Shown piece after piece: positions 1-51,180 of a DNA stretch of 51,180 bases (position 1 is the first letter of the stretch; each line of letters opens with the position of its first letter). The translations under genes and the position numbers were made by a program. The notes below the pieces were generated by a model, which was not told the origin of the DNA, searched no databases, and saw only the letters and a list, made by a program, of their open reading frames with translations. This DNA comes from a virus. The DNA lies in IMG/VR virus record IMGVR_UViG_3300030294_000053, positions 1 through 51,180 of that record; one strand, 5' to 3'.

Positions 1-1156
1 TACCCTGGGCTATGAATTGACTCCTAGTCTTTAGATTATCACCATTCCATATTTGATAAGGGATTGTTCCTAGTACAACTCCTGCATTACTATTATTAGC
101 ACCCGCTGCATGTTGATATATATACTGGGTAGTAGCCTTTTTACCCCCTAACATATTAGTACCTAAGGCAGCCTCAACCTTTTTAGCTGCTGCAATACCA
201 TTAGCACCTTGTAAATTAGGTGATACTAAACTATGAGTATTAATAGGTATACCTCCTAAAGATGCGGCACTCTGACCTTGTTGTTGTGCACCTAATAAAG
301 CCATTTGATTTTGTAAATCCAAGTTTGATTTAAACTTAGCCAATCTTTCTTGTGAAGCTTCATTAGCCGAAATATCCCAAGCCTTATTATTAACTTCTGA
401 GTAAGAAGTGCCACCAATAGCACCATATAAACCATCTAATATAAACTTAGAAGCTCTTTCCTGATCAGCAGGACTATATTGTTGTAAGTTATTCTCTGAC
501 CATATATTACCAAATATCTGTTGTAATTCCTTAGGACCATTACCAGCTACTGCTGCCATAATCTGTGTAGGAGTATAACCCATTTGCTGTGCCTTCTCAT
601 AGAATTGCCCTCCTAATATACTCTTATACTGTGGTTGATTAGCTAGTTTAGCTAATTGAGAGGATAATTGTGCAGATCTTGCTGTTAATTGATTACCACT
701 GATACCATTAGCAGTTAAGTTAGGATCCTTCAAATACTCATCTACTGATATTGTATTAGCAGGTCTTTGATAGATCATAGTAGGATCTTTTGCATACATA
801 TCTGCCTGTTGTTGTACATCCTTTTGTTTCTTACTTACTGCAAGTTCTATAGGTAGTATACTATTATTAAAGGATTCCCTAGTCTGTAATAAAGACTGTT
901 TTGTATTGGGATTTAACCCATTATCAGTTAAGTTTGATATATTACTGGATAATTGATTATAGTAATCATTATACATTTTATAAGCAGTAGGATCTGTTTG
1001 CTCATTCAAATAAGCCTTAGCAGACTGTGCTTGATTTTGCATATCTGAGAATTTATCCTCTACTGCACTTTGAGCCTGTGTAGCTTCTGCCACAGGTTGC
1101 ATATATTGAGAATAACTAAATGGTTGAAACTGACTATTTAATGCTAAGTATGCCAT
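1..1156 (-). CDS. Virion cargo protein, N-terminal 385 residues (cut by window edge)
   Basis: An open frame starts at an ATG whose first base is 1156 and runs off the left edge without a stop. It begins MAYLALNSQFQPFSYSQYMQ and continues as a Gln/Asn/Ala-rich, mostly helical protein with few Cys. One base separates this start from the TAA of the upstream cargo gene, so the two are co-transcribed and probably translationally coupled. In crAss-like phages the genes after the muzzle encode very large proteins packaged in the capsid, including the virion RNA polymerase. Position and composition place this gene first in that series. No catalytic motif of the polymerase is visible in this part. The assignment as cargo is inferred from synteny. 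Confidence 0.75.
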   Translation of the reverse strand, partial: MAYLALNSQFQPFSYSQYMQPVAEATQAQSAVEDKFSDMQNQAQSAKAYLNEQTDPTAYKMYNDYYNQLSSNISNLTDNGLNPNTKQSLLQTRESFNNSILPIELAVSKKQKDVQQQADMYAKDPTMIYQRPANTISVDEYLKDPNLTANGISGNQLTARSAQLSSQLAKLANQPQYKSILGGQFYEKAQQMGYTPTQIMAAVAGNGPKELQQIFGNIWSENNLQQYSPADQERASKFILDGLYGAIGGTSYSEVNNKAWDISANEASQERLAKFKSNLDLQNQMALLGAQQQGQSAASLGGIPINTHSLVSPNLQGANGIAAAKKVEAALGTNMLGGKKATTQYIYQHAAGANNSNAGVVLGTIPYQIWNGDNLKTRSQFIAQG

Positions 1157-1157
1157 A

Positions 1158-4100
1158 TTATTTATTTAAATTGTTAGAAGTCTTCTTTGCTAAAGCATCC
1201 TTCTCTTGTTGACTTAACTCTGATAATCTTTTATAAGCAACTTCTCCATTTGAACCCATTAAATAGGAGAATGCCGGATTACTATTAACAGCATTTTTCC
1301 AATAAGTATCAGTACCTATATTACCTAAGTTGGTTAATGTACCACTTAAGTTATTAGCTTTTGCCTGAGAAGACATTGTATTAGCTTGTTCTCTTAACTG
1401 AGCTTGATACATTCTACCTCTTAATGCCATATCCTGATTACTTTGATTCATAGAAGCTGCTTTCATAGCTGCATCACTATTAAATTCATTAGTACCTCTA
1501 TTAAAGTTAGCTACTTGCATCTTCTGGTTTAGATTTTCCTCCTGTGCTTGTCTAGCTAAACCCCCTACAGAATTACCATAATTATAATTAGCCGCTAGTA
1601 TTCCTGCTTGTGCATTTGCTCTATTACCACCTGAATTATTAACTAAAGCTGATCTAGTTGAACTAGCCTGATTACCTAATTGATTCTGATAAAACTGAGT
1701 ATCTAGTGGGGTATAACCTAAATAATTACCTACTGAAGGTACATTTACATTAGATATATGATTCACTTGATTACCTATCATATTAGCACTATTATAATCA
1801 GGTTTGTTAGTAGTACCTAATGTATCTGATAATGCCATCATACCCATTCCTATGGCAGGTGCATATCTTAATGCAGCTAACTTTGATGGAGTTGGACTAT
1901 TATAAGTTTTAGGGTAAGATGCTGTTACAGTTGCTTCTGGTAGGGTTTGGTAATTATTACTTGGTAAGGTCTTTAGCATATCAGGTACAAATTGATTTAT
2001 AGGATTAGATGCTAAATTATTAGTAGCTTTATTAGCACCATTCCAATTAGTCCACTGTGAATAATCATTAGTGGAATTATTTGCATAAGGTATATCTAAT
2101 GAAGAACCATCTGCATGAGAATGTACCTCAGGATTTGCTTGTGCTTTAGCCATTCTTTGTAACTCTTGTACTGCTTGTAATTTCTGCATATTTGCTTTTA
2201 AACCATTGTTACTAATAGGATCAAAGGGTCTTTCAGAAGACTCTTTACTTAGATACTCTGCACCTTTTGCAAATGATTTACCTTGTAGAGAATTATTTAA
2301 TCCAACTATATCTAATAGTTGAGAATCAGGTGCATGCCTATTACTATATATATAATTATTGTACTTAACCTCACCTTGTTCAACTAAGTTTGGTTTACCA
2401 TCACTAGCATTACCTTGAGGAATACCACCTAAAGGATTCTGTTCATGGGTTCCTCCTGCATCAAATGTAGTTACCCCATTAGAGAATATACCACCATCAG
2501 TATTACCTAGGTTACCACCATCAGCTTTAGAGTGGTCCAAATCAGGGTATTTTGCAAATACTTTAGCTCTGACATCAGGTCTATTATGTAGTCCTGCTAA
2601 TCTTAGAGCATCAACAGCATTTGCTTTTGTAGGAATTGGATAGGATCTATTACTCCCTGCAAAATCAGAACCTACTACAAATGGATAGGGGTTTTCACTT
2701 GAGCCATAATCATCTTTTCTTGATAAATTGCCACCATCTGCATGACTATGATTAAAGTGTCTTGCATTTAAAGCAAACTGTGCTCTTTTTCTAGTTAAAG
2801 GATTACTGCTATGTGCTAATTCACTGAATGATTTACCTGTTCTCTTAGAAGTTGCTGTTAGCTTACCCTTATTAGCAGGGTCAATATTTATGGACCCACC
2901 ATTAGCCATTATATTCAATTGTCCTCCATTTGCTGATGTATTAGGTATCCCACTTAAGATAGGATTACTATTCACAAATGTATTGGGTACTTCTAATGGA
3001 TTACTATCAACTATCTCATTATTAGGAGTATTTACCTGTTGATTAGGTATATTATTTAATATAGGTTGTATATTAAAAGGTTGACTACTTACCTGCTGTA
3101 TATTGTCTACTGGGGTAGTATTTGACCCTCTAAATAGACCCTGTTCATATAATCTTCTCTTAGTAAGACCACCCATATTAGGTCTATTTATACCAGTATT
3201 TATACTACTTGCTACAGTATCTAATATAGAACTATTGTCTGCATTAGGATCTAACTTAGACATTAATGGTACTATATTACTCTTATAAGTAGATGGTTTT
3301 ACATTATAATAATAAGAGAATAAAGCATCCTTTTGATTCTGAGATAACATATTAAAGTTAGGAGTTACAGAAGCAACCTCCTTGGCTTTAGTAGTTATAG
3401 GGGTGTTACTCTTCATAGAACTCCCCTCCCACTTTGATATCTTAGACCTTATTAAGTCTGAAGGATTATAGTCTAAACTTCCTCCATCTGCATATTCTAA
3501 TTTAGGTGCATAATACCTATTTACAGTATTATTATATAAATAACCACCATTTGCATGATAATTAGCAGATAAGTCTTCCACTGTATTAGTATTTATATTA
3601 TTAGCTGTATTAGTTAAATTCCTATTCATTGTCATATTAGCCTGATCAATTTTATTATTTAATTGATTAGTCTTGCTAGAGGCAGCATTACTAAATAATC
3701 CCTGGGATCCTACTTGAGATCTTGATACATGAGATAAATCAGTCATATTACTTTCATCATTTAATAGTTGATCTGCTGAGGTAGCATTTGATACAGTTGA
3801 CTTTTGTTTATCAATACTATCATTAGTCTGTTGTACAAATTGTTTATTAATATTACTACCAAAAGCTGTGTTTACTAAACCACCTACAGTAGATACTGCA
3901 CTTCCAATTAAACCACCTACACCAGGTATTGCGGAAGCAAGTGATCCTACTTTAGACATAGCATCCCCTACACCTGAAGTATTACCACTACTATTTAATA
4001 AACCTGTAACAAGACCAGAACCTATTGAAGCCCCAGCATTAGCTAAAGCCATTCCTCCCTTTGTTAATCCTAATGCACCTGTTTTAGGAGCTATTGTAAC

Positions 4101-4241
4101 TCCATTTGCAGTAGTTCCTTTATCACCAGTCAATGAATTGCCTGTAGTATTGAGCCAACCAAGTAATCCACCACTAGCATAACTATGTCTAGTATTAAGA
4201 TTATAAGGTTTATCCTGTCTTATTGCAAACTTTCTATTCAT
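1158..4241 (-). CDS. Large virion cargo protein with embedded lysozyme-like domain
   Basis: 1027 residues. The N-terminal quarter is Gly/Ala/Ser/Asn-rich. Residues about 262-375 resemble a T4/R21-type lysozyme: an SKWEG motif near 270, a central NVKPSTYKSNIVPLM segment and a C-terminal GLTKRRLYEQGLF segment, the usual layout of phage muramidases. Further on are short Gly-Gly motifs of the type H/A-A-N/D-G-G (near residues 24, 229, 251, 436, 445, 498, 570 and 707) and a THEQNPLGGIPQG...NLVEQGE block of a kind I associate with crAss cargo proteins. The C-terminal third is Asn/Gln-rich and helical. The likely role is a protein carried in the virion and ejected with DNA, with local cell-wall cutting. 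A promoter box lies 20 bases upstream and the next cargo gene follows after 1 base. The lysozyme call is from motifs read by eye. Confidence 0.8.
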   Translation of the reverse strand: MNRKFAIRQDKPYNLNTRHSYASGGLLGWLNTTGNSLTGDKGTTANGVTIAPKTGALGLTKGGMALANAGASIGSGLVTGLLNSSGNTSGVGDAMSKVGSLASAIPGVGGLIGSAVSTVGGLVNTAFGSNINKQFVQQTNDSIDKQKSTVSNATSADQLLNDESNMTDLSHVSRSQVGSQGLFSNAASSKTNQLNNKIDQANMTMNRNLTNTANNINTNTVEDLSANYHANGGYLYNNTVNRYYAPKLEYADGGSLDYNPSDLIRSKISKWEGSSMKSNTPITTKAKEVASVTPNFNMLSQNQKDALFSYYYNVKPSTYKSNIVPLMSKLDPNADNSSILDTVASSINTGINRPNMGGLTKRRLYEQGLFRGSNTTPVDNIQQVSSQPFNIQPILNNIPNQQVNTPNNEIVDSNPLEVPNTFVNSNPILSGIPNTSANGGQLNIMANGGSINIDPANKGKLTATSKRTGKSFSELAHSSNPLTRKRAQFALNARHFNHSHADGGNLSRKDDYGSSENPYPFVVGSDFAGSNRSYPIPTKANAVDALRLAGLHNRPDVRAKVFAKYPDLDHSKADGGNLGNTDGGIFSNGVTTFDAGGTHEQNPLGGIPQGNASDGKPNLVEQGEVKYNNYIYSNRHAPDSQLLDIVGLNNSLQGKSFAKGAEYLSKESSERPFDPISNNGLKANMQKLQAVQELQRMAKAQANPEVHSHADGSSLDIPYANNSTNDYSQWTNWNGANKATNNLASNPINQFVPDMLKTLPSNNYQTLPEATVTASYPKTYNSPTPSKLAALRYAPAIGMGMMALSDTLGTTNKPDYNSANMIGNQVNHISNVNVPSVGNYLGYTPLDTQFYQNQLGNQASSTRSALVNNSGGNRANAQAGILAANYNYGNSVGGLARQAQEENLNQKMQVANFNRGTNEFNSDAAMKAASMNQSNQDMALRGRMYQAQLREQANTMSSQAKANNLSGTLTNLGNIGTDTYWKNAVNSNPAFSYLMGSNGEVAYKRLSELSQQEKDALAKKTSNNLNK

Positions 4242-4261
4242 ATCTAATTAATTTTATAATG

Positions 4262-4292
4262 CAAATATACTTATTATTATCAGTATAACCAA
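4262..4292 (-). promoter_or_regulatory. Bacteroidota-type promoter for the cargo genes
   Basis: Read on the minus strand this is TTG (4290-4292), 20 bases, TATATTTG (4262-4269), matching the Bacteroidota -33/-7 consensus. The box ends 20 bases before the ATG at 4241. It sits between the muzzle terminator and the cargo genes, so cargo genes can be transcribed independently. Confidence 0.75.
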
Positions 4293-4311
4293 TAATTATT
4301 AATAAAGTAAT

Positions 4312-4344
4312 AAGGATAAACAACAGAGTATGTTATTTATCCTT
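4312..4344 (-). terminator. Terminator hairpin after the muzzle gene
   Basis: On the minus strand a 14-bp stem (4344-4331 with 4325-4312, one G-U pair) and a 5-base loop follow the muzzle stop codon by 8 bases. The G-U pair exists only in the minus-strand RNA (it is A-C on the plus strand), which fixes the orientation. The tail is AT-rich and not a clean U-run. Confidence 0.6.
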
Positions 4345-4352
4345 ATGTAGTT

Positions 4353-7300
4353 TTATATAGTAAAGCTAACATTTATATCATGTAACTCCCCTTTATATGT
4401 AGAAGGAGATGTATTAGTTAGCTTTATAAATGCCCAAGGATTTCTTATCCTATCAATACCTTTAACACCTAATAAAGTGTCCTTATCTCTAGGTACATAA
4501 GCCCTCCATATTCTATATTTCTCCTTTAGATTTGATGCAGTTCCTAAAGTATTAGTTAATATAGTACTACCAGACTGGTATTCATTCCAAACATCTAATT
4601 GATTAAACATTGGAGAAGTCTGTAATGCATCTGATACTTTTAAATCCGCTCTAAATTCAACTGTATTGAATATCTTATCATAACTTTCATATGGATTAGC
4701 TATAAGAGTTATATAGTAAGGTTGAGTAGTACCAAAGAAACTATTATAGTCCCCACTATTTATCTGCCATAACTTATTATTCTTAAAGGCAATTAAGTTT
4801 TGATTTAAATTAAATATAGCTGGTACTGCATTATAACTATAGAATGAGGTAAACTGTTGCAATAACTCTGAATATCCTAAACAATAAGAGTTATTGGCAA
4901 AGTATATATCATTATTATTCTTATCATAAAATGCTCTAAAATTAGGCATTGTAGAAGGGTTCCAATTATCCATAGTTTCCTGTGAACCAATCCATTGTCT
5001 AAAGCCCAGTCTATCAGATAAACTAGTTAATGTTTGACCATTAAATATATATAGTGAATTAGTTATATTATCAATAAAGTATATACCTGATGCAGTAGTT
5101 ATTATAGACCATCTATTATTACAACCTACTGTATTACTTAAATATACTTTACCAGATACTTTCTGACCATTAGTTATTTGAATAGGAACCCCATCTGATG
5201 ATGATATTTGTACTCTTGCATTAAACAATATATCACTTAATCCCCTCTCTTGAAAACAATATATCTCATTATTAAGTTTATTAAGTGATGTAATTTCCCC
5301 TTTATCTCCGTCAAGATCTAATGTAGATGCCATTGTTATATTAGTCCAAGCATCAACATCACTACCTAAAGTTTTCTCAGTAGACCAAGTAAGAGTATTA
5401 GGAAAATAATTAATATCCAATTTATCATGATTTACTCCATTATAGTTAAAGAAGTTATTCTTTTGATTATATACAGGATTAAATAGATTAAAATTAGTAG
5501 GAGTCATTGTTAAATTACTATTCATCCCCCTATTTCTATCATACCTTGCATCTAGGTTAATTCTAGTTTCACACATAAATGAACCTATTTCAACTATACT
5601 ATTTTGATCATTCTGTGTAAATGGGTATGTTTTTAAACAGTCATATCTCTGAAAGAATGTATCTCCTTTATAATATAGTAAATCTACACTTGACAAGGTA
5701 TTACCTGAATTATCCTGTAATGAAACAGGTTCCCCTGCTGGTATCCAACTATTATTAATAAAAGCTTCCTCAGTCTGCCCACCAAATCTATTAGATACAT
5801 TATCTCTATATAGTTCCCCTAACCATAAATAACCATAGTCTGGTTGTACATTAATAGTATCTTGAACAGAAGGTACCGATGTATGTAATACTATATTAGC
5901 TACACTGGTACTAGTATTGATACTAGTCATATCAAAATATTTACTATCGGATGTTTTTAATTTAAGACTAATATCAGTTGATGTATATAAAGTCCAAGTA
6001 TTGACCCCACTAGGTTGTGTTATTATATAAAAAGTCCCTGTATAGGTTTCAATACCTGAAGTTAAGTCAGTGTTATGATAAGTATACATAAGCAATGTAT
6101 CGAATATACTATCTGAAGGGGTTGGCATTGTACTACCTGATGCTAATAAAGTAAGACTATGGTTATACTCTACAGTACCCCCTGGATTATAATTAGGATT
6201 CCAACATTGATGATAGGAACTTGGTATTGCAGAAATTGCATTAACAGATTGCCCACTACTATTTACAGTAATAGGTAATATCCTCTCCCTATTATCTGTA
6301 GTATAATTTAAAGCAAATACTGCATGGGGGGTAGATTTATATTTCATACTTACTGCATCTGTACCATATATATAACCATCAGGTACAGTTCCTAGTGCTG
6401 CTATAGGTACAGGTTTGCCTCTAAATATATTATGTAAATTTGATTCAGTCGTACTTAGGGATGATACACATATAGGATATCCATTATTCTTAGTTGGATA
6501 TAATTCTACTGTGGTATGCACCCCATCTTTCCATACACCATAATTAATATGATAAGTACCCTCATTTACAACATTACCGATAGTATACCTTGAAGAATGT
6601 AATACAGAGTTTACATTACCATAGTAATTTAAAGCTGATAAAGTGGAATACTTAGGAGCTGGTATTTTAACTAAAGATACTTCATCAGAATTAAATAAAT
6701 TAACTGAAGTAATACCTGTTTTAGTAGAACTATCTGAAACATATGATTCCCATATAGAATTTTCAGGTAAATATTTAGTAAATGCTGAGTATTTTAAATT
6801 AGATAACTTCTTTTCACTTAACATAGCTGTTCTTCCAGTATCATTCCCTTGGTTATTCAAAGAACCATTTCTATGCCAAGGATATACAAAGAATCCATTT
6901 ATATGGGTATCATCTGTATCAGTACTTTTATAAGCTTTATCAATCCAGTAACCATTACCTAAACAACTCTTTAATCCTTGTATAGATAGATTTGAAGATC
7001 CTATAGTTTCTTTATAAAAACCTAACTTTGAAGAATCATTACCTACGGAAGATGTTTGTATATCAATATCTGATATATTTGATGTAAATGGTATATATCC
7101 TACTATTCTAAACTTCAAAGAACTCATATCCAAGTTCTGTACTTCAGTATCAAACTCTAAATCAGGTGAATGAAATGTAAGGATAGATTGATCTATAAAG
7201 AAATACTCTTGGTGATCACTATTATATAGTTTTAAATCTGAATCTGTATATTGAGAATATGGATATGTAGGTACACCTGCCAAGCACTGTATCTCAGCAT

Positions 7301-8951
7301 TCTTATCATAATTATTAGGTATAGGTTTATTATGTCTAAACTCAGACCATATACCATAATCATTTATATCATGATCAGTATAACCTGAATTATTATAAGT
7401 TCCATCATTACTTATAACTGACCAAGGTGAGTTATACATTGATGGAGTTACTACCGAAACATCCCTACTTATATCGTATTGTAAGTTGGGTCTTAGGAAC
7501 CATGAAGATTGTGCAAAAGGTGCATTTCCTACCCTATTACCTAGATTATACACTGTAGGACAAACCATTCCTTGCGCAATAATATCTTTATCATTAATAG
7601 TAGGTAATACTACAACTGGTCTAGCTTTTATATAACCATTATTTATCAAATTAGTTATATCACCGTTAGTATTATTAAGACTAAAAGTACCGTATATAAG
7701 ACTAGGATTACCATAGTTATCTACAGAAGGTAGTACCCCTGTAACCTTTGTATCATTAATAAATACAGGTTCTGACCACTTACCTGTTATATGTTGAAAC
7801 TGTACTCCAAATCTATAATACTCATAATGTTTGAATGTTTTAATGTTATCCCCATTAGACAATGAATTATTAAAAGGGTAATACCCTGTTAAAGGAGTAC
7901 TGAAAGAACTTAAAGGTCTTGTACCAAAGGTAACAGTTCCACCACTTAAATGTGTTCTCACACTATCATCTATCAGGAACCTCTTTAATAAGGCATTACC
8001 TAAGAATAAAGTATTATCCTTATGAGTAAATGTTTGAAAGACTATATCTTCACCACCTATATAATATAAATCTGATGCAGCTACAGAAGATCCTGTAGTA
8101 CCAGTATCTACATAATTAAGTGTAGAGGAATTAACTGCCAGATCTACTATATTTAATACAGTAGGAGTTGCATCTATAGAGGTTCTATGTATTGAATATA
8201 TTCTCATATAGTCAAAAGATGTATCTGCATTGGTTATAGTTAATAAAAAACTATTACTTACTGTAACATCTGCTGAGGCACCTCTATCTGTGAAAGATAA
8301 ATATTGTAATGGTGATGTATAAAATATATTACTCTGTTGACCATACTTATTATAATAAGAGAATGCATACTGTATAACACCTGGTGCAAATGACCCATTA
8401 CCTGATGCATTCCTTGTTACTATTATATTCTCTTTTAGGGTTAACTTTTGTACAAAATCAAAGGAATTATTAGTCCAGCTAGATATAACAGTAGAATTTG
8501 CTACAATATTAATAACTCTGGATTGATTTAATCCATCTAACCAATATACCTTTTGTATATCACTATTCTCAAATATACCTATGGTAGAAATAGGATTACT
8601 TGTATTAAAGGATAAGTTACCTGAGAATAGTAGTAAACCTTCTAAGTAGGTATTCTTATATAGGAACCTATATATCTTATCATTACCTGCATTATCTGTA
8701 GTAAATAACACTATATATTCATTGAGTACACAATGTCCTACATAATTACCTGTAATAGTAATTGGGTTATTACTTGAATCCCTTAATACTAACTCTGAAG
8801 TACCTTTTTCATTAGTAACTGATAAAAGAGTATTATTCTCTCTTGCAGTGAGTCTCATATTCATCATCTCATAAGCATAATCTGAATTAAACTTACTTAT
8901 TGACAGATCTCTCTGCATACCTTTTACCATGAAAGTAATATCTTTTATCAT
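4353..8951 (-). CDS. Muzzle (distal tail) protein
   Basis: 1532 residues, very rich in Asn, Ser, Thr, Tyr and Gly, as expected for a large beta-structured tail protein. The opening, with KGMQRDLSISKFNSDYAYEMMNMRL and then LSVTNEKGT, matches the start I recognise from crAss muzzle proteins, which form the distal tail tube and hold cargo in the tail. A GGAG Shine-Dalgarno lies upstream of the ATG (read from plus 8962-8965), which supports the start. It sits directly after the ring protein gene with a 4-base gap, the usual crAss order, and is followed by a terminator hairpin. There are no membrane segments or enzymatic motifs. Confidence 0.85.
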   Translation of the reverse strand: MIKDITFMVKGMQRDLSISKFNSDYAYEMMNMRLTARENNTLLSVTNEKGTSELVLRDSSNNPITITGNYVGHCVLNEYIVLFTTDNAGNDKIYRFLYKNTYLEGLLLFSGNLSFNTSNPISTIGIFENSDIQKVYWLDGLNQSRVINIVANSTVISSWTNNSFDFVQKLTLKENIIVTRNASGNGSFAPGVIQYAFSYYNKYGQQSNIFYTSPLQYLSFTDRGASADVTVSNSFLLTITNADTSFDYMRIYSIHRTSIDATPTVLNIVDLAVNSSTLNYVDTGTTGSSVAASDLYYIGGEDIVFQTFTHKDNTLFLGNALLKRFLIDDSVRTHLSGGTVTFGTRPLSSFSTPLTGYYPFNNSLSNGDNIKTFKHYEYYRFGVQFQHITGKWSEPVFINDTKVTGVLPSVDNYGNPSLIYGTFSLNNTNGDITNLINNGYIKARPVVVLPTINDKDIIAQGMVCPTVYNLGNRVGNAPFAQSSWFLRPNLQYDISRDVSVVTPSMYNSPWSVISNDGTYNNSGYTDHDINDYGIWSEFRHNKPIPNNYDKNAEIQCLAGVPTYPYSQYTDSDLKLYNSDHQEYFFIDQSILTFHSPDLEFDTEVQNLDMSSLKFRIVGYIPFTSNISDIDIQTSSVGNDSSKLGFYKETIGSSNLSIQGLKSCLGNGYWIDKAYKSTDTDDTHINGFFVYPWHRNGSLNNQGNDTGRTAMLSEKKLSNLKYSAFTKYLPENSIWESYVSDSSTKTGITSVNLFNSDEVSLVKIPAPKYSTLSALNYYGNVNSVLHSSRYTIGNVVNEGTYHINYGVWKDGVHTTVELYPTKNNGYPICVSSLSTTESNLHNIFRGKPVPIAALGTVPDGYIYGTDAVSMKYKSTPHAVFALNYTTDNRERILPITVNSSGQSVNAISAIPSSYHQCWNPNYNPGGTVEYNHSLTLLASGSTMPTPSDSIFDTLLMYTYHNTDLTSGIETYTGTFYIITQPSGVNTWTLYTSTDISLKLKTSDSKYFDMTSINTSTSVANIVLHTSVPSVQDTINVQPDYGYLWLGELYRDNVSNRFGGQTEEAFINNSWIPAGEPVSLQDNSGNTLSSVDLLYYKGDTFFQRYDCLKTYPFTQNDQNSIVEIGSFMCETRINLDARYDRNRGMNSNLTMTPTNFNLFNPVYNQKNNFFNYNGVNHDKLDINYFPNTLTWSTEKTLGSDVDAWTNITMASTLDLDGDKGEITSLNKLNNEIYCFQERGLSDILFNARVQISSSDGVPIQITNGQKVSGKVYLSNTVGCNNRWSIITTASGIYFIDNITNSLYIFNGQTLTSLSDRLGFRQWIGSQETMDNWNPSTMPNFRAFYDKNNNDIYFANNSYCLGYSELLQQFTSFYSYNAVPAIFNLNQNLIAFKNNKLWQINSGDYNSFFGTTQPYYITLIANPYESYDKIFNTVEFRADLKVSDALQTSPMFNQLDVWNEYQSGSTILTNTLGTASNLKEKYRIWRAYVPRDKDTLLGVKGIDRIRNPWAFIKLTNTSPSTYKGELHDINVSFTI

Positions 8952-8955
8952 ATAT

Positions 8956-9636
8956 TTATCTCCTTATAACTTCTTCTGTACCTAAATCTCTAAATCCATT
9001 ATTAAATTCTCTTGTTCTAGGTATCATTTGATTCCACTCATTAGTAATTGATTGCATCTCTGATACATCAGGAATAGTAAATTCACTATTTAATTGACCT
9101 ATTTTCCATGCATAATCCTGTTTAGCCATAGCTAATTGATTCATACCTATCTTACCTAAATCAAACTGTATTGTAAACACCTGTATCTTTATATAGAGTT
9201 CTAATGCTTCCAAGAATATAGGTACATCAGGAATCATAGGTAACTCACTATCATCTGTAGGCAAGGACTTATAACTTATAATAATAGGACCTTCTTTTTT
9301 ACTTGAGTATAATACACTACCCTGTATTTTATAAGTACAATCTCCTGCATCACATTTAGAAGGGTCAAATATAGCTGTCATAGATCTCATTGAGATACCA
9401 TTCTTTTTATTCTTAACCCCATTTACTCTAATTAAATCTGTAGGTAGTAATACTCTATAATTATCTAATACAAGTTCTTCCTGTTTATCAAGATAGAAGT
9501 TATTAAGTCCTACTATATTAAGAAAATCTGTTACATACCTTAATACAGTTTCTAGTGGTACTTTAGATAGAATAGGGTGCATATACATCCTAGACATTAA
9601 AGTTTTTATTGGTGTATAATCATATGCTTTATTCAT
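8956..9636 (-). CDS. Tail ring / tail tubular-like protein
   Basis: 226 residues. An N-terminal helical part (residues about 1-45) is followed by a beta-rich middle containing FDPSKCDAGDCTYKIQG (a Cys pair) and a helical C-terminal part rich in Gln and Met. It lies immediately before the muzzle gene, where crAss-like phages encode the ring protein that contacts the muzzle. Size and layout resemble podoviral tail tubular / gp4-like connector proteins. The ATG at 9636 overlaps the TGA of the upstream 72-residue gene (ATGA arrangement), indicating coupled translation. Assignment to a specific ring of the tail is by synteny only. Confidence 0.65.
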   Translation of the reverse strand: MNKAYDYTPIKTLMSRMYMHPILSKVPLETVLRYVTDFLNIVGLNNFYLDKQEELVLDNYRVLLPTDLIRVNGVKNKKNGISMRSMTAIFDPSKCDAGDCTYKIQGSVLYSSKKEGPIIISYKSLPTDDSELPMIPDVPIFLEALELYIKIQVFTIQFDLGKIGMNQLAMAKQDYAWKIGQLNSEFTIPDVSEMQSITNEWNQMIPRTREFNNGFRDLGTEEVIRR

Positions 9637-9851
9637 ATTGTCTCATTTTTATTGAATACTTTATTATACTTTGCTACATTATACCTTTTACATAGATACC
9701 ACCTGATAATACAATATCTGTTGAATACCTTTAATAGGGTTCTTAGTATAAAGAATAATGTATGTGCTAAGGATTTAATTGCCTGATCAATAGCTGTAAA
9801 TGATAATAAAGCTATGAAAAATCCTGCTAAAAATACTATTAGATATAACAT
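9633..9851 (-). CDS. Small membrane protein between IHF-like and ring genes
   Basis: 72 residues. The N-terminus, MLYLIVFLAGFFIALLSFTA, is a clear membrane segment. A second hydrophobic stretch (residues about 28-42, SLAHTLFFILRTLLKVF) and a basic tail (KRYNVAKYNKVFNKN) follow. It starts one base after the stop of the IHF-like gene and ends in an ATGA overlap with the ring protein gene, so it is part of the tail operon. A small basic two-segment membrane protein could be a holin, but nothing specific shows this. I do not recognise the family. Confidence 0.6.
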   Translation of the reverse strand: MLYLIVFLAGFFIALLSFTAIDQAIKSLAHTLFFILRTLLKVFNRYCIIRWYLCKRYNVAKYNKVFNKNETI

Positions 9852-9852
9852 A

Positions 9853-10299
9853 TTACTTTGTATTTAATAAAGGTGCGTCTATAGAACCTTCATTTATTAA
9901 TTTACTTAATTTTATCTTTATACTCCTAGGAAATACAAACTTATAGTAGAATTTATTCTTATAATTAGCTTGATGCTTATCATAATATAGAGTATAAATT
10001 GTATCTGAGTTGAATCTTATAAGGGTTTTAAGTTCCTTAGACTTAGAATCTGTATTCCATAATTCCAGAGTAGTCTTCCAATCAATTGGTAATGTTGTAT
10101 GTATCTTATTATCTATTATTTCTTTTACTGGGGTAAATTTTCTCAGTCCCAAAGATCCCATTCCCCAAGGTAATTTAATAGTACTACCTTGTAATAGGGA
10201 TTCTATTATATAATAGTTTACTAACTTTATTATCTTAGAGAATAGAGGTTTATTATAGGCTCTTGATACATCCTGCATTACATATGATTTACTCTTCAT
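9853..10299 (-). CDS. IHF-like DNA-binding protein of the crAss tail cluster
   Basis: 148 residues. The N-terminal two-thirds contain the IHF/HU layout: helices (ISKIIKLVNYYIIESLL-type, residues about 20-37), then GSTIKLPWGMGSLGLRKF, the short strand-Gly turn that begins the DNA-binding arm region. The C-terminus is a crAss-style extension rich in Lys and Tyr. In crAss-like phages an IHF-like gene is embedded among the tail genes exactly here. The start overlaps the end of the ring/stabilisation gene by 11 bases and the 72-residue gene follows after 1 base. The role (genome organisation in the virion or DNA bending) is inferred from the family. Confidence 0.7.
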   Translation of the reverse strand: MKSKSYVMQDVSRAYNKPLFSKIIKLVNYYIIESLLQGSTIKLPWGMGSLGLRKFTPVKEIIDNKIHTTLPIDWKTTLELWNTDSKSKELKTLIRFNSDTIYTLYYDKHQANYKNKFYYKFVFPRSIKIKLSKLINEGSIDAPLLNTK

Positions 10300-11023
10300 T
10301 CTGATTATTATTAGATTTTGCCTGTTGTCTTAGAGCATTAACATAATTCTGATTAGGGGAAGTATTATCCAAATCATCATTATCATCATTAGTATCATCC
10401 TTAGGAGCATATTCAGGTGCAGATAATTCTTTAGCAACTAATTGTACTAATGTAGGTACTACTGAATCATCTAATGGGAATGTAAGAACTGAGTAATCTG
10501 TAATACTACCACTAGGATCTAATGTAGCAGCAGTTCTTATATCCTCAAATAACCCAAATAGATTAACCTGTGCTAAATATAAGAACTGAGGATTAGAAGA
10601 TTTAAAATATAAATAATGGTCTGGTCCAATAGTACAATAAACTATATTTCTAGTATATTTACTATCTCCTACATACCTCAATCTATCCATAGATACATAA
10701 GTAAGTTCTCCTTGAAAATAATCTGCTGCATATATTCTAGGAGTAATAATGTTAAGTATAAGTGGTATCTTTACAGTACTTTTTAAGTAGGAACCTCCTT
10801 CACATGGTATACCTGCTATAGCAGGAACTTCTGTTAGCTCTAGTCTAATTGTTTGATAATTAGCTAAAGGAATATCCTTTCTTATATCAGTATATCTCTG
10901 TCTTACCAACATATTTCTATACTTAGTAGCTAGGAAGATAATATGATCTTCAGTGAAGTAACTATCCTTTGAACTTAACTTAAGTTCATCCATTATCATG
11001 TATATTATCTCATTATAAGTCAT
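10289..11023 (-). CDS. Tail stabilisation / ring protein (P22 gp4-like group)
   Basis: I choose the ATG at 11023 (MTYNEIIYMIMDELKLSS, 244 residues). A longer frame opens at 11059, but a TATATTTG promoter box lies inside that extension and would start the RNA close to 11023. The start with NEIIYMIMDELK and the later YRNMLVRQRYTDIRKDIP segment are of the kind found in crAss tail-stabilisation proteins. The C-terminus is acidic (a DDTNDDNDDLDN run). It is followed by the IHF-like gene with an 11-base overlap. The expected position is in the collar between portal and muzzle. This is recognised by pattern and synteny, not by alignment. Confidence 0.7.
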   Translation of the reverse strand: MTYNEIIYMIMDELKLSSKDSYFTEDHIIFLATKYRNMLVRQRYTDIRKDIPLANYQTIRLELTEVPAIAGIPCEGGSYLKSTVKIPLILNIITPRIYAADYFQGELTYVSMDRLRYVGDSKYTRNIVYCTIGPDHYLYFKSSNPQFLYLAQVNLFGLFEDIRTAATLDPSGSITDYSVLTFPLDDSVVPTLVQLVAKELSAPEYAPKDDTNDDNDDLDNTSPNQNYVNALRQQAKSNNNQNEE

Positions 11024-11045
11024 ATATGTATAATTTAAATCCTTG

Positions 11046-11076
11046 CAAATATAGAACATTTAGACTATATAAGCAA
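11046..11076 (-). promoter_or_regulatory. Promoter for the ring/IHF/muzzle genes
   Basis: Minus strand: TTG (11074-11076), 20 bases, TATATTTG (11046-11053). The box ends 22 bases before the ATG at 11023. It decides the start of the ring protein gene because the upstream in-frame ATG at 11059 would not be in the transcript. Confidence 0.75.
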
Positions 11077-11109
11077 GGACTTTAATTAGTTATTAATAAT
11101 GTATTAGAA

Positions 11110-11454
11110 TTATACAATTCTTAAGTCAGAAGTTTCTGTAGTTCTTAGTATATTTCCTTCAGTTACTCTAGGAGTAAAATCAGCTTTATTAATCTTAGTT
11201 AGGTCATCACTATTATATAAAGCGGGAAATTTAATAAGACAAGTTGTACCATATAAATTATACATAGCCTTCTGTAAACTATATAGATCATCATTGGTTA
11301 GAAACACTTGAAAGGCTTCTGTATTTATTAATTCTTCTATAAACAGACCAATAAATACTCTATATACCTCCTCATAAGGATACTCACCTAAAGCAGTTAC
11401 TGTTTTATAGTATTTACTTAGGGAATCATGTAAGATAGTATCTATTTGTTCCAT
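11110..11454 (-). CDS. Conserved crAss structural-cluster protein
   Basis: 114 residues, mostly helical. It contains YRVFIGLFIEELINTEAFQVF and a later LQKAMYNLYGTTCLIKFP segment that I recognise as a pattern of crAss-like phage proteins in the tail-ring cluster, but I know no function. It begins one base after the preceding 176-residue gene and is followed by a 50-base gap carrying the next promoter, so it ends a transcript. It may be a small connector or ring component. Confidence 0.55.
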   Translation of the reverse strand: MEQIDTILHDSLSKYYKTVTALGEYPYEEVYRVFIGLFIEELINTEAFQVFLTNDDLYSLQKAMYNLYGTTCLIKFPALYNSDDLTKINKADFTPRVTEGNILRTTETSDLRIV

Positions 11455-11455
11455 A

Positions 11456-11986
11456 TTATGTAGTAGTTAAAGTCTTAAAGAATTGATTCCAATAAGTAAT
11501 TGCTTCTGTATAATTACCTGTATTAACAGCAAATAGAAGCATTTTATACTTTAGAATAAAGTCTATAAACTTATGATCTATATGCTCAAATTTTAGTACC
11601 CCCTTAGAGAAATATAAAGCTTTCTGGTATATTGGGTATAAATTAATAGCTGTACCTAGTATAGGGTTTGTTAAAGAGGATGCAGGTGTAGAAGGATTAG
11701 GTGTTCCTTTTGCAGTTACATATATAAAGAACATATTCTTAACTAGATCAACTCCTAAGGAGGTTACATCAAGTACTAATCTAAGATTCTTAGTATTAAC
11801 AGCAGAATCTACTGAGTATGTATATATAGTATGACTACTAGGACCAGTACCTATAAATGTATCCTGAGTATCTATCTTTATATTATCTAAGTATACACTA
11901 TCAAAGTATGAATCTGTATCAACTGTAGCATCTATAATTAGATAAGTACCACTATTATCTATTCTTAATTCATTAAAATGTATCAT
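11456..11986 (-). CDS. Putative virion structural protein of the ring cluster
   Basis: 176 residues. The first two-thirds are beta-rich (alternating hydrophobic and Thr/Asp residues, similar to an Ig-like or jelly-roll fold). The last 70 residues are helical, with IYQKALYFSKGVLKFEHIDHKF and a Trp-containing C-terminus. It lies just after a strong terminator hairpin and before the 114-residue gene, within the tail-ring block. The beta-then-helix layout suits a connector or collar protein. I do not recognise a specific family and base the structural call on location. Confidence 0.55.
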   Translation of the reverse strand: MIHFNELRIDNSGTYLIIDATVDTDSYFDSVYLDNIKIDTQDTFIGTGPSSHTIYTYSVDSAVNTKNLRLVLDVTSLGVDLVKNMFFIYVTAKGTPNPSTPASSLTNPILGTAINLYPIYQKALYFSKGVLKFEHIDHKFIDFILKYKMLLFAVNTGNYTEAITYWNQFFKTLTTT

Positions 11987-12001
11987 AGTCCTTATATTAT
12001 A

Positions 12002-12033
12002 AAAGGAGATACTATTTTGCCAGTATCTCCTTT
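12002..12033 (-). terminator. Strong terminator after the 414-residue capsid protein gene
   Basis: A perfect 12-bp stem (AAAGGAGATACT at 12002-12013 and its complement at 12022-12033) with an 8-base loop is followed on the minus strand by TTTT. It sits 18 bases after the stop codon at 12052. Confidence 0.8.
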
Positions 12034-12051
12034 AATTAATTATTTATTAGC

Positions 12052-13296
12052 TTAGAGAGTTGCTATGGATAATCCTGAAGTAGCATTAACTGCTGTAACA
12101 ATACTATTCATAAGTGTATGTGAACCATCATCTGCTGCAACTACAGTAATATCTTTCTCAGCTCTTGATACACCCTCATTACTAGAGGTACTATAATAAT
12201 GTACATTTAGTACATCATATTTAGCAGTAGGATCAACTAAATAAGTAGTAGGTATTACATATGGGAATTTAACCATTCTATAATCATCACCTCTATTACC
12301 CATGCAGAAGTATTCAAGATCTGCAATATTCTTACCATTTTGAGCAGTAGTTGTAGGAGTAACATCTGCTACAATACCCCAAGTACTAGTCTCTTTAGTA
12401 GTTTGGTCAATAGTAACTTGTAAAGGTATAATACTAAAATGAATTATGCTTACAGGGAATGTTCCCAAATGCCAAGGTTGCAATGCTTCCTCAAGATATA
12501 TACCTTGATTACCACCACCTGTTAAAGCTGTGGCTGTTGCATCCAATGCTACTGAAGTTGCATCTGTACCTGTTACTATAATAAGTGAATTAGCAGTTGT
12601 ATCACCTGTAATAAGGGATTTAAGATCTGCTATTGTATGTGCAGCAGTTGTTAAACTAGCTGTAATAGTAGTAATACCATTAGCAGTTACTGTGGTTACA
12701 GCAGCAGCACCTGCACTAATTGAAGCAATTGCAAATTTAATACTATTACCTGCTGTAGTAAGTGCCTTAGCAGTAACTGTAACACCTGTATTAGTAGGTA
12801 ATACTGTAGAAGCTGCTACTTGATAAAGAGATACATTACACAATGCTGTAATATCCCGCTTCATATTCATTACTAGTGAATTATACAATACTGTATAGAA
12901 TTGATCTAATGTCATTCCTGTAGCAACTCTTGCAATACCTTCTTTTAAGTATTGATCTTCATCAGACATACCAATGAAGTTTCTAAACTCCAATCTTACT
13001 TGATAATCTTGACCTACAACAAGTCCTACATTAGGATCTACTGTTAATAGGGATTTCTTATAACTATAAGCCATTTTAGCTGATGGAGTTACTGTTGCAT
13101 TCATGATTTTATCAAGACCAATAAGATCACTTCTTACTATACCTCCTGCACCTACATGTTGAAAGTATAGATGTGTTTTTGCACTATCAGAATGTGCCCT
13201 AATAGTTCCCAATGTATCACTAGGAACTAATGCACCTGATTTATAAGCTCTGGCAACATATAACTGTTGCACTTGATTTTGACTAAATACTGCCAT
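12052..13296 (-). CDS. Probable auxiliary capsid protein
   Basis: 414 residues. The N-terminal part (MAVFSQNQVQQLYVARAYKS) and the C-terminal part (YCMGNRGDDYRMVKFPYVIP-like segment) frame a low-complexity middle. That middle, residues about 165-260, is almost entirely Ala, Thr, Val, Gly and Ile, like an inserted Ig-like or beta-helix domain. crAss-like phages encode an auxiliary capsid protein in this part of the late cluster, downstream of the major capsid gene. It is the last gene before a strong terminator. The assignment rests on synteny and size; it could also be another major virion protein. Confidence 0.55.
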   Translation of the reverse strand: MAVFSQNQVQQLYVARAYKSGALVPSDTLGTIRAHSDSAKTHLYFQHVGAGGIVRSDLIGLDKIMNATVTPSAKMAYSYKKSLLTVDPNVGLVVGQDYQVRLEFRNFIGMSDEDQYLKEGIARVATGMTLDQFYTVLYNSLVMNMKRDITALCNVSLYQVAASTVLPTNTGVTVTAKALTTAGNSIKFAIASISAGAAAVTTVTANGITTITASLTTAAHTIADLKSLITGDTTANSLIIVTGTDATSVALDATATALTGGGNQGIYLEEALQPWHLGTFPVSIIHFSIIPLQVTIDQTTKETSTWGIVADVTPTTTAQNGKNIADLEYFCMGNRGDDYRMVKFPYVIPTTYLVDPTAKYDVLNVHYYSTSSNEGVSRAEKDITVVAADDGSHTLMNSIVTAVNATSGLSIATL

Positions 13297-13320
13297 TGTT
13301 TTAATTATTAAATTAAACTT

Positions 13321-14013
13321 TTATTTTCCTTGAGCCTGTATAATAGCTCTACTTTGTAAAGCTAATCTTATAGCTCTGTCTAATATTTCTCTATGTGCTA
13401 TACTATTTAACTCACACTCTGTTACTACTGATATACCATTAATACTAAGATTAGTTGGTAATGGTATTAATATAATAGGTGATGGAGCTTTTAAATACCT
13501 TACTACATAACTGGATATTGTAAATAAAGCTATTATTTCTACTATCTTACTGCCAACATCTAATCTTAATGCCCTTCCATCTGTAGGACCTCTGAATGGA
13601 TTACTCATTATTCTCATATACTCTGTATGAGTAGTTGGAACAACTGTTATAACCTCGGAAGTAGTACTATTTACTACATGTTCATATACTATATACCATA
13701 AATCTGTAGGTAATGTATATAAGGAAGAAGAAGCACTTAATCCTGCTGTACTTAACTTAGTAGTTATTGTAGCTGTTTTTACTAATGAATCAAGGTATCT
13801 TCTTATTTCCTCAGTCTTCTCAAAGGAGTCTGCATTTATATTCTTACCAGACACTAACTCTATTACAAGATCACCTTCACCCTTTGTTAAGAATACTGAT
13901 TTCTCATATTCATCAAAAGTAACTGCTTGTATCTGATCATTACTAAACCCAAGTTTCCTAAGGTATGAAGATATTCCTATATCAAATTCATTACTAAATT
14001 CAGTTGTAGTCAT
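13321..14013 (-). CDS. Connector/ring-type structural protein, copy B of a paralogous pair
   Basis: 230 residues. It shares with the neighbouring 237-residue protein the start MTxTEFxxxFDI, the block DEYEKSVFLTKGEGDLVIEL, a middle LYTLPTDLWYIVYEHV and a C-terminal VVTECELNSIAHREILDRAIRLA. The two genes therefore arose by duplication. The ATG overlaps the stop of the upstream copy by one base. Proteins with the YEKSVFLTKAQ block are regular members of the crAss capsid-to-tail cluster. The likely role is a portal-adjacent adaptor or ring. Confidence 0.6.
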   Translation of the reverse strand: MTTTEFSNEFDIGISSYLRKLGFSNDQIQAVTFDEYEKSVFLTKGEGDLVIELVSGKNINADSFEKTEEIRRYLDSLVKTATITTKLSTAGLSASSSLYTLPTDLWYIVYEHVVNSTTSEVITVVPTTHTEYMRIMSNPFRGPTDGRALRLDVGSKIVEIIALFTISSYVVRYLKAPSPIILIPLPTNLSINGISVVTECELNSIAHREILDRAIRLALQSRAIIQAQGK

Positions 14014-14726
14014 TATTCACTTCTTTGTCCTAGTTCTATTATATCTTTAGCTTCCCCTATAAAAGCAGCTTTTGCCAATTCAACTGCTCTTTGTAAAATC
14101 TCCTCATGTAATTCAGAGTTAAGTTCACATTCTGTTATTGCAGATGCTCCTTCAATAGTTTGATTATAAGCAGTTAAATCTGCTAGTATAATTGGTACTG
14201 GTTTCTTTATATATCTTATTAAATAAGTTGATATTGTATCACCTGTATGTGTTATTATTTCTACTAGGGTTAAGTTAGTTGATTGAGTATTAATCAATCT
14301 CCAAGCTTCATTTTTTAATGGCTCTTTTAAGGGTCTTTGCATTAATAATGTATACTGGGAATATCCTAAAGGATTTACCTGTAATATATTATTAGTACTA
14401 AGTTTTACTGTTTCATTTAATATGAATAATACATCTATAGGCAGACTAAACATATTAGACCTTGAATCTATATTTAATGAAGTACCACTGGCTATTGTAC
14501 CAGCAGCTACTTTCATTAAACTTGAAAAATCTATCTGTCTTTTGATGGAATCATCTACACCTTCACTGTATTTATTACCTTTAGGATTAAAGTAATTCTT
14601 TAATACTTCATATTGAGCCTTTGTAAGAAATACTGACTTTTCATAGTCACTTATTCCTGGGGCTTTATTTGAAGCAATATTATTATAAAGAATATCAAAC
14701 CTTGATATAAATTCAGTGTGAGTCAT
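14013..14726 (-). CDS. Connector/ring-type structural protein, copy A of a paralogous pair
   Basis: 237 residues, with MTHTEFISRFDILYNNI at the start, then DYEKSVFLTKAQYEVLKNYF (residues about 24-43), MFSLPIDVLFILNETV in the middle and AITECELNSELHEEILQRAVELA near the end. These blocks match the next gene and identify a tandem duplication that has diverged. It starts just after the stop of the 335-residue gene. Function is inferred from its place between the capsid and tail genes. Confidence 0.6.
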   Translation of the reverse strand: MTHTEFISRFDILYNNIASNKAPGISDYEKSVFLTKAQYEVLKNYFNPKGNKYSEGVDDSIKRQIDFSSLMKVAAGTIASGTSLNIDSRSNMFSLPIDVLFILNETVKLSTNNILQVNPLGYSQYTLLMQRPLKEPLKNEAWRLINTQSTNLTLVEIITHTGDTISTYLIRYIKKPVPIILADLTAYNQTIEGASAITECELNSELHEEILQRAVELAKAAFIGEAKDIIELGQRSE

Positions 14727-14727
14727 A

Positions 14728-15735
14728 TTATTTTACTCCTATTTCTATTGAAAATTTAATCTGTTGATTCTTAGGATTAGCTAAGAATGAAGCAGCAGCT
14801 TTTAATGTTGGATCTTCCTTATTTGTAGACATTGGTGTGTTTGATTCCTTAATATAATAGAATCCACCTCTGTTTGAAATAATACCTTTACTTACAGCTC
14901 TTGTGATTAATACTAGGTTATCAAAATGATCACTAGTTACTAACTTGTAGAAGGTATCAGGTTTGGATAAAATCAATTGATATACCTGATTTTGTAAGTA
15001 AGTCAACTTAGTTTCATCACTTAGTTTAACTCCTGATAGTGATTCAAGAATAGTTTTAAGTTTGAAGAAATCCTCTTGTATCTTACCATATTCCATAAAG
15101 GATTTAATTGATACATTAATTTCTTTATTACTTCTACTATCTTCCTCACCCTCTGCTACAATTACAAACTCATAAGTTGCCTTTGGTGTCTTATCTAAGT
15201 CATATAGAGTAGGACAAATAAAGTCTTTATTACATAAAAGGACTTTATATTTTATATAATCATTTGGGTCTGCTAGATTTAAATGAGTATCCTCTTTAGT
15301 GAGTTCTACTTGATAGTTTTCCCAGAAGTTATTTTCTTTTTTATATACTGATAAAGCATTATAATCTAAACCCATTACTTCCTCAAGTAATTTCTTCTCT
15401 TTATCAGTTAATACATTTACTAGAGTACCTGTTGATAATTGTGGTACTGTATAGAATCTTGATGCATTATTAGCCATACCACCATATAATATATGCTTAG
15501 GATTACTAACTAATCCTGTAAGTTTATTAATATGTCTTAGTATAACTTTCTTCTGTGTAAGACAATTAAAAGGTTTATCCTTTTCATCAAGTAGTTCTGT
15601 TACTTCCTCTTTTGTTGAAGTTTTACCTACTTTTAATTGTTTACCTTTAGAAGAGTTGCTCTTAATCTCTTCTTTGTCTACTGGGGTTAAAGGAACCTCT
15701 GCCATAATACTTTTATCATCTAAAATTTCTTCCAT
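14728..15735 (-). CDS. Conserved late protein after the major capsid gene
   Basis: 335 residues. The N-terminus is acidic and Lys-rich and probably unstructured (residues 1-55). A folded domain follows, with no motif I recognise, and the C-terminus reads AAASFLANPKNQQIKFSIEIG. A strong Shine-Dalgarno (AAGGAGGAT, plus 15742-15750) sits 6 bases before the ATG, one of the few clear ones in the window, which suggests high or independent translation after the capsid terminator. Related proteins occur next to the capsid gene in crAss-like phages, but the function is unknown to me. Confidence 0.6.
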   Translation of the reverse strand: MEEILDDKSIMAEVPLTPVDKEEIKSNSSKGKQLKVGKTSTKEEVTELLDEKDKPFNCLTQKKVILRHINKLTGLVSNPKHILYGGMANNASRFYTVPQLSTGTLVNVLTDKEKKLLEEVMGLDYNALSVYKKENNFWENYQVELTKEDTHLNLADPNDYIKYKVLLCNKDFICPTLYDLDKTPKATYEFVIVAEGEEDSRSNKEINVSIKSFMEYGKIQEDFFKLKTILESLSGVKLSDETKLTYLQNQVYQLILSKPDTFYKLVTSDHFDNLVLITRAVSKGIISNRGGFYYIKESNTPMSTNKEDPTLKAAASFLANPKNQQIKFSIEIGVK

Positions 15736-15762
15736 TTTTTATCCTCCTTAAAATTAAAAAAT

Positions 15763-15794
15763 AAATAGAAGGGGATTTTTAGTCCCCCCTATTT
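15763..15794 (-). terminator. Terminator hairpin after the major capsid gene
   Basis: On the minus strand the outer AATAG/CTATT and inner GGGGA/TCCCC stems form a hairpin 5 bases after the capsid stop codon. A T-rich tail (TATTTTTTAATTTT) follows. Partial read-through would supply the downstream genes. Confidence 0.75.
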
Positions 15795-15798
15795 TATA

Positions 15799-17322
15799 TT
15801 ATCCTTGTAAAATACTAGGAATAAGTGACATTGTTCTTGTAGGATCAAGTACACAAGTACCAAGAGTAGCCATTCTATGAATAACTGCCTTATCATCGTC
15901 AAAAGACATATGAGGGTTATTCATCTGACCTGTAAATGGATTTCTTAGACCCCATTGATAACCTCTTGACTCAGATTGACCTTTAATTCTACATTTAAAG
16001 ATATTAGGTTGGTCCATAGAACCAATATACCAAATATCAAATCTGTAAGACATTGCTACACCACCTTCTGGATGTTTAATCTTATTTCTAACAGGATCAT
16101 CATAGAAAGGATCTATATCAAGTGTTACCTTAACTCCATTAGGAGCAATCCATTCTGTTACTTGATAATCTGTTATTGATACTGCACCATTAGGATTAAT
16201 GTTACTAGCAATCTTTTTATATACAGGAGGATTCTGTGTAGAATACATAGGTAACCATCCTGAAGTAGTAAGTTTAGCTTCTCTATTAAAGATCAATGCA
16301 CCCATTTCACCTGTTTTCACAACAAAATGTCTGTCATTGAATGCTAACTTAGATACAGATAATGTCATAATAGCATCTAGCAAGAGTTTCATTACCCCCT
16401 TAGTACTATTATAGTACATTGTATTTGATACTTCTGTTTGTTCAAAGATACCTGCACCTGTCTTAATAGCCATACCTGACTTACCAAAGTTCATGTACTC
16501 ACCATTAGCATTTCTGTTAGAAGTACCAAAGGCTTCTACATTATTCTTAGCTTCAGAGAATTGTTCCTCAACAGCCCAATCAACATAGTGCATCCATTTA
16601 TTAGCAACATCTGTAACCTGTTTACCACTAGGATCATTTCTTACCATTGGAATACCAAAGGCTAGTTTCTTATCCAACATGTTACCACCTACAGTAGTAC
16701 TTATTCTAATAGTAGACCATTCATTTCTCATAGATACTGGAGAACTAAATCTCACATCACCTACCTTTTTAGAAAGGGACTTTTCTACTGGAGCAAATTC
16801 AATTGAGAATCTTTCACCTGAAAGAAGTCTTTCAGCAGGACATCCAAGTGTATTACCACCCATTAGTTCTACTTTATATACTGCATTAGTACCTTCCATT
16901 CTGCAATTACCCAATATTCTAAATGGATACATTTGATTTAAGTTACCAACAATAACTTCACCATCTGCAAACCAATCTTCATTGAATACCAAATAGAATG
17001 GAGCTGTACCCGAACCTACATTACCTGTAGAAGAAGTAACTACATTACCATCTTCATCTCGTGCCTCAACCAAAGGAATATTTCTCCTAGCTGAACCAAT
17101 TACATCCCAATAATACTCTTCATCATTCTCAAATTCTTTTATAGGGAATTGATTAAGGAATGTATCTAGGGTTTTACCCCTATAAAATGCCAACAACTGA
17201 ACCATAAGATTAGTTGCAGCTTGAGGTTGTCTTTGGAATATACTTCCCAAATGATTATCATTTGTAAGACCTTTCCAATGTTGGAAACCCACCATCTGGA
17301 ATCTACTTAATATACCTGCCAT
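15799..17322 (-). CDS. Major capsid protein (crAss-like, HK97 fold)
   Basis: 507 residues, the usual length for crAss major capsid proteins. The N-terminus with SRFQMVGFQHWKGLTNDNHLG, the PQAATNLMVQLLAFYRGKT block and the later EEQFSEAKNNVEAFGTSNRN segment are typical of this family. The C-terminus contains SRGYQWGLRNPFTGQMNNPH. The protein forms the icosahedral shell. The gene is preceded by the scaffold-like gene (28-base gap, no separate promoter box), so the promoter at 18546 probably drives both. A terminator hairpin follows. Confidence 0.92.
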   Translation of the reverse strand: MAGILSRFQMVGFQHWKGLTNDNHLGSIFQRQPQAATNLMVQLLAFYRGKTLDTFLNQFPIKEFENDEEYYWDVIGSARRNIPLVEARDEDGNVVTSSTGNVGSGTAPFYLVFNEDWFADGEVIVGNLNQMYPFRILGNCRMEGTNAVYKVELMGGNTLGCPAERLLSGERFSIEFAPVEKSLSKKVGDVRFSSPVSMRNEWSTIRISTTVGGNMLDKKLAFGIPMVRNDPSGKQVTDVANKWMHYVDWAVEEQFSEAKNNVEAFGTSNRNANGEYMNFGKSGMAIKTGAGIFEQTEVSNTMYYNSTKGVMKLLLDAIMTLSVSKLAFNDRHFVVKTGEMGALIFNREAKLTTSGWLPMYSTQNPPVYKKIASNINPNGAVSITDYQVTEWIAPNGVKVTLDIDPFYDDPVRNKIKHPEGGVAMSYRFDIWYIGSMDQPNIFKCRIKGQSESRGYQWGLRNPFTGQMNNPHMSFDDDKAVIHRMATLGTCVLDPTRTMSLIPSILQG

Positions 17323-17350
17323 ATTAGCTTTATTTTAAAGTTTATTTTTA

Positions 17351-18523
17351 TTATACATCTAATTTCCATTCTGAAGAGTTAGATTCTTTATCATCCTGTC
17401 CAACCCCTACTAAATTATAAGTACCATCAGGATTTGCTGGCATATTTGTAAGTGTATGTTGGAGCTCTCTTAACTTTGAATTATAACCTTTTTTTACTCC
17501 ACCTGCTATTAACTTATTAATATCTTTAAAACCATCTGTCATTGCATACAAAACTCCTAACTTCTTTCTAAATTCAGTAGGATTTTCTATTTGATACTTC
17601 TGAACAGCAGTATAAAGATTACCTTTTTCATCTTTAAAAACTGGTTTTGTAACTGAATCAAAGGCTTTCTTTCTTGTAATAGGATCTATCTCAACTCCTG
17701 TAAATACTTCCTTATCTTCAACCATAGACTTTTTTAAGTCTAGTATTTCTTTATCTCTGGTTTTAATAGCTTCTTCCTCAGAAGACTTTTGGCTATTAAT
17801 AATATCCTGATACTCTTTAATATAGGAAGACTTCAAACTCTCTTTAGCATCCTTAGCATCCTGTATATCTTCACCACTACTAAAAGATCTATTTACTTCT
17901 CTAGTTGCCCTTTCTTCAGTAAAACCTTTATTAATATAATCTTGAAATATTAATCTTTTTCTTACTTCAGAACCCTTATCACCTTCATCTGATATATCAG
18001 TATCTTGTAAACTATTTAAGTAGTTTATAGTACCTTCATACTGTTGAATTTGTGTAGGATTAACACCTACTGTAAGAGCTTCATTAATTCTTTTATTAGT
18101 TTCATCAAGTCTAGCTTCAACAACTTTTTGCATTGCTTTTGCAAAGTCCTCAGGAGTTTGAATCTTACTAATTTCTTCTTGATCAAGTTCAGGGAAAACA
18201 CCATCTTCTTTTAAAGCACCAGTAATGGAAGAATAAAGATTAGGTTTGGAAGGAGGATCTTTTGTCTCTACAGAAGATGATGCTTCCTGTTCTTGAGTTT
18301 CTTTATTATCACCACTACCTACGCTCTCTGGTTGTTTATTTGTCTCCTCTTTAGGACTATCACCAAATAGTTCTTCAGGATTAACTGCAACCTCAGTAGT
18401 TTTATTTTCTTTTGTACCATCCTCCTCAGAAGGGGGATTCTGCTCAGTATTTGAGCTATTTTCTGTAAATAATGTATCTATAGAACCAGGGTCTAAGATA
18501 CTTTCCATTGATAAACCTTCCAT
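17351..18523 (-). CDS. Putative scaffolding / head assembly protein
   Basis: 390 residues. The first 100 residues are acidic and rich in Glu, Asn, Ser and Thr (low complexity). Most of the rest is charged and predicted to be helical or coiled coil, with many Glu/Lys/Asp. This composition and its position directly upstream of the major capsid gene are typical of a scaffolding protein that guides shell assembly. Another in-frame ATG lies 5 codons in (MESILDPGS). A promoter lies 22 bases upstream. No protease motif is visible. Confidence 0.6.
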   Translation of the reverse strand: MEGLSMESILDPGSIDTLFTENSSNTEQNPPSEEDGTKENKTTEVAVNPEELFGDSPKEETNKQPESVGSGDNKETQEQEASSSVETKDPPSKPNLYSSITGALKEDGVFPELDQEEISKIQTPEDFAKAMQKVVEARLDETNKRINEALTVGVNPTQIQQYEGTINYLNSLQDTDISDEGDKGSEVRKRLIFQDYINKGFTEERATREVNRSFSSGEDIQDAKDAKESLKSSYIKEYQDIINSQKSSEEEAIKTRDKEILDLKKSMVEDKEVFTGVEIDPITRKKAFDSVTKPVFKDEKGNLYTAVQKYQIENPTEFRKKLGVLYAMTDGFKDINKLIAGGVKKGYNSKLRELQHTLTNMPANPDGTYNLVGVGQDDKESNSSEWKLDV

Positions 18524-18545
18524 ATAATCTAAATTTTATTCAATG

Positions 18546-18576
18546 CAAAGATATATTAAAAAATATAGTTAGTCAA
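18546..18576 (-). promoter_or_regulatory. Promoter for scaffold-like and major capsid genes
   Basis: Minus strand: TTG (18574-18576), 20 bases, TATCTTTG (18546-18553). It ends 22 bases before the ATG at 18523 and has the same geometry as five other minus-strand promoters in the window. Confidence 0.75.
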
Positions 18577-18618
18577 CATACACTATAATGTTAGTAAGTA
18601 ATCATTAAAAGTATTATA

Positions 18619-19014
18619 TTAAGCTGTCTTTTGCATTATACCTTCATCCAATAACTTGTTAATTTCAGTATCACTTATATATGTCCTTAATGGACAGTTC
18701 TTTGTAACACATATGTCCTTAACTATATCTAATATAATACCCTCTAACTTAGATATTTTAACTCCTTTTTCTTTATCACTTACTTCTAAGTTTGCTATCT
18801 TAGTATCCTTTTCTTCATTACTAGTTATTAGACTAGCTAGTTTAATTTCACTGTCCTTTTGTATCTTATCATACAATTCAAACTGTGAAAGTAAATTCTG
18901 TAACTTAGTACTTTCATTCTTACCTCTATTGAGATAAAGAGTAATTAAAGAACTAATTATAACACTGCTAGCTGTTATAATAATTCCTACTAGAGTAGTG
19001 GTGGCATTTATCAT
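18619..19014 (-). CDS. Membrane-anchored coiled-coil protein, probable lysis-cluster member
   Basis: 131 residues. A membrane segment lies at residues about 5-28 (TTLVGIIITASSVIISSLITLYL), followed by a basic stretch (NRGKNES). A long heptad-like coiled coil comes next (residues about 35-95), then a C-terminal Cys pair in DICVTKNCPLRTYI. Proteins of this layout (one membrane helix, coiled coil, terminal CxxxxCP) are common in Bacteroides phage lysis regions. It follows the 203-residue membrane protein by 7 bases. It may be a holin-like or spanin-like component; I cannot decide between them. Confidence 0.55.
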   Translation of the reverse strand: MINATTTLVGIIITASSVIISSLITLYLNRGKNESTKLQNLLSQFELYDKIQKDSEIKLASLITSNEEKDTKIANLEVSDKEKGVKISKLEGIILDIVKDICVTKNCPLRTYISDTEINKLLDEGIMQKTA

Positions 19015-19021
19015 TTCTATC

Positions 19022-19633
19022 TTATTTTATTATTTGTATAAATCTCTGTTCATTATTTATAATATAAGGATTGTTCTCTTTTATAGTAGCATTAAGAACT
19101 AGTTGTTTCTTTTGGAATAATCTAAATAAAAAGAATTTCTTAGGAGGATTTATAGTCTCTTTATGAGAAGTAATAAATAATATAAGTTCACTCTTTGCAG
19201 AAGTTTTAGTAATAATAGTTCCAGGGTATTTAAGTATTAATCTAGTACTTAACCACTTATCTCCTATAAGAGTATCTAGTGATAAATCATTCTTGAAGAT
19301 AGTATCTCCTGGTAATTTCAAAGTGTCCCTCTTAGACAAAGAAGATCCAATATATCCTACACTGTTAACAGAACTGTTTTTAATACCCAAAGATTTCTGG
19401 GCATCTTTAATTTTATTCATTAAGGAATCATTAGAATACTGTAGTTGATCAATAGTCATTTTAAAAACTCTTGCATCTTTCTTACTGGAACTAAGTAAAT
19501 CTTGATAAGATTTTACATTGTTTATTGCATTACTATACTTAGTATTCAAGGACTTATTTGCTGAAAATAAGTACACTATACCTACTATTAATAATACAAA
19601 TACTCCTATTATAATTAACCTAATCTTACTCAT
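19022..19633 (-). CDS. Spanin-like membrane protein
   Basis: 203 residues. The N-terminal membrane anchor (residues about 3-23, IRLIIIGVFVLLIVGIVYLF) is followed by a coiled-coil region (about 30-80) and a beta-rich end with a basic KKFFLFRLFQKKQ stretch. A single N-terminal membrane helix plus periplasmic coiled coil is the layout of an inner-membrane spanin (Rz-like). The adjacent 131-residue membrane protein supports a lysis role. A probable promoter lies just upstream, after a terminator, so the pair can be expressed as its own unit. The function is inferred. Confidence 0.5.
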   Translation of the reverse strand: MSKIRLIIIGVFVLLIVGIVYLFSANKSLNTKYSNAINNVKSYQDLLSSSKKDARVFKMTIDQLQYSNDSLMNKIKDAQKSLGIKNSSVNSVGYIGSSLSKRDTLKLPGDTIFKNDLSLDTLIGDKWLSTRLILKYPGTIITKTSAKSELILFITSHKETINPPKKFFLFRLFQKKQLVLNATIKENNPYIINNEQRFIQIIK

Positions 19634-19649
19634 AATTGTATATTTTCTA

Positions 19650-19680
19650 CAAAGTAACTGATTAATACTTTAGTGTACAA
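19650..19680 (-). promoter_or_regulatory. Probable promoter for the membrane protein pair
   Basis: Minus strand: TTG (19678-19680), 20 bases, TTACTTTG (19650-19657). The -7 box has one mismatch to TAnnTTTG, but the spacing is exact and the element lies between a terminator and the gene start at 19633. Confidence 0.5.
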
Positions 19681-19716
19681 TATATAAAGAGTTGTACTAA
19701 GAGTTTATTACAAAAA

Positions 19717-19746
19717 ATATAGGGTAGATGTAAGTCTACCCTATAT
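19717..19746 (-). terminator. Strong terminator after the beta-helix tail protein gene
   Basis: A perfect 12-bp stem (ATATAGGGTAGA at 19717-19728 and its complement at 19735-19746) with a 6-base loop is followed on the minus strand by TTTTTTG. It lies 22 bases after the stop codon at 19768. Confidence 0.85.
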
Positions 19747-19767
19747 TATTATTAGATATTTATTTGT

Positions 19768-21078
19768 TTACACAATACTAATAGGATTCATTAATCTTAG
19801 ATTAGTACCATCATACATAAGCATTAAAGTCTTACCTAGTGGTAAGTCCCCTGCAACTATTGCATCACTAGTAGAATACAATCCTCTTTTAACAGTTTTA
19901 GCTCCCCATGCATTAACATTTACAGTTGGTGCTGTGGCGGTATTAGATACTGTAGGAACATATTTTATTATCATTCCATAAAAATAGGAAGATCCTGTAG
20001 AGGGAATTGTAACAGTTTGAGCTTGTGCAGTACCACCACCAACACCATACTGACTTCTTACATCTGAAGGCAAATATAATAAAGCTGTTCCTGTAAGAAG
20101 TGGAGATAACATAGAAGGACTAATAACAGTATATGCAGATCCAGCAGTGATTCCTATATTACAAGTCAAATCACTAAAACTATGAAATGTTGAAATTGTA
20201 TTAGTATTTGATAATACTATATTTGGGTATGAGGTTCCCTTATTTACCATTAATCCCCCATGACATAATACTTGACCAGAAGTACATGTAATATTTGCAG
20301 CATCAACAGTGGGCATATTCATATTTGGATTACTCATAATTAATACAGCAGAAGACCCATTGACAACAATTCTTCCTCCCCCAGTTATATCTTTAATATA
20401 AGGGGTACCACCAGTAACTGTCATTATTCCAGTAAAATTAAGGTTCTGAATGTGTGGAAATCCACCAGCAATTGTAACATTACCAACTATTTTACCATTA
20501 TCTCTAACTGATCTTTCTGTACCAGTATATGCATAATTTATAAGAGTTGTTGTAGTACTAAGATCATAAATATTAGCATGACAATTTACAGTAACATTTG
20601 GTACAGTCCAAGAACTTCCATTAGCATATATATCTAAAGAAACTACAGCAGGTATTGTGCAATCTACTGTATCTACATAATTACTGGGTGTACATAACCA
20701 TGAGTAGGATTTAGTAAGATCTGTCATTGCAGCTACTGCATGTCCAAATGTTTTAAAGGGATGGTTTATTGAACCTGTTTCTATAGAAGTATCAGTACTC
20801 TGACCATCTATAAAAAACAAAGTTCCTAGTAAGCCCCCTAATCCAAAGGGGGCTTTAATAAAAAAACCCTCTGTATCCTTTAAAAAGTCTTTTATATTAG
20901 TATAGTTATTACCATCCTTGTCCTGGAAATTAGTAACTAGATCTCTAACTTTTGGGGTAGATTGACCCACAACCTGTATGGATATATTTAACCCATCAAT
21001 TATTATAGAACAGGTATTTGCAGGTATTATTTCATCTCCTAAATGCCAACCATTGGAACTATCTTGATAAAATTGCAT
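19768..21078 (-). CDS. Beta-helix tail protein (pectate-lyase-like)
   Basis: 436 residues. After an N-terminal attachment-like domain (residues about 1-95) come FIDGQSTDTSIETGSINHPFKTFGHA, the usual opening of right-handed beta-helix proteins, and then many short beta repeats rich in Gly, Thr, Val and Ile (about 95-330). The C-terminal domain (about 350-436) contains a WGAKTVKRGLYS...DLPLGKTLMLMYDGTNLRL block of a type seen at the ends of phage fibre proteins. It lies between the large fibre gene and a strong terminator. The likely role is host-surface recognition or a neck appendage. No enzymatic residues can be assigned. Confidence 0.6.
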   Translation of the reverse strand: MQFYQDSSNGWHLGDEIIPANTCSIIIDGLNISIQVVGQSTPKVRDLVTNFQDKDGNNYTNIKDFLKDTEGFFIKAPFGLGGLLGTLFFIDGQSTDTSIETGSINHPFKTFGHAVAAMTDLTKSYSWLCTPSNYVDTVDCTIPAVVSLDIYANGSSWTVPNVTVNCHANIYDLSTTTTLINYAYTGTERSVRDNGKIVGNVTIAGGFPHIQNLNFTGIMTVTGGTPYIKDITGGGRIVVNGSSAVLIMSNPNMNMPTVDAANITCTSGQVLCHGGLMVNKGTSYPNIVLSNTNTISTFHSFSDLTCNIGITAGSAYTVISPSMLSPLLTGTALLYLPSDVRSQYGVGGGTAQAQTVTIPSTGSSYFYGMIIKYVPTVSNTATAPTVNVNAWGAKTVKRGLYSTSDAIVAGDLPLGKTLMLMYDGTNLRLMNPISIV

Positions 21079-21104
21079 AGTTAATATATTTAGATTTTAT
21101 TATA

Positions 21105-21488
21105 TTATACAACAGGATCTGAAGTGTCTGATACTATATTTTCAGTACCTACTGTAGTGGCAGTAGTTTCATCCTTTACTTCCGTAACACTGGGGGTACT
21201 TGCTATTGCTATTGCATCTTCAAGCACTTTATTAATTGCACTTGCACTTAATACTGAGTATATAATACTTGTACCTTGTTCTAGGAATGGTACATATTGT
21301 GAATCAAATTCAAACTCACCACTTGCATTATACATCTTATGTAAGAAATCATCTAATCCTAGATTATTTCCTGATGGTATTCTTGTATAAACAACATTTG
21401 ATAATTCTTTATACACATTTACTGTAGTTACTTTATTACCAGCTAAATCTGCTGAAACTACACTGTCTAAATTTACTTTGATATTCAT
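21105..21488 (-). CDS. Conserved protein of the fibre cluster, unknown function
   Basis: 127 residues. The first 90 form a compact domain (MNIKVNLDSVVSADLAGNK start). The last 40 are Thr/Ser/Val/Glu-rich and probably unstructured. It is placed between the large SGNH fibre and the beta-helix protein, a position in which crAss-like phages carry a small conserved protein. It could be a fibre chaperone or minor head protein. I do not recognise a motif. Confidence 0.55.
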   Translation of the reverse strand: MNIKVNLDSVVSADLAGNKVTTVNVYKELSNVVYTRIPSGNNLGLDDFLHKMYNASGEFEFDSQYVPFLEQGTSIIYSVLSASAINKVLEDAIAIASTPSVTEVKDETTATTVGTENIVSDTSDPVV

Positions 21489-21513
21489 ATTATTCTATTT
21501 TTAAATTAATATT

Positions 21514-21585
21514 CTATTTGTAACTATCCGCACTTTCATGTATTGTTGTGCGGATAGTGCCATCTTGTTTGTATACTGTTATCAT
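21514..21585 (-). CDS. Very short frame MITVYKQDGTIRTTI...(23 residues)
   Basis: An ATG 3 bases after the stop of the large fibre gene opens a 23-codon frame ending in TAG. The start MITVYKQDGTIRTTIHESAD resembles the first residues of Bacteroides phage tail proteins, so this may be the remnant of a longer gene rather than a working peptide. Its second half is also the stem of a strong hairpin (21523-21558), which argues that the DNA is kept for the hairpin. Treat it as doubtful. Confidence 0.3.
   Translation of the reverse strand: MITVYKQDGTIRTTIHESADSYK
21523..21558 (-). terminator. Hairpin after the SGNH fibre gene
   Basis: A perfect 11-bp GC-containing stem (ACTATCCGCAC at 21523-21533 with its complement at 21548-21558) has a 14-base loop. 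It follows the fibre stop codon by about 30 bases. There is no clean U-run, so it may be an RNA stabiliser rather than a full terminator. Confidence 0.5.
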
Positions 21586-21587
21586 AA

Positions 21588-24500
21588 TTAATCTTTCATT
21601 GTCCATTTAATCCATGAGTATAATTGATAAGCACAATACCCATGAGCCAATGGATTTATATGATATACCCCTCCCCATCCATACATGATCTTATTATAAT
21701 TTCTTAATAATAAATCATCCATAGGTGTATTTAATTTTCTGTAAGTAGCAGATTCTACGCTGGGAGTGCAATAGAAAAAAGGTAAAACGTATATTTTTTC
21801 ACTTTCCTTCTCATAAAAATTTCCTAAATTATATTGTGTATTCCATTGTGTATTATGATAACTTGAATTAGCCGATATGCCAATATTTGGATTAGTTGAT
21901 ACTTCATTCCAATAAGTAAAACTATCATCATAATCTTTGTGTAAACTTGGGAAATAAGTCCCCGCCGTATCAAATACTGATAATCCAATTATTATATTAG
22001 GATATTCTGAATGAATAATATCTATAAAACTTTGCCATTGGGCTATAGTTGTTATACCATTTGTACCAAGATTTATATTTATATGAGTTGGGACACACAC
22101 GTTATAAATAGTAACGTCTGAAACAAGTGTCCCCAATTTTAAATTACTCTGCGTTCCATCCGAAAGATACCCCCAATTATCACCAGCAACCCCTATAGTA
22201 GACTTATTATTATCAAAATACAATTTATTCCCATAATCATCCATTGTTCTATATTTATTTACCCATGCATTGATAGAAAACAAATTAGAACTATCTTTTA
22301 TAAATTTCGTATTAGCTGTACCATTTAACCACGTTGCAGCGGAGCTGCCCCCATAACCTTCATGATAGGTAGTTACATTAATTGTATTTCCATTATAAGT
22401 AGATTGCCTCTCTCTTTTATTTGTACCAAGCATTTCAATTTCATACCCCATCCCTCCATTATCGACATTATCTTTCATAAACATTTCCTTGCAAATATCA
22501 TGAAAGGAATATGTATTCTCAAAGTTATCTTCCTCAGTTACTGCTCCAAATCCATATGTTATTGAATCTCCTATGCATAATACCAATGGCTTTTTATTTT
22601 TTGTTACGGAAGTTCTTGTACATCTATTTGCTAATAAAAACTCATATAATTCATTATTATTATTATTCACTTTAATAGTTTCTATATATTCATTAAAAAT
22701 ATTCCCATCAAGTGCAATATAAGTAGCAGTCGGATAATTTGATAGACCATTTGCATATACGGGGGCACATTTCTGAATAACATCTTTATTGTTTCCAAAT
22801 CGTATTTTATATTCTGAACTTAACCCATTTAATAAATGATCTAGCTGAATTATGCTTTGATAGGATCTTTCATAAATTGGAGTTTGCCCTTTTGCATCTA
22901 TGTAGGTATTATATATGATAGGTGCTGGTAGATACTGTGCCGATAAAGGATAATTATTTATTAAATCTAATAGATACTTCTCTTGCGGATTTCTTTTTGT
23001 TAGTAAAGCAAAATTTAAAGTTGCCCCATTATAATCAGTTAACTTTTTTATGGAAGACGTCGTATCATCATAATAATATTCAGACATTCCATAATCAGAG
23101 TTATTTAATTTATATCTAAAGCTTGAATGCCCTATATTAGATGAATTTACTCCAAATAAATTGGAAGAATCTGCTAACACTGGTGACGTAAAATATATTT
23201 CATATATTCCTGATTTAGATACTGACTGTGAAACTAAGGACTGTATAGCTAAAGTATTTCTATTTATAGAAACGACTTCTATTACCCCTGCTTTCCCAAC
23301 TTCAACAATTACTCCAATAATTTGGAAACCTCCAACTAATCCATTTAGTATATCAAAAGTCCAATATCTAATCCCTGAGGCTCCAGAATATCCTATAATC
23401 CCTCCCTCAACAAATCCAAATTTAGATTGAAGTATAGGGGTGTTATTATCTAAATAAGTGTTAATTCCTGAAATTGAAGTGTTAATTCCTGAAATTGAAG
23501 TATTAATATTATTGATGCTATTTAAATTAATTTTATTATCTGCGTAATATGCGATTACATTAATTGACCAATCCCGATATGAATCTAAAACTTTTTCAGA
23601 GTTATAATTCGAATATACTCCCTGCTCGGTAGCCCCTATTCCCCATGTTATTAATTTAGCATCACCACTGGCCCAGCCCTTTCTTTTTATGGCAATGGCT
23701 ATTATTGCATAAATTTTTGGTATTTTTATTACGTCAGTTTCAGGAACTATAGCTGAATTATCAATATATCCTCCATTGTAGTCTACAAAAGAGACACCTT
23801 TTAATAGTCCTGAAAACTGAACATTCATAAAATTTGTATCTTCATTGGGAGTAACAATGGGAATTAAATTTGAGAAAAAGCCCAAATTTGTTAATATCCT
23901 ATTACTTAATTCGGTACTTATTTCTGATATCCTTTCATTCTTTAAAATTAAAGATAGGTTAAAACTGGTGTTTGGGAGAGTTCCTACAAGAGTAGCAGAT
24001 GTTCCATTTCCTAAATATTCATATAGGCTATTTGGATCAGCTGTATTAGTTTTATATATAAAAGAACAGTTATAGTCTGAATTTTCATTTAGGGAAGTTA
24101 CACAAAATCCTATCTTATCAGTTTTTGATACTGAAATAGGAGAACCAAAAATAATGGTATATATTCCATCCTTATATATATCTTTTGTAGCAAGTATTGT
24201 GACGTTGTTGTTAGAATCTATTTTGACTAATTCAATTATATTTTTGATAATAAGGTTTCTGTGGGTTACCTCAATATTAATTCCTGATATTACAGAAAAG
24301 TTTCTTATTGAATTGTTTAGCATATCTGAAACCCAATATCTAACCCCTGATGATGTTAGGGCAACTATATTCCCTCCCTCAACAAATCCAAATTTAGATT
24401 GAAGTATAGGGGTGTTATTATCTAAATAAGTGTTAATTCCTGAAATTGAAGTGTTAGAAGAATTATTCGTCTTTTCACTAACCCAATTACTCCCATTCCA

Positions 24501-25580
24501 TTTGATAGTATAAATACTATCTTCCGTTTCAGTAATGCTCAAACCTCCGAAATTGGTAAGGGCATTACTACCAACAATAGCATTATATAAATAATACTTC
24601 CTATCATTTACTCCATAAGTAGTTGGAGTAGTAGAAGTTGTTGCTATTCCTAGGTAAAGATAGCCTGAAGCGGATAAATTAGCGATTGTATTAGTAGTAG
24701 CCCCTTGGGACATTGCATGAGATGCACTACTTCCAGTTGTCTGAACTAAAGTAATTGATTGTGTATAAGGAGTCCTATTCCATTGTGAGTTATTATATTG
24801 GTATATATAAGCTACTCCATCAGAATTTGTTTGATCTAATACAACTATTCCCAAACCAGTTACAGGAACAAATCCTACAGTAGTAACTGATATATTACCA
24901 GTAACTCCAGTTGTACCCCCTGAGAATGTTGGAGTAATCCCTGTACCTACTACACCATTAGTAAATACTACCGAAGGGCTAGAAGATACAGGATTCCATG
25001 TACCATAAGTTGCTTCTGAAATGATTTTTGCAACTATTCCCGCTATAGTATCACCAGATGTAATAGCTACATTATAAGACACTCCATGTAGTCCTATAAC
25101 TATATTATCACTTGCAGTTGCTGCCCCTGTAATATTTAAAGTAATTACTTCTTTACCTATTAAATTTAGTAAAGTTAGATTAGCAATTCCATTTTTATAG
25201 GTATCTTCATATATTAATCCAACTGCTGTATTTTGTAAAGCAGAAGTTACAGCATTCTGAGAAATAGGATTATTTACACTACTACCTAAACTATCTTGTA
25301 CAGAAGTTTTATCTAACTTTAAATCTATATTTGCAGTATTTGCATTTATAGAAGATTGTAAAGTAGATTTATCAACTTCATACTCTGCATATGTAGGTGA
25401 GTCGGGTTCAAATGTAAGATCTTCTTTACATCTATAAGTTTTATTTTCATCTAAAACTAAAGTCTTTAACCCCTTATATTTATATGGGATATTAACTAGG
25501 TCTGCATATGTATTAACCTGTGACTTATAATCTAAAGGTGTCCCACTATTATTTAAAATACTGTCTTGTATTGTGATCAT
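21588..25580 (-). CDS. Large tail fibre/spike with C-terminal SGNH hydrolase domain
   Basis: 1330 residues. The N-terminal part (1-400) is built of fibre-like units, including DKTSVQDSLGSSVNNPISQNAV. Two copies of a module of about 190 residues follow, each opening with SGINTYLDNNTPILQSKFGF and separated by a third unit. The last 330 residues look like an SGNH/GDSL esterase: KPLVLCIGDSITYGFG with nucleophile Ser1006, and HINPLAHGY with His1307 near the end. The Asp normally three residues before the catalytic His is a Gly (GVYH), so activity is uncertain. The role would be binding and possibly deacetylating surface glycans. The distal 2.3 kb is richer in CpG than neighbouring genes, suggesting exchange by transfer. 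Confidence 0.75.
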   Translation of the reverse strand: MITIQDSILNNSGTPLDYKSQVNTYADLVNIPYKYKGLKTLVLDENKTYRCKEDLTFEPDSPTYAEYEVDKSTLQSSINANTANIDLKLDKTSVQDSLGSSVNNPISQNAVTSALQNTAVGLIYEDTYKNGIANLTLLNLIGKEVITLNITGAATASDNIVIGLHGVSYNVAITSGDTIAGIVAKIISEATYGTWNPVSSSPSVVFTNGVVGTGITPTFSGGTTGVTGNISVTTVGFVPVTGLGIVVLDQTNSDGVAYIYQYNNSQWNRTPYTQSITLVQTTGSSASHAMSQGATTNTIANLSASGYLYLGIATTSTTPTTYGVNDRKYYLYNAIVGSNALTNFGGLSITETEDSIYTIKWNGSNWVSEKTNNSSNTSISGINTYLDNNTPILQSKFGFVEGGNIVALTSSGVRYWVSDMLNNSIRNFSVISGINIEVTHRNLIIKNIIELVKIDSNNNVTILATKDIYKDGIYTIIFGSPISVSKTDKIGFCVTSLNENSDYNCSFIYKTNTADPNSLYEYLGNGTSATLVGTLPNTSFNLSLILKNERISEISTELSNRILTNLGFFSNLIPIVTPNEDTNFMNVQFSGLLKGVSFVDYNGGYIDNSAIVPETDVIKIPKIYAIIAIAIKRKGWASGDAKLITWGIGATEQGVYSNYNSEKVLDSYRDWSINVIAYYADNKINLNSINNINTSISGINTSISGINTYLDNNTPILQSKFGFVEGGIIGYSGASGIRYWTFDILNGLVGGFQIIGVIVEVGKAGVIEVVSINRNTLAIQSLVSQSVSKSGIYEIYFTSPVLADSSNLFGVNSSNIGHSSFRYKLNNSDYGMSEYYYDDTTSSIKKLTDYNGATLNFALLTKRNPQEKYLLDLINNYPLSAQYLPAPIIYNTYIDAKGQTPIYERSYQSIIQLDHLLNGLSSEYKIRFGNNKDVIQKCAPVYANGLSNYPTATYIALDGNIFNEYIETIKVNNNNNELYEFLLANRCTRTSVTKNKKPLVLCIGDSITYGFGAVTEEDNFENTYSFHDICKEMFMKDNVDNGGMGYEIEMLGTNKRERQSTYNGNTINVTTYHEGYGGSSAATWLNGTANTKFIKDSSNLFSINAWVNKYRTMDDYGNKLYFDNNKSTIGVAGDNWGYLSDGTQSNLKLGTLVSDVTIYNVCVPTHININLGTNGITTIAQWQSFIDIIHSEYPNIIIGLSVFDTAGTYFPSLHKDYDDSFTYWNEVSTNPNIGISANSSYHNTQWNTQYNLGNFYEKESEKIYVLPFFYCTPSVESATYRKLNTPMDDLLLRNYNKIMYGWGGVYHINPLAHGYCAYQLYSWIKWTMKD
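23399..23484. repeat. 86-bp direct repeat, copy 1 (in fibre gene)
   Basis: Identical to 24371-24456 over 86 bases and in the same orientation. It encodes the SGINTYLDNNTPILQSKFGF opening of the second fibre module. Its end overlaps a short tandem repeat of about 21 bases (TTAATTCCTGAAATTGAAGT). Confidence 0.9.
24371..24456. repeat. 86-bp direct repeat, copy 2 (in fibre gene)
   Basis: Perfect copy of 23399-23484, 972 bases apart, marking a duplicated module inside the fibre protein. Perfect identity over 86 bases inside modules that have otherwise diverged suggests recent recombination or gene conversion. Confidence 0.9.
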
Positions 25581-25587
25581 ATTATTC

Positions 25588-26643
25588 TTAATTACTTGTT
25601 ATTATTGTATAATTTCCATTTGCATCTACTATATTATTAAATACCCATATAGTATAGGCAATCCCATTAATAGTAAGACTACTTGTAGTAAAACTACTAG
25701 TAATATTAAAACCATTAGGATCCTTAATTGCACTAATTGTTTTAGTAGAAGGAATAGCAATTACCATTCTACTACCAGTAAAATTAAAGTTTATAACTTT
25801 ACTATTTAGATTATCTATATTATTTGTATCATCTGCATAAGAGGTCATTGCTAAAATATCACTAGATGCAGGAGAGGTTAAAGTTGAAGTCCCTATATAG
25901 TAGGGATTTACAAATTTAACAGTCTTATTTAAGGTAACTAATCTTGAGTAGGATGAATTACCTATTAAAGTATATAACTTATTAGTAGTTATACTCTCAG
26001 AAAAAGTTCTAAGTGATACTAATATAGTTGAACTATTAATAGTCTGACTAATAATATCTGCATTATAATTCCATGTTAGTACTACATTAGCAGTTACTCC
26101 TATTGGATAATAATATCTATTAATAGATAAAGTACCTGTTAGGGGATTTAGAGAAGCCTCTAATGAGTTTAATGCCTCTTGTATAGCACCTTGTGACATA
26201 TAGTCAGAAGTAGAAGAACCCAAAGTTTGTACTACTTGTCCTCCTAATAATTCCCACTGAGTTATGTCATTCCATACATCTATAGTAGTCCCATTAAAGC
26301 CATATCTATAAAGTAGGTTATCTGCACTACCTATAAATATAATTACTTGACCTAATCTAATTAACTCTGAAGGAACTAAGGATATAGCTTCTGTAAGAGT
26401 AAATTTATTACTCCCATTTAGACTAGAATGAATAGATACATTGTATACATCCATATCTAATACATTAGACAACCTTAAATTAAGATCATTTAGGGGAACT
26501 ACTTTATTTAAACCTTCCTGTAATATAGGAATAGTCTCTACACCTGTTAAGGGTAACCTCACAGTTGGGAAACTGGAATCCTTTATTCCTCTTAGAGATA
26601 ACTGTAAAGCAATTTTATCAATATCTTCTCTTGTAAAATCCAT
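25588..26643 (-). CDS. Head-fibre-like protein next to the portal
   Basis: 351 residues. The N-terminal helix (MDFTREDIDKIALQLSLRGIKDSSFP) is followed by small beta domains rich in Asn, Thr, Ile and Leu. A QVVQTLGSSTSDYMSQGAIQEALNSLEASL linker is the same type of fibre linker as in the large SGNH protein (NPISQNAVTSAL there). The gene directly follows the portal gene (3-base gap), where crAss001 encodes its trimeric head fibre. Likely a capsid-surface fibre. The assignment is by synteny plus composition. Confidence 0.6.
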   Translation of the reverse strand: MDFTREDIDKIALQLSLRGIKDSSFPTVRLPLTGVETIPILQEGLNKVVPLNDLNLRLSNVLDMDVYNVSIHSSLNGSNKFTLTEAISLVPSELIRLGQVIIFIGSADNLLYRYGFNGTTIDVWNDITQWELLGGQVVQTLGSSTSDYMSQGAIQEALNSLEASLNPLTGTLSINRYYYPIGVTANVVLTWNYNADIISQTINSSTILVSLRTFSESITTNKLYTLIGNSSYSRLVTLNKTVKFVNPYYIGTSTLTSPASSDILAMTSYADDTNNIDNLNSKVINFNFTGSRMVIAIPSTKTISAIKDPNGFNITSSFTTSSLTINGIAYTIWVFNNIVDANGNYTIITSN

Positions 26644-26646
26644 ATA

Positions 26647-29052
26647 TTATTTTTTATTCATTACAAATTTATTATTAGCTGCTCTTTTAACAGCTATATC
26701 AGCCCTTGATTTTTCCTTAGTAGCAGTTAATTTATCCTGTTCTAATTTAAGATTTGCATCAAACTCCCTCATTCTTTCAAGTAGTTCTGCTCTATCTTTT
26801 GGGTTGTATTCTTTATTAGGAATACCATCATTATCAGGACTGGTTAATTGTGCTATTAATAGTTTGGTCTGATTATCCCTTTGATTTTCTAACTCTTTTT
26901 GTTGTAACTCAGATTCCTTTTGCTGCTCCTGAGATTGAAGAGTTTGTTGATTCATTTGCATTTGTTGTTGTTGCTCTTGTTGCTTCCTTTGTATAGTAGC
27001 TTGCTCCTCTCTTTCAATCATCCTTTGTTTATCAGCCAGTGAAGTAGTTGTATATAATTTCATTAAAGATGAGAATGATATTAATTGATTCTGCAAAGCA
27101 GCTTGTGCCAAAGTATCTAGTTTTTGATTTAATTCCTGTGTACCCTGACTATCATCAACAGCTAAACCATAATCATTTTCTGCATATTCATCACCATCAA
27201 TATCCATTATTCTAGCTGAACCATCAGATAATAAGTATTGAAATTTCTTACTCTTACCTTTAAGTGCAATCTTAGATGTCTCTAAAAAGCATTCTAATAC
27301 CCTCCTTTTAACATCACTATGAATAGTGAACAACCATTCAGTTATATAGGAAGATTGTAATGTAGATCTCTCTACACCTCCTACAGTCTCTCTAGTACCT
27401 ATTTGTCCCTCTCTCTGTTTTGATATACCACCGACCTCAGACATCTCCAACTTAATAAATTCAAGTAGATTTATCTGTTGTTGTATATAATTTCCTGTTT
27501 CCGCATCAATAACTCCTGAGGTTGCATTATTCAAACCACCAGCAAGTTTACCTGTGGCAGCTCCAATAGTACCCTCTTTAAAACTATCTATAACTGCAAT
27601 ACCATTTATTTTAGCATAGTACATCCATTTATCTACATCCCAACCTTTTGGCATTTTAGCAAAATCCAAAGTAATAATCTTACCCCAATTTCTTGCTATT
27701 GCCTTGTTTAATCTATCATGAATTGCATCATACAAATAGTTATAAGGCTTCATTATATCTACTAAAGAAAATGGTCTACTGTCATCTAAGTTATAGATAG
27801 AACCTACTATACCAAAGTGACATCTTGATGGGTTGCTTATTCTATTATATTGTACTAATCTAGGTCTCATATTTACAAAGATCTTCTCCCCAATCATAGT
27901 ACCTTCCCATGCCTCATTTATCCATTCAGCCTCAGCAGTTTCACCTAATGCCTTATTTACTTTGTAATTCTCTGGGTAATAATCTTGTTCTTCTTCACCA
28001 GTCTCCTGATTAAAAGAAGTTACTTTTAATACCTTTCTTTTTGATTTCCAGTATAATCTAAGTACTCTAATATTACCAGCAAGGTCATAAGGCATTAAAG
28101 AATTAACCATACCCTCTGAAAATAAACTAGTAGGATCTAAGTAAAATCCACCATTATTTGTACTAGCTACATCACTAATCATATTTTGATTAATGAACCC
28201 AAATCTTTCATCTAAATTACCCATTTCATCTATTGGGGATTGTCCTACATTATCAGGACAAGTTTCTAAATACTTTATATCTCCTTCAGATAATACATCA
28301 TAATAAGCATCTATAATCTGACCTGGACTCCAATAATCCTCTAATATAATCATATCAGCATCTTCTATTTTATTAGAATAACCTGATCTAAATACTCTTA
28401 CCTTTAATGGATTAAGTTTCTTAATAACAGGTTCACCACCTACTATATCACATTGATACATTTCTTCACCATGAGTCATAGCATCTACAAATCCAACATT
28501 GAATATTAACTTCATGTTATATTCCTTGGAATAATGATTAAGTAAACAATTAGCTCTTATCTCTCTTAAATCCTGCCATTCATAACTATAATATTCAGTT
28601 AACTCCTGTGCCTTCTGTTGATAATCTTCCTGTGATATAGAAGTACTCCTTATTAAAGTATCCATATCCTGCATTAGAGCAGCTTTTTTATTCTTCTCAA
28701 CTTCTGATATAGCATCAGGATTAGTTACTATAACTCTGTAATCAAAACTTCTACTAGCTTCCTCCCCCCTTAGTACATTTAGTTTACTGTTTATAATAGC
28801 ATAGTGTTGTATTGTATCGGGTATATAGTTAACATCCTGATTATCAGGATTGATAACTAATCTAAGATCCTGCATATGAATTTTACCATTAAGTAAATCC
28901 ATATTAATCTTTTTATGTTGTACAGATTTTCTTACAGGACTATAATTAAAGAAGGTCTTTTGATTAGCCCATAATACACATTTCTTTCTCCACTCTTTAG
29001 TTTTCTGTGAGAAAGGGAGCATCTGTCTTGGAAAATTATATGTCTCTGTCAT
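26647..29052 (-). CDS. Portal protein
   Basis: 801 residues. It starts MTETYNFPRQMLPFSQKTKEW and contains DRLNKAIARNWGKI, EGTIGAATGKLAGGLNNATSG and SEVGGISKQREGQIGTRETVGGVERS. This portal core pattern of crAss-like and T7/P22-type portals (a helix carrying GxxxSxQ and REGQ) lines the DNA channel. The last 130 residues are a Gln/Glu/Lys-rich coiled coil (EEQATIQRKQQEQQQQMQM), a barrel-like extension. It follows TerL and has its own promoter in the 64-base gap. The length is usual for crAss portals. Confidence 0.9.
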   Translation of the reverse strand: MTETYNFPRQMLPFSQKTKEWRKKCVLWANQKTFFNYSPVRKSVQHKKINMDLLNGKIHMQDLRLVINPDNQDVNYIPDTIQHYAIINSKLNVLRGEEASRSFDYRVIVTNPDAISEVEKNKKAALMQDMDTLIRSTSISQEDYQQKAQELTEYYSYEWQDLREIRANCLLNHYSKEYNMKLIFNVGFVDAMTHGEEMYQCDIVGGEPVIKKLNPLKVRVFRSGYSNKIEDADMIILEDYWSPGQIIDAYYDVLSEGDIKYLETCPDNVGQSPIDEMGNLDERFGFINQNMISDVASTNNGGFYLDPTSLFSEGMVNSLMPYDLAGNIRVLRLYWKSKRKVLKVTSFNQETGEEEQDYYPENYKVNKALGETAEAEWINEAWEGTMIGEKIFVNMRPRLVQYNRISNPSRCHFGIVGSIYNLDDSRPFSLVDIMKPYNYLYDAIHDRLNKAIARNWGKIITLDFAKMPKGWDVDKWMYYAKINGIAVIDSFKEGTIGAATGKLAGGLNNATSGVIDAETGNYIQQQINLLEFIKLEMSEVGGISKQREGQIGTRETVGGVERSTLQSSYITEWLFTIHSDVKRRVLECFLETSKIALKGKSKKFQYLLSDGSARIMDIDGDEYAENDYGLAVDDSQGTQELNQKLDTLAQAALQNQLISFSSLMKLYTTTSLADKQRMIEREEQATIQRKQQEQQQQMQMNQQTLQSQEQQKESELQQKELENQRDNQTKLLIAQLTSPDNDGIPNKEYNPKDRAELLERMREFDANLKLEQDKLTATKEKSRADIAVKRAANNKFVMNKK

Positions 29053-29073
29053 AAAATTCTATTTATTTAGTTA

Positions 29074-29104
29074 CAAAATTAAACATTAATGTTATACTAT
29101 ACAA
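29074..29104 (-). promoter_or_regulatory. Promoter for portal and fibre genes
   Basis: Minus strand: TTG (29102-29104), 20 bases, TAATTTTG (29074-29081). It ends 21 bases before the portal ATG at 29052. Confidence 0.7.
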
Positions 29105-29116
29105 GTGCAATAATAC

Positions 29117-31387
29117 TTATGGTGTATTATCATTAGTAGTTTTATAGTTTCTACTAAAGAAATCATCATTACCTAAGTAGGATTTATCTTCCTTTTGTAC
29201 TTCTTTAAAGTCCCCATTATATAGAATCATCTTCTGCTCTCTTAATAACATAAGCATACCAAAGGATCTTATTCTATCTACATTTATCTCGGGACTATAG
29301 GCTAATAACTCCATTAAGAAAGCCTTATTTCTAATAAAAGCTATATTGTTTACAGTGGTTTCTATATCCTTATCATTATCACCTTTTACTATTTTAATCC
29401 TAGGTAAAGTTAACCATGCCTTTGTAAGAGCATCTGCTTTATTATTTACAGGTGTAGTGGCTCTAGTACCTTTAACTGTATTACCAAAAGTCTCACCTTT
29501 AATAATATCCATATCTCTTAAGAATGGTGGAGTATCACATAATAAATGTATACTATTCATCCTACTAAAATATCCAAAAGTACCCCCTACATTATTCTCG
29601 TAGTTAGCAGTTCCATTGTACATTATTATTAATGCCCTACACATTTCATAGAAGTATTCTGCTGTCTCGGGTCTACCTGTATACTCACAAACTATTTGAT
29701 CTGTCCATAAATCTAATCCAAATATTGAACCTAAAGATTGTGTTCCTGATATATCCTTATCATAAGGATCTATCCCAAATATATATCTATTAGAAGGTAC
29801 ATTCCCAGTACTATCTACTTCTGGTAGTTTATATATTTCAACAGCCCCTTTATATTTATTACCCTTGATAGGATACATTCTTATAGGATCATCATGTGTT
29901 TGTCTAAATACAGGTTTACCAGTACTATCTATTATTACTTCCCCTGTTAATATAGTATCTAACTCATTTGGATTATTACTAATTTCATCCAATCTATTTG
30001 ATATAACTTGTTTTGGGAAGAAAGCATAGTTAGATTGTATTATTGCTTCTTTTGGGGTAATAGGATCTTCTGCAATAGTTTTTAGTATAGCATTTGGATC
30101 ATCAGAATTATACTTCTTAATGAATCTAAAGTCTAATAATTCTACTAAAGCACCTATTACATCTGAGTTTCCATTCTCATCTACATAACCCATCCTATTC
30201 ATATAACCTGCAAAGAAGAATGTAAACTCTCTACCTAAAGAATTTTCATCATATACATTAGGAGTATGGTACATGTAGTAAGCTTTTGGATTATACATGA
30301 AGTTCTTTAGTGCAGAGAAGTCTGACTTCTTATCACCTGCTGTACCAAATATACATAACTGCCCAAAGGATACATTACCTTCCTGTACACAAGGGAATAT
30401 AATAGACATTATATCATCTAGTTTAGGGAAGGTACCAGCTTCCTCCAATAGTACTTTAGTAGCTCTTTTACCTCTGACTTTTCCTACATTATCACCTGTT
30501 GTAACACCTATTATAAGGTTCTTAGTACCTTTTTGTATATTCTTATTAAGGTCTATATAACCCATTTGCCAAGTCATTTTCTGAATAGATTCTACTAATC
30601 TATGTGAAGGAAACTGAGTATTGGTTGCTAAGAAGTTTATATCATCAATGAACTTATTAAGAGTACCATCCTTAGTTAAATATTCAGAAGAAGAGGCTGC
30701 TATAACCCCTCTTACAGACCTTTTAGTTTTAGCATTCTCACCACATACAAATAACCTAGATAGTTGTGAAGCTCCCCAATAGGATTTACTAGCACCACGT
30801 CTTGCAAGTTCAGTAGAATGTAGTCCACCTTTATCATAGTATAATCCACCATACCTAGCTTGATATTGGAAGTGTGCTCTTAAATATACTCCATCCCATA
30901 ACTTAGGAAAACTCTCTATCTTATTACCGGCATTAGTATCATCAATTCTTTCCGTAATAGTCATTCTGGTATAATTAAGGTACCAGTATAACTCACCTGT
31001 TATCCATTCACCATCTTCAGGTCTAACCATACCATTCCAGATTCTATCCATTTCAACTTCATACCATTTATGAAAAGGACTATTAGGATCTCTTGAAGGT
31101 CTATAATCACAATAATGACCAGTCTGTTCAAAGTGAATAGCAGCAGGTCTAAAGTAATCCATATTTTCTAGGATATGAGGATGGATTACATCTACTATAA
31201 TCCTACCTTTATTATCTCTTGGTAAATCTTTAGCCCTCTTTCTATCTATGGAAATCATAGATTGAATAAAAGGTATATTATTTATAAAGTGATAAAACTG
31301 TTCCTGTACTTCCTCAGGTCTATTCTGTAGTTTTAGACTTTCAATAGTGCTTTGACAGTTGTTAAATACATCTGTTTTATAATCCAT
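29117..31387 (-). CDS. terL: Terminase large subunit
   Basis: I choose the ATG at 31387 (756 residues). A TTG two codons earlier keeps the frame open but gives no advantage. The ATPase part has ARRGASKS (Walker A-like, about residue 200) and VLLEEAG (Walker B, about 318), followed by FGTAG (about 347), a coupling-motif candidate. The nuclease part has FGIDPYD (about 540), whose Asp is the first metal ligand of the RNase H-like fold, and a later LLCDTP. It packages DNA into the prohead through the portal. The start overlaps the end of the upstream 183-residue gene by 11 bases, and the portal gene follows. Confidence 0.93.
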   Translation of the reverse strand: MDYKTDVFNNCQSTIESLKLQNRPEEVQEQFYHFINNIPFIQSMISIDRKRAKDLPRDNKGRIIVDVIHPHILENMDYFRPAAIHFEQTGHYCDYRPSRDPNSPFHKWYEVEMDRIWNGMVRPEDGEWITGELYWYLNYTRMTITERIDDTNAGNKIESFPKLWDGVYLRAHFQYQARYGGLYYDKGGLHSTELARRGASKSYWGASQLSRLFVCGENAKTKRSVRGVIAASSSEYLTKDGTLNKFIDDINFLATNTQFPSHRLVESIQKMTWQMGYIDLNKNIQKGTKNLIIGVTTGDNVGKVRGKRATKVLLEEAGTFPKLDDIMSIIFPCVQEGNVSFGQLCIFGTAGDKKSDFSALKNFMYNPKAYYMYHTPNVYDENSLGREFTFFFAGYMNRMGYVDENGNSDVIGALVELLDFRFIKKYNSDDPNAILKTIAEDPITPKEAIIQSNYAFFPKQVISNRLDEISNNPNELDTILTGEVIIDSTGKPVFRQTHDDPIRMYPIKGNKYKGAVEIYKLPEVDSTGNVPSNRYIFGIDPYDKDISGTQSLGSIFGLDLWTDQIVCEYTGRPETAEYFYEMCRALIIMYNGTANYENNVGGTFGYFSRMNSIHLLCDTPPFLRDMDIIKGETFGNTVKGTRATTPVNNKADALTKAWLTLPRIKIVKGDNDKDIETTVNNIAFIRNKAFLMELLAYSPEINVDRIRSFGMLMLLREQKMILYNGDFKEVQKEDKSYLGNDDFFSRNYKTTNDNTP

Positions 31388-31928
31388 CCTCAAATACTGT
31401 TAGATTATCATTACCCCCTCTAGCTCTCTCCTTTTCTTCTAAGTCTTTCTCAATAGACTTCTGAGCTTTATTAAAGTCTTCTGCCATACTTGGTATCTGT
31501 TTTAATGCAGATATAATAGAACTTAAACTATATTTAGGTTTACCTTTTTCATCTTCAGCATCAAAATCCATATCTTTTATATACTGCCTAAGTTTATTAA
31601 ATCCATCCTGTGTGTCTTGTAATAACATTAATGCAGCATTCTTATTTAGATCAGTTACATAGAGTTCAATAACTTCTTCCAACTTCTTAGATGGTTTAAA
31701 GTTATCAGGTAATCCCTCTTGTTTTATAGTCTTCTTCTTTCTATCTTCTTCATTCATATAATAGTAGTCTGACCTTGGGTCATATACAAAATACAGATAA
31801 GACATTTGTCTATAGAAATTCTCCTTCTTAGGGGATTTATCCAATAGGAATAATTCTCTAATAGGTCTTATAAGTAATGCAGTATCTGCTACTACTAAGT
31901 TATAATTTATTATACTTACTAACTTCAT
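31377..31928 (-). CDS. Probable small terminase subunit
   Basis: 183 residues, helical and highly charged. It has an N-terminal ordered part (SIINYNLVVADTALLIRPIRELFLLDKSPKK), a KK-rich linker and a Glu/Lys-rich C-terminal coiled coil (KAQKSIEKDLEEKERARGG). It overlaps the start of terL by 11 bases, the classical place for the small terminase subunit that recognises the packaging site. There is no recognisable helix-turn-helix signature, so the role is inferred from position and size. A terminator hairpin of the upstream gene lies 18 bases before the ATG. Confidence 0.5.
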   Translation of the reverse strand: MKLVSIINYNLVVADTALLIRPIRELFLLDKSPKKENFYRQMSYLYFVYDPRSDYYYMNEEDRKKKTIKQEGLPDNFKPSKKLEEVIELYVTDLNKNAALMLLQDTQDGFNKLRQYIKDMDFDAEDEKGKPKYSLSSIISALKQIPSMAEDFNKAQKSIEKDLEEKERARGGNDNLTVFEDGL

Positions 31929-31945
31929 ATTACTTTATATGTAAA

Positions 31946-31974
31946 GAGCCTGCCTAAACAAATTAAGCAGGCTC
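31946..31974 (-). terminator. Terminator after the GroES-like gene
   Basis: A perfect 8-bp GC-rich stem (GAGCCTGC at 31946-31953 with its complement at 31967-31974) and a 13-base loop lie 25 bases after the stop at 31999. TTT follows on the minus strand. It separates the small-gene operon from the terminase transcript. Confidence 0.7.
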
Positions 31975-31998
31975 ATTCAACAATGAAACTTTTAAAAT

Positions 31999-32427
31999 TT
32001 ATGAAATAATTCTCTTCTTTGGTACATAAACTATTGGTTCAGGTTTATTCATTTCCTCACCAAATTCTTCAATGATATACCTTATATCTCTATCCTGTAA
32101 AAACAAACACTTTTCACCATTTAACTCCATTGTATCAAAGATATATTCAACCATTGGGTTGTCTTTAATAGTAGTTTCCTGTAAACTATTTAAGTTATGT
32201 AATGGTTTACCAAATCTAGTTGGGTCTATACATACCCAGTCACCAACTTTAACTTCTCTTACAGAAGATCCTACTGCTAACACTCTTTGATAAGGTGATA
32301 CAGATTGAAGTAGTTTGGCACTACTAATTAAGTTAGTACCTTGTACAAGGGTATCTTCCTCTTTAAGTAAATCCATAGTTGTTATTATGGAAGTAAACAT
32401 TGGTTTAATCTTTTTTAGACTCTTCAT
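31999..32427 (-). CDS. GroES-like co-chaperonin
   Basis: 142 residues. The segment from KPMFTSIITTMDLLKEEDTL through LISSAKLLQSVSPYQRVLAVGSSVREVKVGDWVCIDPTRF follows the Cpn10 pattern. An N-terminal strand is followed by a mobile loop (roughly residues 25-45), then Q-x-V-x-A-V-G and V-K-V-G-D-x-V. The C-terminal 60 residues are an extra extension not found in bacterial GroES. Phage co-chaperonins such as T4 gp31 replace host GroES so that the major capsid protein can fold in GroEL. The gene is the last of the small-gene operon and overlaps its neighbour by 23 bases. No alignment was run. Confidence 0.65.
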   Translation of the reverse strand: MKSLKKIKPMFTSIITTMDLLKEEDTLVQGTNLISSAKLLQSVSPYQRVLAVGSSVREVKVGDWVCIDPTRFGKPLHNLNSLQETTIKDNPMVEYIFDTMELNGEKCLFLQDRDIRYIIEEFGEEMNKPEPIVYVPKKRIIS

Positions 32428-32674
32428 ATTTTCTTTTTAAATATTTCTTTATTCCTCTATATCTTTTATAAGTGCATCTAAACTTACCTAATCCCGATAT
32501 ATTGAAATCTGTTTTTAAACTCTTAAACTCTTCCTCAGTTAAATCTTTATCTAAGGGGAGTTCCTTTATTTTATCTCTTATAAACCTAAAGTAGAAACTA
32601 TAAGCATTACTTACTTCATCTTCAGGAATACCTAGTTCCTTTGCAACCTTTTTAAATATATTACTCAGTATCAT
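32405..32674 (-). CDS. Possible HU/IHF-like small basic protein
   Basis: 89 residues, basic. Helices (IFKKVAKELGIPEDEVSNAYSFYFRFIRDKI) are followed by DFNISGLGKFRCTYKRYRG, which resembles the short strand and GxGxF turn in HU/IHF proteins. The long DNA-binding arm is not evident. It overlaps both neighbours (14 bases with the upstream gene, 23 with the GroES-like gene). If correct, this would be a second IHF/HU-related protein in the phage besides the one at 9853. The resemblance is moderate and could be chance. Confidence 0.4.
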   Translation of the reverse strand: MILSNIFKKVAKELGIPEDEVSNAYSFYFRFIRDKIKELPLDKDLTEEEFKSLKTDFNISGLGKFRCTYKRYRGIKKYLKRKYEESKKD

Positions 32675-33062
32675 CTAATAAGTTGAATGAAAATAGTAAT
32701 GAGAATGAAGACTTATCTTCCTTTAAATTAGGTATTAATCTTCTATTTATCTTACCATCTACAATAAATTTAGACTTTCTAAGTTTATATTTAATAGCCT
32801 CTAAATAAGATGCAGATAACTTTTGATCTGCTTTAATCTTATCATAGGTATCTCTTGATACAACTACTTTATCAAGTATATTTTCATCAGATACTGACTT
32901 AGATAACTCATGTCTATACATTAATAAAGCTGCTGCAACTCCTAACTCTTTATCAGTAAGATTATGAAAAGGTTTTAAAAATACTAGCCAGTATTTGTAA
33001 AAATCAAATCCTCTCTTACATGATATGGATATTACATTGTCTATAGCTGGCTTTTGTTCCAT
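32661..33062 (-). CDS. Conserved small-operon protein, unknown function
   Basis: I choose the ATG at 33062 (MEQKPAIDNVIS, 133 residues). A GGAGGG Shine-Dalgarno stands 7 bases before it, while the longer frame from 33104 would overlap the upstream gene by 41 bases. It is helical, with FYKYWLVFLKPFHNLTDKELGVAAALLMYRHELSKS and a possible DNA-binding-like helix pair (SRDTYDKIKADQKLSASYLEAIKYKLRKSKFI). That part could be a winged-helix region, but I cannot confirm it. It lies in the tight operon that leads to the terminase genes. Confidence 0.55.
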   Translation of the reverse strand: MEQKPAIDNVISISCKRGFDFYKYWLVFLKPFHNLTDKELGVAAALLMYRHELSKSVSDENILDKVVVSRDTYDKIKADQKLSASYLEAIKYKLRKSKFIVDGKINRRLIPNLKEDKSSFSLLFSFNLLDDTE

Positions 33063-33063
33063 A

Positions 33064-33357
33064 TTATCCCTCCTTTTTAGTATCTTTATCTTCTTCAGGC
33101 TCAAGTACTGAATTTATAATTTCTTTAGAAACTCTTTCTTTTACCTCTGTAGAAAAATGTTCTGAATTTAGAATTGCAAATAGAAAATCTATTCTTCTAA
33201 ACATATTATTCATTTGAAGATTTTCAATTACTTTACCTGCCTCTTCAACCTTTTGATGATAAAAGTTTGCTTGACTAATTATACCTGCAATCTCTTGCTC
33301 TGTGTAATTCTTTTTACCTGTAGGTATATTCATACCTTGTGATTGTGCTTTATCCAT
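33064..33357 (-). CDS. Small helical protein, unknown
   Basis: 97 residues, highly charged, mostly helix (ISQANFYHQKVEEAGKVIENLQMNN) with an acidic/Lys C-terminal tail (LEPEEDKDTKKEG). It overlaps the zinc-ribbon gene by 8 bases and is followed after 1 base by the next start. Proteins of this shape (coiled coil with acidic tail) often act as small subunits in multi-protein complexes. I do not recognise the family. Confidence 0.5.
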   Translation of the reverse strand: MDKAQSQGMNIPTGKKNYTEQEIAGIISQANFYHQKVEEAGKVIENLQMNNMFRRIDFLFAILNSEHFSTEVKERVSKEIINSVLEPEEDKDTKKEG

Positions 33358-33556
33358 TACTTTCTTTATTATTTAATTCCTTCTGTTTAACTAACTCTTC
33401 CCATTTAAAAATATCTGTTACTCCTAGATCAGTGCTACCACAGGTATCACAATAATCTATTTCCAAACCTTCCTCTGTCTTTATATTCAATGATAAACAC
33501 TGTTTACAATAACATACAGGCTCTTTGTTATAACCGTTTTCCTGTGAGTTGTCCAT
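33350..33556 (-). CDS. Small zinc-ribbon protein
   Basis: 68 residues with CYCKQC near residue 16 and CDTCGSTD near 38, a CxxC...CxxC zinc ribbon, followed by an acidic/Lys-rich C-terminal helix. It would bind one zinc ion. Such ribbons in phages often mediate contacts with RNA polymerase or nucleic acid, but no target is shown here. The start overlaps the small basic gene by 29 bases. Confidence 0.6.
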   Translation of the reverse strand: MDNSQENGYNKEPVCYCKQCLSLNIKTEEGLEIDYCDTCGSTDLGVTDIFKWEELVKQKELNNKESNG

Positions 33557-33698
33557 ATATTGATTCTTTAACTAGTTGTTGTGCTCTACCTTTAGTCCTT
33601 TTTCTATTATTAAAAGGACTCTTTGGTATTTCCATTAGAGTAGTTTCTTCAACTCTTCCCCTCTTAATATCCCTTTTTATTGATCTCCTTCTTCCCAT
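33528..33698 (-). CDS. Small very basic protein
   Basis: 56 residues starting MGRRRSIKRDIKRGRVEETT and ending QLTGKRL, with about 16 Arg/Lys. It begins 5 bases after the stop of the 50-residue gene and overlaps the zinc-ribbon gene by 29 bases in another frame. An extremely basic small protein next to a zinc-ribbon protein suggests nucleic-acid binding, which is inference only. Confidence 0.5.
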   Translation of the reverse strand: MGRRRSIKRDIKRGRVEETTLMEIPKSPFNNRKRTKGRAQQLVKESIYGQLTGKRL

Positions 33699-33702
33699 AT
33701 TT

Positions 33703-33855
33703 TTATTTTTTTGATTGATAAACTAACCAATATTCTTCATGTAAATATAGTATCTGAACTATATCTTCTTTACATACTCCTACTTCATTTGCTTGATTCA
33801 AAAGATCTCTCATTTGAGGAGCATTTATACATAGTAATATACTTTTATCTTCCAT
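33703..33855 (-). CDS. Small protein, first gene of the late operon
   Basis: 50 residues (MEDKSILLCINAPQMRDLLNQ...YWLVYQSKK), probably a helix-rich small domain. It starts 35 bases after a TATATTTG box and is the first gene of the minus-strand run that continues to the terminase. I do not recognise the family. Confidence 0.5.
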   Translation of the reverse strand: MEDKSILLCINAPQMRDLLNQANEVGVCKEDIVQILYLHEEYWLVYQSKK

Positions 33856-33890
33856 TTATTTAATTGTTTATTGTTCATATAATGATGTTG

Positions 33891-33898
33891 CAAATATA
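33891..33898 (-). promoter_or_regulatory. Likely -7 box for the small-gene operon
   Basis: Minus strand TATATTTG, 35 bases before the ATG at 33855. At the usual place of the -33 element there is TGC instead of TTG, so this is weaker than the other minus-strand promoters. Confidence 0.5.
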
Positions 33899-34219
33899 AT
33901 ACTATTAATAATACTATAGCATATTAATCTGTTAAATAATAGTTAATGCTCTGTTAATAATTCCTTGGTACAATATAGTTACCCCAGAAGAAATAGACAG
34001 ATTTAAGAGACAGCTCCTTATCTAAATAAGAGATAAGTCCCTCTAATAAGGGATTACTAGTACACAATAGTAACAGAAATGTACTATTATATAGTACCAA
34101 AAGTTATACTCCCAGTAGTACTAATTGTGATAAATAACTACTATTACTTAGTACATATTGAATATTGTGGCAGGGGACCTTTAACAGCGTCATACAATAT
34201 AGTAGGTATATATAACAGA
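33899..34219. other. Gene-free stretch with short hairpins
   Basis: AT-rich and without a plausible frame. Several short stems are visible, for example TTATCT/AGATAA near 34020-34040 and TCCCT/AGGGA near 34040-34055. They do not form a recognisable RNA family. It lies between a terminator for the 95-residue gene and the late-operon promoter. Confidence 0.4.
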
Positions 34220-34253
34220 ATAGTCCCACACTAAATTAATAGTATGAGACTAT
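34220..34253 (-). terminator. Terminator hairpin after the 95-residue gene
   Basis: A 12-bp stem (34253-34242 with 34231-34220) with two G-U pairs that exist only in the minus-strand RNA and a 10-base loop. It starts 2 bases after the stop codon at 34256. Confidence 0.6.
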
Positions 34254-34255
34254 AC

Positions 34256-34543
34256 TTAAATAGGTTTAAATGTTTGTTCAAATAGTTCCTTAGACCATAT
34301 ACTATATACATTATTATCTATAACAATGTATTGATTGGCTCTTAGTTTACCCACTCTAGTAGGTTGTTTTATTTCAATATACTTAGTAGCAAATCTCCTA
34401 ATATCTAACTTAAACTCATCCCAAGGATAATATATAGGAGTAGCTATTTCACTATCTTTATTACAGAATGATATAATATCATCTTCATTCATTCCTGTAA
34501 ATAGAATAGCATCAACTACTTTATTATTATCCCCATATTTCAT
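34256..34543 (-). CDS. Small phage protein, unknown
   Basis: 95 residues. The C-terminal half, RANQYIVIDNNVYSIWSKELFEQTF, follows a pattern common in phage proteins: a short beta unit, then a 'setting for field E/F' helix. The N-terminal half contains DAILFTGMNEDDIISFC. Similar small proteins are widespread in phages and their function is unknown to me. It overlaps the Dps-like gene by 4 bases (ATGA). Confidence 0.55.
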   Translation of the reverse strand: MKYGDNNKVVDAILFTGMNEDDIISFCNKDSEIATPIYYPWDEFKLDIRRFATKYIEIKQPTRVGKLRANQYIVIDNNVYSIWSKELFEQTFKPI

Positions 34544-34983
34544 TCAGTAAGTCTAAACAGATAAGTATACTTATTAATTATCTCAATAAATACTTCTGTC
34601 TCAGACTTAAGTCCTGCATATACAGACCCAATAGGCATATTATCATAGAAACTTAAGGTCTGATTCTTCATATAAGACATTAAATCTGCTGTAGAAGTTG
34701 CTGGTACAGGTATACCACATACAGCATCTATTGCCATAAATCCTAGTATACCAGAGGAACCTTCTGCTACTGTATCTTGGAAGTCGGAAACTTCTCCTAA
34801 TAGATCATCTAAGTATAAATGAGTACCTCTCTTATCATTATTGGGTAGATTCTTTGCTGCCCAATGGAAGTTCTTTATCTTAGTCTTAACTCCCTCAAGT
34901 ATACATATATACTTAATGAAGTAATTCAAACCTGTATCACTATTCTCTTGTACTGAACCTAATGAATCAGGTAAAGCTGCCAT
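34540..34983 (-). CDS. Dps/ferritin-like four-helix protein (DUF5856-type, tentative)
   Basis: I choose the ATG at 34983 (MAALPDSLGSVQ, 147 residues) because a GGAG lies 7 bases upstream; the frame is open from 34998. KNFHWAAKNLPNNDKRGTHLYLDDLLGEVSDFQDTVAEGSSGI has the His-x-x-x...H...D...E spacing of Dps/ferritin-like helices, as in small phage proteins of the DUF5856 group. The Asp and Glu residues could bind a metal. The function in phages is unknown. It may bind DNA or protect against oxidative damage. The following gene overlaps it. Confidence 0.5.
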   Translation of the reverse strand: MAALPDSLGSVQENSDTGLNYFIKYICILEGVKTKIKNFHWAAKNLPNNDKRGTHLYLDDLLGEVSDFQDTVAEGSSGILGFMAIDAVCGIPVPATSTADLMSYMKNQTLSFYDNMPIGSVYAGLKSETEVFIEIINKYTYLFRLTE

Positions 34984-35019
34984 AAAATCTCCTAACATAG
35001 TATTCTTATTAAAAATTAG

Positions 35020-35082
35020 TAGAGGTATTAAGAATCGAACTTAATTTATTAGTACTAAAACTAATGTATAACCATTACCTCT
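35020..35082 (-). tRNA. tRNA-like element lacking a D arm
   Basis: Minus strand, 63 bases with the A discriminator. A perfect 7-bp acceptor stem (AGAGGTA with TACCTCT), a perfect T stem (TTAAG/CTTAA) with a classical TTCGATT loop, and a 5-bp anticodon-like stem (ATTAG/CTAAT) with the 8-base loop TTTTAGTA are present. Where the D arm should be there are only about 10 bases, and there is no CCA. If the loop is read normally the anticodon would be TTA (UAA) or, shifted by one, TAG. It is either a degenerate tRNA or a decoy. The arms are clear, the identity is not. Confidence 0.55.
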
Positions 35083-35148
35083 GTGCAGTGTATTTATACT
35101 CATACACTAGGAGTTCTTATATTTGGATTACCTAAAGAGTCCTTTCTA

Positions 35149-35436
35149 TCATAATATAGTTACTTCTTCAAACCTACTATTCCTAAGTACAATTATCTTG
35201 ACTACTATATTATTAGGGAATAATATAATACCAAGTCTTTCATTCTTAATAGTTGCACCAGTTACATTCATTCTAATGTAATCCATAAAGACTTTCTTAG
35301 TACCTACACTTATAAATAAGTGTACAATAGGATGATGTTTAATAGCTACAAAGTCCAAGATAGCACTTTGTAGTTGTGAGAATACTTTATCCTCACCATC
35401 CTTATCATATGTAATTGAAATCTTTGTCATAATCAT
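35149..35436 (-). CDS. Small beta-rich protein, unknown
   Basis: 95 residues (MIMTKISITYDKDGEDKVFSQ...). A second ATG is 2 codons in. Alternating hydrophobic residues (HPIVHLFISVGTKKVFMDYIRM, LGIILFPNNIVVKIIVL) indicate a small beta-sheet protein. It lies between the tRNA-Thr and the tRNA-like element and would be on the same transcript from the promoter at 35680. No motif is recognised. Confidence 0.5.
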   Translation of the reverse strand: MIMTKISITYDKDGEDKVFSQLQSAILDFVAIKHHPIVHLFISVGTKKVFMDYIRMNVTGATIKNERLGIILFPNNIVVKIIVLRNSRFEEVTIL

Positions 35437-35532
35437 GATTTTTTTAAATATTACTACTAATAACTTTAGATATACATATTAGGAGTTGAATCTAAAACCC
35501 TCTAATTAAATACTCTAATCTATACCCATTTG

Positions 35533-35605
35533 AGCCTCAAGTAGGATTTGAACCCACGACATTCACTTTACAAAAGTGTTACTCTACCAACTGAGTTATT
35601 AAGGC
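35533..35605 (-). tRNA. tRNA-Thr (anticodon TGT)
   Basis: A complete cloverleaf on the minus strand: acceptor GCCTTAA/TTGAGGC (one G-U), D stem ACTC/GAGT with AGTTGGTA loop, anticodon stem ACACT/AGTGA with one mismatch at its outer pair, loop TTTGTAA giving anticodon TGT, and T stem GTGGG/CCTAC with TTCAAAT loop. CCA is not encoded. It would read ACA, a frequent codon in this AT-rich genome. A strong promoter lies about 75 bases upstream. Confidence 0.9.
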
Positions 35606-35679
35606 AAATACTGAATCAACTTCACAGTCCATTCAGTTTTCTAATTAATCTAATAAATTATGAAATTATTGAATCCATG

Positions 35680-35710
35680 CAAATATAATGGTATTATCTG
35701 AACTGTGCAA
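35680..35710 (-). promoter_or_regulatory. Promoter for the tRNA-Thr transcript
   Basis: Minus strand: TTG (35708-35710), 20 bases, TATATTTG (35680-35687). It lies between the 99-residue gene and the tRNA-Thr and is the only promoter in the 345-base gap 35437-35781. Confidence 0.75.
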
Positions 35711-35781
35711 TAGTATTAATGTTTATTATAAATAAACCCCCATAATATTACTACTATGAGGGTTGGAATATATTGAGATAT

Positions 35782-36081
35782 TTAAACAAAAAGGCTTAAT
35801 ACTTTGATGATATAATAGAATGGTCCAGTTAATAGTGATACTAATGATTCAAAGTGACATTTAAGTAGTAATGGTTTATCTATCTTATAGTCCTGCTTGA
35901 TAAAGATATACTTACCAAATACATAGTTATGCTTAAATCTAGTTAGATAGGTAGTATATAATGCACTATCAATATCTATTCTACATATCATGTCCTCTTC
36001 ATATATTTTACTTAGTAAGTAACCTATAGGATTCTGTGGAAATTGTATTATCCAGATTAGTATTTCTAATAGTTTATTCAT
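35782..36081 (-). CDS. Small protein resembling a degenerate membrane metallopeptidase-like family
   Basis: 99 residues. The N-terminal hydrophobic segment contains LLEILIWIIQFPQNPIGYLL. The C-terminal half (FGKYIFIKQDYKIDKP...LKCHFESLVSLLTGPFYYIIKVLSLF) follows the layout of small Bacteroidota proteins that carry GKYIFV... HExGH...LGPLY...IGxPS. The HExGH zinc site is here replaced by CHFES, so no peptidase activity is expected. It has a leader with a hairpin (36096-36124) directly upstream. The family link is from memory of the pattern and is tentative. Confidence 0.45.
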   Translation of the reverse strand: MNKLLEILIWIIQFPQNPIGYLLSKIYEEDMICRIDIDSALYTTYLTRFKHNYVFGKYIFIKQDYKIDKPLLLKCHFESLVSLLTGPFYYIIKVLSLFV

Positions 36082-36095
36082 ACTGAATTATATAT

Positions 36096-36124
36096 AAAAG
36101 ACACCCCAGAGGGGCATCTTTTTA
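36096..36124 (-). terminator. Terminator hairpin between the structured RNA and the 99-residue gene
   Basis: Minus-strand RNA: AAAGATGCCCC, loop TCT, GGGGTGTCTTT with two wobble pairs, then TTATATA. It would end the transcript started at about 36380 before the gene at 36081, or attenuate it. Confidence 0.75.
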
Positions 36125-36380
36125 ATCCCTCTATGACCTTGTTAGGCTTTACTTTTTAATTAATAATACCAGCAAACATCCCCGTTTAGGCTTATATTGT
36201 ATATAATATATAGCAATATTACCCTTTTTCAGTCTTACATCATCTCTATAGTTATACAACTATCCTTAGTCTTCTCATCACTAAGTGGGGTATTTCCTGT
36301 GCTCCTTTGGCATACCCAAAATGTCTACTATTATTAATCTCTAGGTATTGTTCCTCCTATAATATGCTCTATTTGAGTAT
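36125..36380 (-). ncRNA. Probable structured small RNA or regulatory leader
   Basis: About 255 bases between a near-consensus promoter (36388-36418) and a terminator (36096-36124), with no frame longer than about 10 codons. Visible stems on the minus strand include CTTAGT/ACTAAG and ATAGTT/AACTAT hairpins and a longer ATATTG...CAATAT arm. A GGGTAT segment can pair either with ATACCT upstream or ATACCC downstream. These features suggest a folded RNA of unknown family, or a switchable leader for the 99-residue gene. I do not recognise RNase P, 6S, SRP RNA or any known riboswitch. Confidence 0.5.
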
Positions 36381-36387
36381 ACTGATG

Positions 36388-36418
36388 CAAATATAGTCTG
36401 TAAATAGGTCATGTACAA
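36388..36418 (-). promoter_or_regulatory. Promoter for the structured RNA
   Basis: Minus strand: TTG (36416-36418), 20 bases, TATATTTG (36388-36395). There is no good frame directly downstream, which supports an RNA transcript. Confidence 0.75.
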
Positions 36419-36496
36419 ACAATTAGACTTAAATAATGGTAAAAAATAATTTTTATTTTATTTCTAAAAATTGATGTGATATGTATAAGTGGATTA

Positions 36497-36553
36497 TAAG
36501 GCAGCAAGACCCCCACCATCCTTTGGCATGAGGGGATATTCCCCCAGGCATAA
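36497..36553 (+). promoter_or_regulatory. GC-rich structured leader before the 88-residue gene
   Basis: A GC-rich island in an AT-rich intergenic region: CCCCC (about 36510), GAGGGG (about 36531), TTCCCCC (about 36540). The central GGGG run can pair with either C-run, giving alternative hairpins (for example GGGGA-TAT-TCCCC). It ends 20 bases before the ATG at 36573 and may control translation of that gene. No known riboswitch family is recognised. Confidence 0.4.
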
Positions 36554-36572
36554 TCATTAAAAAAGAATTATC

Positions 36573-36839
36573 ATGGCAGAACAAACATTAAAATTCTTGG
36601 CGAGTTATACAATCCCAGAATTTAGTACAAGAAATTTGAAGGAAGGTGAGAAGATTCATATCAATAGAGGTAAAGAATCTGGAAAACTATCTTTCACATG
36701 TGCAGGTATAAAGGGTGCAGTATCAGGAGATTCTATTCCTGAGAACCCAATGATCTCTAGTGTACAAGGTGATGGAGAACCATTCTGGTTAATCCATAAT
36801 ACACCAAGTAGTAATGTAGAAGAAATAGGCACTTTATAA
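36573..36839 (+). CDS. Small beta protein with long leader, unknown
   Basis: 88 residues. It contains KIHINRGKESGKLSFTCAGIKGAVSGDS and ENPMISSVQGDGEPFWLIHNTPSSN, a compact beta-rich fold with Gly turns that I have seen in small Bacteroides and crAss-like phage proteins of unknown function. It is a single-gene transcript: a GC-rich structured leader lies upstream and a strong terminator overlaps the stop codon. This isolation suggests special or abundant expression. Confidence 0.6.
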   Translation: MAEQTLKFLASYTIPEFSTRNLKEGEKIHINRGKESGKLSFTCAGIKGAVSGDSIPENPMISSVQGDGEPFWLIHNTPSSNVEEIGTL

Positions 36840-36851
36840 GTGCTTATTTTT
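36824..36851 (+). terminator. Terminator overlapping the end of the 88-residue gene
   Basis: An 11-bp stem (AATAGGCACTT at 36824-36834 and AAGTGCTTATT at 36838-36848, one G-U pair), loop TAT, then TTTTTT. The left arm lies within the last codons. Confidence 0.85.
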
Positions 36852-36872
36852 TACCTGTATTATCACCTATAT

Positions 36873-36959
36873 CTACTATTTAATAGTAATATATTCACCT
36901 ATATCTATAGATATATTTAGCAAGGCAATGTTAGATACACTATAGTAATATAGGTGAAT
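36873..36959. repeat. Repeated TCACCTATAT units: two direct, one inverted
   Basis: TCACCTATATCTA occurs at 36873-36885 and 36895-36907, and its complement ATATAGGTGA at 36948-36957. The second and third copies form a 12-bp perfect inverted repeat (36893-36904 and 36948-36959). This could be a protein-binding array or part of an origin, because it lies in the gene-poor strand-switch region. Confidence 0.6.
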
Positions 36960-37059
36960 TATCTATACTTATGGGTAATAATTGACTGATGGGGCTATAA
37001 TAAACAGGTCTTATGGTTAGGGTTATATGTTATAGATTAATTATTTAATACTTAAAATC

Positions 37060-37125
37060 ATGAAGAATATCTTTGTATTATTATCATTGTTGGTACTATT
37101 AACTATTTATATATTAACTCATTAA
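37060..37125 (+). CDS. Very small hydrophobic peptide
   Basis: 21 residues, MKNIFVLLSLLVLLTIYILTH, a single membrane helix with a basic start, between the repeat array and the 46-residue frame. Many tiny membrane peptides occur in phages, but there is no further evidence for expression. Confidence 0.4.
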   Translation: MKNIFVLLSLLVLLTIYILTH

Positions 37126-37136
37126 TACTGTGTATT

Positions 37137-37277
37137 ATGAATAAAGAAGAGATAAAAAGATTACTTAAAGTACTAAGTAATAAAGGGTATAGTCCTAAGT
37201 TATCTATAAAAGAACTACTTAAGTCCTACTTGACTTACCAAGATTTTGTATATATCTATGGGATAGAATCTTTCTAA
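37137..37277 (+). CDS. Small protein, unknown
   Basis: 46 residues (MNKEEIKRLLKVLSNKGYSPKLSIKELLKSYL...YGIESF), basic and helical, 12 bases after the 21-residue frame. No recognised family. Its codon use is normal for the phage, which favours a real gene. Confidence 0.45.
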   Translation: MNKEEIKRLLKVLSNKGYSPKLSIKELLKSYLTYQDFVYIYGIESF

Positions 37278-38143
37278 GGACTATTCTGTTAGGGTTATAT
37301 TGTGATAGTATTATTAGGGATACTACTTAAAGAGGGTATATTTCCTAGGTAATTGTATTCCTACTGTACTCCTATTACCTTTTACCTTAGGTAAGTAGAG
37401 TCTTATCTTTCTATATTTCTCTACTGGGGTAACATTAACTAAGTAAAATAGGACTTAATATTAGTAGTAACTAAGTCAATATACTATGTTTTAAATGAAT
37501 AGTTTAATACATAATATATTGATTATTAGTACCTTTACTTATTACTTATTTCTATGTGATAATAGTAGATATTTAATAAGTTGGTACTAATAATTATTTA
37601 AAGTAAGTCCTTGTTTTACAGGTCTTATGTCCATAGTTATTACTGTCAATTAAGATAAGTTGTTACTATTATTAGTCACAACTATGCAAAGTTATTACAT
37701 ATAATAAGTACAATATTGATGAAGTATTAAGCAATACTGTAATGGTTATATGTACCTAATTGATTAGTTTGTTACTATTAATAAGCAAAAGTAATGATGA
37801 AACCTTATTATAGTTAGTAGATAATAACTAATAGAGTAAATTAATAGTGGGATTTAACTTTCAAAAAGTCCCACTCATAGTCATTCGTGGGACTTTTATA
37901 TAAAATAAAGAGTTATTAGAAGATAAAGAATTATTTATTGCTAGGTTTATATTTGTGTAATATTAAAGGAGTAGAAGAATAAGTTTTAATTGAATTAATG
38001 CTTCAACTTTAGTCTGTTAAATGGCTGATAATGAGGGATGTATGTGTGTTTCATGAAAGAAATACCCCTAAATTAACCCATTTCTTCCGTTCCTTTAATT
38101 TTTATTCATATATAATATATAGCACTTTTAAACAAACAATAGT
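37278..38143. other. Gene-poor strand-switch region, possible origin
   Basis: About 865 bases, strongly AT-rich and without a convincing frame. It contains repeated TTGTTACTATTA units (near 37661 and 37770), a TAACTTTG box on the minus strand (37687-37694), a TATATTTG box on the plus strand (37948-37955), the hairpin set at 37846-37897 and a TATATAATATATAGCA element just before 38144. Minus-strand late genes lie to the left and plus-strand early genes to the right, so promoters and perhaps the replication origin are expected here. Confidence 0.45.
37846..37897 (+). promoter_or_regulatory. Competing hairpins (attenuator-like)
   Basis: GTCCCAC at 37868-37874 can pair upstream with GTGGGA (37846-37852) or downstream with GTGGGAC (37887-37893, extended to an 11-bp stem AAAAGTCCCAC/GTGGGACTTTT and followed by ATATAAA). 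The second stem is bidirectional and looks like a terminator. The first would be an antiterminator. Regulation is inferred from these exclusive pairings. Confidence 0.5.
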
Positions 38144-38350
38144 ATGATACATTCAACAAATAATGAAGCCTTTGAATCAGTTTTAAGAGATAATACTACT
38201 AAAGATGGTAGATCTTTCTATGAAATATGGCTAAAAGGTGAACCTATAACAGATAAATCGGATCAAGAATTACTCATTAAAATAGCTCTTGAGCATGGTA
38301 TAGTAGTAAAAATATCTAAGGTAGGAACATTTAATTTCTATCTTCATTAA
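38144..38350 (+). CDS. Small early protein, unknown
   Basis: 68 residues (MIHSTNNEAFESVLRDNTTKDGRSFYEIWLKGEP...). The C-terminal part EHGIVVKISKVGTFNFYLH is beta-like. It is the first plus-strand gene after the switch region, just after a TATATAATATATAGCA element, so it is probably expressed early. No motif is recognised. Confidence 0.55.
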   Translation: MIHSTNNEAFESVLRDNTTKDGRSFYEIWLKGEPITDKSDQELLIKIALEHGIVVKISKVGTFNFYLH

Positions 38351-38369
38351 GATATAAGATATTAATAAT

Positions 38370-38463
38370 ATACAGTATACACAGTTCAGTATTAATTAAA
38401 CAATTAATCGCATGATTTCAAGTGTGAAGTTATGTTTTGATAAAAAGGTAGTGTATACTGTAT
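38370..38463. repeat. 13-bp perfect inverted repeat
   Basis: ATACAGTATACAC at 38370-38382 and its complement at 38451-38463, 68 bases apart, the second arm followed by TTTTT. It lies in the gap between the genes at 38144 and 38555. It may be a long-loop terminator or a binding site. Confidence 0.6.
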
Positions 38464-38496
38464 TTTTCTACAATTTGGCATTTCAATCGTGTTTTT

Positions 38497-38524
38497 AGGG
38501 TATTGCTTGTGAAAGTAGTACCCT
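38497..38524 (+). terminator. Short hairpin followed by T-rich tail
   Basis: AGGGTA (38497-38502) and TACCCT (38519-38524) enclose a 16-base loop, with CTTTTA following. It probably ends the transcript of the 68-residue gene. Confidence 0.5.
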
Positions 38525-38554
38525 CTTTTATTTAATCAATTAAACTTATATATT

Positions 38555-38812
38555 ATGTTATATATTGAAGAAAATGATACTATCACTATTAAACAAGGTG
38601 ATAAAGTTATACTACAAATAGTAAAATCTGAACACACTAGATACTTTGGAGTAGATAATAAAGCTACTAAGAATATTAAGTATATTGCTACATTAAAACT
38701 GGCTATAGAAGCTTGTTATATATTCTGTACCTCTTATTATAGAGATAATAGAATAGAGGATTTTAAAGGTTATCCTTTATACTTAAAAACATTAAAACAT
38801 TATGAGGACTAA
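38555..38812 (+). CDS. Small protein, unknown
   Basis: 85 residues (MLYIEENDTITIKQGDKVILQIVKSEHTRY...). An N-terminal beta part is followed by a helix with Cys residues (ATLKLAIEACYIFCTSYYRD). The next gene overlaps its end by 11 bases in another frame. No recognised function. It belongs to the plus-strand accessory cluster. Confidence 0.55.
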   Translation: MLYIEENDTITIKQGDKVILQIVKSEHTRYFGVDNKATKNIKYIATLKLAIEACYIFCTSYYRDNRIEDFKGYPLYLKTLKHYED

Positions 38813-38930
38813 AGATACATTATTATTTATACCTAGAGTACTTAGATTAGTATTCTGGATAGTATTTTCAAATGAAAAAACACTAAGGAATCCTCCTCAA
38901 TGGGTAAAATCCTTTACAAAATTTAGATAG
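38802..38930 (+). CDS. Very small protein, unknown
   Basis: 42 residues, basic (MRTKDTLLFIPRVLRLVFWIVFSNE...KFR), with a hydrophobic middle. It ends with TAG, showing that TAG is a stop in this genome. It overlaps the preceding gene by 11 bases and the next starts one base later. A tight chain of overlapping starts supports translation. Confidence 0.45.
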   Translation: MRTKDTLLFIPRVLRLVFWIVFSNEKTLRNPPQWVKSFTKFR

Positions 38931-38931
38931 T

Positions 38932-39024
38932 ATGATAGAACTAATTATAATAGTATCTCTATTATTTATAATATGGGGATATAGCAGATCAATAGGTCTT
39001 AAGGACTTCTTTTATAAAGACTAG
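38932..39024 (+). CDS. Very small membrane peptide
   Basis: 30 residues, MIELIIIVSLLFIIWGYSRS..., with an N-terminal membrane helix and a short charged tail, ending in TAG one base after the previous gene. Function unknown. Tiny membrane peptides in phage early regions sometimes act on the host envelope. Confidence 0.4.
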   Translation: MIELIIIVSLLFIIWGYSRSIGLKDFFYKD

Positions 39025-39033
39025 ATAAAATAT

Positions 39034-39125
39034 AATCATTAGAGGACTAACTAGAATTGTAACTTAAATACACTCATATGTTTGCACAAAAGTAAATATT
39101 TAAGGGCATCTAGCCTCTAATGATT
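39034..39125. repeat. 12-bp perfect inverted repeat flanking a promoter box
   Basis: AATCATTAGAGG at 39034-39045 and CCTCTAATGATT at 39114-39125 enclose 68 bases, which contain the TATGTTTG box. No known inversion signature was verified. It may simply form a large stem. Confidence 0.6.
39077..39084 (+). promoter_or_regulatory. Likely -7 box for the 39.2-41.5 kb operon
   Basis: TATGTTTG on the plus strand, 139 bases before the ATG at 39223. A TTG lies 17 bases upstream (39057-39059), which is shorter than the 20 found on the minus strand, so the promoter is weaker or differently regulated. Confidence 0.45.
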
Positions 39126-39222
39126 TATAATACAGCTCTCATTTCTTAATATTAATATAGATAGTTTTGTTGATTTCTGTATATATTAGATTAAGATTTG
39201 AGAGTTTAATTTATTAAAAATA

Positions 39223-39525
39223 ATGAAGATGTATATATTTATAATACTATTTGGACTAACTATATTAGTTGGTTTATTATGTTATTCCTGTGTTAGTGCT
39301 AATCAACTTGATATACATCAATTAAGAGTAGAATCAGTTGAAACTAATATTATAACAGGAGAAGTATCAGGTTATTTCTATGACATGGATGCACAATCCT
39401 ATGTTACATTGAAATATAATACTGAGCTATTTGGGATAAGTCTTCATGACTTTATGTTATTACCAAAGGATGTAGTTATACTACTTTCCTATGAAGAGAA
39501 TACTTATAAATCTTATAATTATTAA
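39223..39525 (+). CDS. Small membrane or secreted protein
   Basis: 100 residues. The N-terminal hydrophobic segment (MYIFIILFGLTILVGLLCYSC) resembles a membrane anchor or signal peptide with a Cys that could be a lipobox-like site (GLLC). After it comes a small beta domain (ITGEVSGYFYDMDAQSYVTLKYN). It is the first gene of a tight operon and the next start lies one base after its stop. Confidence 0.55.
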   Translation: MKMYIFIILFGLTILVGLLCYSCVSANQLDIHQLRVESVETNIITGEVSGYFYDMDAQSYVTLKYNTELFGISLHDFMLLPKDVVILLSYEENTYKSYNY

Positions 39526-39526
39526 A

Positions 39527-39868
39527 ATGAAGAAATTATTAAAGTTTGTAGATAATCATGCTACTATTATTATGGCATTAGCTGTATTAATAGTAGCTAT
39601 TGTAGCTTCATTAAGTACATTATACTTAGTGAATAGACAAAGTAAACCTAATCCTTTAAAGGATTATACAACTGTACAGATTGATAGTATTAATAGTACT
39701 ATACATGATCTTAAGGCAGCTATTATTCTTACTAATGTTAGACAAGTGTCTATATATAATGTAGTAAAAGAATATATGACTCACAAAGAGCAGTATGATA
39801 TGATTGATACTATCTTAAAATATGAAGGTAAGATTGATTCTATATTTATTAAAAAGGGAATTGAATAA
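39527..39868 (+). CDS. Membrane-anchored small protein
   Basis: I choose the ATG at 39527 (MKKLLKFVDNHATII, 113 residues), because the preceding gene ends at 39525 and the longer frame from 39491 overlaps it. Residues about 10-33 form one membrane helix (TIIMALAVLIVAIVASLSTLYLV). Then comes a soluble part with a helix. It is Lys/Asn-rich. Function unknown; it may act on the host envelope. Confidence 0.55.
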   Translation: MKKLLKFVDNHATIIMALAVLIVAIVASLSTLYLVNRQSKPNPLKDYTTVQIDSINSTIHDLKAAIILTNVRQVSIYNVVKEYMTHKEQYDMIDTILKYEGKIDSIFIKKGIE

Positions 39869-39889
39869 CTAATTAAAAACATTATTGAA

Positions 39890-40207
39890 ATGGAAAATTT
39901 AAATAAAAAGGATTCTAAGGAATTAGAAACTATAGTAAAAAACTTTACAGCAGCTCTTAATAAATTTGAGGAAAATCATGAAGGATTTTCTTACTTCATG
40001 GTAATTGATGCTGGAGAATATGCACATGCAGGTATGTTAGGTATGGGTAGAGATATAGCAGAGTTATTATATTCAGTAGCTAAATCTAAACCTCAAATTG
40101 AAGGATTATTAATGTCTGCTGCAAAAAGAATTGCTATATCTGGAATAGATGAACAGCTAGAAAAGATAATAGGTCATATAGAAGAATCTAAAGCTAAAGA
40201 AAATTAG
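39890..40207 (+). CDS. Small acidic helical protein, unknown
   Basis: 105 residues. Helices (ELETIVKNFTAALNKFEENHEGFSYF) and a Gly-rich middle (DAGEYAHAGMLGMGRDI) precede an acidic end. It ends with TAG, and the next ATG follows after one base. No recognised family. It is part of the operon with the 2H-phosphoesterase-like gene. Confidence 0.5.
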   Translation: MENLNKKDSKELETIVKNFTAALNKFEENHEGFSYFMVIDAGEYAHAGMLGMGRDIAELLYSVAKSKPQIEGLLMSAAKRIAISGIDEQLEKIIGHIEESKAKEN

Positions 40208-40208
40208 T

Positions 40209-40445
40209 ATGTGTAGACAAAGATTTAATAGGAATGTTATTGCAAGCAGTGACATTCCAACTGTGAAACATAATTCACATATATCTTTTATAAGAGAATT
40301 TCATAGGGATCATTTTGTAGAAATACAAAATATCTCAGAGTCTCTTGGTGAAGTTATAACTAATAACTCATTAAAATTATATGAGTTAGGAGTATATACT
40401 TCTATACAACAGTTTAGAAGTAAGAGAACATTACAAAAAGTATAA
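40209..40445 (+). CDS. Small basic protein, unknown
   Basis: 78 residues (MCRQRFNRNVIASSDIPTVKHNSHISFIREFHRDHF...), His- and Arg-rich. It starts one base after the previous stop, so it is translated in the same operon. No recognised motif. Confidence 0.5.
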   Translation: MCRQRFNRNVIASSDIPTVKHNSHISFIREFHRDHFVEIQNISESLGEVITNNSLKLYELGVYTSIQQFRSKRTLQKV

Positions 40446-40446
40446 T

Positions 40447-40818
40447 ATGTATATAGCATTAGTATTAACAGAAGCCTCACGGGATTATTTATTAGGGAAA
40501 CTTGATAAAATTATACCTTGTATATGTCACCATGTTACTTTATTACCCCCTGGAAAGTCTAATAAAAAAGTAGAGGATTTTTATGAATTACATAAAGATG
40601 AACACTTTGATATAAGAGTTACAGGGGCTGGTTGTAATAGCAAGGTATATGCTTTAAAAGTGGATTTATTAGGTATACCCTATGATAATGAACAACCTCA
40701 TATAACACTATGTTGTTATAATAATGGTAAGCCAAAAGATAGTAATAATATTACTGAATGGCATAAAGTTCCCACATATCCTATAACAATTGAAGGTATT
40801 TTAAAAAAGATCAAATAA
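40447..40818 (+). CDS. 2H-phosphoesterase-like protein (possible RNA repair or anti-CBASS role)
   Basis: 123 residues. Two HxT motifs are visible: HVT at residues 29-31 (in CHHVTLLPPG) and HIT at 85-87 (in PHITLCCYN), the hallmark of the 2H superfamily. The core strand VYALKVDLLGI precedes the second. This superfamily contains 2'-5' RNA ligases, cyclic phosphodiesterases of tRNA repair, and phage Acb1 proteins that destroy CBASS signal nucleotides. In Acb1 of T4 the motifs are also HVTLL and HITLS, but here the spacing is shorter. The SNNITEWH end resembles tRNA-ligase phosphodiesterase domains. Activity and substrate are not decided by the sequence. The gene starts one base after the previous stop. 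Confidence 0.55.
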   Translation: MYIALVLTEASRDYLLGKLDKIIPCICHHVTLLPPGKSNKKVEDFYELHKDEHFDIRVTGAGCNSKVYALKVDLLGIPYDNEQPHITLCCYNNGKPKDSNNITEWHKVPTYPITIEGILKKIK

Positions 40819-41216
40819 TGAAAAGATTATTATTATTAGTCATAGGTATACTAAGTATATCTATGACTTATGCACAGAGTTCTACTATAATCAATTATAA
40901 GGTAGAATCCTGCTGCTACACTACTAATAGTAGTAATACTACATGGAGTGATTGGAAGCCACTTAATACTACTGCACAGTTAAATTGTAATACTAAGAGA
41001 TTGATTCTTAATGTACAAAAGCAGCAGATAGTAGATTACACTGGATTCACAGAAACTCAGAATAAGGATTTCTATATGTTCTATAGTATAGCAACAGATA
41101 CTGACTATAAAACTATAGGAATAGATATTTATATCTCTAAGATTTCTCCTGACTTAGTATACTTGACTATTAAATATAATGATTACTGGTTCATGTATTA
41201 TATGAGACAAATATGA
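40818..41216 (+). CDS. Secreted protein with signal peptide, unknown
   Basis: 132 residues. The signal peptide (MKRLLLLVIGILSISMTYAQ, with a likely cut after A19) is followed by a beta-rich domain with Cys pairs and several Tyr/Trp. Its start overlaps the stop of the 2H gene by one base and its stop overlaps the next start (ATGATGG). It may act in the periplasm during infection. No recognised family. Confidence 0.55.
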   Translation: MKRLLLLVIGILSISMTYAQSSTIINYKVESCCYTTNSSNTTWSDWKPLNTTAQLNCNTKRLILNVQKQQIVDYTGFTETQNKDFYMFYSIATDTDYKTIGIDIYISKISPDLVYLTIKYNDYWFMYYMRQI

Positions 41217-41482
41217 TGGAACTTATTAAACAAAAAGATGCTATTAGTACTCTACAAAGAGTATTAATAGAGAAGATTGATGAAGATCCTTTAGCAGTTA
41301 GTATTCTAAATGATATACAAGAAAGTATTTCAGAAGAAATTGCTGAGGGTAATACTAGGATAGATTATAGAGTAACTAGTGTTTGTTCTGATACTAATCT
41401 TAGATATATCAGGGATTTAATTAGTACTCTAGGTTATCAGGTAATCTTGAGTGAAAGATCTTTTATTATAAATTTATTTTAA
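41213..41482 (+). CDS. Small acidic protein, unknown
   Basis: 89 residues (MMELIKQKDAISTLQRVLIEKIDEDPLAVSILNDIQESISEEIAEGN...), helical N-terminal half, then a beta part. It overlaps the previous gene by 4 bases and is the last gene before the tmRNA. No recognised family. Confidence 0.5.
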   Translation: MMELIKQKDAISTLQRVLIEKIDEDPLAVSILNDIQESISEEIAEGNTRIDYRVTSVCSDTNLRYIRDLISTLGYQVILSERSFIINLF

Positions 41483-41509
41483 TTGTAAGGATACTCAGAG
41501 TAATCTGGG

Positions 41510-41517
41510 TATCTTTG
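41510..41517 (+). promoter_or_regulatory. Likely -7 box for the tmRNA
   Basis: TATCTTTG on the plus strand, 19 bases before the mature tmRNA 5' end. A TTG is 24 bases upstream (41483-41485), longer than the usual 20, so the -33 element is uncertain. Confidence 0.5.
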
Positions 41518-41535
41518 CGTCAGTATAATTAATAA

Positions 41536-41882
41536 GGGGGTGGTTTAGCGTTTGATTATTATTCATTTTATAAGTAAACATGCAAAGAGGGCATACTCTT
41601 TAAAAATAGCAAATCATAAGTGCAAAGAATAACATTCTTTCCATGAGTTTTCCTACAATGCAAATTGCAGCTTAACTTATCTGGTTATCACTAACCAAGG
41701 AACATAAAAGTGGTAAATACAGTTCTGTATATCCGCTGTGAATAATTAAATAGATATAATGGTGGAGCTTAAACCAGTCAACTCTGGTAGTCTTGTATAA
41801 TGACTCTAATCTTATACTAAGCATGTAAATAATTTATTTATAAGAGATTAATAAGACCTGGGGGCGGATCCCAGCACCTCCA
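41536..41882 (+). ncRNA. ssrA: Phage-encoded transfer-messenger RNA (tmRNA)
   Basis: About 347 bases. The acceptor stem is GGGGGTG (41536-41542) with CACCTCC (41875-41881), one G-U pair, then A. The helix-H2 equivalent is visible: TTATAAGTAAA (41568-41578) with TTTATTTATAA (41833-41843), then CATGC (41579-41583) with GCATG (41821-41825), inside the conserved CTAAGCATGTA. The T arm is CTGGG/CCCAG (41858-41874). A stem AAAGAG/CTCTTT (41584-41601) precedes the tag region. The tag frame 41622-41675 ends GCA GCT TAA, as in E. coli, and reads AKNNILSMSFPTMQIAA. It would rescue ribosomes stalled on phage or host messages. Oddities: the T loop is GGCGGAT instead of TTC-type, and CCA is not encoded. 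Confidence 0.85.
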
Positions 41883-41955
41883 CAATAAGCTGATTATCAG
41901 CAAGTAATAATAACTACCTAATATATAATAATCCTCATATAATAGGGGTGGATAT

Positions 41956-42033
41956 ATGAATCTTTTGAAAGATAAAGTGTCAATGAAAGAAGGTAGTTAT
42001 TTTATATTTAAAACTAATTATTATGAGTTATAA
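41956..42033 (+). CDS. Short leader frame overlapping the 92-residue gene
   Basis: 25 residues (MNLLKDKVSMKEGSYFIFKTNYYEL) preceded by AGGGGTGG, ending 11 bases inside the next gene. An 11-bp inverted repeat (AATAACTACCT at 41909-41919 and its complement at 41991-42001) encloses its start, so translation could be controlled by folding. It may be a leader peptide or not translated. Confidence 0.35.
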   Translation: MNLLKDKVSMKEGSYFIFKTNYYEL

Positions 42034-42301
42034 ACATCCTACTTGTACAGAGATACTGGAAAGGGCTGCCCCTAATAGTTCTATAAATATTATGGAAATA
42101 AAATTACCTGATAATCCTACATGGGGGCAAATAGTTCAAGTTAAAGCAAACCTTCCTTTAAGAGTATTCTCTAAGAAGAGAATAATGAGGAATAAAAAAG
42201 GAACTGAATTTACCAAAGAGATTAACTTACCAGAAGGTTATACTTATAGTTTTATATATTATAGAGTTAATTGGTGGGGATATACTTGGTGTAAAAATTA
42301 A
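42023..42301 (+). CDS. Small protein, unknown
   Basis: 92 residues (MSYKHPTCTEILERAAPNSSINIMEI...), basic in the middle (FSKKRIMRNKKGTEFTKEIN) with a Trp/Tyr-rich end (YRVNWWGYTW). It follows the tmRNA and starts a run of short accessory genes. No recognised family. Confidence 0.5.
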   Translation: MSYKHPTCTEILERAAPNSSINIMEIKLPDNPTWGQIVQVKANLPLRVFSKKRIMRNKKGTEFTKEINLPEGYTYSFIYYRVNWWGYTWCKN

Positions 42302-42307
42302 ATAATT

Positions 42308-42592
42308 ATGGGTAGGAAATTATATGTAGCAAGAGATAAAGATGATAGATTATTTCTATTTTCGGGATTAAAACCTATAAGATATGTTGATCCTATTAGT
42401 CCTAATAATGTTCCAACTGATATTGATGAGTGTTATTGGACTTGTCAAGAAAGTATCTCTTCAGATACTGATACTGAGGTAATGTTATTATCTAGTAAGT
42501 TATTCCCTAATGTAAAATGGGAAGATAAAGAACCTACTGAAGTAGTATTAATGGAAGTAGTAAGAAATGATATTATGAATATTATTGATTAA
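42308..42592 (+). CDS. Small conserved phage protein, unknown
   Basis: 94 residues. It starts MGRKLYVARDKDDRLFLFSGLKP and has LFPNVKWEDKEPTEVVLMEV near the end. I recognise this pattern from small Bacteroides phage proteins of unknown function, in which a conserved LFPEVxWxDxEP motif ends the chain. It lies in a cluster of small accessory genes. Confidence 0.55.
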   Translation: MGRKLYVARDKDDRLFLFSGLKPIRYVDPISPNNVPTDIDECYWTCQESISSDTDTEVMLLSSKLFPNVKWEDKEPTEVVLMEVVRNDIMNIID

Positions 42593-42597
42593 TTATT

Positions 42598-42834
42598 ATG
42601 TATATTGTAATAAAGAATAGTGTAACAAATATCTGTTATTCACTAGACGAAGTAATAGAATTATTTGATTGGAATATATCTAGTAATAATATAATAACTG
42701 TGGATGGTAGAGTATATAACCATATTTATCCTAGTGAATGGTCTCCTAATGAAATTAAAAGGGATATAGTACTATCAGGATTATTAGGAAGGGCTATTCC
42801 TGGGTTAAGTATTTATAAAGCAACAAAGATATGA
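42598..42834 (+). CDS. Small protein, unknown
   Basis: 78 residues (MYIVIKNSVTNICYSLDEVIELFDWN...), beta-rich start and hydrophobic end. Its stop overlaps the start of the next gene (ATGA). No recognised family. Confidence 0.5.
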   Translation: MYIVIKNSVTNICYSLDEVIELFDWNISSNNIITVDGRVYNHIYPSEWSPNEIKRDIVLSGLLGRAIPGLSIYKATKI

Positions 42835-43775
42835 TAAAAGAAAGACAAATAGGAGAGATATTCTATAGTAATTTAGCTAAATGCTGGGTTGTTGTAAAGG
42901 AATTTGACGGGAGATTAGGAACTTATACTTGTAAAGGTTCCTGTATCTATTATCAAACTGCTAAGTGTGATATAAGAGAAATGAAATCAAGTATACATTG
43001 TCAAACTCCCCAAAGGTCTGATAAACATGAAATAATATTTACTAAAATACCAGAAGTTACAATTATCAATGAACATAATCTGGTAGAAGGAGAATATTTT
43101 ATTTTTAATAATAGAATATATAAGACTGTGAAATATGGTAATATTAAAGACACATTCATTGCTGCAATACCAGATAATGTTACAAAGGATAATATATTAT
43201 ATCGTTATACAGGTGCTGATGTAAATAGATTGGTATTTAAGTTTATACAAAAATGTGATAATAAAATTAATAATATGGAAGAGGGTATAGTAAAACTAAC
43301 TTTAGAAAAAGCTAAAGAGTATTATAATGGTACTAATGAAGCATTAAAAGAAATTGCTAAACAAGCTTTTAATGAAGATAAATTAAAAGGTGATTCCTGG
43401 GAAAGCCATTTTATCAATACCAATGGTTGCATGAATGGGTTTGTGATTAATACAATTGGATCAATTGTTGCTACTCATGATACTGAAGTTGGTATTGATT
43501 CTAAAAGAATCTTTAAAACTCAAAAACAAGCTTTATCAGCATTAGCCTATGCACAATTAACTCAATTAATGGCACTACCAGAGTATAATGGAGATTGGCA
43601 ACCTATTTGGGATCTAGGTTCTATTAAATACTGTATATATGCTAGTTTTCATAGTTTAATCATACGTAATTACCATCATGAGAGGAATTTTATAGCATTT
43701 AAAAATGCAGGGATTAGAGATAAGTTTCTACAAAACTTTGAACCGTTATTAAAACAGTATTTTCAAATAGATTAA
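42831..43775 (+). CDS. Phage protein with Cys motif and C-terminal domain shared with its neighbour
   Basis: 314 residues. The N-terminal part has Cys residues in C-x3-C...C...C arrangement (TCKGSCIYYQTAKCDIREMKSSIHC, residues about 38-62), possibly metal binding, then FTKIPE. The C-terminal half (from about residue 158) matches the next gene: AKEYYNGTNEALKEIAKQAF, SALAYAQLTQLM, FIAFKNAGIRDKFLQNF. The same C-terminal domain occurs in many Bacteroides phage proteins of unknown function. It overlaps the previous stop by 4 bases. The two genes are probably a duplicated pair with different N-terminal parts. Confidence 0.6.
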   Translation: MIKERQIGEIFYSNLAKCWVVVKEFDGRLGTYTCKGSCIYYQTAKCDIREMKSSIHCQTPQRSDKHEIIFTKIPEVTIINEHNLVEGEYFIFNNRIYKTVKYGNIKDTFIAAIPDNVTKDNILYRYTGADVNRLVFKFIQKCDNKINNMEEGIVKLTLEKAKEYYNGTNEALKEIAKQAFNEDKLKGDSWESHFINTNGCMNGFVINTIGSIVATHDTEVGIDSKRIFKTQKQALSALAYAQLTQLMALPEYNGDWQPIWDLGSIKYCIYASFHSLIIRNYHHERNFIAFKNAGIRDKFLQNFEPLLKQYFQID

Positions 43776-43779
43776 TATT

Positions 43780-44484
43780 ATGGAAAGAGTAATTGGGGAT
43801 AAGTTTACTTATAGGAATAATACTCTTCAAGTTATTAAAAGAATTGGGTGTGACAAATGTTTTTTTAAGAATGATAAGGGGAGTTGTGATGAATCCAGTC
43901 ATGTTTCTATAACTGGTAGATGTACTAGTGGAAGTAGAAAAGATAATGTTGGAGTACAATTTATAAAAGTAAATAATATGGAAGAAAAAAGAAATATTAA
44001 GGTAGATTTATCTACTGCAAAAGAATGGTATAAAGGTGATAATATCACTCTTAAAACATTAGCTATTCAGGCTTATCCTGAATTAAAAGAGCCTGTTATT
44101 AAAACATGGGTAGACCTTGAAAATTGTCATAAAAGTATTAAAGGATACTTTATTAATAGTATGTATTCTGCAATAGAAGCTAATGAAAATACTGCAAGTG
44201 AGTTTACTAAAGGCTTGTTTACAAACAAACCTCAGGCAAAGTCTGCTTTAGCTATGTCTCAAATAAGTCAATTAATACCTTATTATGGGGGAGAAATTAC
44301 TAATAAAGAGTGGATTAATACTGATATAAGAAAATATGTTATAAAGAGAATGGGGGTTCAACTTTATTTTGAGGAAGTCTTTGTAACTGGTTATGAGTAT
44401 TTAGCTTTTCATAATAAAGAACAACGAAATTCTTTCTTAAAGAATAATGAACAATTAGTCAAGGATTATCTAATGATTGATTAA
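43780..44484 (+). CDS. Paralogue of the preceding protein with zinc-binding-like Cys motif
   Basis: 234 residues. It starts MERVIGDKFTYRNNTLQVIKRIGCDKCFF, then CDESSHVSITGRCTSGSRKDNVGVQFIKV, a CxxC...C...C pattern (residues about 24-48) like a small zinc-binding domain. The rest (AKEWYKGDNITLKTLAIQAY, SALAMSQISQLI, YLAFHNKEQRNSFLKNNEQLVKDYLMID) is homologous to the 314-residue neighbour. The tail with IRKYVIKRMGVQLYFEEVF and EQLVKDYL is typical of the Bacteroides phage family. Function unknown. Confidence 0.6.
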   Translation: MERVIGDKFTYRNNTLQVIKRIGCDKCFFKNDKGSCDESSHVSITGRCTSGSRKDNVGVQFIKVNNMEEKRNIKVDLSTAKEWYKGDNITLKTLAIQAYPELKEPVIKTWVDLENCHKSIKGYFINSMYSAIEANENTASEFTKGLFTNKPQAKSALAMSQISQLIPYYGGEITNKEWINTDIRKYVIKRMGVQLYFEEVFVTGYEYLAFHNKEQRNSFLKNNEQLVKDYLMID

Positions 44485-44485
44485 T

Positions 44486-44704
44486 ATGGAAGCAACTAAA
44501 AAACAATTAATGGTTATATATTTTATAGCAAGAGAATTAGAATATTATTCTCAATCTAGAGATATTACCTCTCCATCAAATGTAACCTCCCTTAGAAGTG
44601 CAATGGATAATGATAAAATGACTGAAAATTTACCTGAAAATACAAAGGATGAAATTGAGAAGGTATTGAGAGATACCTGGTCATTAATACTTAAAATAAA
44701 ATAG
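44486..44704 (+). CDS. Small protein, unknown
   Basis: 72 residues (MEATKKQLMVIYFIARELEYYSQSR...). I choose the ATG at 44486, because the earlier in-frame start at 44477 is TTG and lies inside the preceding gene. Helical. No recognised family. Confidence 0.5.
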   Translation: MEATKKQLMVIYFIARELEYYSQSRDITSPSNVTSLRSAMDNDKMTENLPENTKDEIEKVLRDTWSLILKIK

Positions 44705-44732
44705 TACATTAGAATTAAATAAATAAAAAATT

Positions 44733-45038
44733 ATGGAAACAAAAATGACAGTGACTTATTCAGTACCAGGTATTATTAAGTTAATCCAAGAAAAGGTTCA
44801 AACTAAAGAAGGCGAAGAATTGATTACAAAGAAAGTAGATAGTCCTGCATCTCAAGTAATTAATATGAGTGAGGAAACTTATCAGTATTATACTAGTGGT
44901 GCAGTACCTGAGAGATACTTAAGAACATGTCATAAACCCTGGAGTATATTAACTCCTGAAGAGAGGCTTAATTGGCATTTAAGTGAAATACAGTATGATC
45001 TACATGCTACAAGTTTTAGCAAGGTTGTATATAATTAA
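44733..45038 (+). CDS. Small protein, unknown
   Basis: 101 residues. METKMTVTYSVPGIIKLIQEKVQT is followed by a beta/turn part and then ERYLRTCHKPWSILTPEERLNWHLSEIQYDLHA. The end segment looks like a small helix-loop-helix. Similar small proteins are known to me from Bacteroides phages without function. No overlap with neighbours. Confidence 0.5.
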   Translation: METKMTVTYSVPGIIKLIQEKVQTKEGEELITKKVDSPASQVINMSEETYQYYTSGAVPERYLRTCHKPWSILTPEERLNWHLSEIQYDLHATSFSKVVYN

Positions 45039-45089
45039 ATAATCTAAGTAGGGTATAGAAATATATCCTACTTACTAAATTATAATAAT

Positions 45090-45248
45090 ATGGGATTAAA
45101 GTTTATAATAGTTGTAGTAGTATTACTCTTTATGAGTTACTTCTGCATATTACCATCTTTTTCATTAATAAAAGAAGGTAAAGAGTATCATTTATATCTA
45201 TATTATCATGATTTTAATCTCATAAAAAGGAGAATAAAAATCTTTTAA
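45090..45248 (+). CDS. Small membrane protein
   Basis: 52 residues. One N-terminal membrane helix (MGLKFIIVVVVLLFMSYFCI) and a basic C-terminus (LIKRRIKIF). The next gene starts one base after its stop, suggesting co-translation with the lysozyme-like protein. The basic tail suggests a helper for membrane passage, but this is inference. Confidence 0.5.
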   Translation: MGLKFIIVVVVLLFMSYFCILPSFSLIKEGKEYHLYLYYHDFNLIKRRIKIF

Positions 45249-45249
45249 T

Positions 45250-45681
45250 ATGATGATATTAATAACCACAATAGCTTTTAATATTAGTATATTTAAATTT
45301 CCCTTTTACCAGCATAAAGATACTATAATGAAGATAGAGTATCCTTCATTCTTACAGGAACCATTAAATGATTCTACTTTGTATGAAGCCCTCTGTTTTT
45401 ATGATGTACCTAATCCTAAAATAGTACTAGCTCAGGCTAAACTTGAATCAGGTAATTTTACATCAAGACTTACCAAAAATAATAATAATCCATTTGGATT
45501 ATATAATTCAAAAACAAAACAATTTTATCATTTCAAACATTGGGCATATGCAGTTTTATTCTATAAAGAGAATATTAGTAATAAATATAAAGGGGGTAAC
45601 TACTTTAAGTTTTTGGAAGATTTGGGATATGCTGAAGATCCTTTGTATAATGATAAATTAAAAGAAATAAGATATGGATAG
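45250..45681 (+). CDS. Glucosaminidase/lysozyme-like protein with N-terminal membrane segment
   Basis: 143 residues. The N-terminal hydrophobic stretch (MMILITTIAFNISIFKFPFYQ) looks like an anchor or signal. The body has AQAKLESGNFTSRLTKNNNNPFGLYN (residues about 61-86), the pattern of N-acetylglucosaminidase/LytG-type domains, with Glu66 as the likely catalytic acid. It starts one base after the 52-residue membrane protein and overlaps the helicase by 8 bases. It would cut peptidoglycan. Its place inside the replication cluster is unusual for an endolysin. Confidence 0.65.
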   Translation: MMILITTIAFNISIFKFPFYQHKDTIMKIEYPSFLQEPLNDSTLYEALCFYDVPNPKIVLAQAKLESGNFTSRLTKNNNNPFGLYNSKTKQFYHFKHWAYAVLFYKENISNKYKGGNYFKFLEDLGYAEDPLYNDKLKEIRYG

Positions 45682-46843
45682 GGAATCAATATTAGATAAG
45701 GTTAAGAATTTAAGTAAGAGTAATCCAAATATAATATTGCAGTTTGCAACAGGCACAGGTAAATCAAAGTGTGCTTTGTCATTAATAGATTATTGGCAGG
45801 CTAAAAAGATATTACTTTGTGTAGCTGAAACTGCACATAAAACTAATTGGAAGAAAGAATTTATTAAATGGAAAGTAGATATACCAGATAATCTAGTAAT
45901 AATAACCTATCAGAGTTTGCATAAGTATGAGAATACCTCATGGGATTTAATAATATTTGATGAGGCTCATCATTTGAATACAGATAAGAGACTAATGATT
46001 CTATCTACCCTAAAAGCTAATAATATAGTAGCACTATCAGCAACTCTTACAGATGATTGCAAGAATGCATTAAATACTAGTACAAAGAAGAGGTTCTATG
46101 TGTATACAATTACTTTAAAAGATGCTATAGAGAATGATATACTACCATCACCTGAATTAAAGATAGTTCCACTCACTTTGAATAATACAATTAGATCACA
46201 GAGTTATGATATAACCTATGGTAATTCCTCTATTAAGAAGGTATTTGAGTGTAATTATCCTAATAGATGGGATTATATGGCTAAAGCATTTAAGTTGAAA
46301 AATCCTAACTCTAAGATCATTGTGAGGTGTACTGAATTTGAGAAGTATACTATTATTGATGAGAAGTGCAATTATTATAAGAGAATGTATAATAATATGC
46401 ATAGTGATAGATATTTACAGAGTATGCTTAGAGCAGGACTTGAGAGAAAAAGGTATTTAGGGGATTTAAAGACTGAGGCAGTAAGAAGTATTCTTAGTAC
46501 TTTAACTAAGAAGAAAACCATATGCTTTTGCTCTTCTATAATACAAGCAATGTGTATTAATGACAAGTGTGCCATATACTCAGGTAAACCTAATTCACAG
46601 TATCTTATAGATAAGTTTGATAAGGGGGAAATTAAGCAGCTATTAATGGTTAATATGCTTAAGGAAGGTCAGAATCTTAATAATGTAGAAGCTAGTATTA
46701 TTACCCAATTGGATGGTACAACATTAGCTTTTATACAGAAAGTTGGTAGAGTATTAAGAGCCAAAGATCCTATTCAATATATACTTTATTACAAGAATAC
46801 TAGAGATGAGGAATATCTGGAGAAGGCTCTACAAAACTTTTAA
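45674..46843 (+). CDS. SF2 DNA/RNA helicase
   Basis: 389 residues with all main SF2 motifs: ATGTGKS (Walker A, residues 25-31), DEAH (96-99), SAT (122-124) and QKVGRVLRA (motif VI, about 361). The second RecA-like domain carries the long insert of the DEAD/DEAH type used in phage replication or repair. The usual crAss-like phage replication module includes such a helicase. It overlaps the lysozyme gene by 8 bases and the next gene starts 2 bases after its stop. Confidence 0.85.
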   Translation: MDRESILDKVKNLSKSNPNIILQFATGTGKSKCALSLIDYWQAKKILLCVAETAHKTNWKKEFIKWKVDIPDNLVIITYQSLHKYENTSWDLIIFDEAHHLNTDKRLMILSTLKANNIVALSATLTDDCKNALNTSTKKRFYVYTITLKDAIENDILPSPELKIVPLTLNNTIRSQSYDITYGNSSIKKVFECNYPNRWDYMAKAFKLKNPNSKIIVRCTEFEKYTIIDEKCNYYKRMYNNMHSDRYLQSMLRAGLERKRYLGDLKTEAVRSILSTLTKKKTICFCSSIIQAMCINDKCAIYSGKPNSQYLIDKFDKGEIKQLLMVNMLKEGQNLNNVEASIITQLDGTTLAFIQKVGRVLRAKDPIQYILYYKNTRDEEYLEKALQNF

Positions 46844-46845
46844 AT

Positions 46846-47463
46846 ATGAAGACAATAACATTAAACTCTCAAGTAATTGAGAAAAGTGGAATCTCTGTAT
46901 CTGAAGTAATTACTCTTTTAACTCTAGTAAATCATATAGATATACCTGCCTCTTTAATGCAATTACAGACCAAGGGATTGATAAGTCCTAGTTATACTAC
47001 AATAGCAGATAGAGTAGTACAATCAGGTTATTTTGTAACTAATAAAGGATGTACTTTATTAGAAACAGTACTACTGGATTCTGACAGATTAACTGGCTCC
47101 CCTATTATTACTGATAGAATAGATACTTTAGTTGCACAACTACAAGCATTCTTTCCTAAAGGTAAAAAGGATGGAACTACATTCTATTGGAGGGGTAATA
47201 AGCCTGATATTAGAAGAAAACTACAATCCTTTTTTAAAAGGTATGGAGATATTTATAGTGACACACAAATATTAAAAGCAACTGAAGAGTATGTGCATTC
47301 CTTTAATGGAGACTATAGATATATGAGGTTATTACAATACTTTATATGGAAAGATGATATTAAAGGTGGAATAAGAGTGTCTGTATCAGAACTTGCTTCT
47401 TACATAGAGAATGCAGGACAGGAAGATAATAATAATTCAGATTGGACTAAAACATTGTTATGA
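46846..47463 (+). CDS. Replication-associated protein, possible helicase loader or initiator
   Basis: 205 residues. The N-terminal half resembles a winged-helix domain (SEVITLLTLVNHIDIPASLMQLQTKGLISPSYTTIADRVV). The C-terminal half contains TFYWRGNKPDIRRKLQSFFKRYGDIYSDTQILKATEEYVHSF and RYMRLLQYFIWK, which I have seen in Bacteroides phage replication clusters between helicase and DnaB-like genes. It overlaps the DnaB-like gene by 4 bases. The helicase-loader suggestion comes from location only. Confidence 0.5.
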   Translation: MKTITLNSQVIEKSGISVSEVITLLTLVNHIDIPASLMQLQTKGLISPSYTTIADRVVQSGYFVTNKGCTLLETVLLDSDRLTGSPIITDRIDTLVAQLQAFFPKGKKDGTTFYWRGNKPDIRRKLQSFFKRYGDIYSDTQILKATEEYVHSFNGDYRYMRLLQYFIWKDDIKGGIRVSVSELASYIENAGQEDNNNSDWTKTLL

Positions 47464-48614
47464 GTATATATGAAAGAGTAATACTACGAATAAAGACTAG
47501 AAGAGAGAGGGTTCTTAATGGTGATATTAATTGTATTCCATCCCCATTTAAGAGGTTTACAAGAGATTTTATTGGGGTAGAACAAGGCAAGTATTACCTT
47601 ATTACTGCTGCCACAAAAGCTTTTAAAACTCAGTTTACATCATTTCTTTTTATATATAACTCAGTATTGTATGCTTATAATCATGTAGGTAAAATCAAGA
47701 TTAAGATTAAATATTTTCCTTTAGAGGAAACCTCTGATGCTATTATTGATAGATTTATATGTCACTTACTTTATGAGTATACAGAACATAAAATAAGAAT
47801 TAATAGATCTAACTTATTATCAACTGATGAGAAAAATCCTGTACCTGAGGAGGTATTAAAACTATTGGAAGAGGATGATGCTATAAAAGATATAATAGAA
47901 TACTTTATCTCTTGTATTGATTTTAGTTATACATCAAATCCAACAGGTATTTATAAGGAATGCTGTGCATATGCTAAAGAGAATGGTACTATTCATTATA
48001 AGGAAGCCAAAGTAACTGATGAATTTACAGGTCAAATAAAGACTATAGAAGCCTTTGATAGATATACTCCTAATGATCCTAATTTATATGTATTAGTATA
48101 TATAGATCACTTAGCTAGAGTTAGTACTGAGTCTGGTAAAGACCAAAGACAAAGTATGAATAAGGTAAGTGAATATATGATCTTATTAAGAGATAGATAT
48201 AACTTTACTCCTGTAGTTATTCAGCAACAGATTCCTGAACAAATGGAAAACTATAAACTTAGTAAGTTAAAACCTTCTGTAGGAAGTCTTGGTGATGCAA
48301 AAGATTCTGGCAGAGATTGTAATATGATACTAGGTTTATTTGCCCCTTTTAGATATGAGATAAAGGATTATATGGGTTATGATATAACTAAGTTAAGGAA
48401 GAATATTCTATTCCTAGAATGTATTGTAAATAGAGATGGTGATGATGGTGATATTGTACCACTATTTGTAGATGGTGCAGTAAGTTATTTTGATGAATTA
48501 CCTCCACCAGATAATCCTGCAATGAAAAATGTCTATGAACATATTAAAAGACTCAAGGGAGGTAGATTATCTTTTTCTTTCTTTAGGGGTATATTTGGAA
48601 ATAAGAATTATTAA
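47460..48614 (+). CDS. DnaB/RecA-type replicative ATPase
   Basis: 384 residues. A P-loop region reads YYLITAATKAFKTQFT (residues about 45-60), in which the usual GxxGxGKT has been changed to AATKAFKT while the KT pair is kept. YIDHLARVSTESGKDQRQSMNKVSEYM (about 217-243) contains the Walker-B Asp and the DnaB-type helix; VVIQQQ follows as a sensor. It would be the replicative helicase in the crAss-like module. The next gene is the Sak4-like ATPase 14 bases later. The unusual P-loop is typical of some crAss-like DnaB relatives. Confidence 0.65.
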   Translation: MSIYERVILRIKTRRERVLNGDINCIPSPFKRFTRDFIGVEQGKYYLITAATKAFKTQFTSFLFIYNSVLYAYNHVGKIKIKIKYFPLEETSDAIIDRFICHLLYEYTEHKIRINRSNLLSTDEKNPVPEEVLKLLEEDDAIKDIIEYFISCIDFSYTSNPTGIYKECCAYAKENGTIHYKEAKVTDEFTGQIKTIEAFDRYTPNDPNLYVLVYIDHLARVSTESGKDQRQSMNKVSEYMILLRDRYNFTPVVIQQQIPEQMENYKLSKLKPSVGSLGDAKDSGRDCNMILGLFAPFRYEIKDYMGYDITKLRKNILFLECIVNRDGDDGDIVPLFVDGAVSYFDELPPPDNPAMKNVYEHIKRLKGGRLSFSFFRGIFGNKNY

Positions 48615-48628
48615 TAAGTAAATAAAAA

Positions 48629-49357
48629 ATGGCAAGAATTTTAGTATTAGCAAAATCAGGTTTTGGTAAAACCTCCTCCTATTGTAGAAGAGATAAGTTA
48701 GGAATTAAAGGACTAGATCCTAGTGAGACTTATGTCATACAATGTATTAACAGAGCAATTCCTTCTCCTGATTATAAACTTACCCCAGTAGATAAGGTAG
48801 AACAGGGGAATAGAGTACAAATAGGGGATATAAGTGGGTTAGATAGGTTTAAAAAGTTAGCAGAGGTTATTACTACCTTATCTGTAAAAGAATCACCTTT
48901 CAAGAATATAATAATTGATGATTTTAATTATTTAAGTCAGGATTATTATATGGCAAATTCAATGAAGGGGGGATGGCAAACTCCTAAGGATATTGGATGG
49001 GGAATGGGTGTAATCTTTGAAGCAATGATGAAAGTACCTGAGTCTAAAAATATCATATGTTTAGCTCATTATGAAGAATATAAGGACAAGAATGGTGATT
49101 CAATCTCTTATAAATTCAAGAGTACTGGTAATATGGTTGATGCCTATATAACTCCTGAAGGTAAATTTGATATTATCCTATATGGTAAACAAGGATGGGA
49201 TGATACAAAGAAGATTCCTATTAAGCAATTTGTAATCAATTTTGATGGAGAATATCCTGCAAAGGATTCAATTGGTGTACTAGATGATCTACCTATTTAT
49301 ATCCCAAATGATTTATCTATAGTAGTAGATAAACTAAAGAAATATTACAATCAATAA
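48629..49357 (+). CDS. Sak4-like P-loop ATPase (recombination)
   Basis: 242 residues. GFGKTS at residues 11-16 is the Walker A motif; NIIIDDFNYLS (about 91-100) is Walker B. A compact RecA-like ATPase of this size next to a ssDNA-binding protein gene is the arrangement of Sak4-type single-strand annealing proteins (AAA_24 family). The gene ends with TAATGA overlapping the next start by one base. It probably works in phage recombination and repair of forks. Confidence 0.75.
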   Translation: MARILVLAKSGFGKTSSYCRRDKLGIKGLDPSETYVIQCINRAIPSPDYKLTPVDKVEQGNRVQIGDISGLDRFKKLAEVITTLSVKESPFKNIIIDDFNYLSQDYYMANSMKGGWQTPKDIGWGMGVIFEAMMKVPESKNIICLAHYEEYKDKNGDSISYKFKSTGNMVDAYITPEGKFDIILYGKQGWDDTKKIPIKQFVINFDGEYPAKDSIGVLDDLPIYIPNDLSIVVDKLKKYYNQ

Positions 49358-49581
49358 TGAATAGAGATGATATACTTAACTATATAAATAGTAACAATCA
49401 GGTGTTATTAATACACCATTATTGCATGGATATGGGTAAAACTCCTAGTGCTATACACTTATTTATACAGTGCTTATTATTAAAACAAACACTAATGGAG
49501 TACTGCTATATCTATGCAAAGAGCTACTATATAAAGAAGTATAATATCCTCTATAACAAACAACTTTTAAAATTTATTTAA
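49357..49581 (+). CDS. Small protein, unknown
   Basis: 74 residues (MNRDDILNYINSNNQVLLIHHYCMDMGKTPS...), basic and Tyr-rich at the end. Its start overlaps the stop of the Sak4-like gene by one base. It is a member of the replication operon. No recognised family. Confidence 0.5.
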   Translation: MNRDDILNYINSNNQVLLIHHYCMDMGKTPSAIHLFIQCLLLKQTLMEYCYIYAKSYYIKKYNILYNKQLLKFI

Positions 49582-49583
49582 TT

Positions 49584-49997
49584 ATGTCTTTAACAAGAAA
49601 TCAAATTGCAATTTGCAAAAGATCTTACAAAAATGTAGCAACTCTTATTAAAAATAGAGATAAACTTAACAAGTTAATTACTACAAAACAAACAGAATTG
49701 GAGAATACACTTTCAGAAATTGAAGGTTTCGAGGCTCCTATTAAAACAATGACTGGTGGTTATACCTCAGAAGAAGTATTGAATGGTACTTATGATGCTG
49801 CACAAGAGAAAGCTGCTATTGAAGAGGGTGCAACTGTAGGTCAAATTGACGCATCTAATGATGCCCCAGTAGTTAATAATACAGAAGATACTGTAGATAC
49901 TACTAAGGATCCTACTAAAACAGAGGATACTAAAGCAGATCCTGTTGAAGAGGATAATTCTGCTAAAGAGACCTCTTGGGTTAATGCAGGTAACTAA
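49584..49997 (+). CDS. Small acidic protein between recombination genes
   Basis: 137 residues. An N-terminal helix with RNQIAICKRSYKNVATLIKNRDKLNKLITTK (basic) is followed by a strongly acidic, Thr/Asp/Glu-rich tail (NNTEDTVDTTKDPTKTEDTK). Such an acidic tail often binds single-strand DNA-binding proteins or regulates them. It lies between the Sak4-like gene and the ssDNA-binding candidate. Function is inferred from location. Confidence 0.5.
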   Translation: MSLTRNQIAICKRSYKNVATLIKNRDKLNKLITTKQTELENTLSEIEGFEAPIKTMTGGYTSEEVLNGTYDAAQEKAAIEEGATVGQIDASNDAPVVNNTEDTVDTTKDPTKTEDTKADPVEEDNSAKETSWVNAGN

Positions 49998-50043
49998 TAA
50001 TAGTACAGAGTAATCAATATTAATATAATAAAAATTTATAATT

Positions 50044-50919
50044 ATGACAATTAAAGTAGGTAGTAAATCAGAAGAAATTATCATTAAGAAATATGAAGGT
50101 ATTGCAGCTATGAAAGTAGTAGCAGTTAATCCTACAAGTGTAGAACTTGCTAAACTATTTAATAGGGCAGAGTCTGAGAATCCTCCTATTTATACAGGAC
50201 TTAATGATAAACAGGAGAAACAAGTATATATCAAATTCTGGTGTAAAACTGATGTAAGTTCTCAAACAAATAACGGTATTGAGCTAATTACTCCTGTAAG
50301 TTTTAGTCTGACAGAGGTATTTAATACTTCCAATGATGGTACTAAAGTGCAGGTTATTGACAAATATGGTAGAACTGCTTGGGTAACCAAGGAGCAATTC
50401 CAGAATAAAGAAGTACCTGTTTATTCTAATGGTCCAGCTAACATAGATAAAGACTATGTAGCATGTTACAAGGGTCAGGAACAACTTACTCAGTTTATAA
50501 TTAAATGGGGTAATGTACCTTCTGTACAAAAGTATGATAGTAATACTAAAGTATGGTCATTGGTAGAAAATCCTGAAGACTCTGAGGCTACTTTGGATAT
50601 GAAGAAACTATTTGCAGAGGATTTTAGTGAGTTGAAAGACTTACAAAAACTTCTTGCTGAATATTCATTCAAAGCTGCAATTGGAGTAAGAACTGCTGAC
50701 AATGGTAATTTATACCAGAGCTGCTATAATAACTTCTTCTTAAAAAACTCAGCTACTAATTATAAGAAGTTGACAGATGAAATTGCAGCTTCACAAAATG
50801 GTGGAGGTTATCCAAATACTGTATTTTCTACAGAGCCTCTTCACGAGTATGTAGCAGCTACAAGTTTTGATACTCCTGCACAGGGAACTGAAAATAAGTG
50901 GGCAAACTTTAATAAATAA
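50044..50919 (+). CDS. Probable single-stranded DNA-binding protein
   Basis: 291 residues. A beta-rich core (KVVAVNPTSVELAKLF, YIKFWCKTDVSS, SFSLTEVFNTS and VQVIDKYGRTAWVTK) looks like an OB-type fold of a phage ssDNA-binding protein. It is followed by DEIAASQNGGGYPNTVFSTEPLHEY and a Gly/Asn-rich tail (TPAQGTENKWANFNK). Its position next to Sak4 and primase fits, but the OB fold is not proven. It is preceded by a 46-base gap. Confidence 0.55.
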   Translation: MTIKVGSKSEEIIIKKYEGIAAMKVVAVNPTSVELAKLFNRAESENPPIYTGLNDKQEKQVYIKFWCKTDVSSQTNNGIELITPVSFSLTEVFNTSNDGTKVQVIDKYGRTAWVTKEQFQNKEVPVYSNGPANIDKDYVACYKGQEQLTQFIIKWGNVPSVQKYDSNTKVWSLVENPEDSEATLDMKKLFAEDFSELKDLQKLLAEYSFKAAIGVRTADNGNLYQSCYNNFFLKNSATNYKKLTDEIAASQNGGGYPNTVFSTEPLHEYVAATSFDTPAQGTENKWANFNK

Positions 50920-50929
50920 GCATTAATAT

Positions 50930-51180
50930 ATGAAGCCAGGAGAATTATTAGTAATAAAGGATCAGATACTGTCCTATATACAGGAATCTGATATAGTTTT
51001 TAACTACTTTAATATTAAGGAACTCCCTACTGTTATTACCTCACCTATAAGAAAGGATGAAAACCCTTCTTTTGGAATATTCTTAACTAGTGATAATAAA
51101 ATTAGATATAGAGATTTCAGTACAGGTGAAAAGGGTGATATATGGGATTTACTTGGAATTTATTTTGGTTTATCATACTC
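50930..51180 (+). CDS. DnaG-type primase, N-terminal 83 residues (cut by window edge)
   Basis: An open frame from the ATG at 50930 runs off the right edge. It reads MKPGELLVIKDQILSYIQESDIVFNYFNIKEL... then SPIRKDENPSFGIFLTSDNKIRYRDFSTGEKGDIWDLLGI. The RxDxxPSF segment followed by DF...GDxxDL is the pattern at the start of DnaG-type primases, and the CHC2-type zinc Cys residues are absent in this part. The Toprim domain would lie beyond the edge. It would make primers for the DnaB-type helicase upstream. It starts 10 bases after the stop of the ssDNA-binding candidate. Confidence 0.75.
   Translation, partial: MKPGELLVIKDQILSYIQESDIVFNYFNIKELPTVITSPIRKDENPSFGIFLTSDNKIRYRDFSTGEKGDIWDLLGIYFGLSY

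Follow-up and report, generated by a model that had tools for sequence, protein, structure and literature searches.

The question raised by this locus is whether a phage of the crAss-like group, whose members are among the most abundant human gut viruses, encodes a tmRNA of its own, whether such a gene would be new in the group, and whether this copy is likely to act. The window analysed here is the whole IMG/VR record, 51,180 bases long and itself a fragment. The original prediction had placed a tmRNA of a crAss-like phage between positions 41536 and 41882, and the features found there are collected in Table 1.

Table 1. Features of the tmRNA gene and its downstream neighbours in the window
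Feature	Position	Strand	Remarks
One-piece tmRNA (ssrA) gene	41536..41882	+	347 nt including discriminator A; RF00023
Acceptor stem, 5' strand GGGGGTG	41536..41542	+	pairs with 41875-41881
D-loop region GTTTAGCGTTTGAT	41543..41556	+	relatives: ATTTGGCTTTGAT
H2 helix, 5' strand, core CATGC at end	41557..41584	+	duplex -19.6 kcal/mol
Tag reading frame AKNNILSMSFPTMQIAA, 17 codons	41622..41675	+	TAAGT before it; resume codon GCA at 41622; stop TAA ends at 41675; tag end QIAA
Pseudoknot TGGT/ACCA with TATCACT/AGTGGTA	41682..41715	+	
Pseudoknot TACAGT/GCTGTG with TATATC/GATATA	41718..41758	+	
Pseudoknot as scored, TGGAG/CTCTG with AGTCA/TGACT	41763..41805	+	alternative first stem ACCAG/CTGGT available
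H2 helix, 3' strand, core GCATG at start	41821..41854	+	
T-arm, stem CTGGG/CCCAG	41858..41874	+	loop GGCGGAT at 41863-41869, non-canonical
Acceptor stem, 3' strand CACCTCC	41875..41881	+	then discriminator A
Two adjacent genes (42831-43775, 43780-44484)	42831..44484	+	tblastn E 5e-5 to 4.5e-10

The Rfam model RF00023 matches positions 41536-41885 of the + strand with 55.1 bits (cut-off 47; E 5.4e-19 for a scope of the 51 kb and all 4227 Rfam families) and is covered at its full length, model positions 1-374. ARAGORN, the other program with which the prediction was to be checked, made no tmRNA call at 41536-41882, its sole report in the window being a tRNA-Thr at 35532-35605. The elements that had been read from the letters were recovered: the 7-bp acceptor stem enclosing 347 nt, the sequence block of bacterial tmRNAs (CTAAGCATGTA), the T-arm stem with five of five pairs, whose altered loop had gone unmentioned, and the tag frame ending GCA GCT TAA, in which the codon before these is ATT. 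The description of H2 as 11 bp plus 5 bp was a fair one; in our analysis it consists of 6 bp (ACATGC/GCATGT) followed by 12, 2 and 6 bp. The acceptor stem contains a single G-U pair, at 3:70 (G3-U70), which is an identity element for alanine. CCA is not encoded in the gene, and CAA follows the stem. The fold of the window tmRNA has a z-score of -3.05 against shuffles, and the three H-type pseudoknots between the tag stop and H2 have a summed score of 72; in 300 dinucleotide shuffles the score averaged 35 (sd 13) and never rose to 72, even in the 11 of them that contained an equal number of pseudoknots. The match to the model thus goes together with a structure beyond chance, and positions 41536-41882 of the + strand are a real tmRNA gene. 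A simple promoter scan, whose scope excludes Bacteroidota and phage-specific promoters, gave no + strand site before it.

The attribution to a crAss-like phage held as well. The portal, the capsid protein and the terminase of the window match phage structural families (PHROGs for the first two), and 150 phage records have a match to the terminase, the top ones belonging to Steigviridae, Asinivirinae, with identity of 43-49% over most of the protein length. These matches support the assignment of the contig as crAss-like and Steigviridae-like. Alignment of terminases found relatives, unlike the IMG/VR scan with the window terminase alone, which returned none; a scan of IMG/VR with the protein of 42831-43775 also returned none. 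The tmRNA lies within a + strand block that holds a glucosaminidase (45250-45681), helicases and a Sak4-like protein. The products of the two adjacent genes listed in Table 1 contain a short motif common to the gene immediately upstream of the tmRNA in phages cr106_1, cr128_1 and Kehishuvirus tikkala; a homologue of the glucosaminidase lies about 4 kb downstream of the tikkala tmRNA, and a homologue of the 45674-46843 protein lies downstream of the tmRNA in cr128_1. These common genes indicate that the window tmRNA stands in the phage's own gene order. Elsewhere in the window, about 3 kb between two divergent gene blocks (36082-39222) contain only three ORFs of at least 60 residues in a mechanical list, and may possibly be regulatory or small-gene territory.

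The search of crAss-like genomes that had been suggested revealed a tmRNA in seven other crAss-like or related records. RF00023 gives 74.3 bits for cr106_1, 69.5 for the IMG/VR contig G046, 58.2 for Flavobacterium phage FpV4 and 55.5 for G082 (IMGVR_UViG_3300035034_000851, 88,950 bases), a record found by pattern scan that carries a crAss-like terminase (E 1.4e-72). The tikkala gene, with 41.7 bits, is below the cut-off, and that of the IMG/VR contig G040, with 37.4 bits, is cut by the contig end. Used as a DNA query, the tikkala gene led to cr106_1, where the tmRNA is annotated, and to cr128_1, where it is not; the FpV4 tmRNA is likewise unannotated in KT876724.1. Among the loci tested, ARAGORN calls a tmRNA only in cr106_1 and G082. 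To put a figure on prevalence we took 36 genomes of 75 kb or more, crAss-like or related (9 + 13 + 14), whose tmRNA status was unknown beforehand, a sample that leans towards Steigviridae and includes several close relatives; three of them (tikkala, apparently broken, G046 and FpV4) carry a tmRNA, a lower bound because the intron-split gene of cr128_1 escapes RF00023. With this model no tmRNA was found in crAss001, DAC15, crAss002 and two PhiCrAssBcn phages. Other crAss-like genomes also gave RF00023 matches, of about 9-25 bits; we attributed these to tRNAs and left them uncounted.

The novelty implied by the original prediction did not survive these comparisons. The depositors of MT774378 (cr106_1, Crassvirales; Steigviridae) had already annotated a 'transfer-messenger RNA, SsrA', and six further crAss-like or related records with a tmRNA were found here. 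Huge phages carry tmRNAs together with SmpB (PMC7162821), and a tmRNA is present in 402 of 18,146 phage genomes, about 2% (PMC9004378), which together with the MT774378 label limits what is new. The 2025 tmRNA database (PMC11915505), for which RefSeq viruses were searched, holds 79 unique phage sequences, so that one of these may be the RefSeq copy of cr106_1. Our search of the literature for crAss-like phages in connection with tmRNA brought up no paper devoted to the topic; the molecule was mentioned only through software. Judged from sequence, the window tmRNA is real and not unprecedented in crAss-like phages.

A lack of helix conservation in related phages was to refute the prediction; the H2 cores of these phages differ and yet always pair. 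The window and cr106_1 have the core CATGC/GCATG, cr128_1 has CATGT/ACATG, G046 CACGC/GCGTG, FpV4 CAGC/GCTG and G082 CAAGT/ACTTG, which makes five forms, complementary every time. At the T-stem pair beside the loop a compensatory change separates the window (G-C) from FpV4 (A-U). Every tag has Ala-Ala before the stop, specified by five codon combinations. The compensation in H2 and the use of different codons for the same tag end argue that this kind of RNA is conserved among crAss-like phages. Apart from the Ala-Ala end, there are strong differences among the tags themselves and between them and host tags. Bacteroidota tags drawn by pattern were mostly GENNYALAA, a type to which the window tag does not belong; because this general form was built into the pattern, no more follows than that Bacteroidota commonly have such tags.

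Some of these loci have peculiarities of their own. In the tmRNA of cr128_1 (L247, MT774392.1, 4998-6314) a group I intron (RF00028, 86.1 bits) interrupts the T-loop, the exon ending ..GAGGGTT at 5427 and the next exon, CGAATCCCTCATGCTCCA, starting from 6297. The intron is 869 nt long, with U at -1 and a terminal G, contains an opposite-strand ORF with a zf-FCS match, and is inserted after the second T-loop base, apparently at the Bacteroidia-type subsite of PMC11915505; the gene, at 1317 nt, exceeds the maximum of 1152 bp given there. The tmRNA of tikkala, a cultured phage (L248, OQ198717.1, about 4998-5300), is nearly identical to that of cr106_1, but its 3' end, CCAACCATCCCCA, does not pair with the acceptor 5' strand and its T-stem is broken; two hypothetical CDSs are annotated across it. 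This copy appears to be broken, a possible cause being recombination within the T-loop, and its state suggests that loss of the tmRNA is tolerated. The tmRNA of G046, a 106-kb crAss-like contig, lies amid about ten predicted tRNA genes (L249 2001-9565, - strand), and tRNA genes are found near the tmRNA in cr106_1 and cr128_1 too, with none next to that of the window. About 2 kb downstream of the cr106_1 tmRNA there is a gene for a TROVE-domain (Ro60-like) protein (L246, MT774378.1, 7562-8983); proteins of this type bind structured RNAs in other systems.

The least usual property of the window tmRNA is its tRNA elbow. The T-loop is GGCGGAU against the canonical UUCGANU, with U54, U55 and A58 absent, and in the D-loop, compared with that of FpV4, G18 is replaced by A and one base is added, so that the combination of a UUCRANU T-loop with D-loop G18-G19 is lacking. 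A pattern that left the loop unconstrained retrieved 57 distinct 3' ends of phage tmRNAs; the usual T-T-x-x-A occurs in 51, the remainder being mostly misregistered. In G082 the loop TTCGACT is enclosed by a stem and flanks identical to those of the window. Pattern scans of IMG/VR found no record with the GGCGGAT loop and no match to the 5' end of the window tmRNA, and comparison of the gene as DNA with 50,697 phage records gave none; these searches thus brought up no close relative of this copy, in sets from which the records nearest to the window may have been withheld. Canonical loops are typical of tmRNAs and not strictly defining, and therefore the odd loops lower confidence in activity, not in descent. 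With the stems perfect, concentrated change, assembly error and early decay are all possible.

We consider it probable that this is a phage-borne one-piece tmRNA acting in ribosome rescue. The RNA would be transcribed during infection, trimmed by host enzymes that also add the CCA end, charged with alanine by the host AlaRS via G3-U70 and bound by host SmpB and EF-Tu; it would then free ribosomes stalled on broken mRNAs, adding a phage tag that ends in QIAA, and the tagged product would be sent to host proteases of the ClpXP type. ClpXP reads a hydrophobic residue followed by Ala-Ala, and the predicted tag frame appears to end in such a protease signal, Ala-Ala. From these elements we infer expression, charging, tagging and proteolysis. 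An SmpB search that was positive in 10 control bacteria found none in the window and five other tmRNA-bearing records, so that the window tmRNA would depend on host SmpB, as it would need host AlaRS, EF-Tu and proteases. The RNA may supplement or compete with the host ssrA; supplementing host rescue seems the simplest reading, and the proposal that it replaces or biases host ribosome rescue during infection is plausible.

The altered T-loop nevertheless casts a specific doubt on the activity of the window copy. A working gene may have been inherited and its function now be in the course of loss, starting from the D-loop and T-loop of the elbow, both of which depart from all intact relatives; the broken acceptor and T-stem of tikkala indicate that decay occurs in the group. 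We regard such decay as unlikely, since all stems, the three pseudoknots, G3-U70 and the Ala-Ala tag are intact in the window copy, and random decay should not spare stems and tag while striking mainly loops. Rather less likely still is a joint rebuilding of the T-loop and D-loop with intact stems, giving a tmRNA with a non-canonical elbow that still works, opposes trans-translation by the host or evades an enzyme recognizing the T-loop.

It is very improbable that the RNA is a modified tmRNA that inhibits or redirects host trans-translation by competing for SmpB, AlaRS or ribosomes or by tagging differently: a tag-less tmRNA-like RNA of phage DS6A does inhibit the endogenous tmRNA in E. coli (PMC11915505) and the window tag is unlike the GENNYALAA type that is common among Bacteroidota, but the window RNA, unlike the DS6A form, keeps its tag frame and the usual elements. 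Integration often takes place at tmRNA genes (PMC11915505), and the locus could also be a host tmRNA gene, or what is left of an integration site, that assembly or recombination joined to the contig. This is hardly credible for a whole gene whose tag is not of the GENNYALAA type and whose downstream genes match crAss-like phages with a tmRNA in the corresponding place; on the whole gene and the common neighbourhood, both an integration-site remnant and host contamination were rejected. Several crAss-like lineages carry tmRNAs, most of which lack annotation and many of which the usual program overlooks. Their presence suggests that the rescue of ribosomes, or a diversion of it, is important in some infections, and these tmRNAs provide concrete genes for testing this.

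Compared with known systems, the one-piece window tmRNA differs from the two-piece tmRNA of Melnitz (PMC9004378) and from some huge phages, which encode SmpB besides tmRNA (PMC7162821), none having been found in the window. The tmRNA of cr106_1 (MT774378.1 29657-29960) is, like that of the window, a one-piece molecule of Steigviridae with related neighbour genes, an Ala-Ala tag and no SmpB found; it differs in its acceptor (GGGGCAT/ATGCTCC), canonical T-loop, 8-residue tag DNTYRVAA, the two adjoining tRNA genes and its detection by ARAGORN. FpV4 (KT876724.1 81947-82361; L393 1948-2362, - strand) has the same acceptor as the window and a T-stem one compensatory pair apart, in contrast to its canonical T-loop, H2 core (CAGC/GCTG) and predicted 35-residue tag frame ending AVAA. 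G082 differs from the window in its T-loop (TTCGACT), longer tag frame and a terminase only about 27% identical, whereas its acceptor and T-stem are identical and its tag, ..VLQMFPTVKLEIAA, resembles by eye the ..ILSMSFPTMQIAA of the window.
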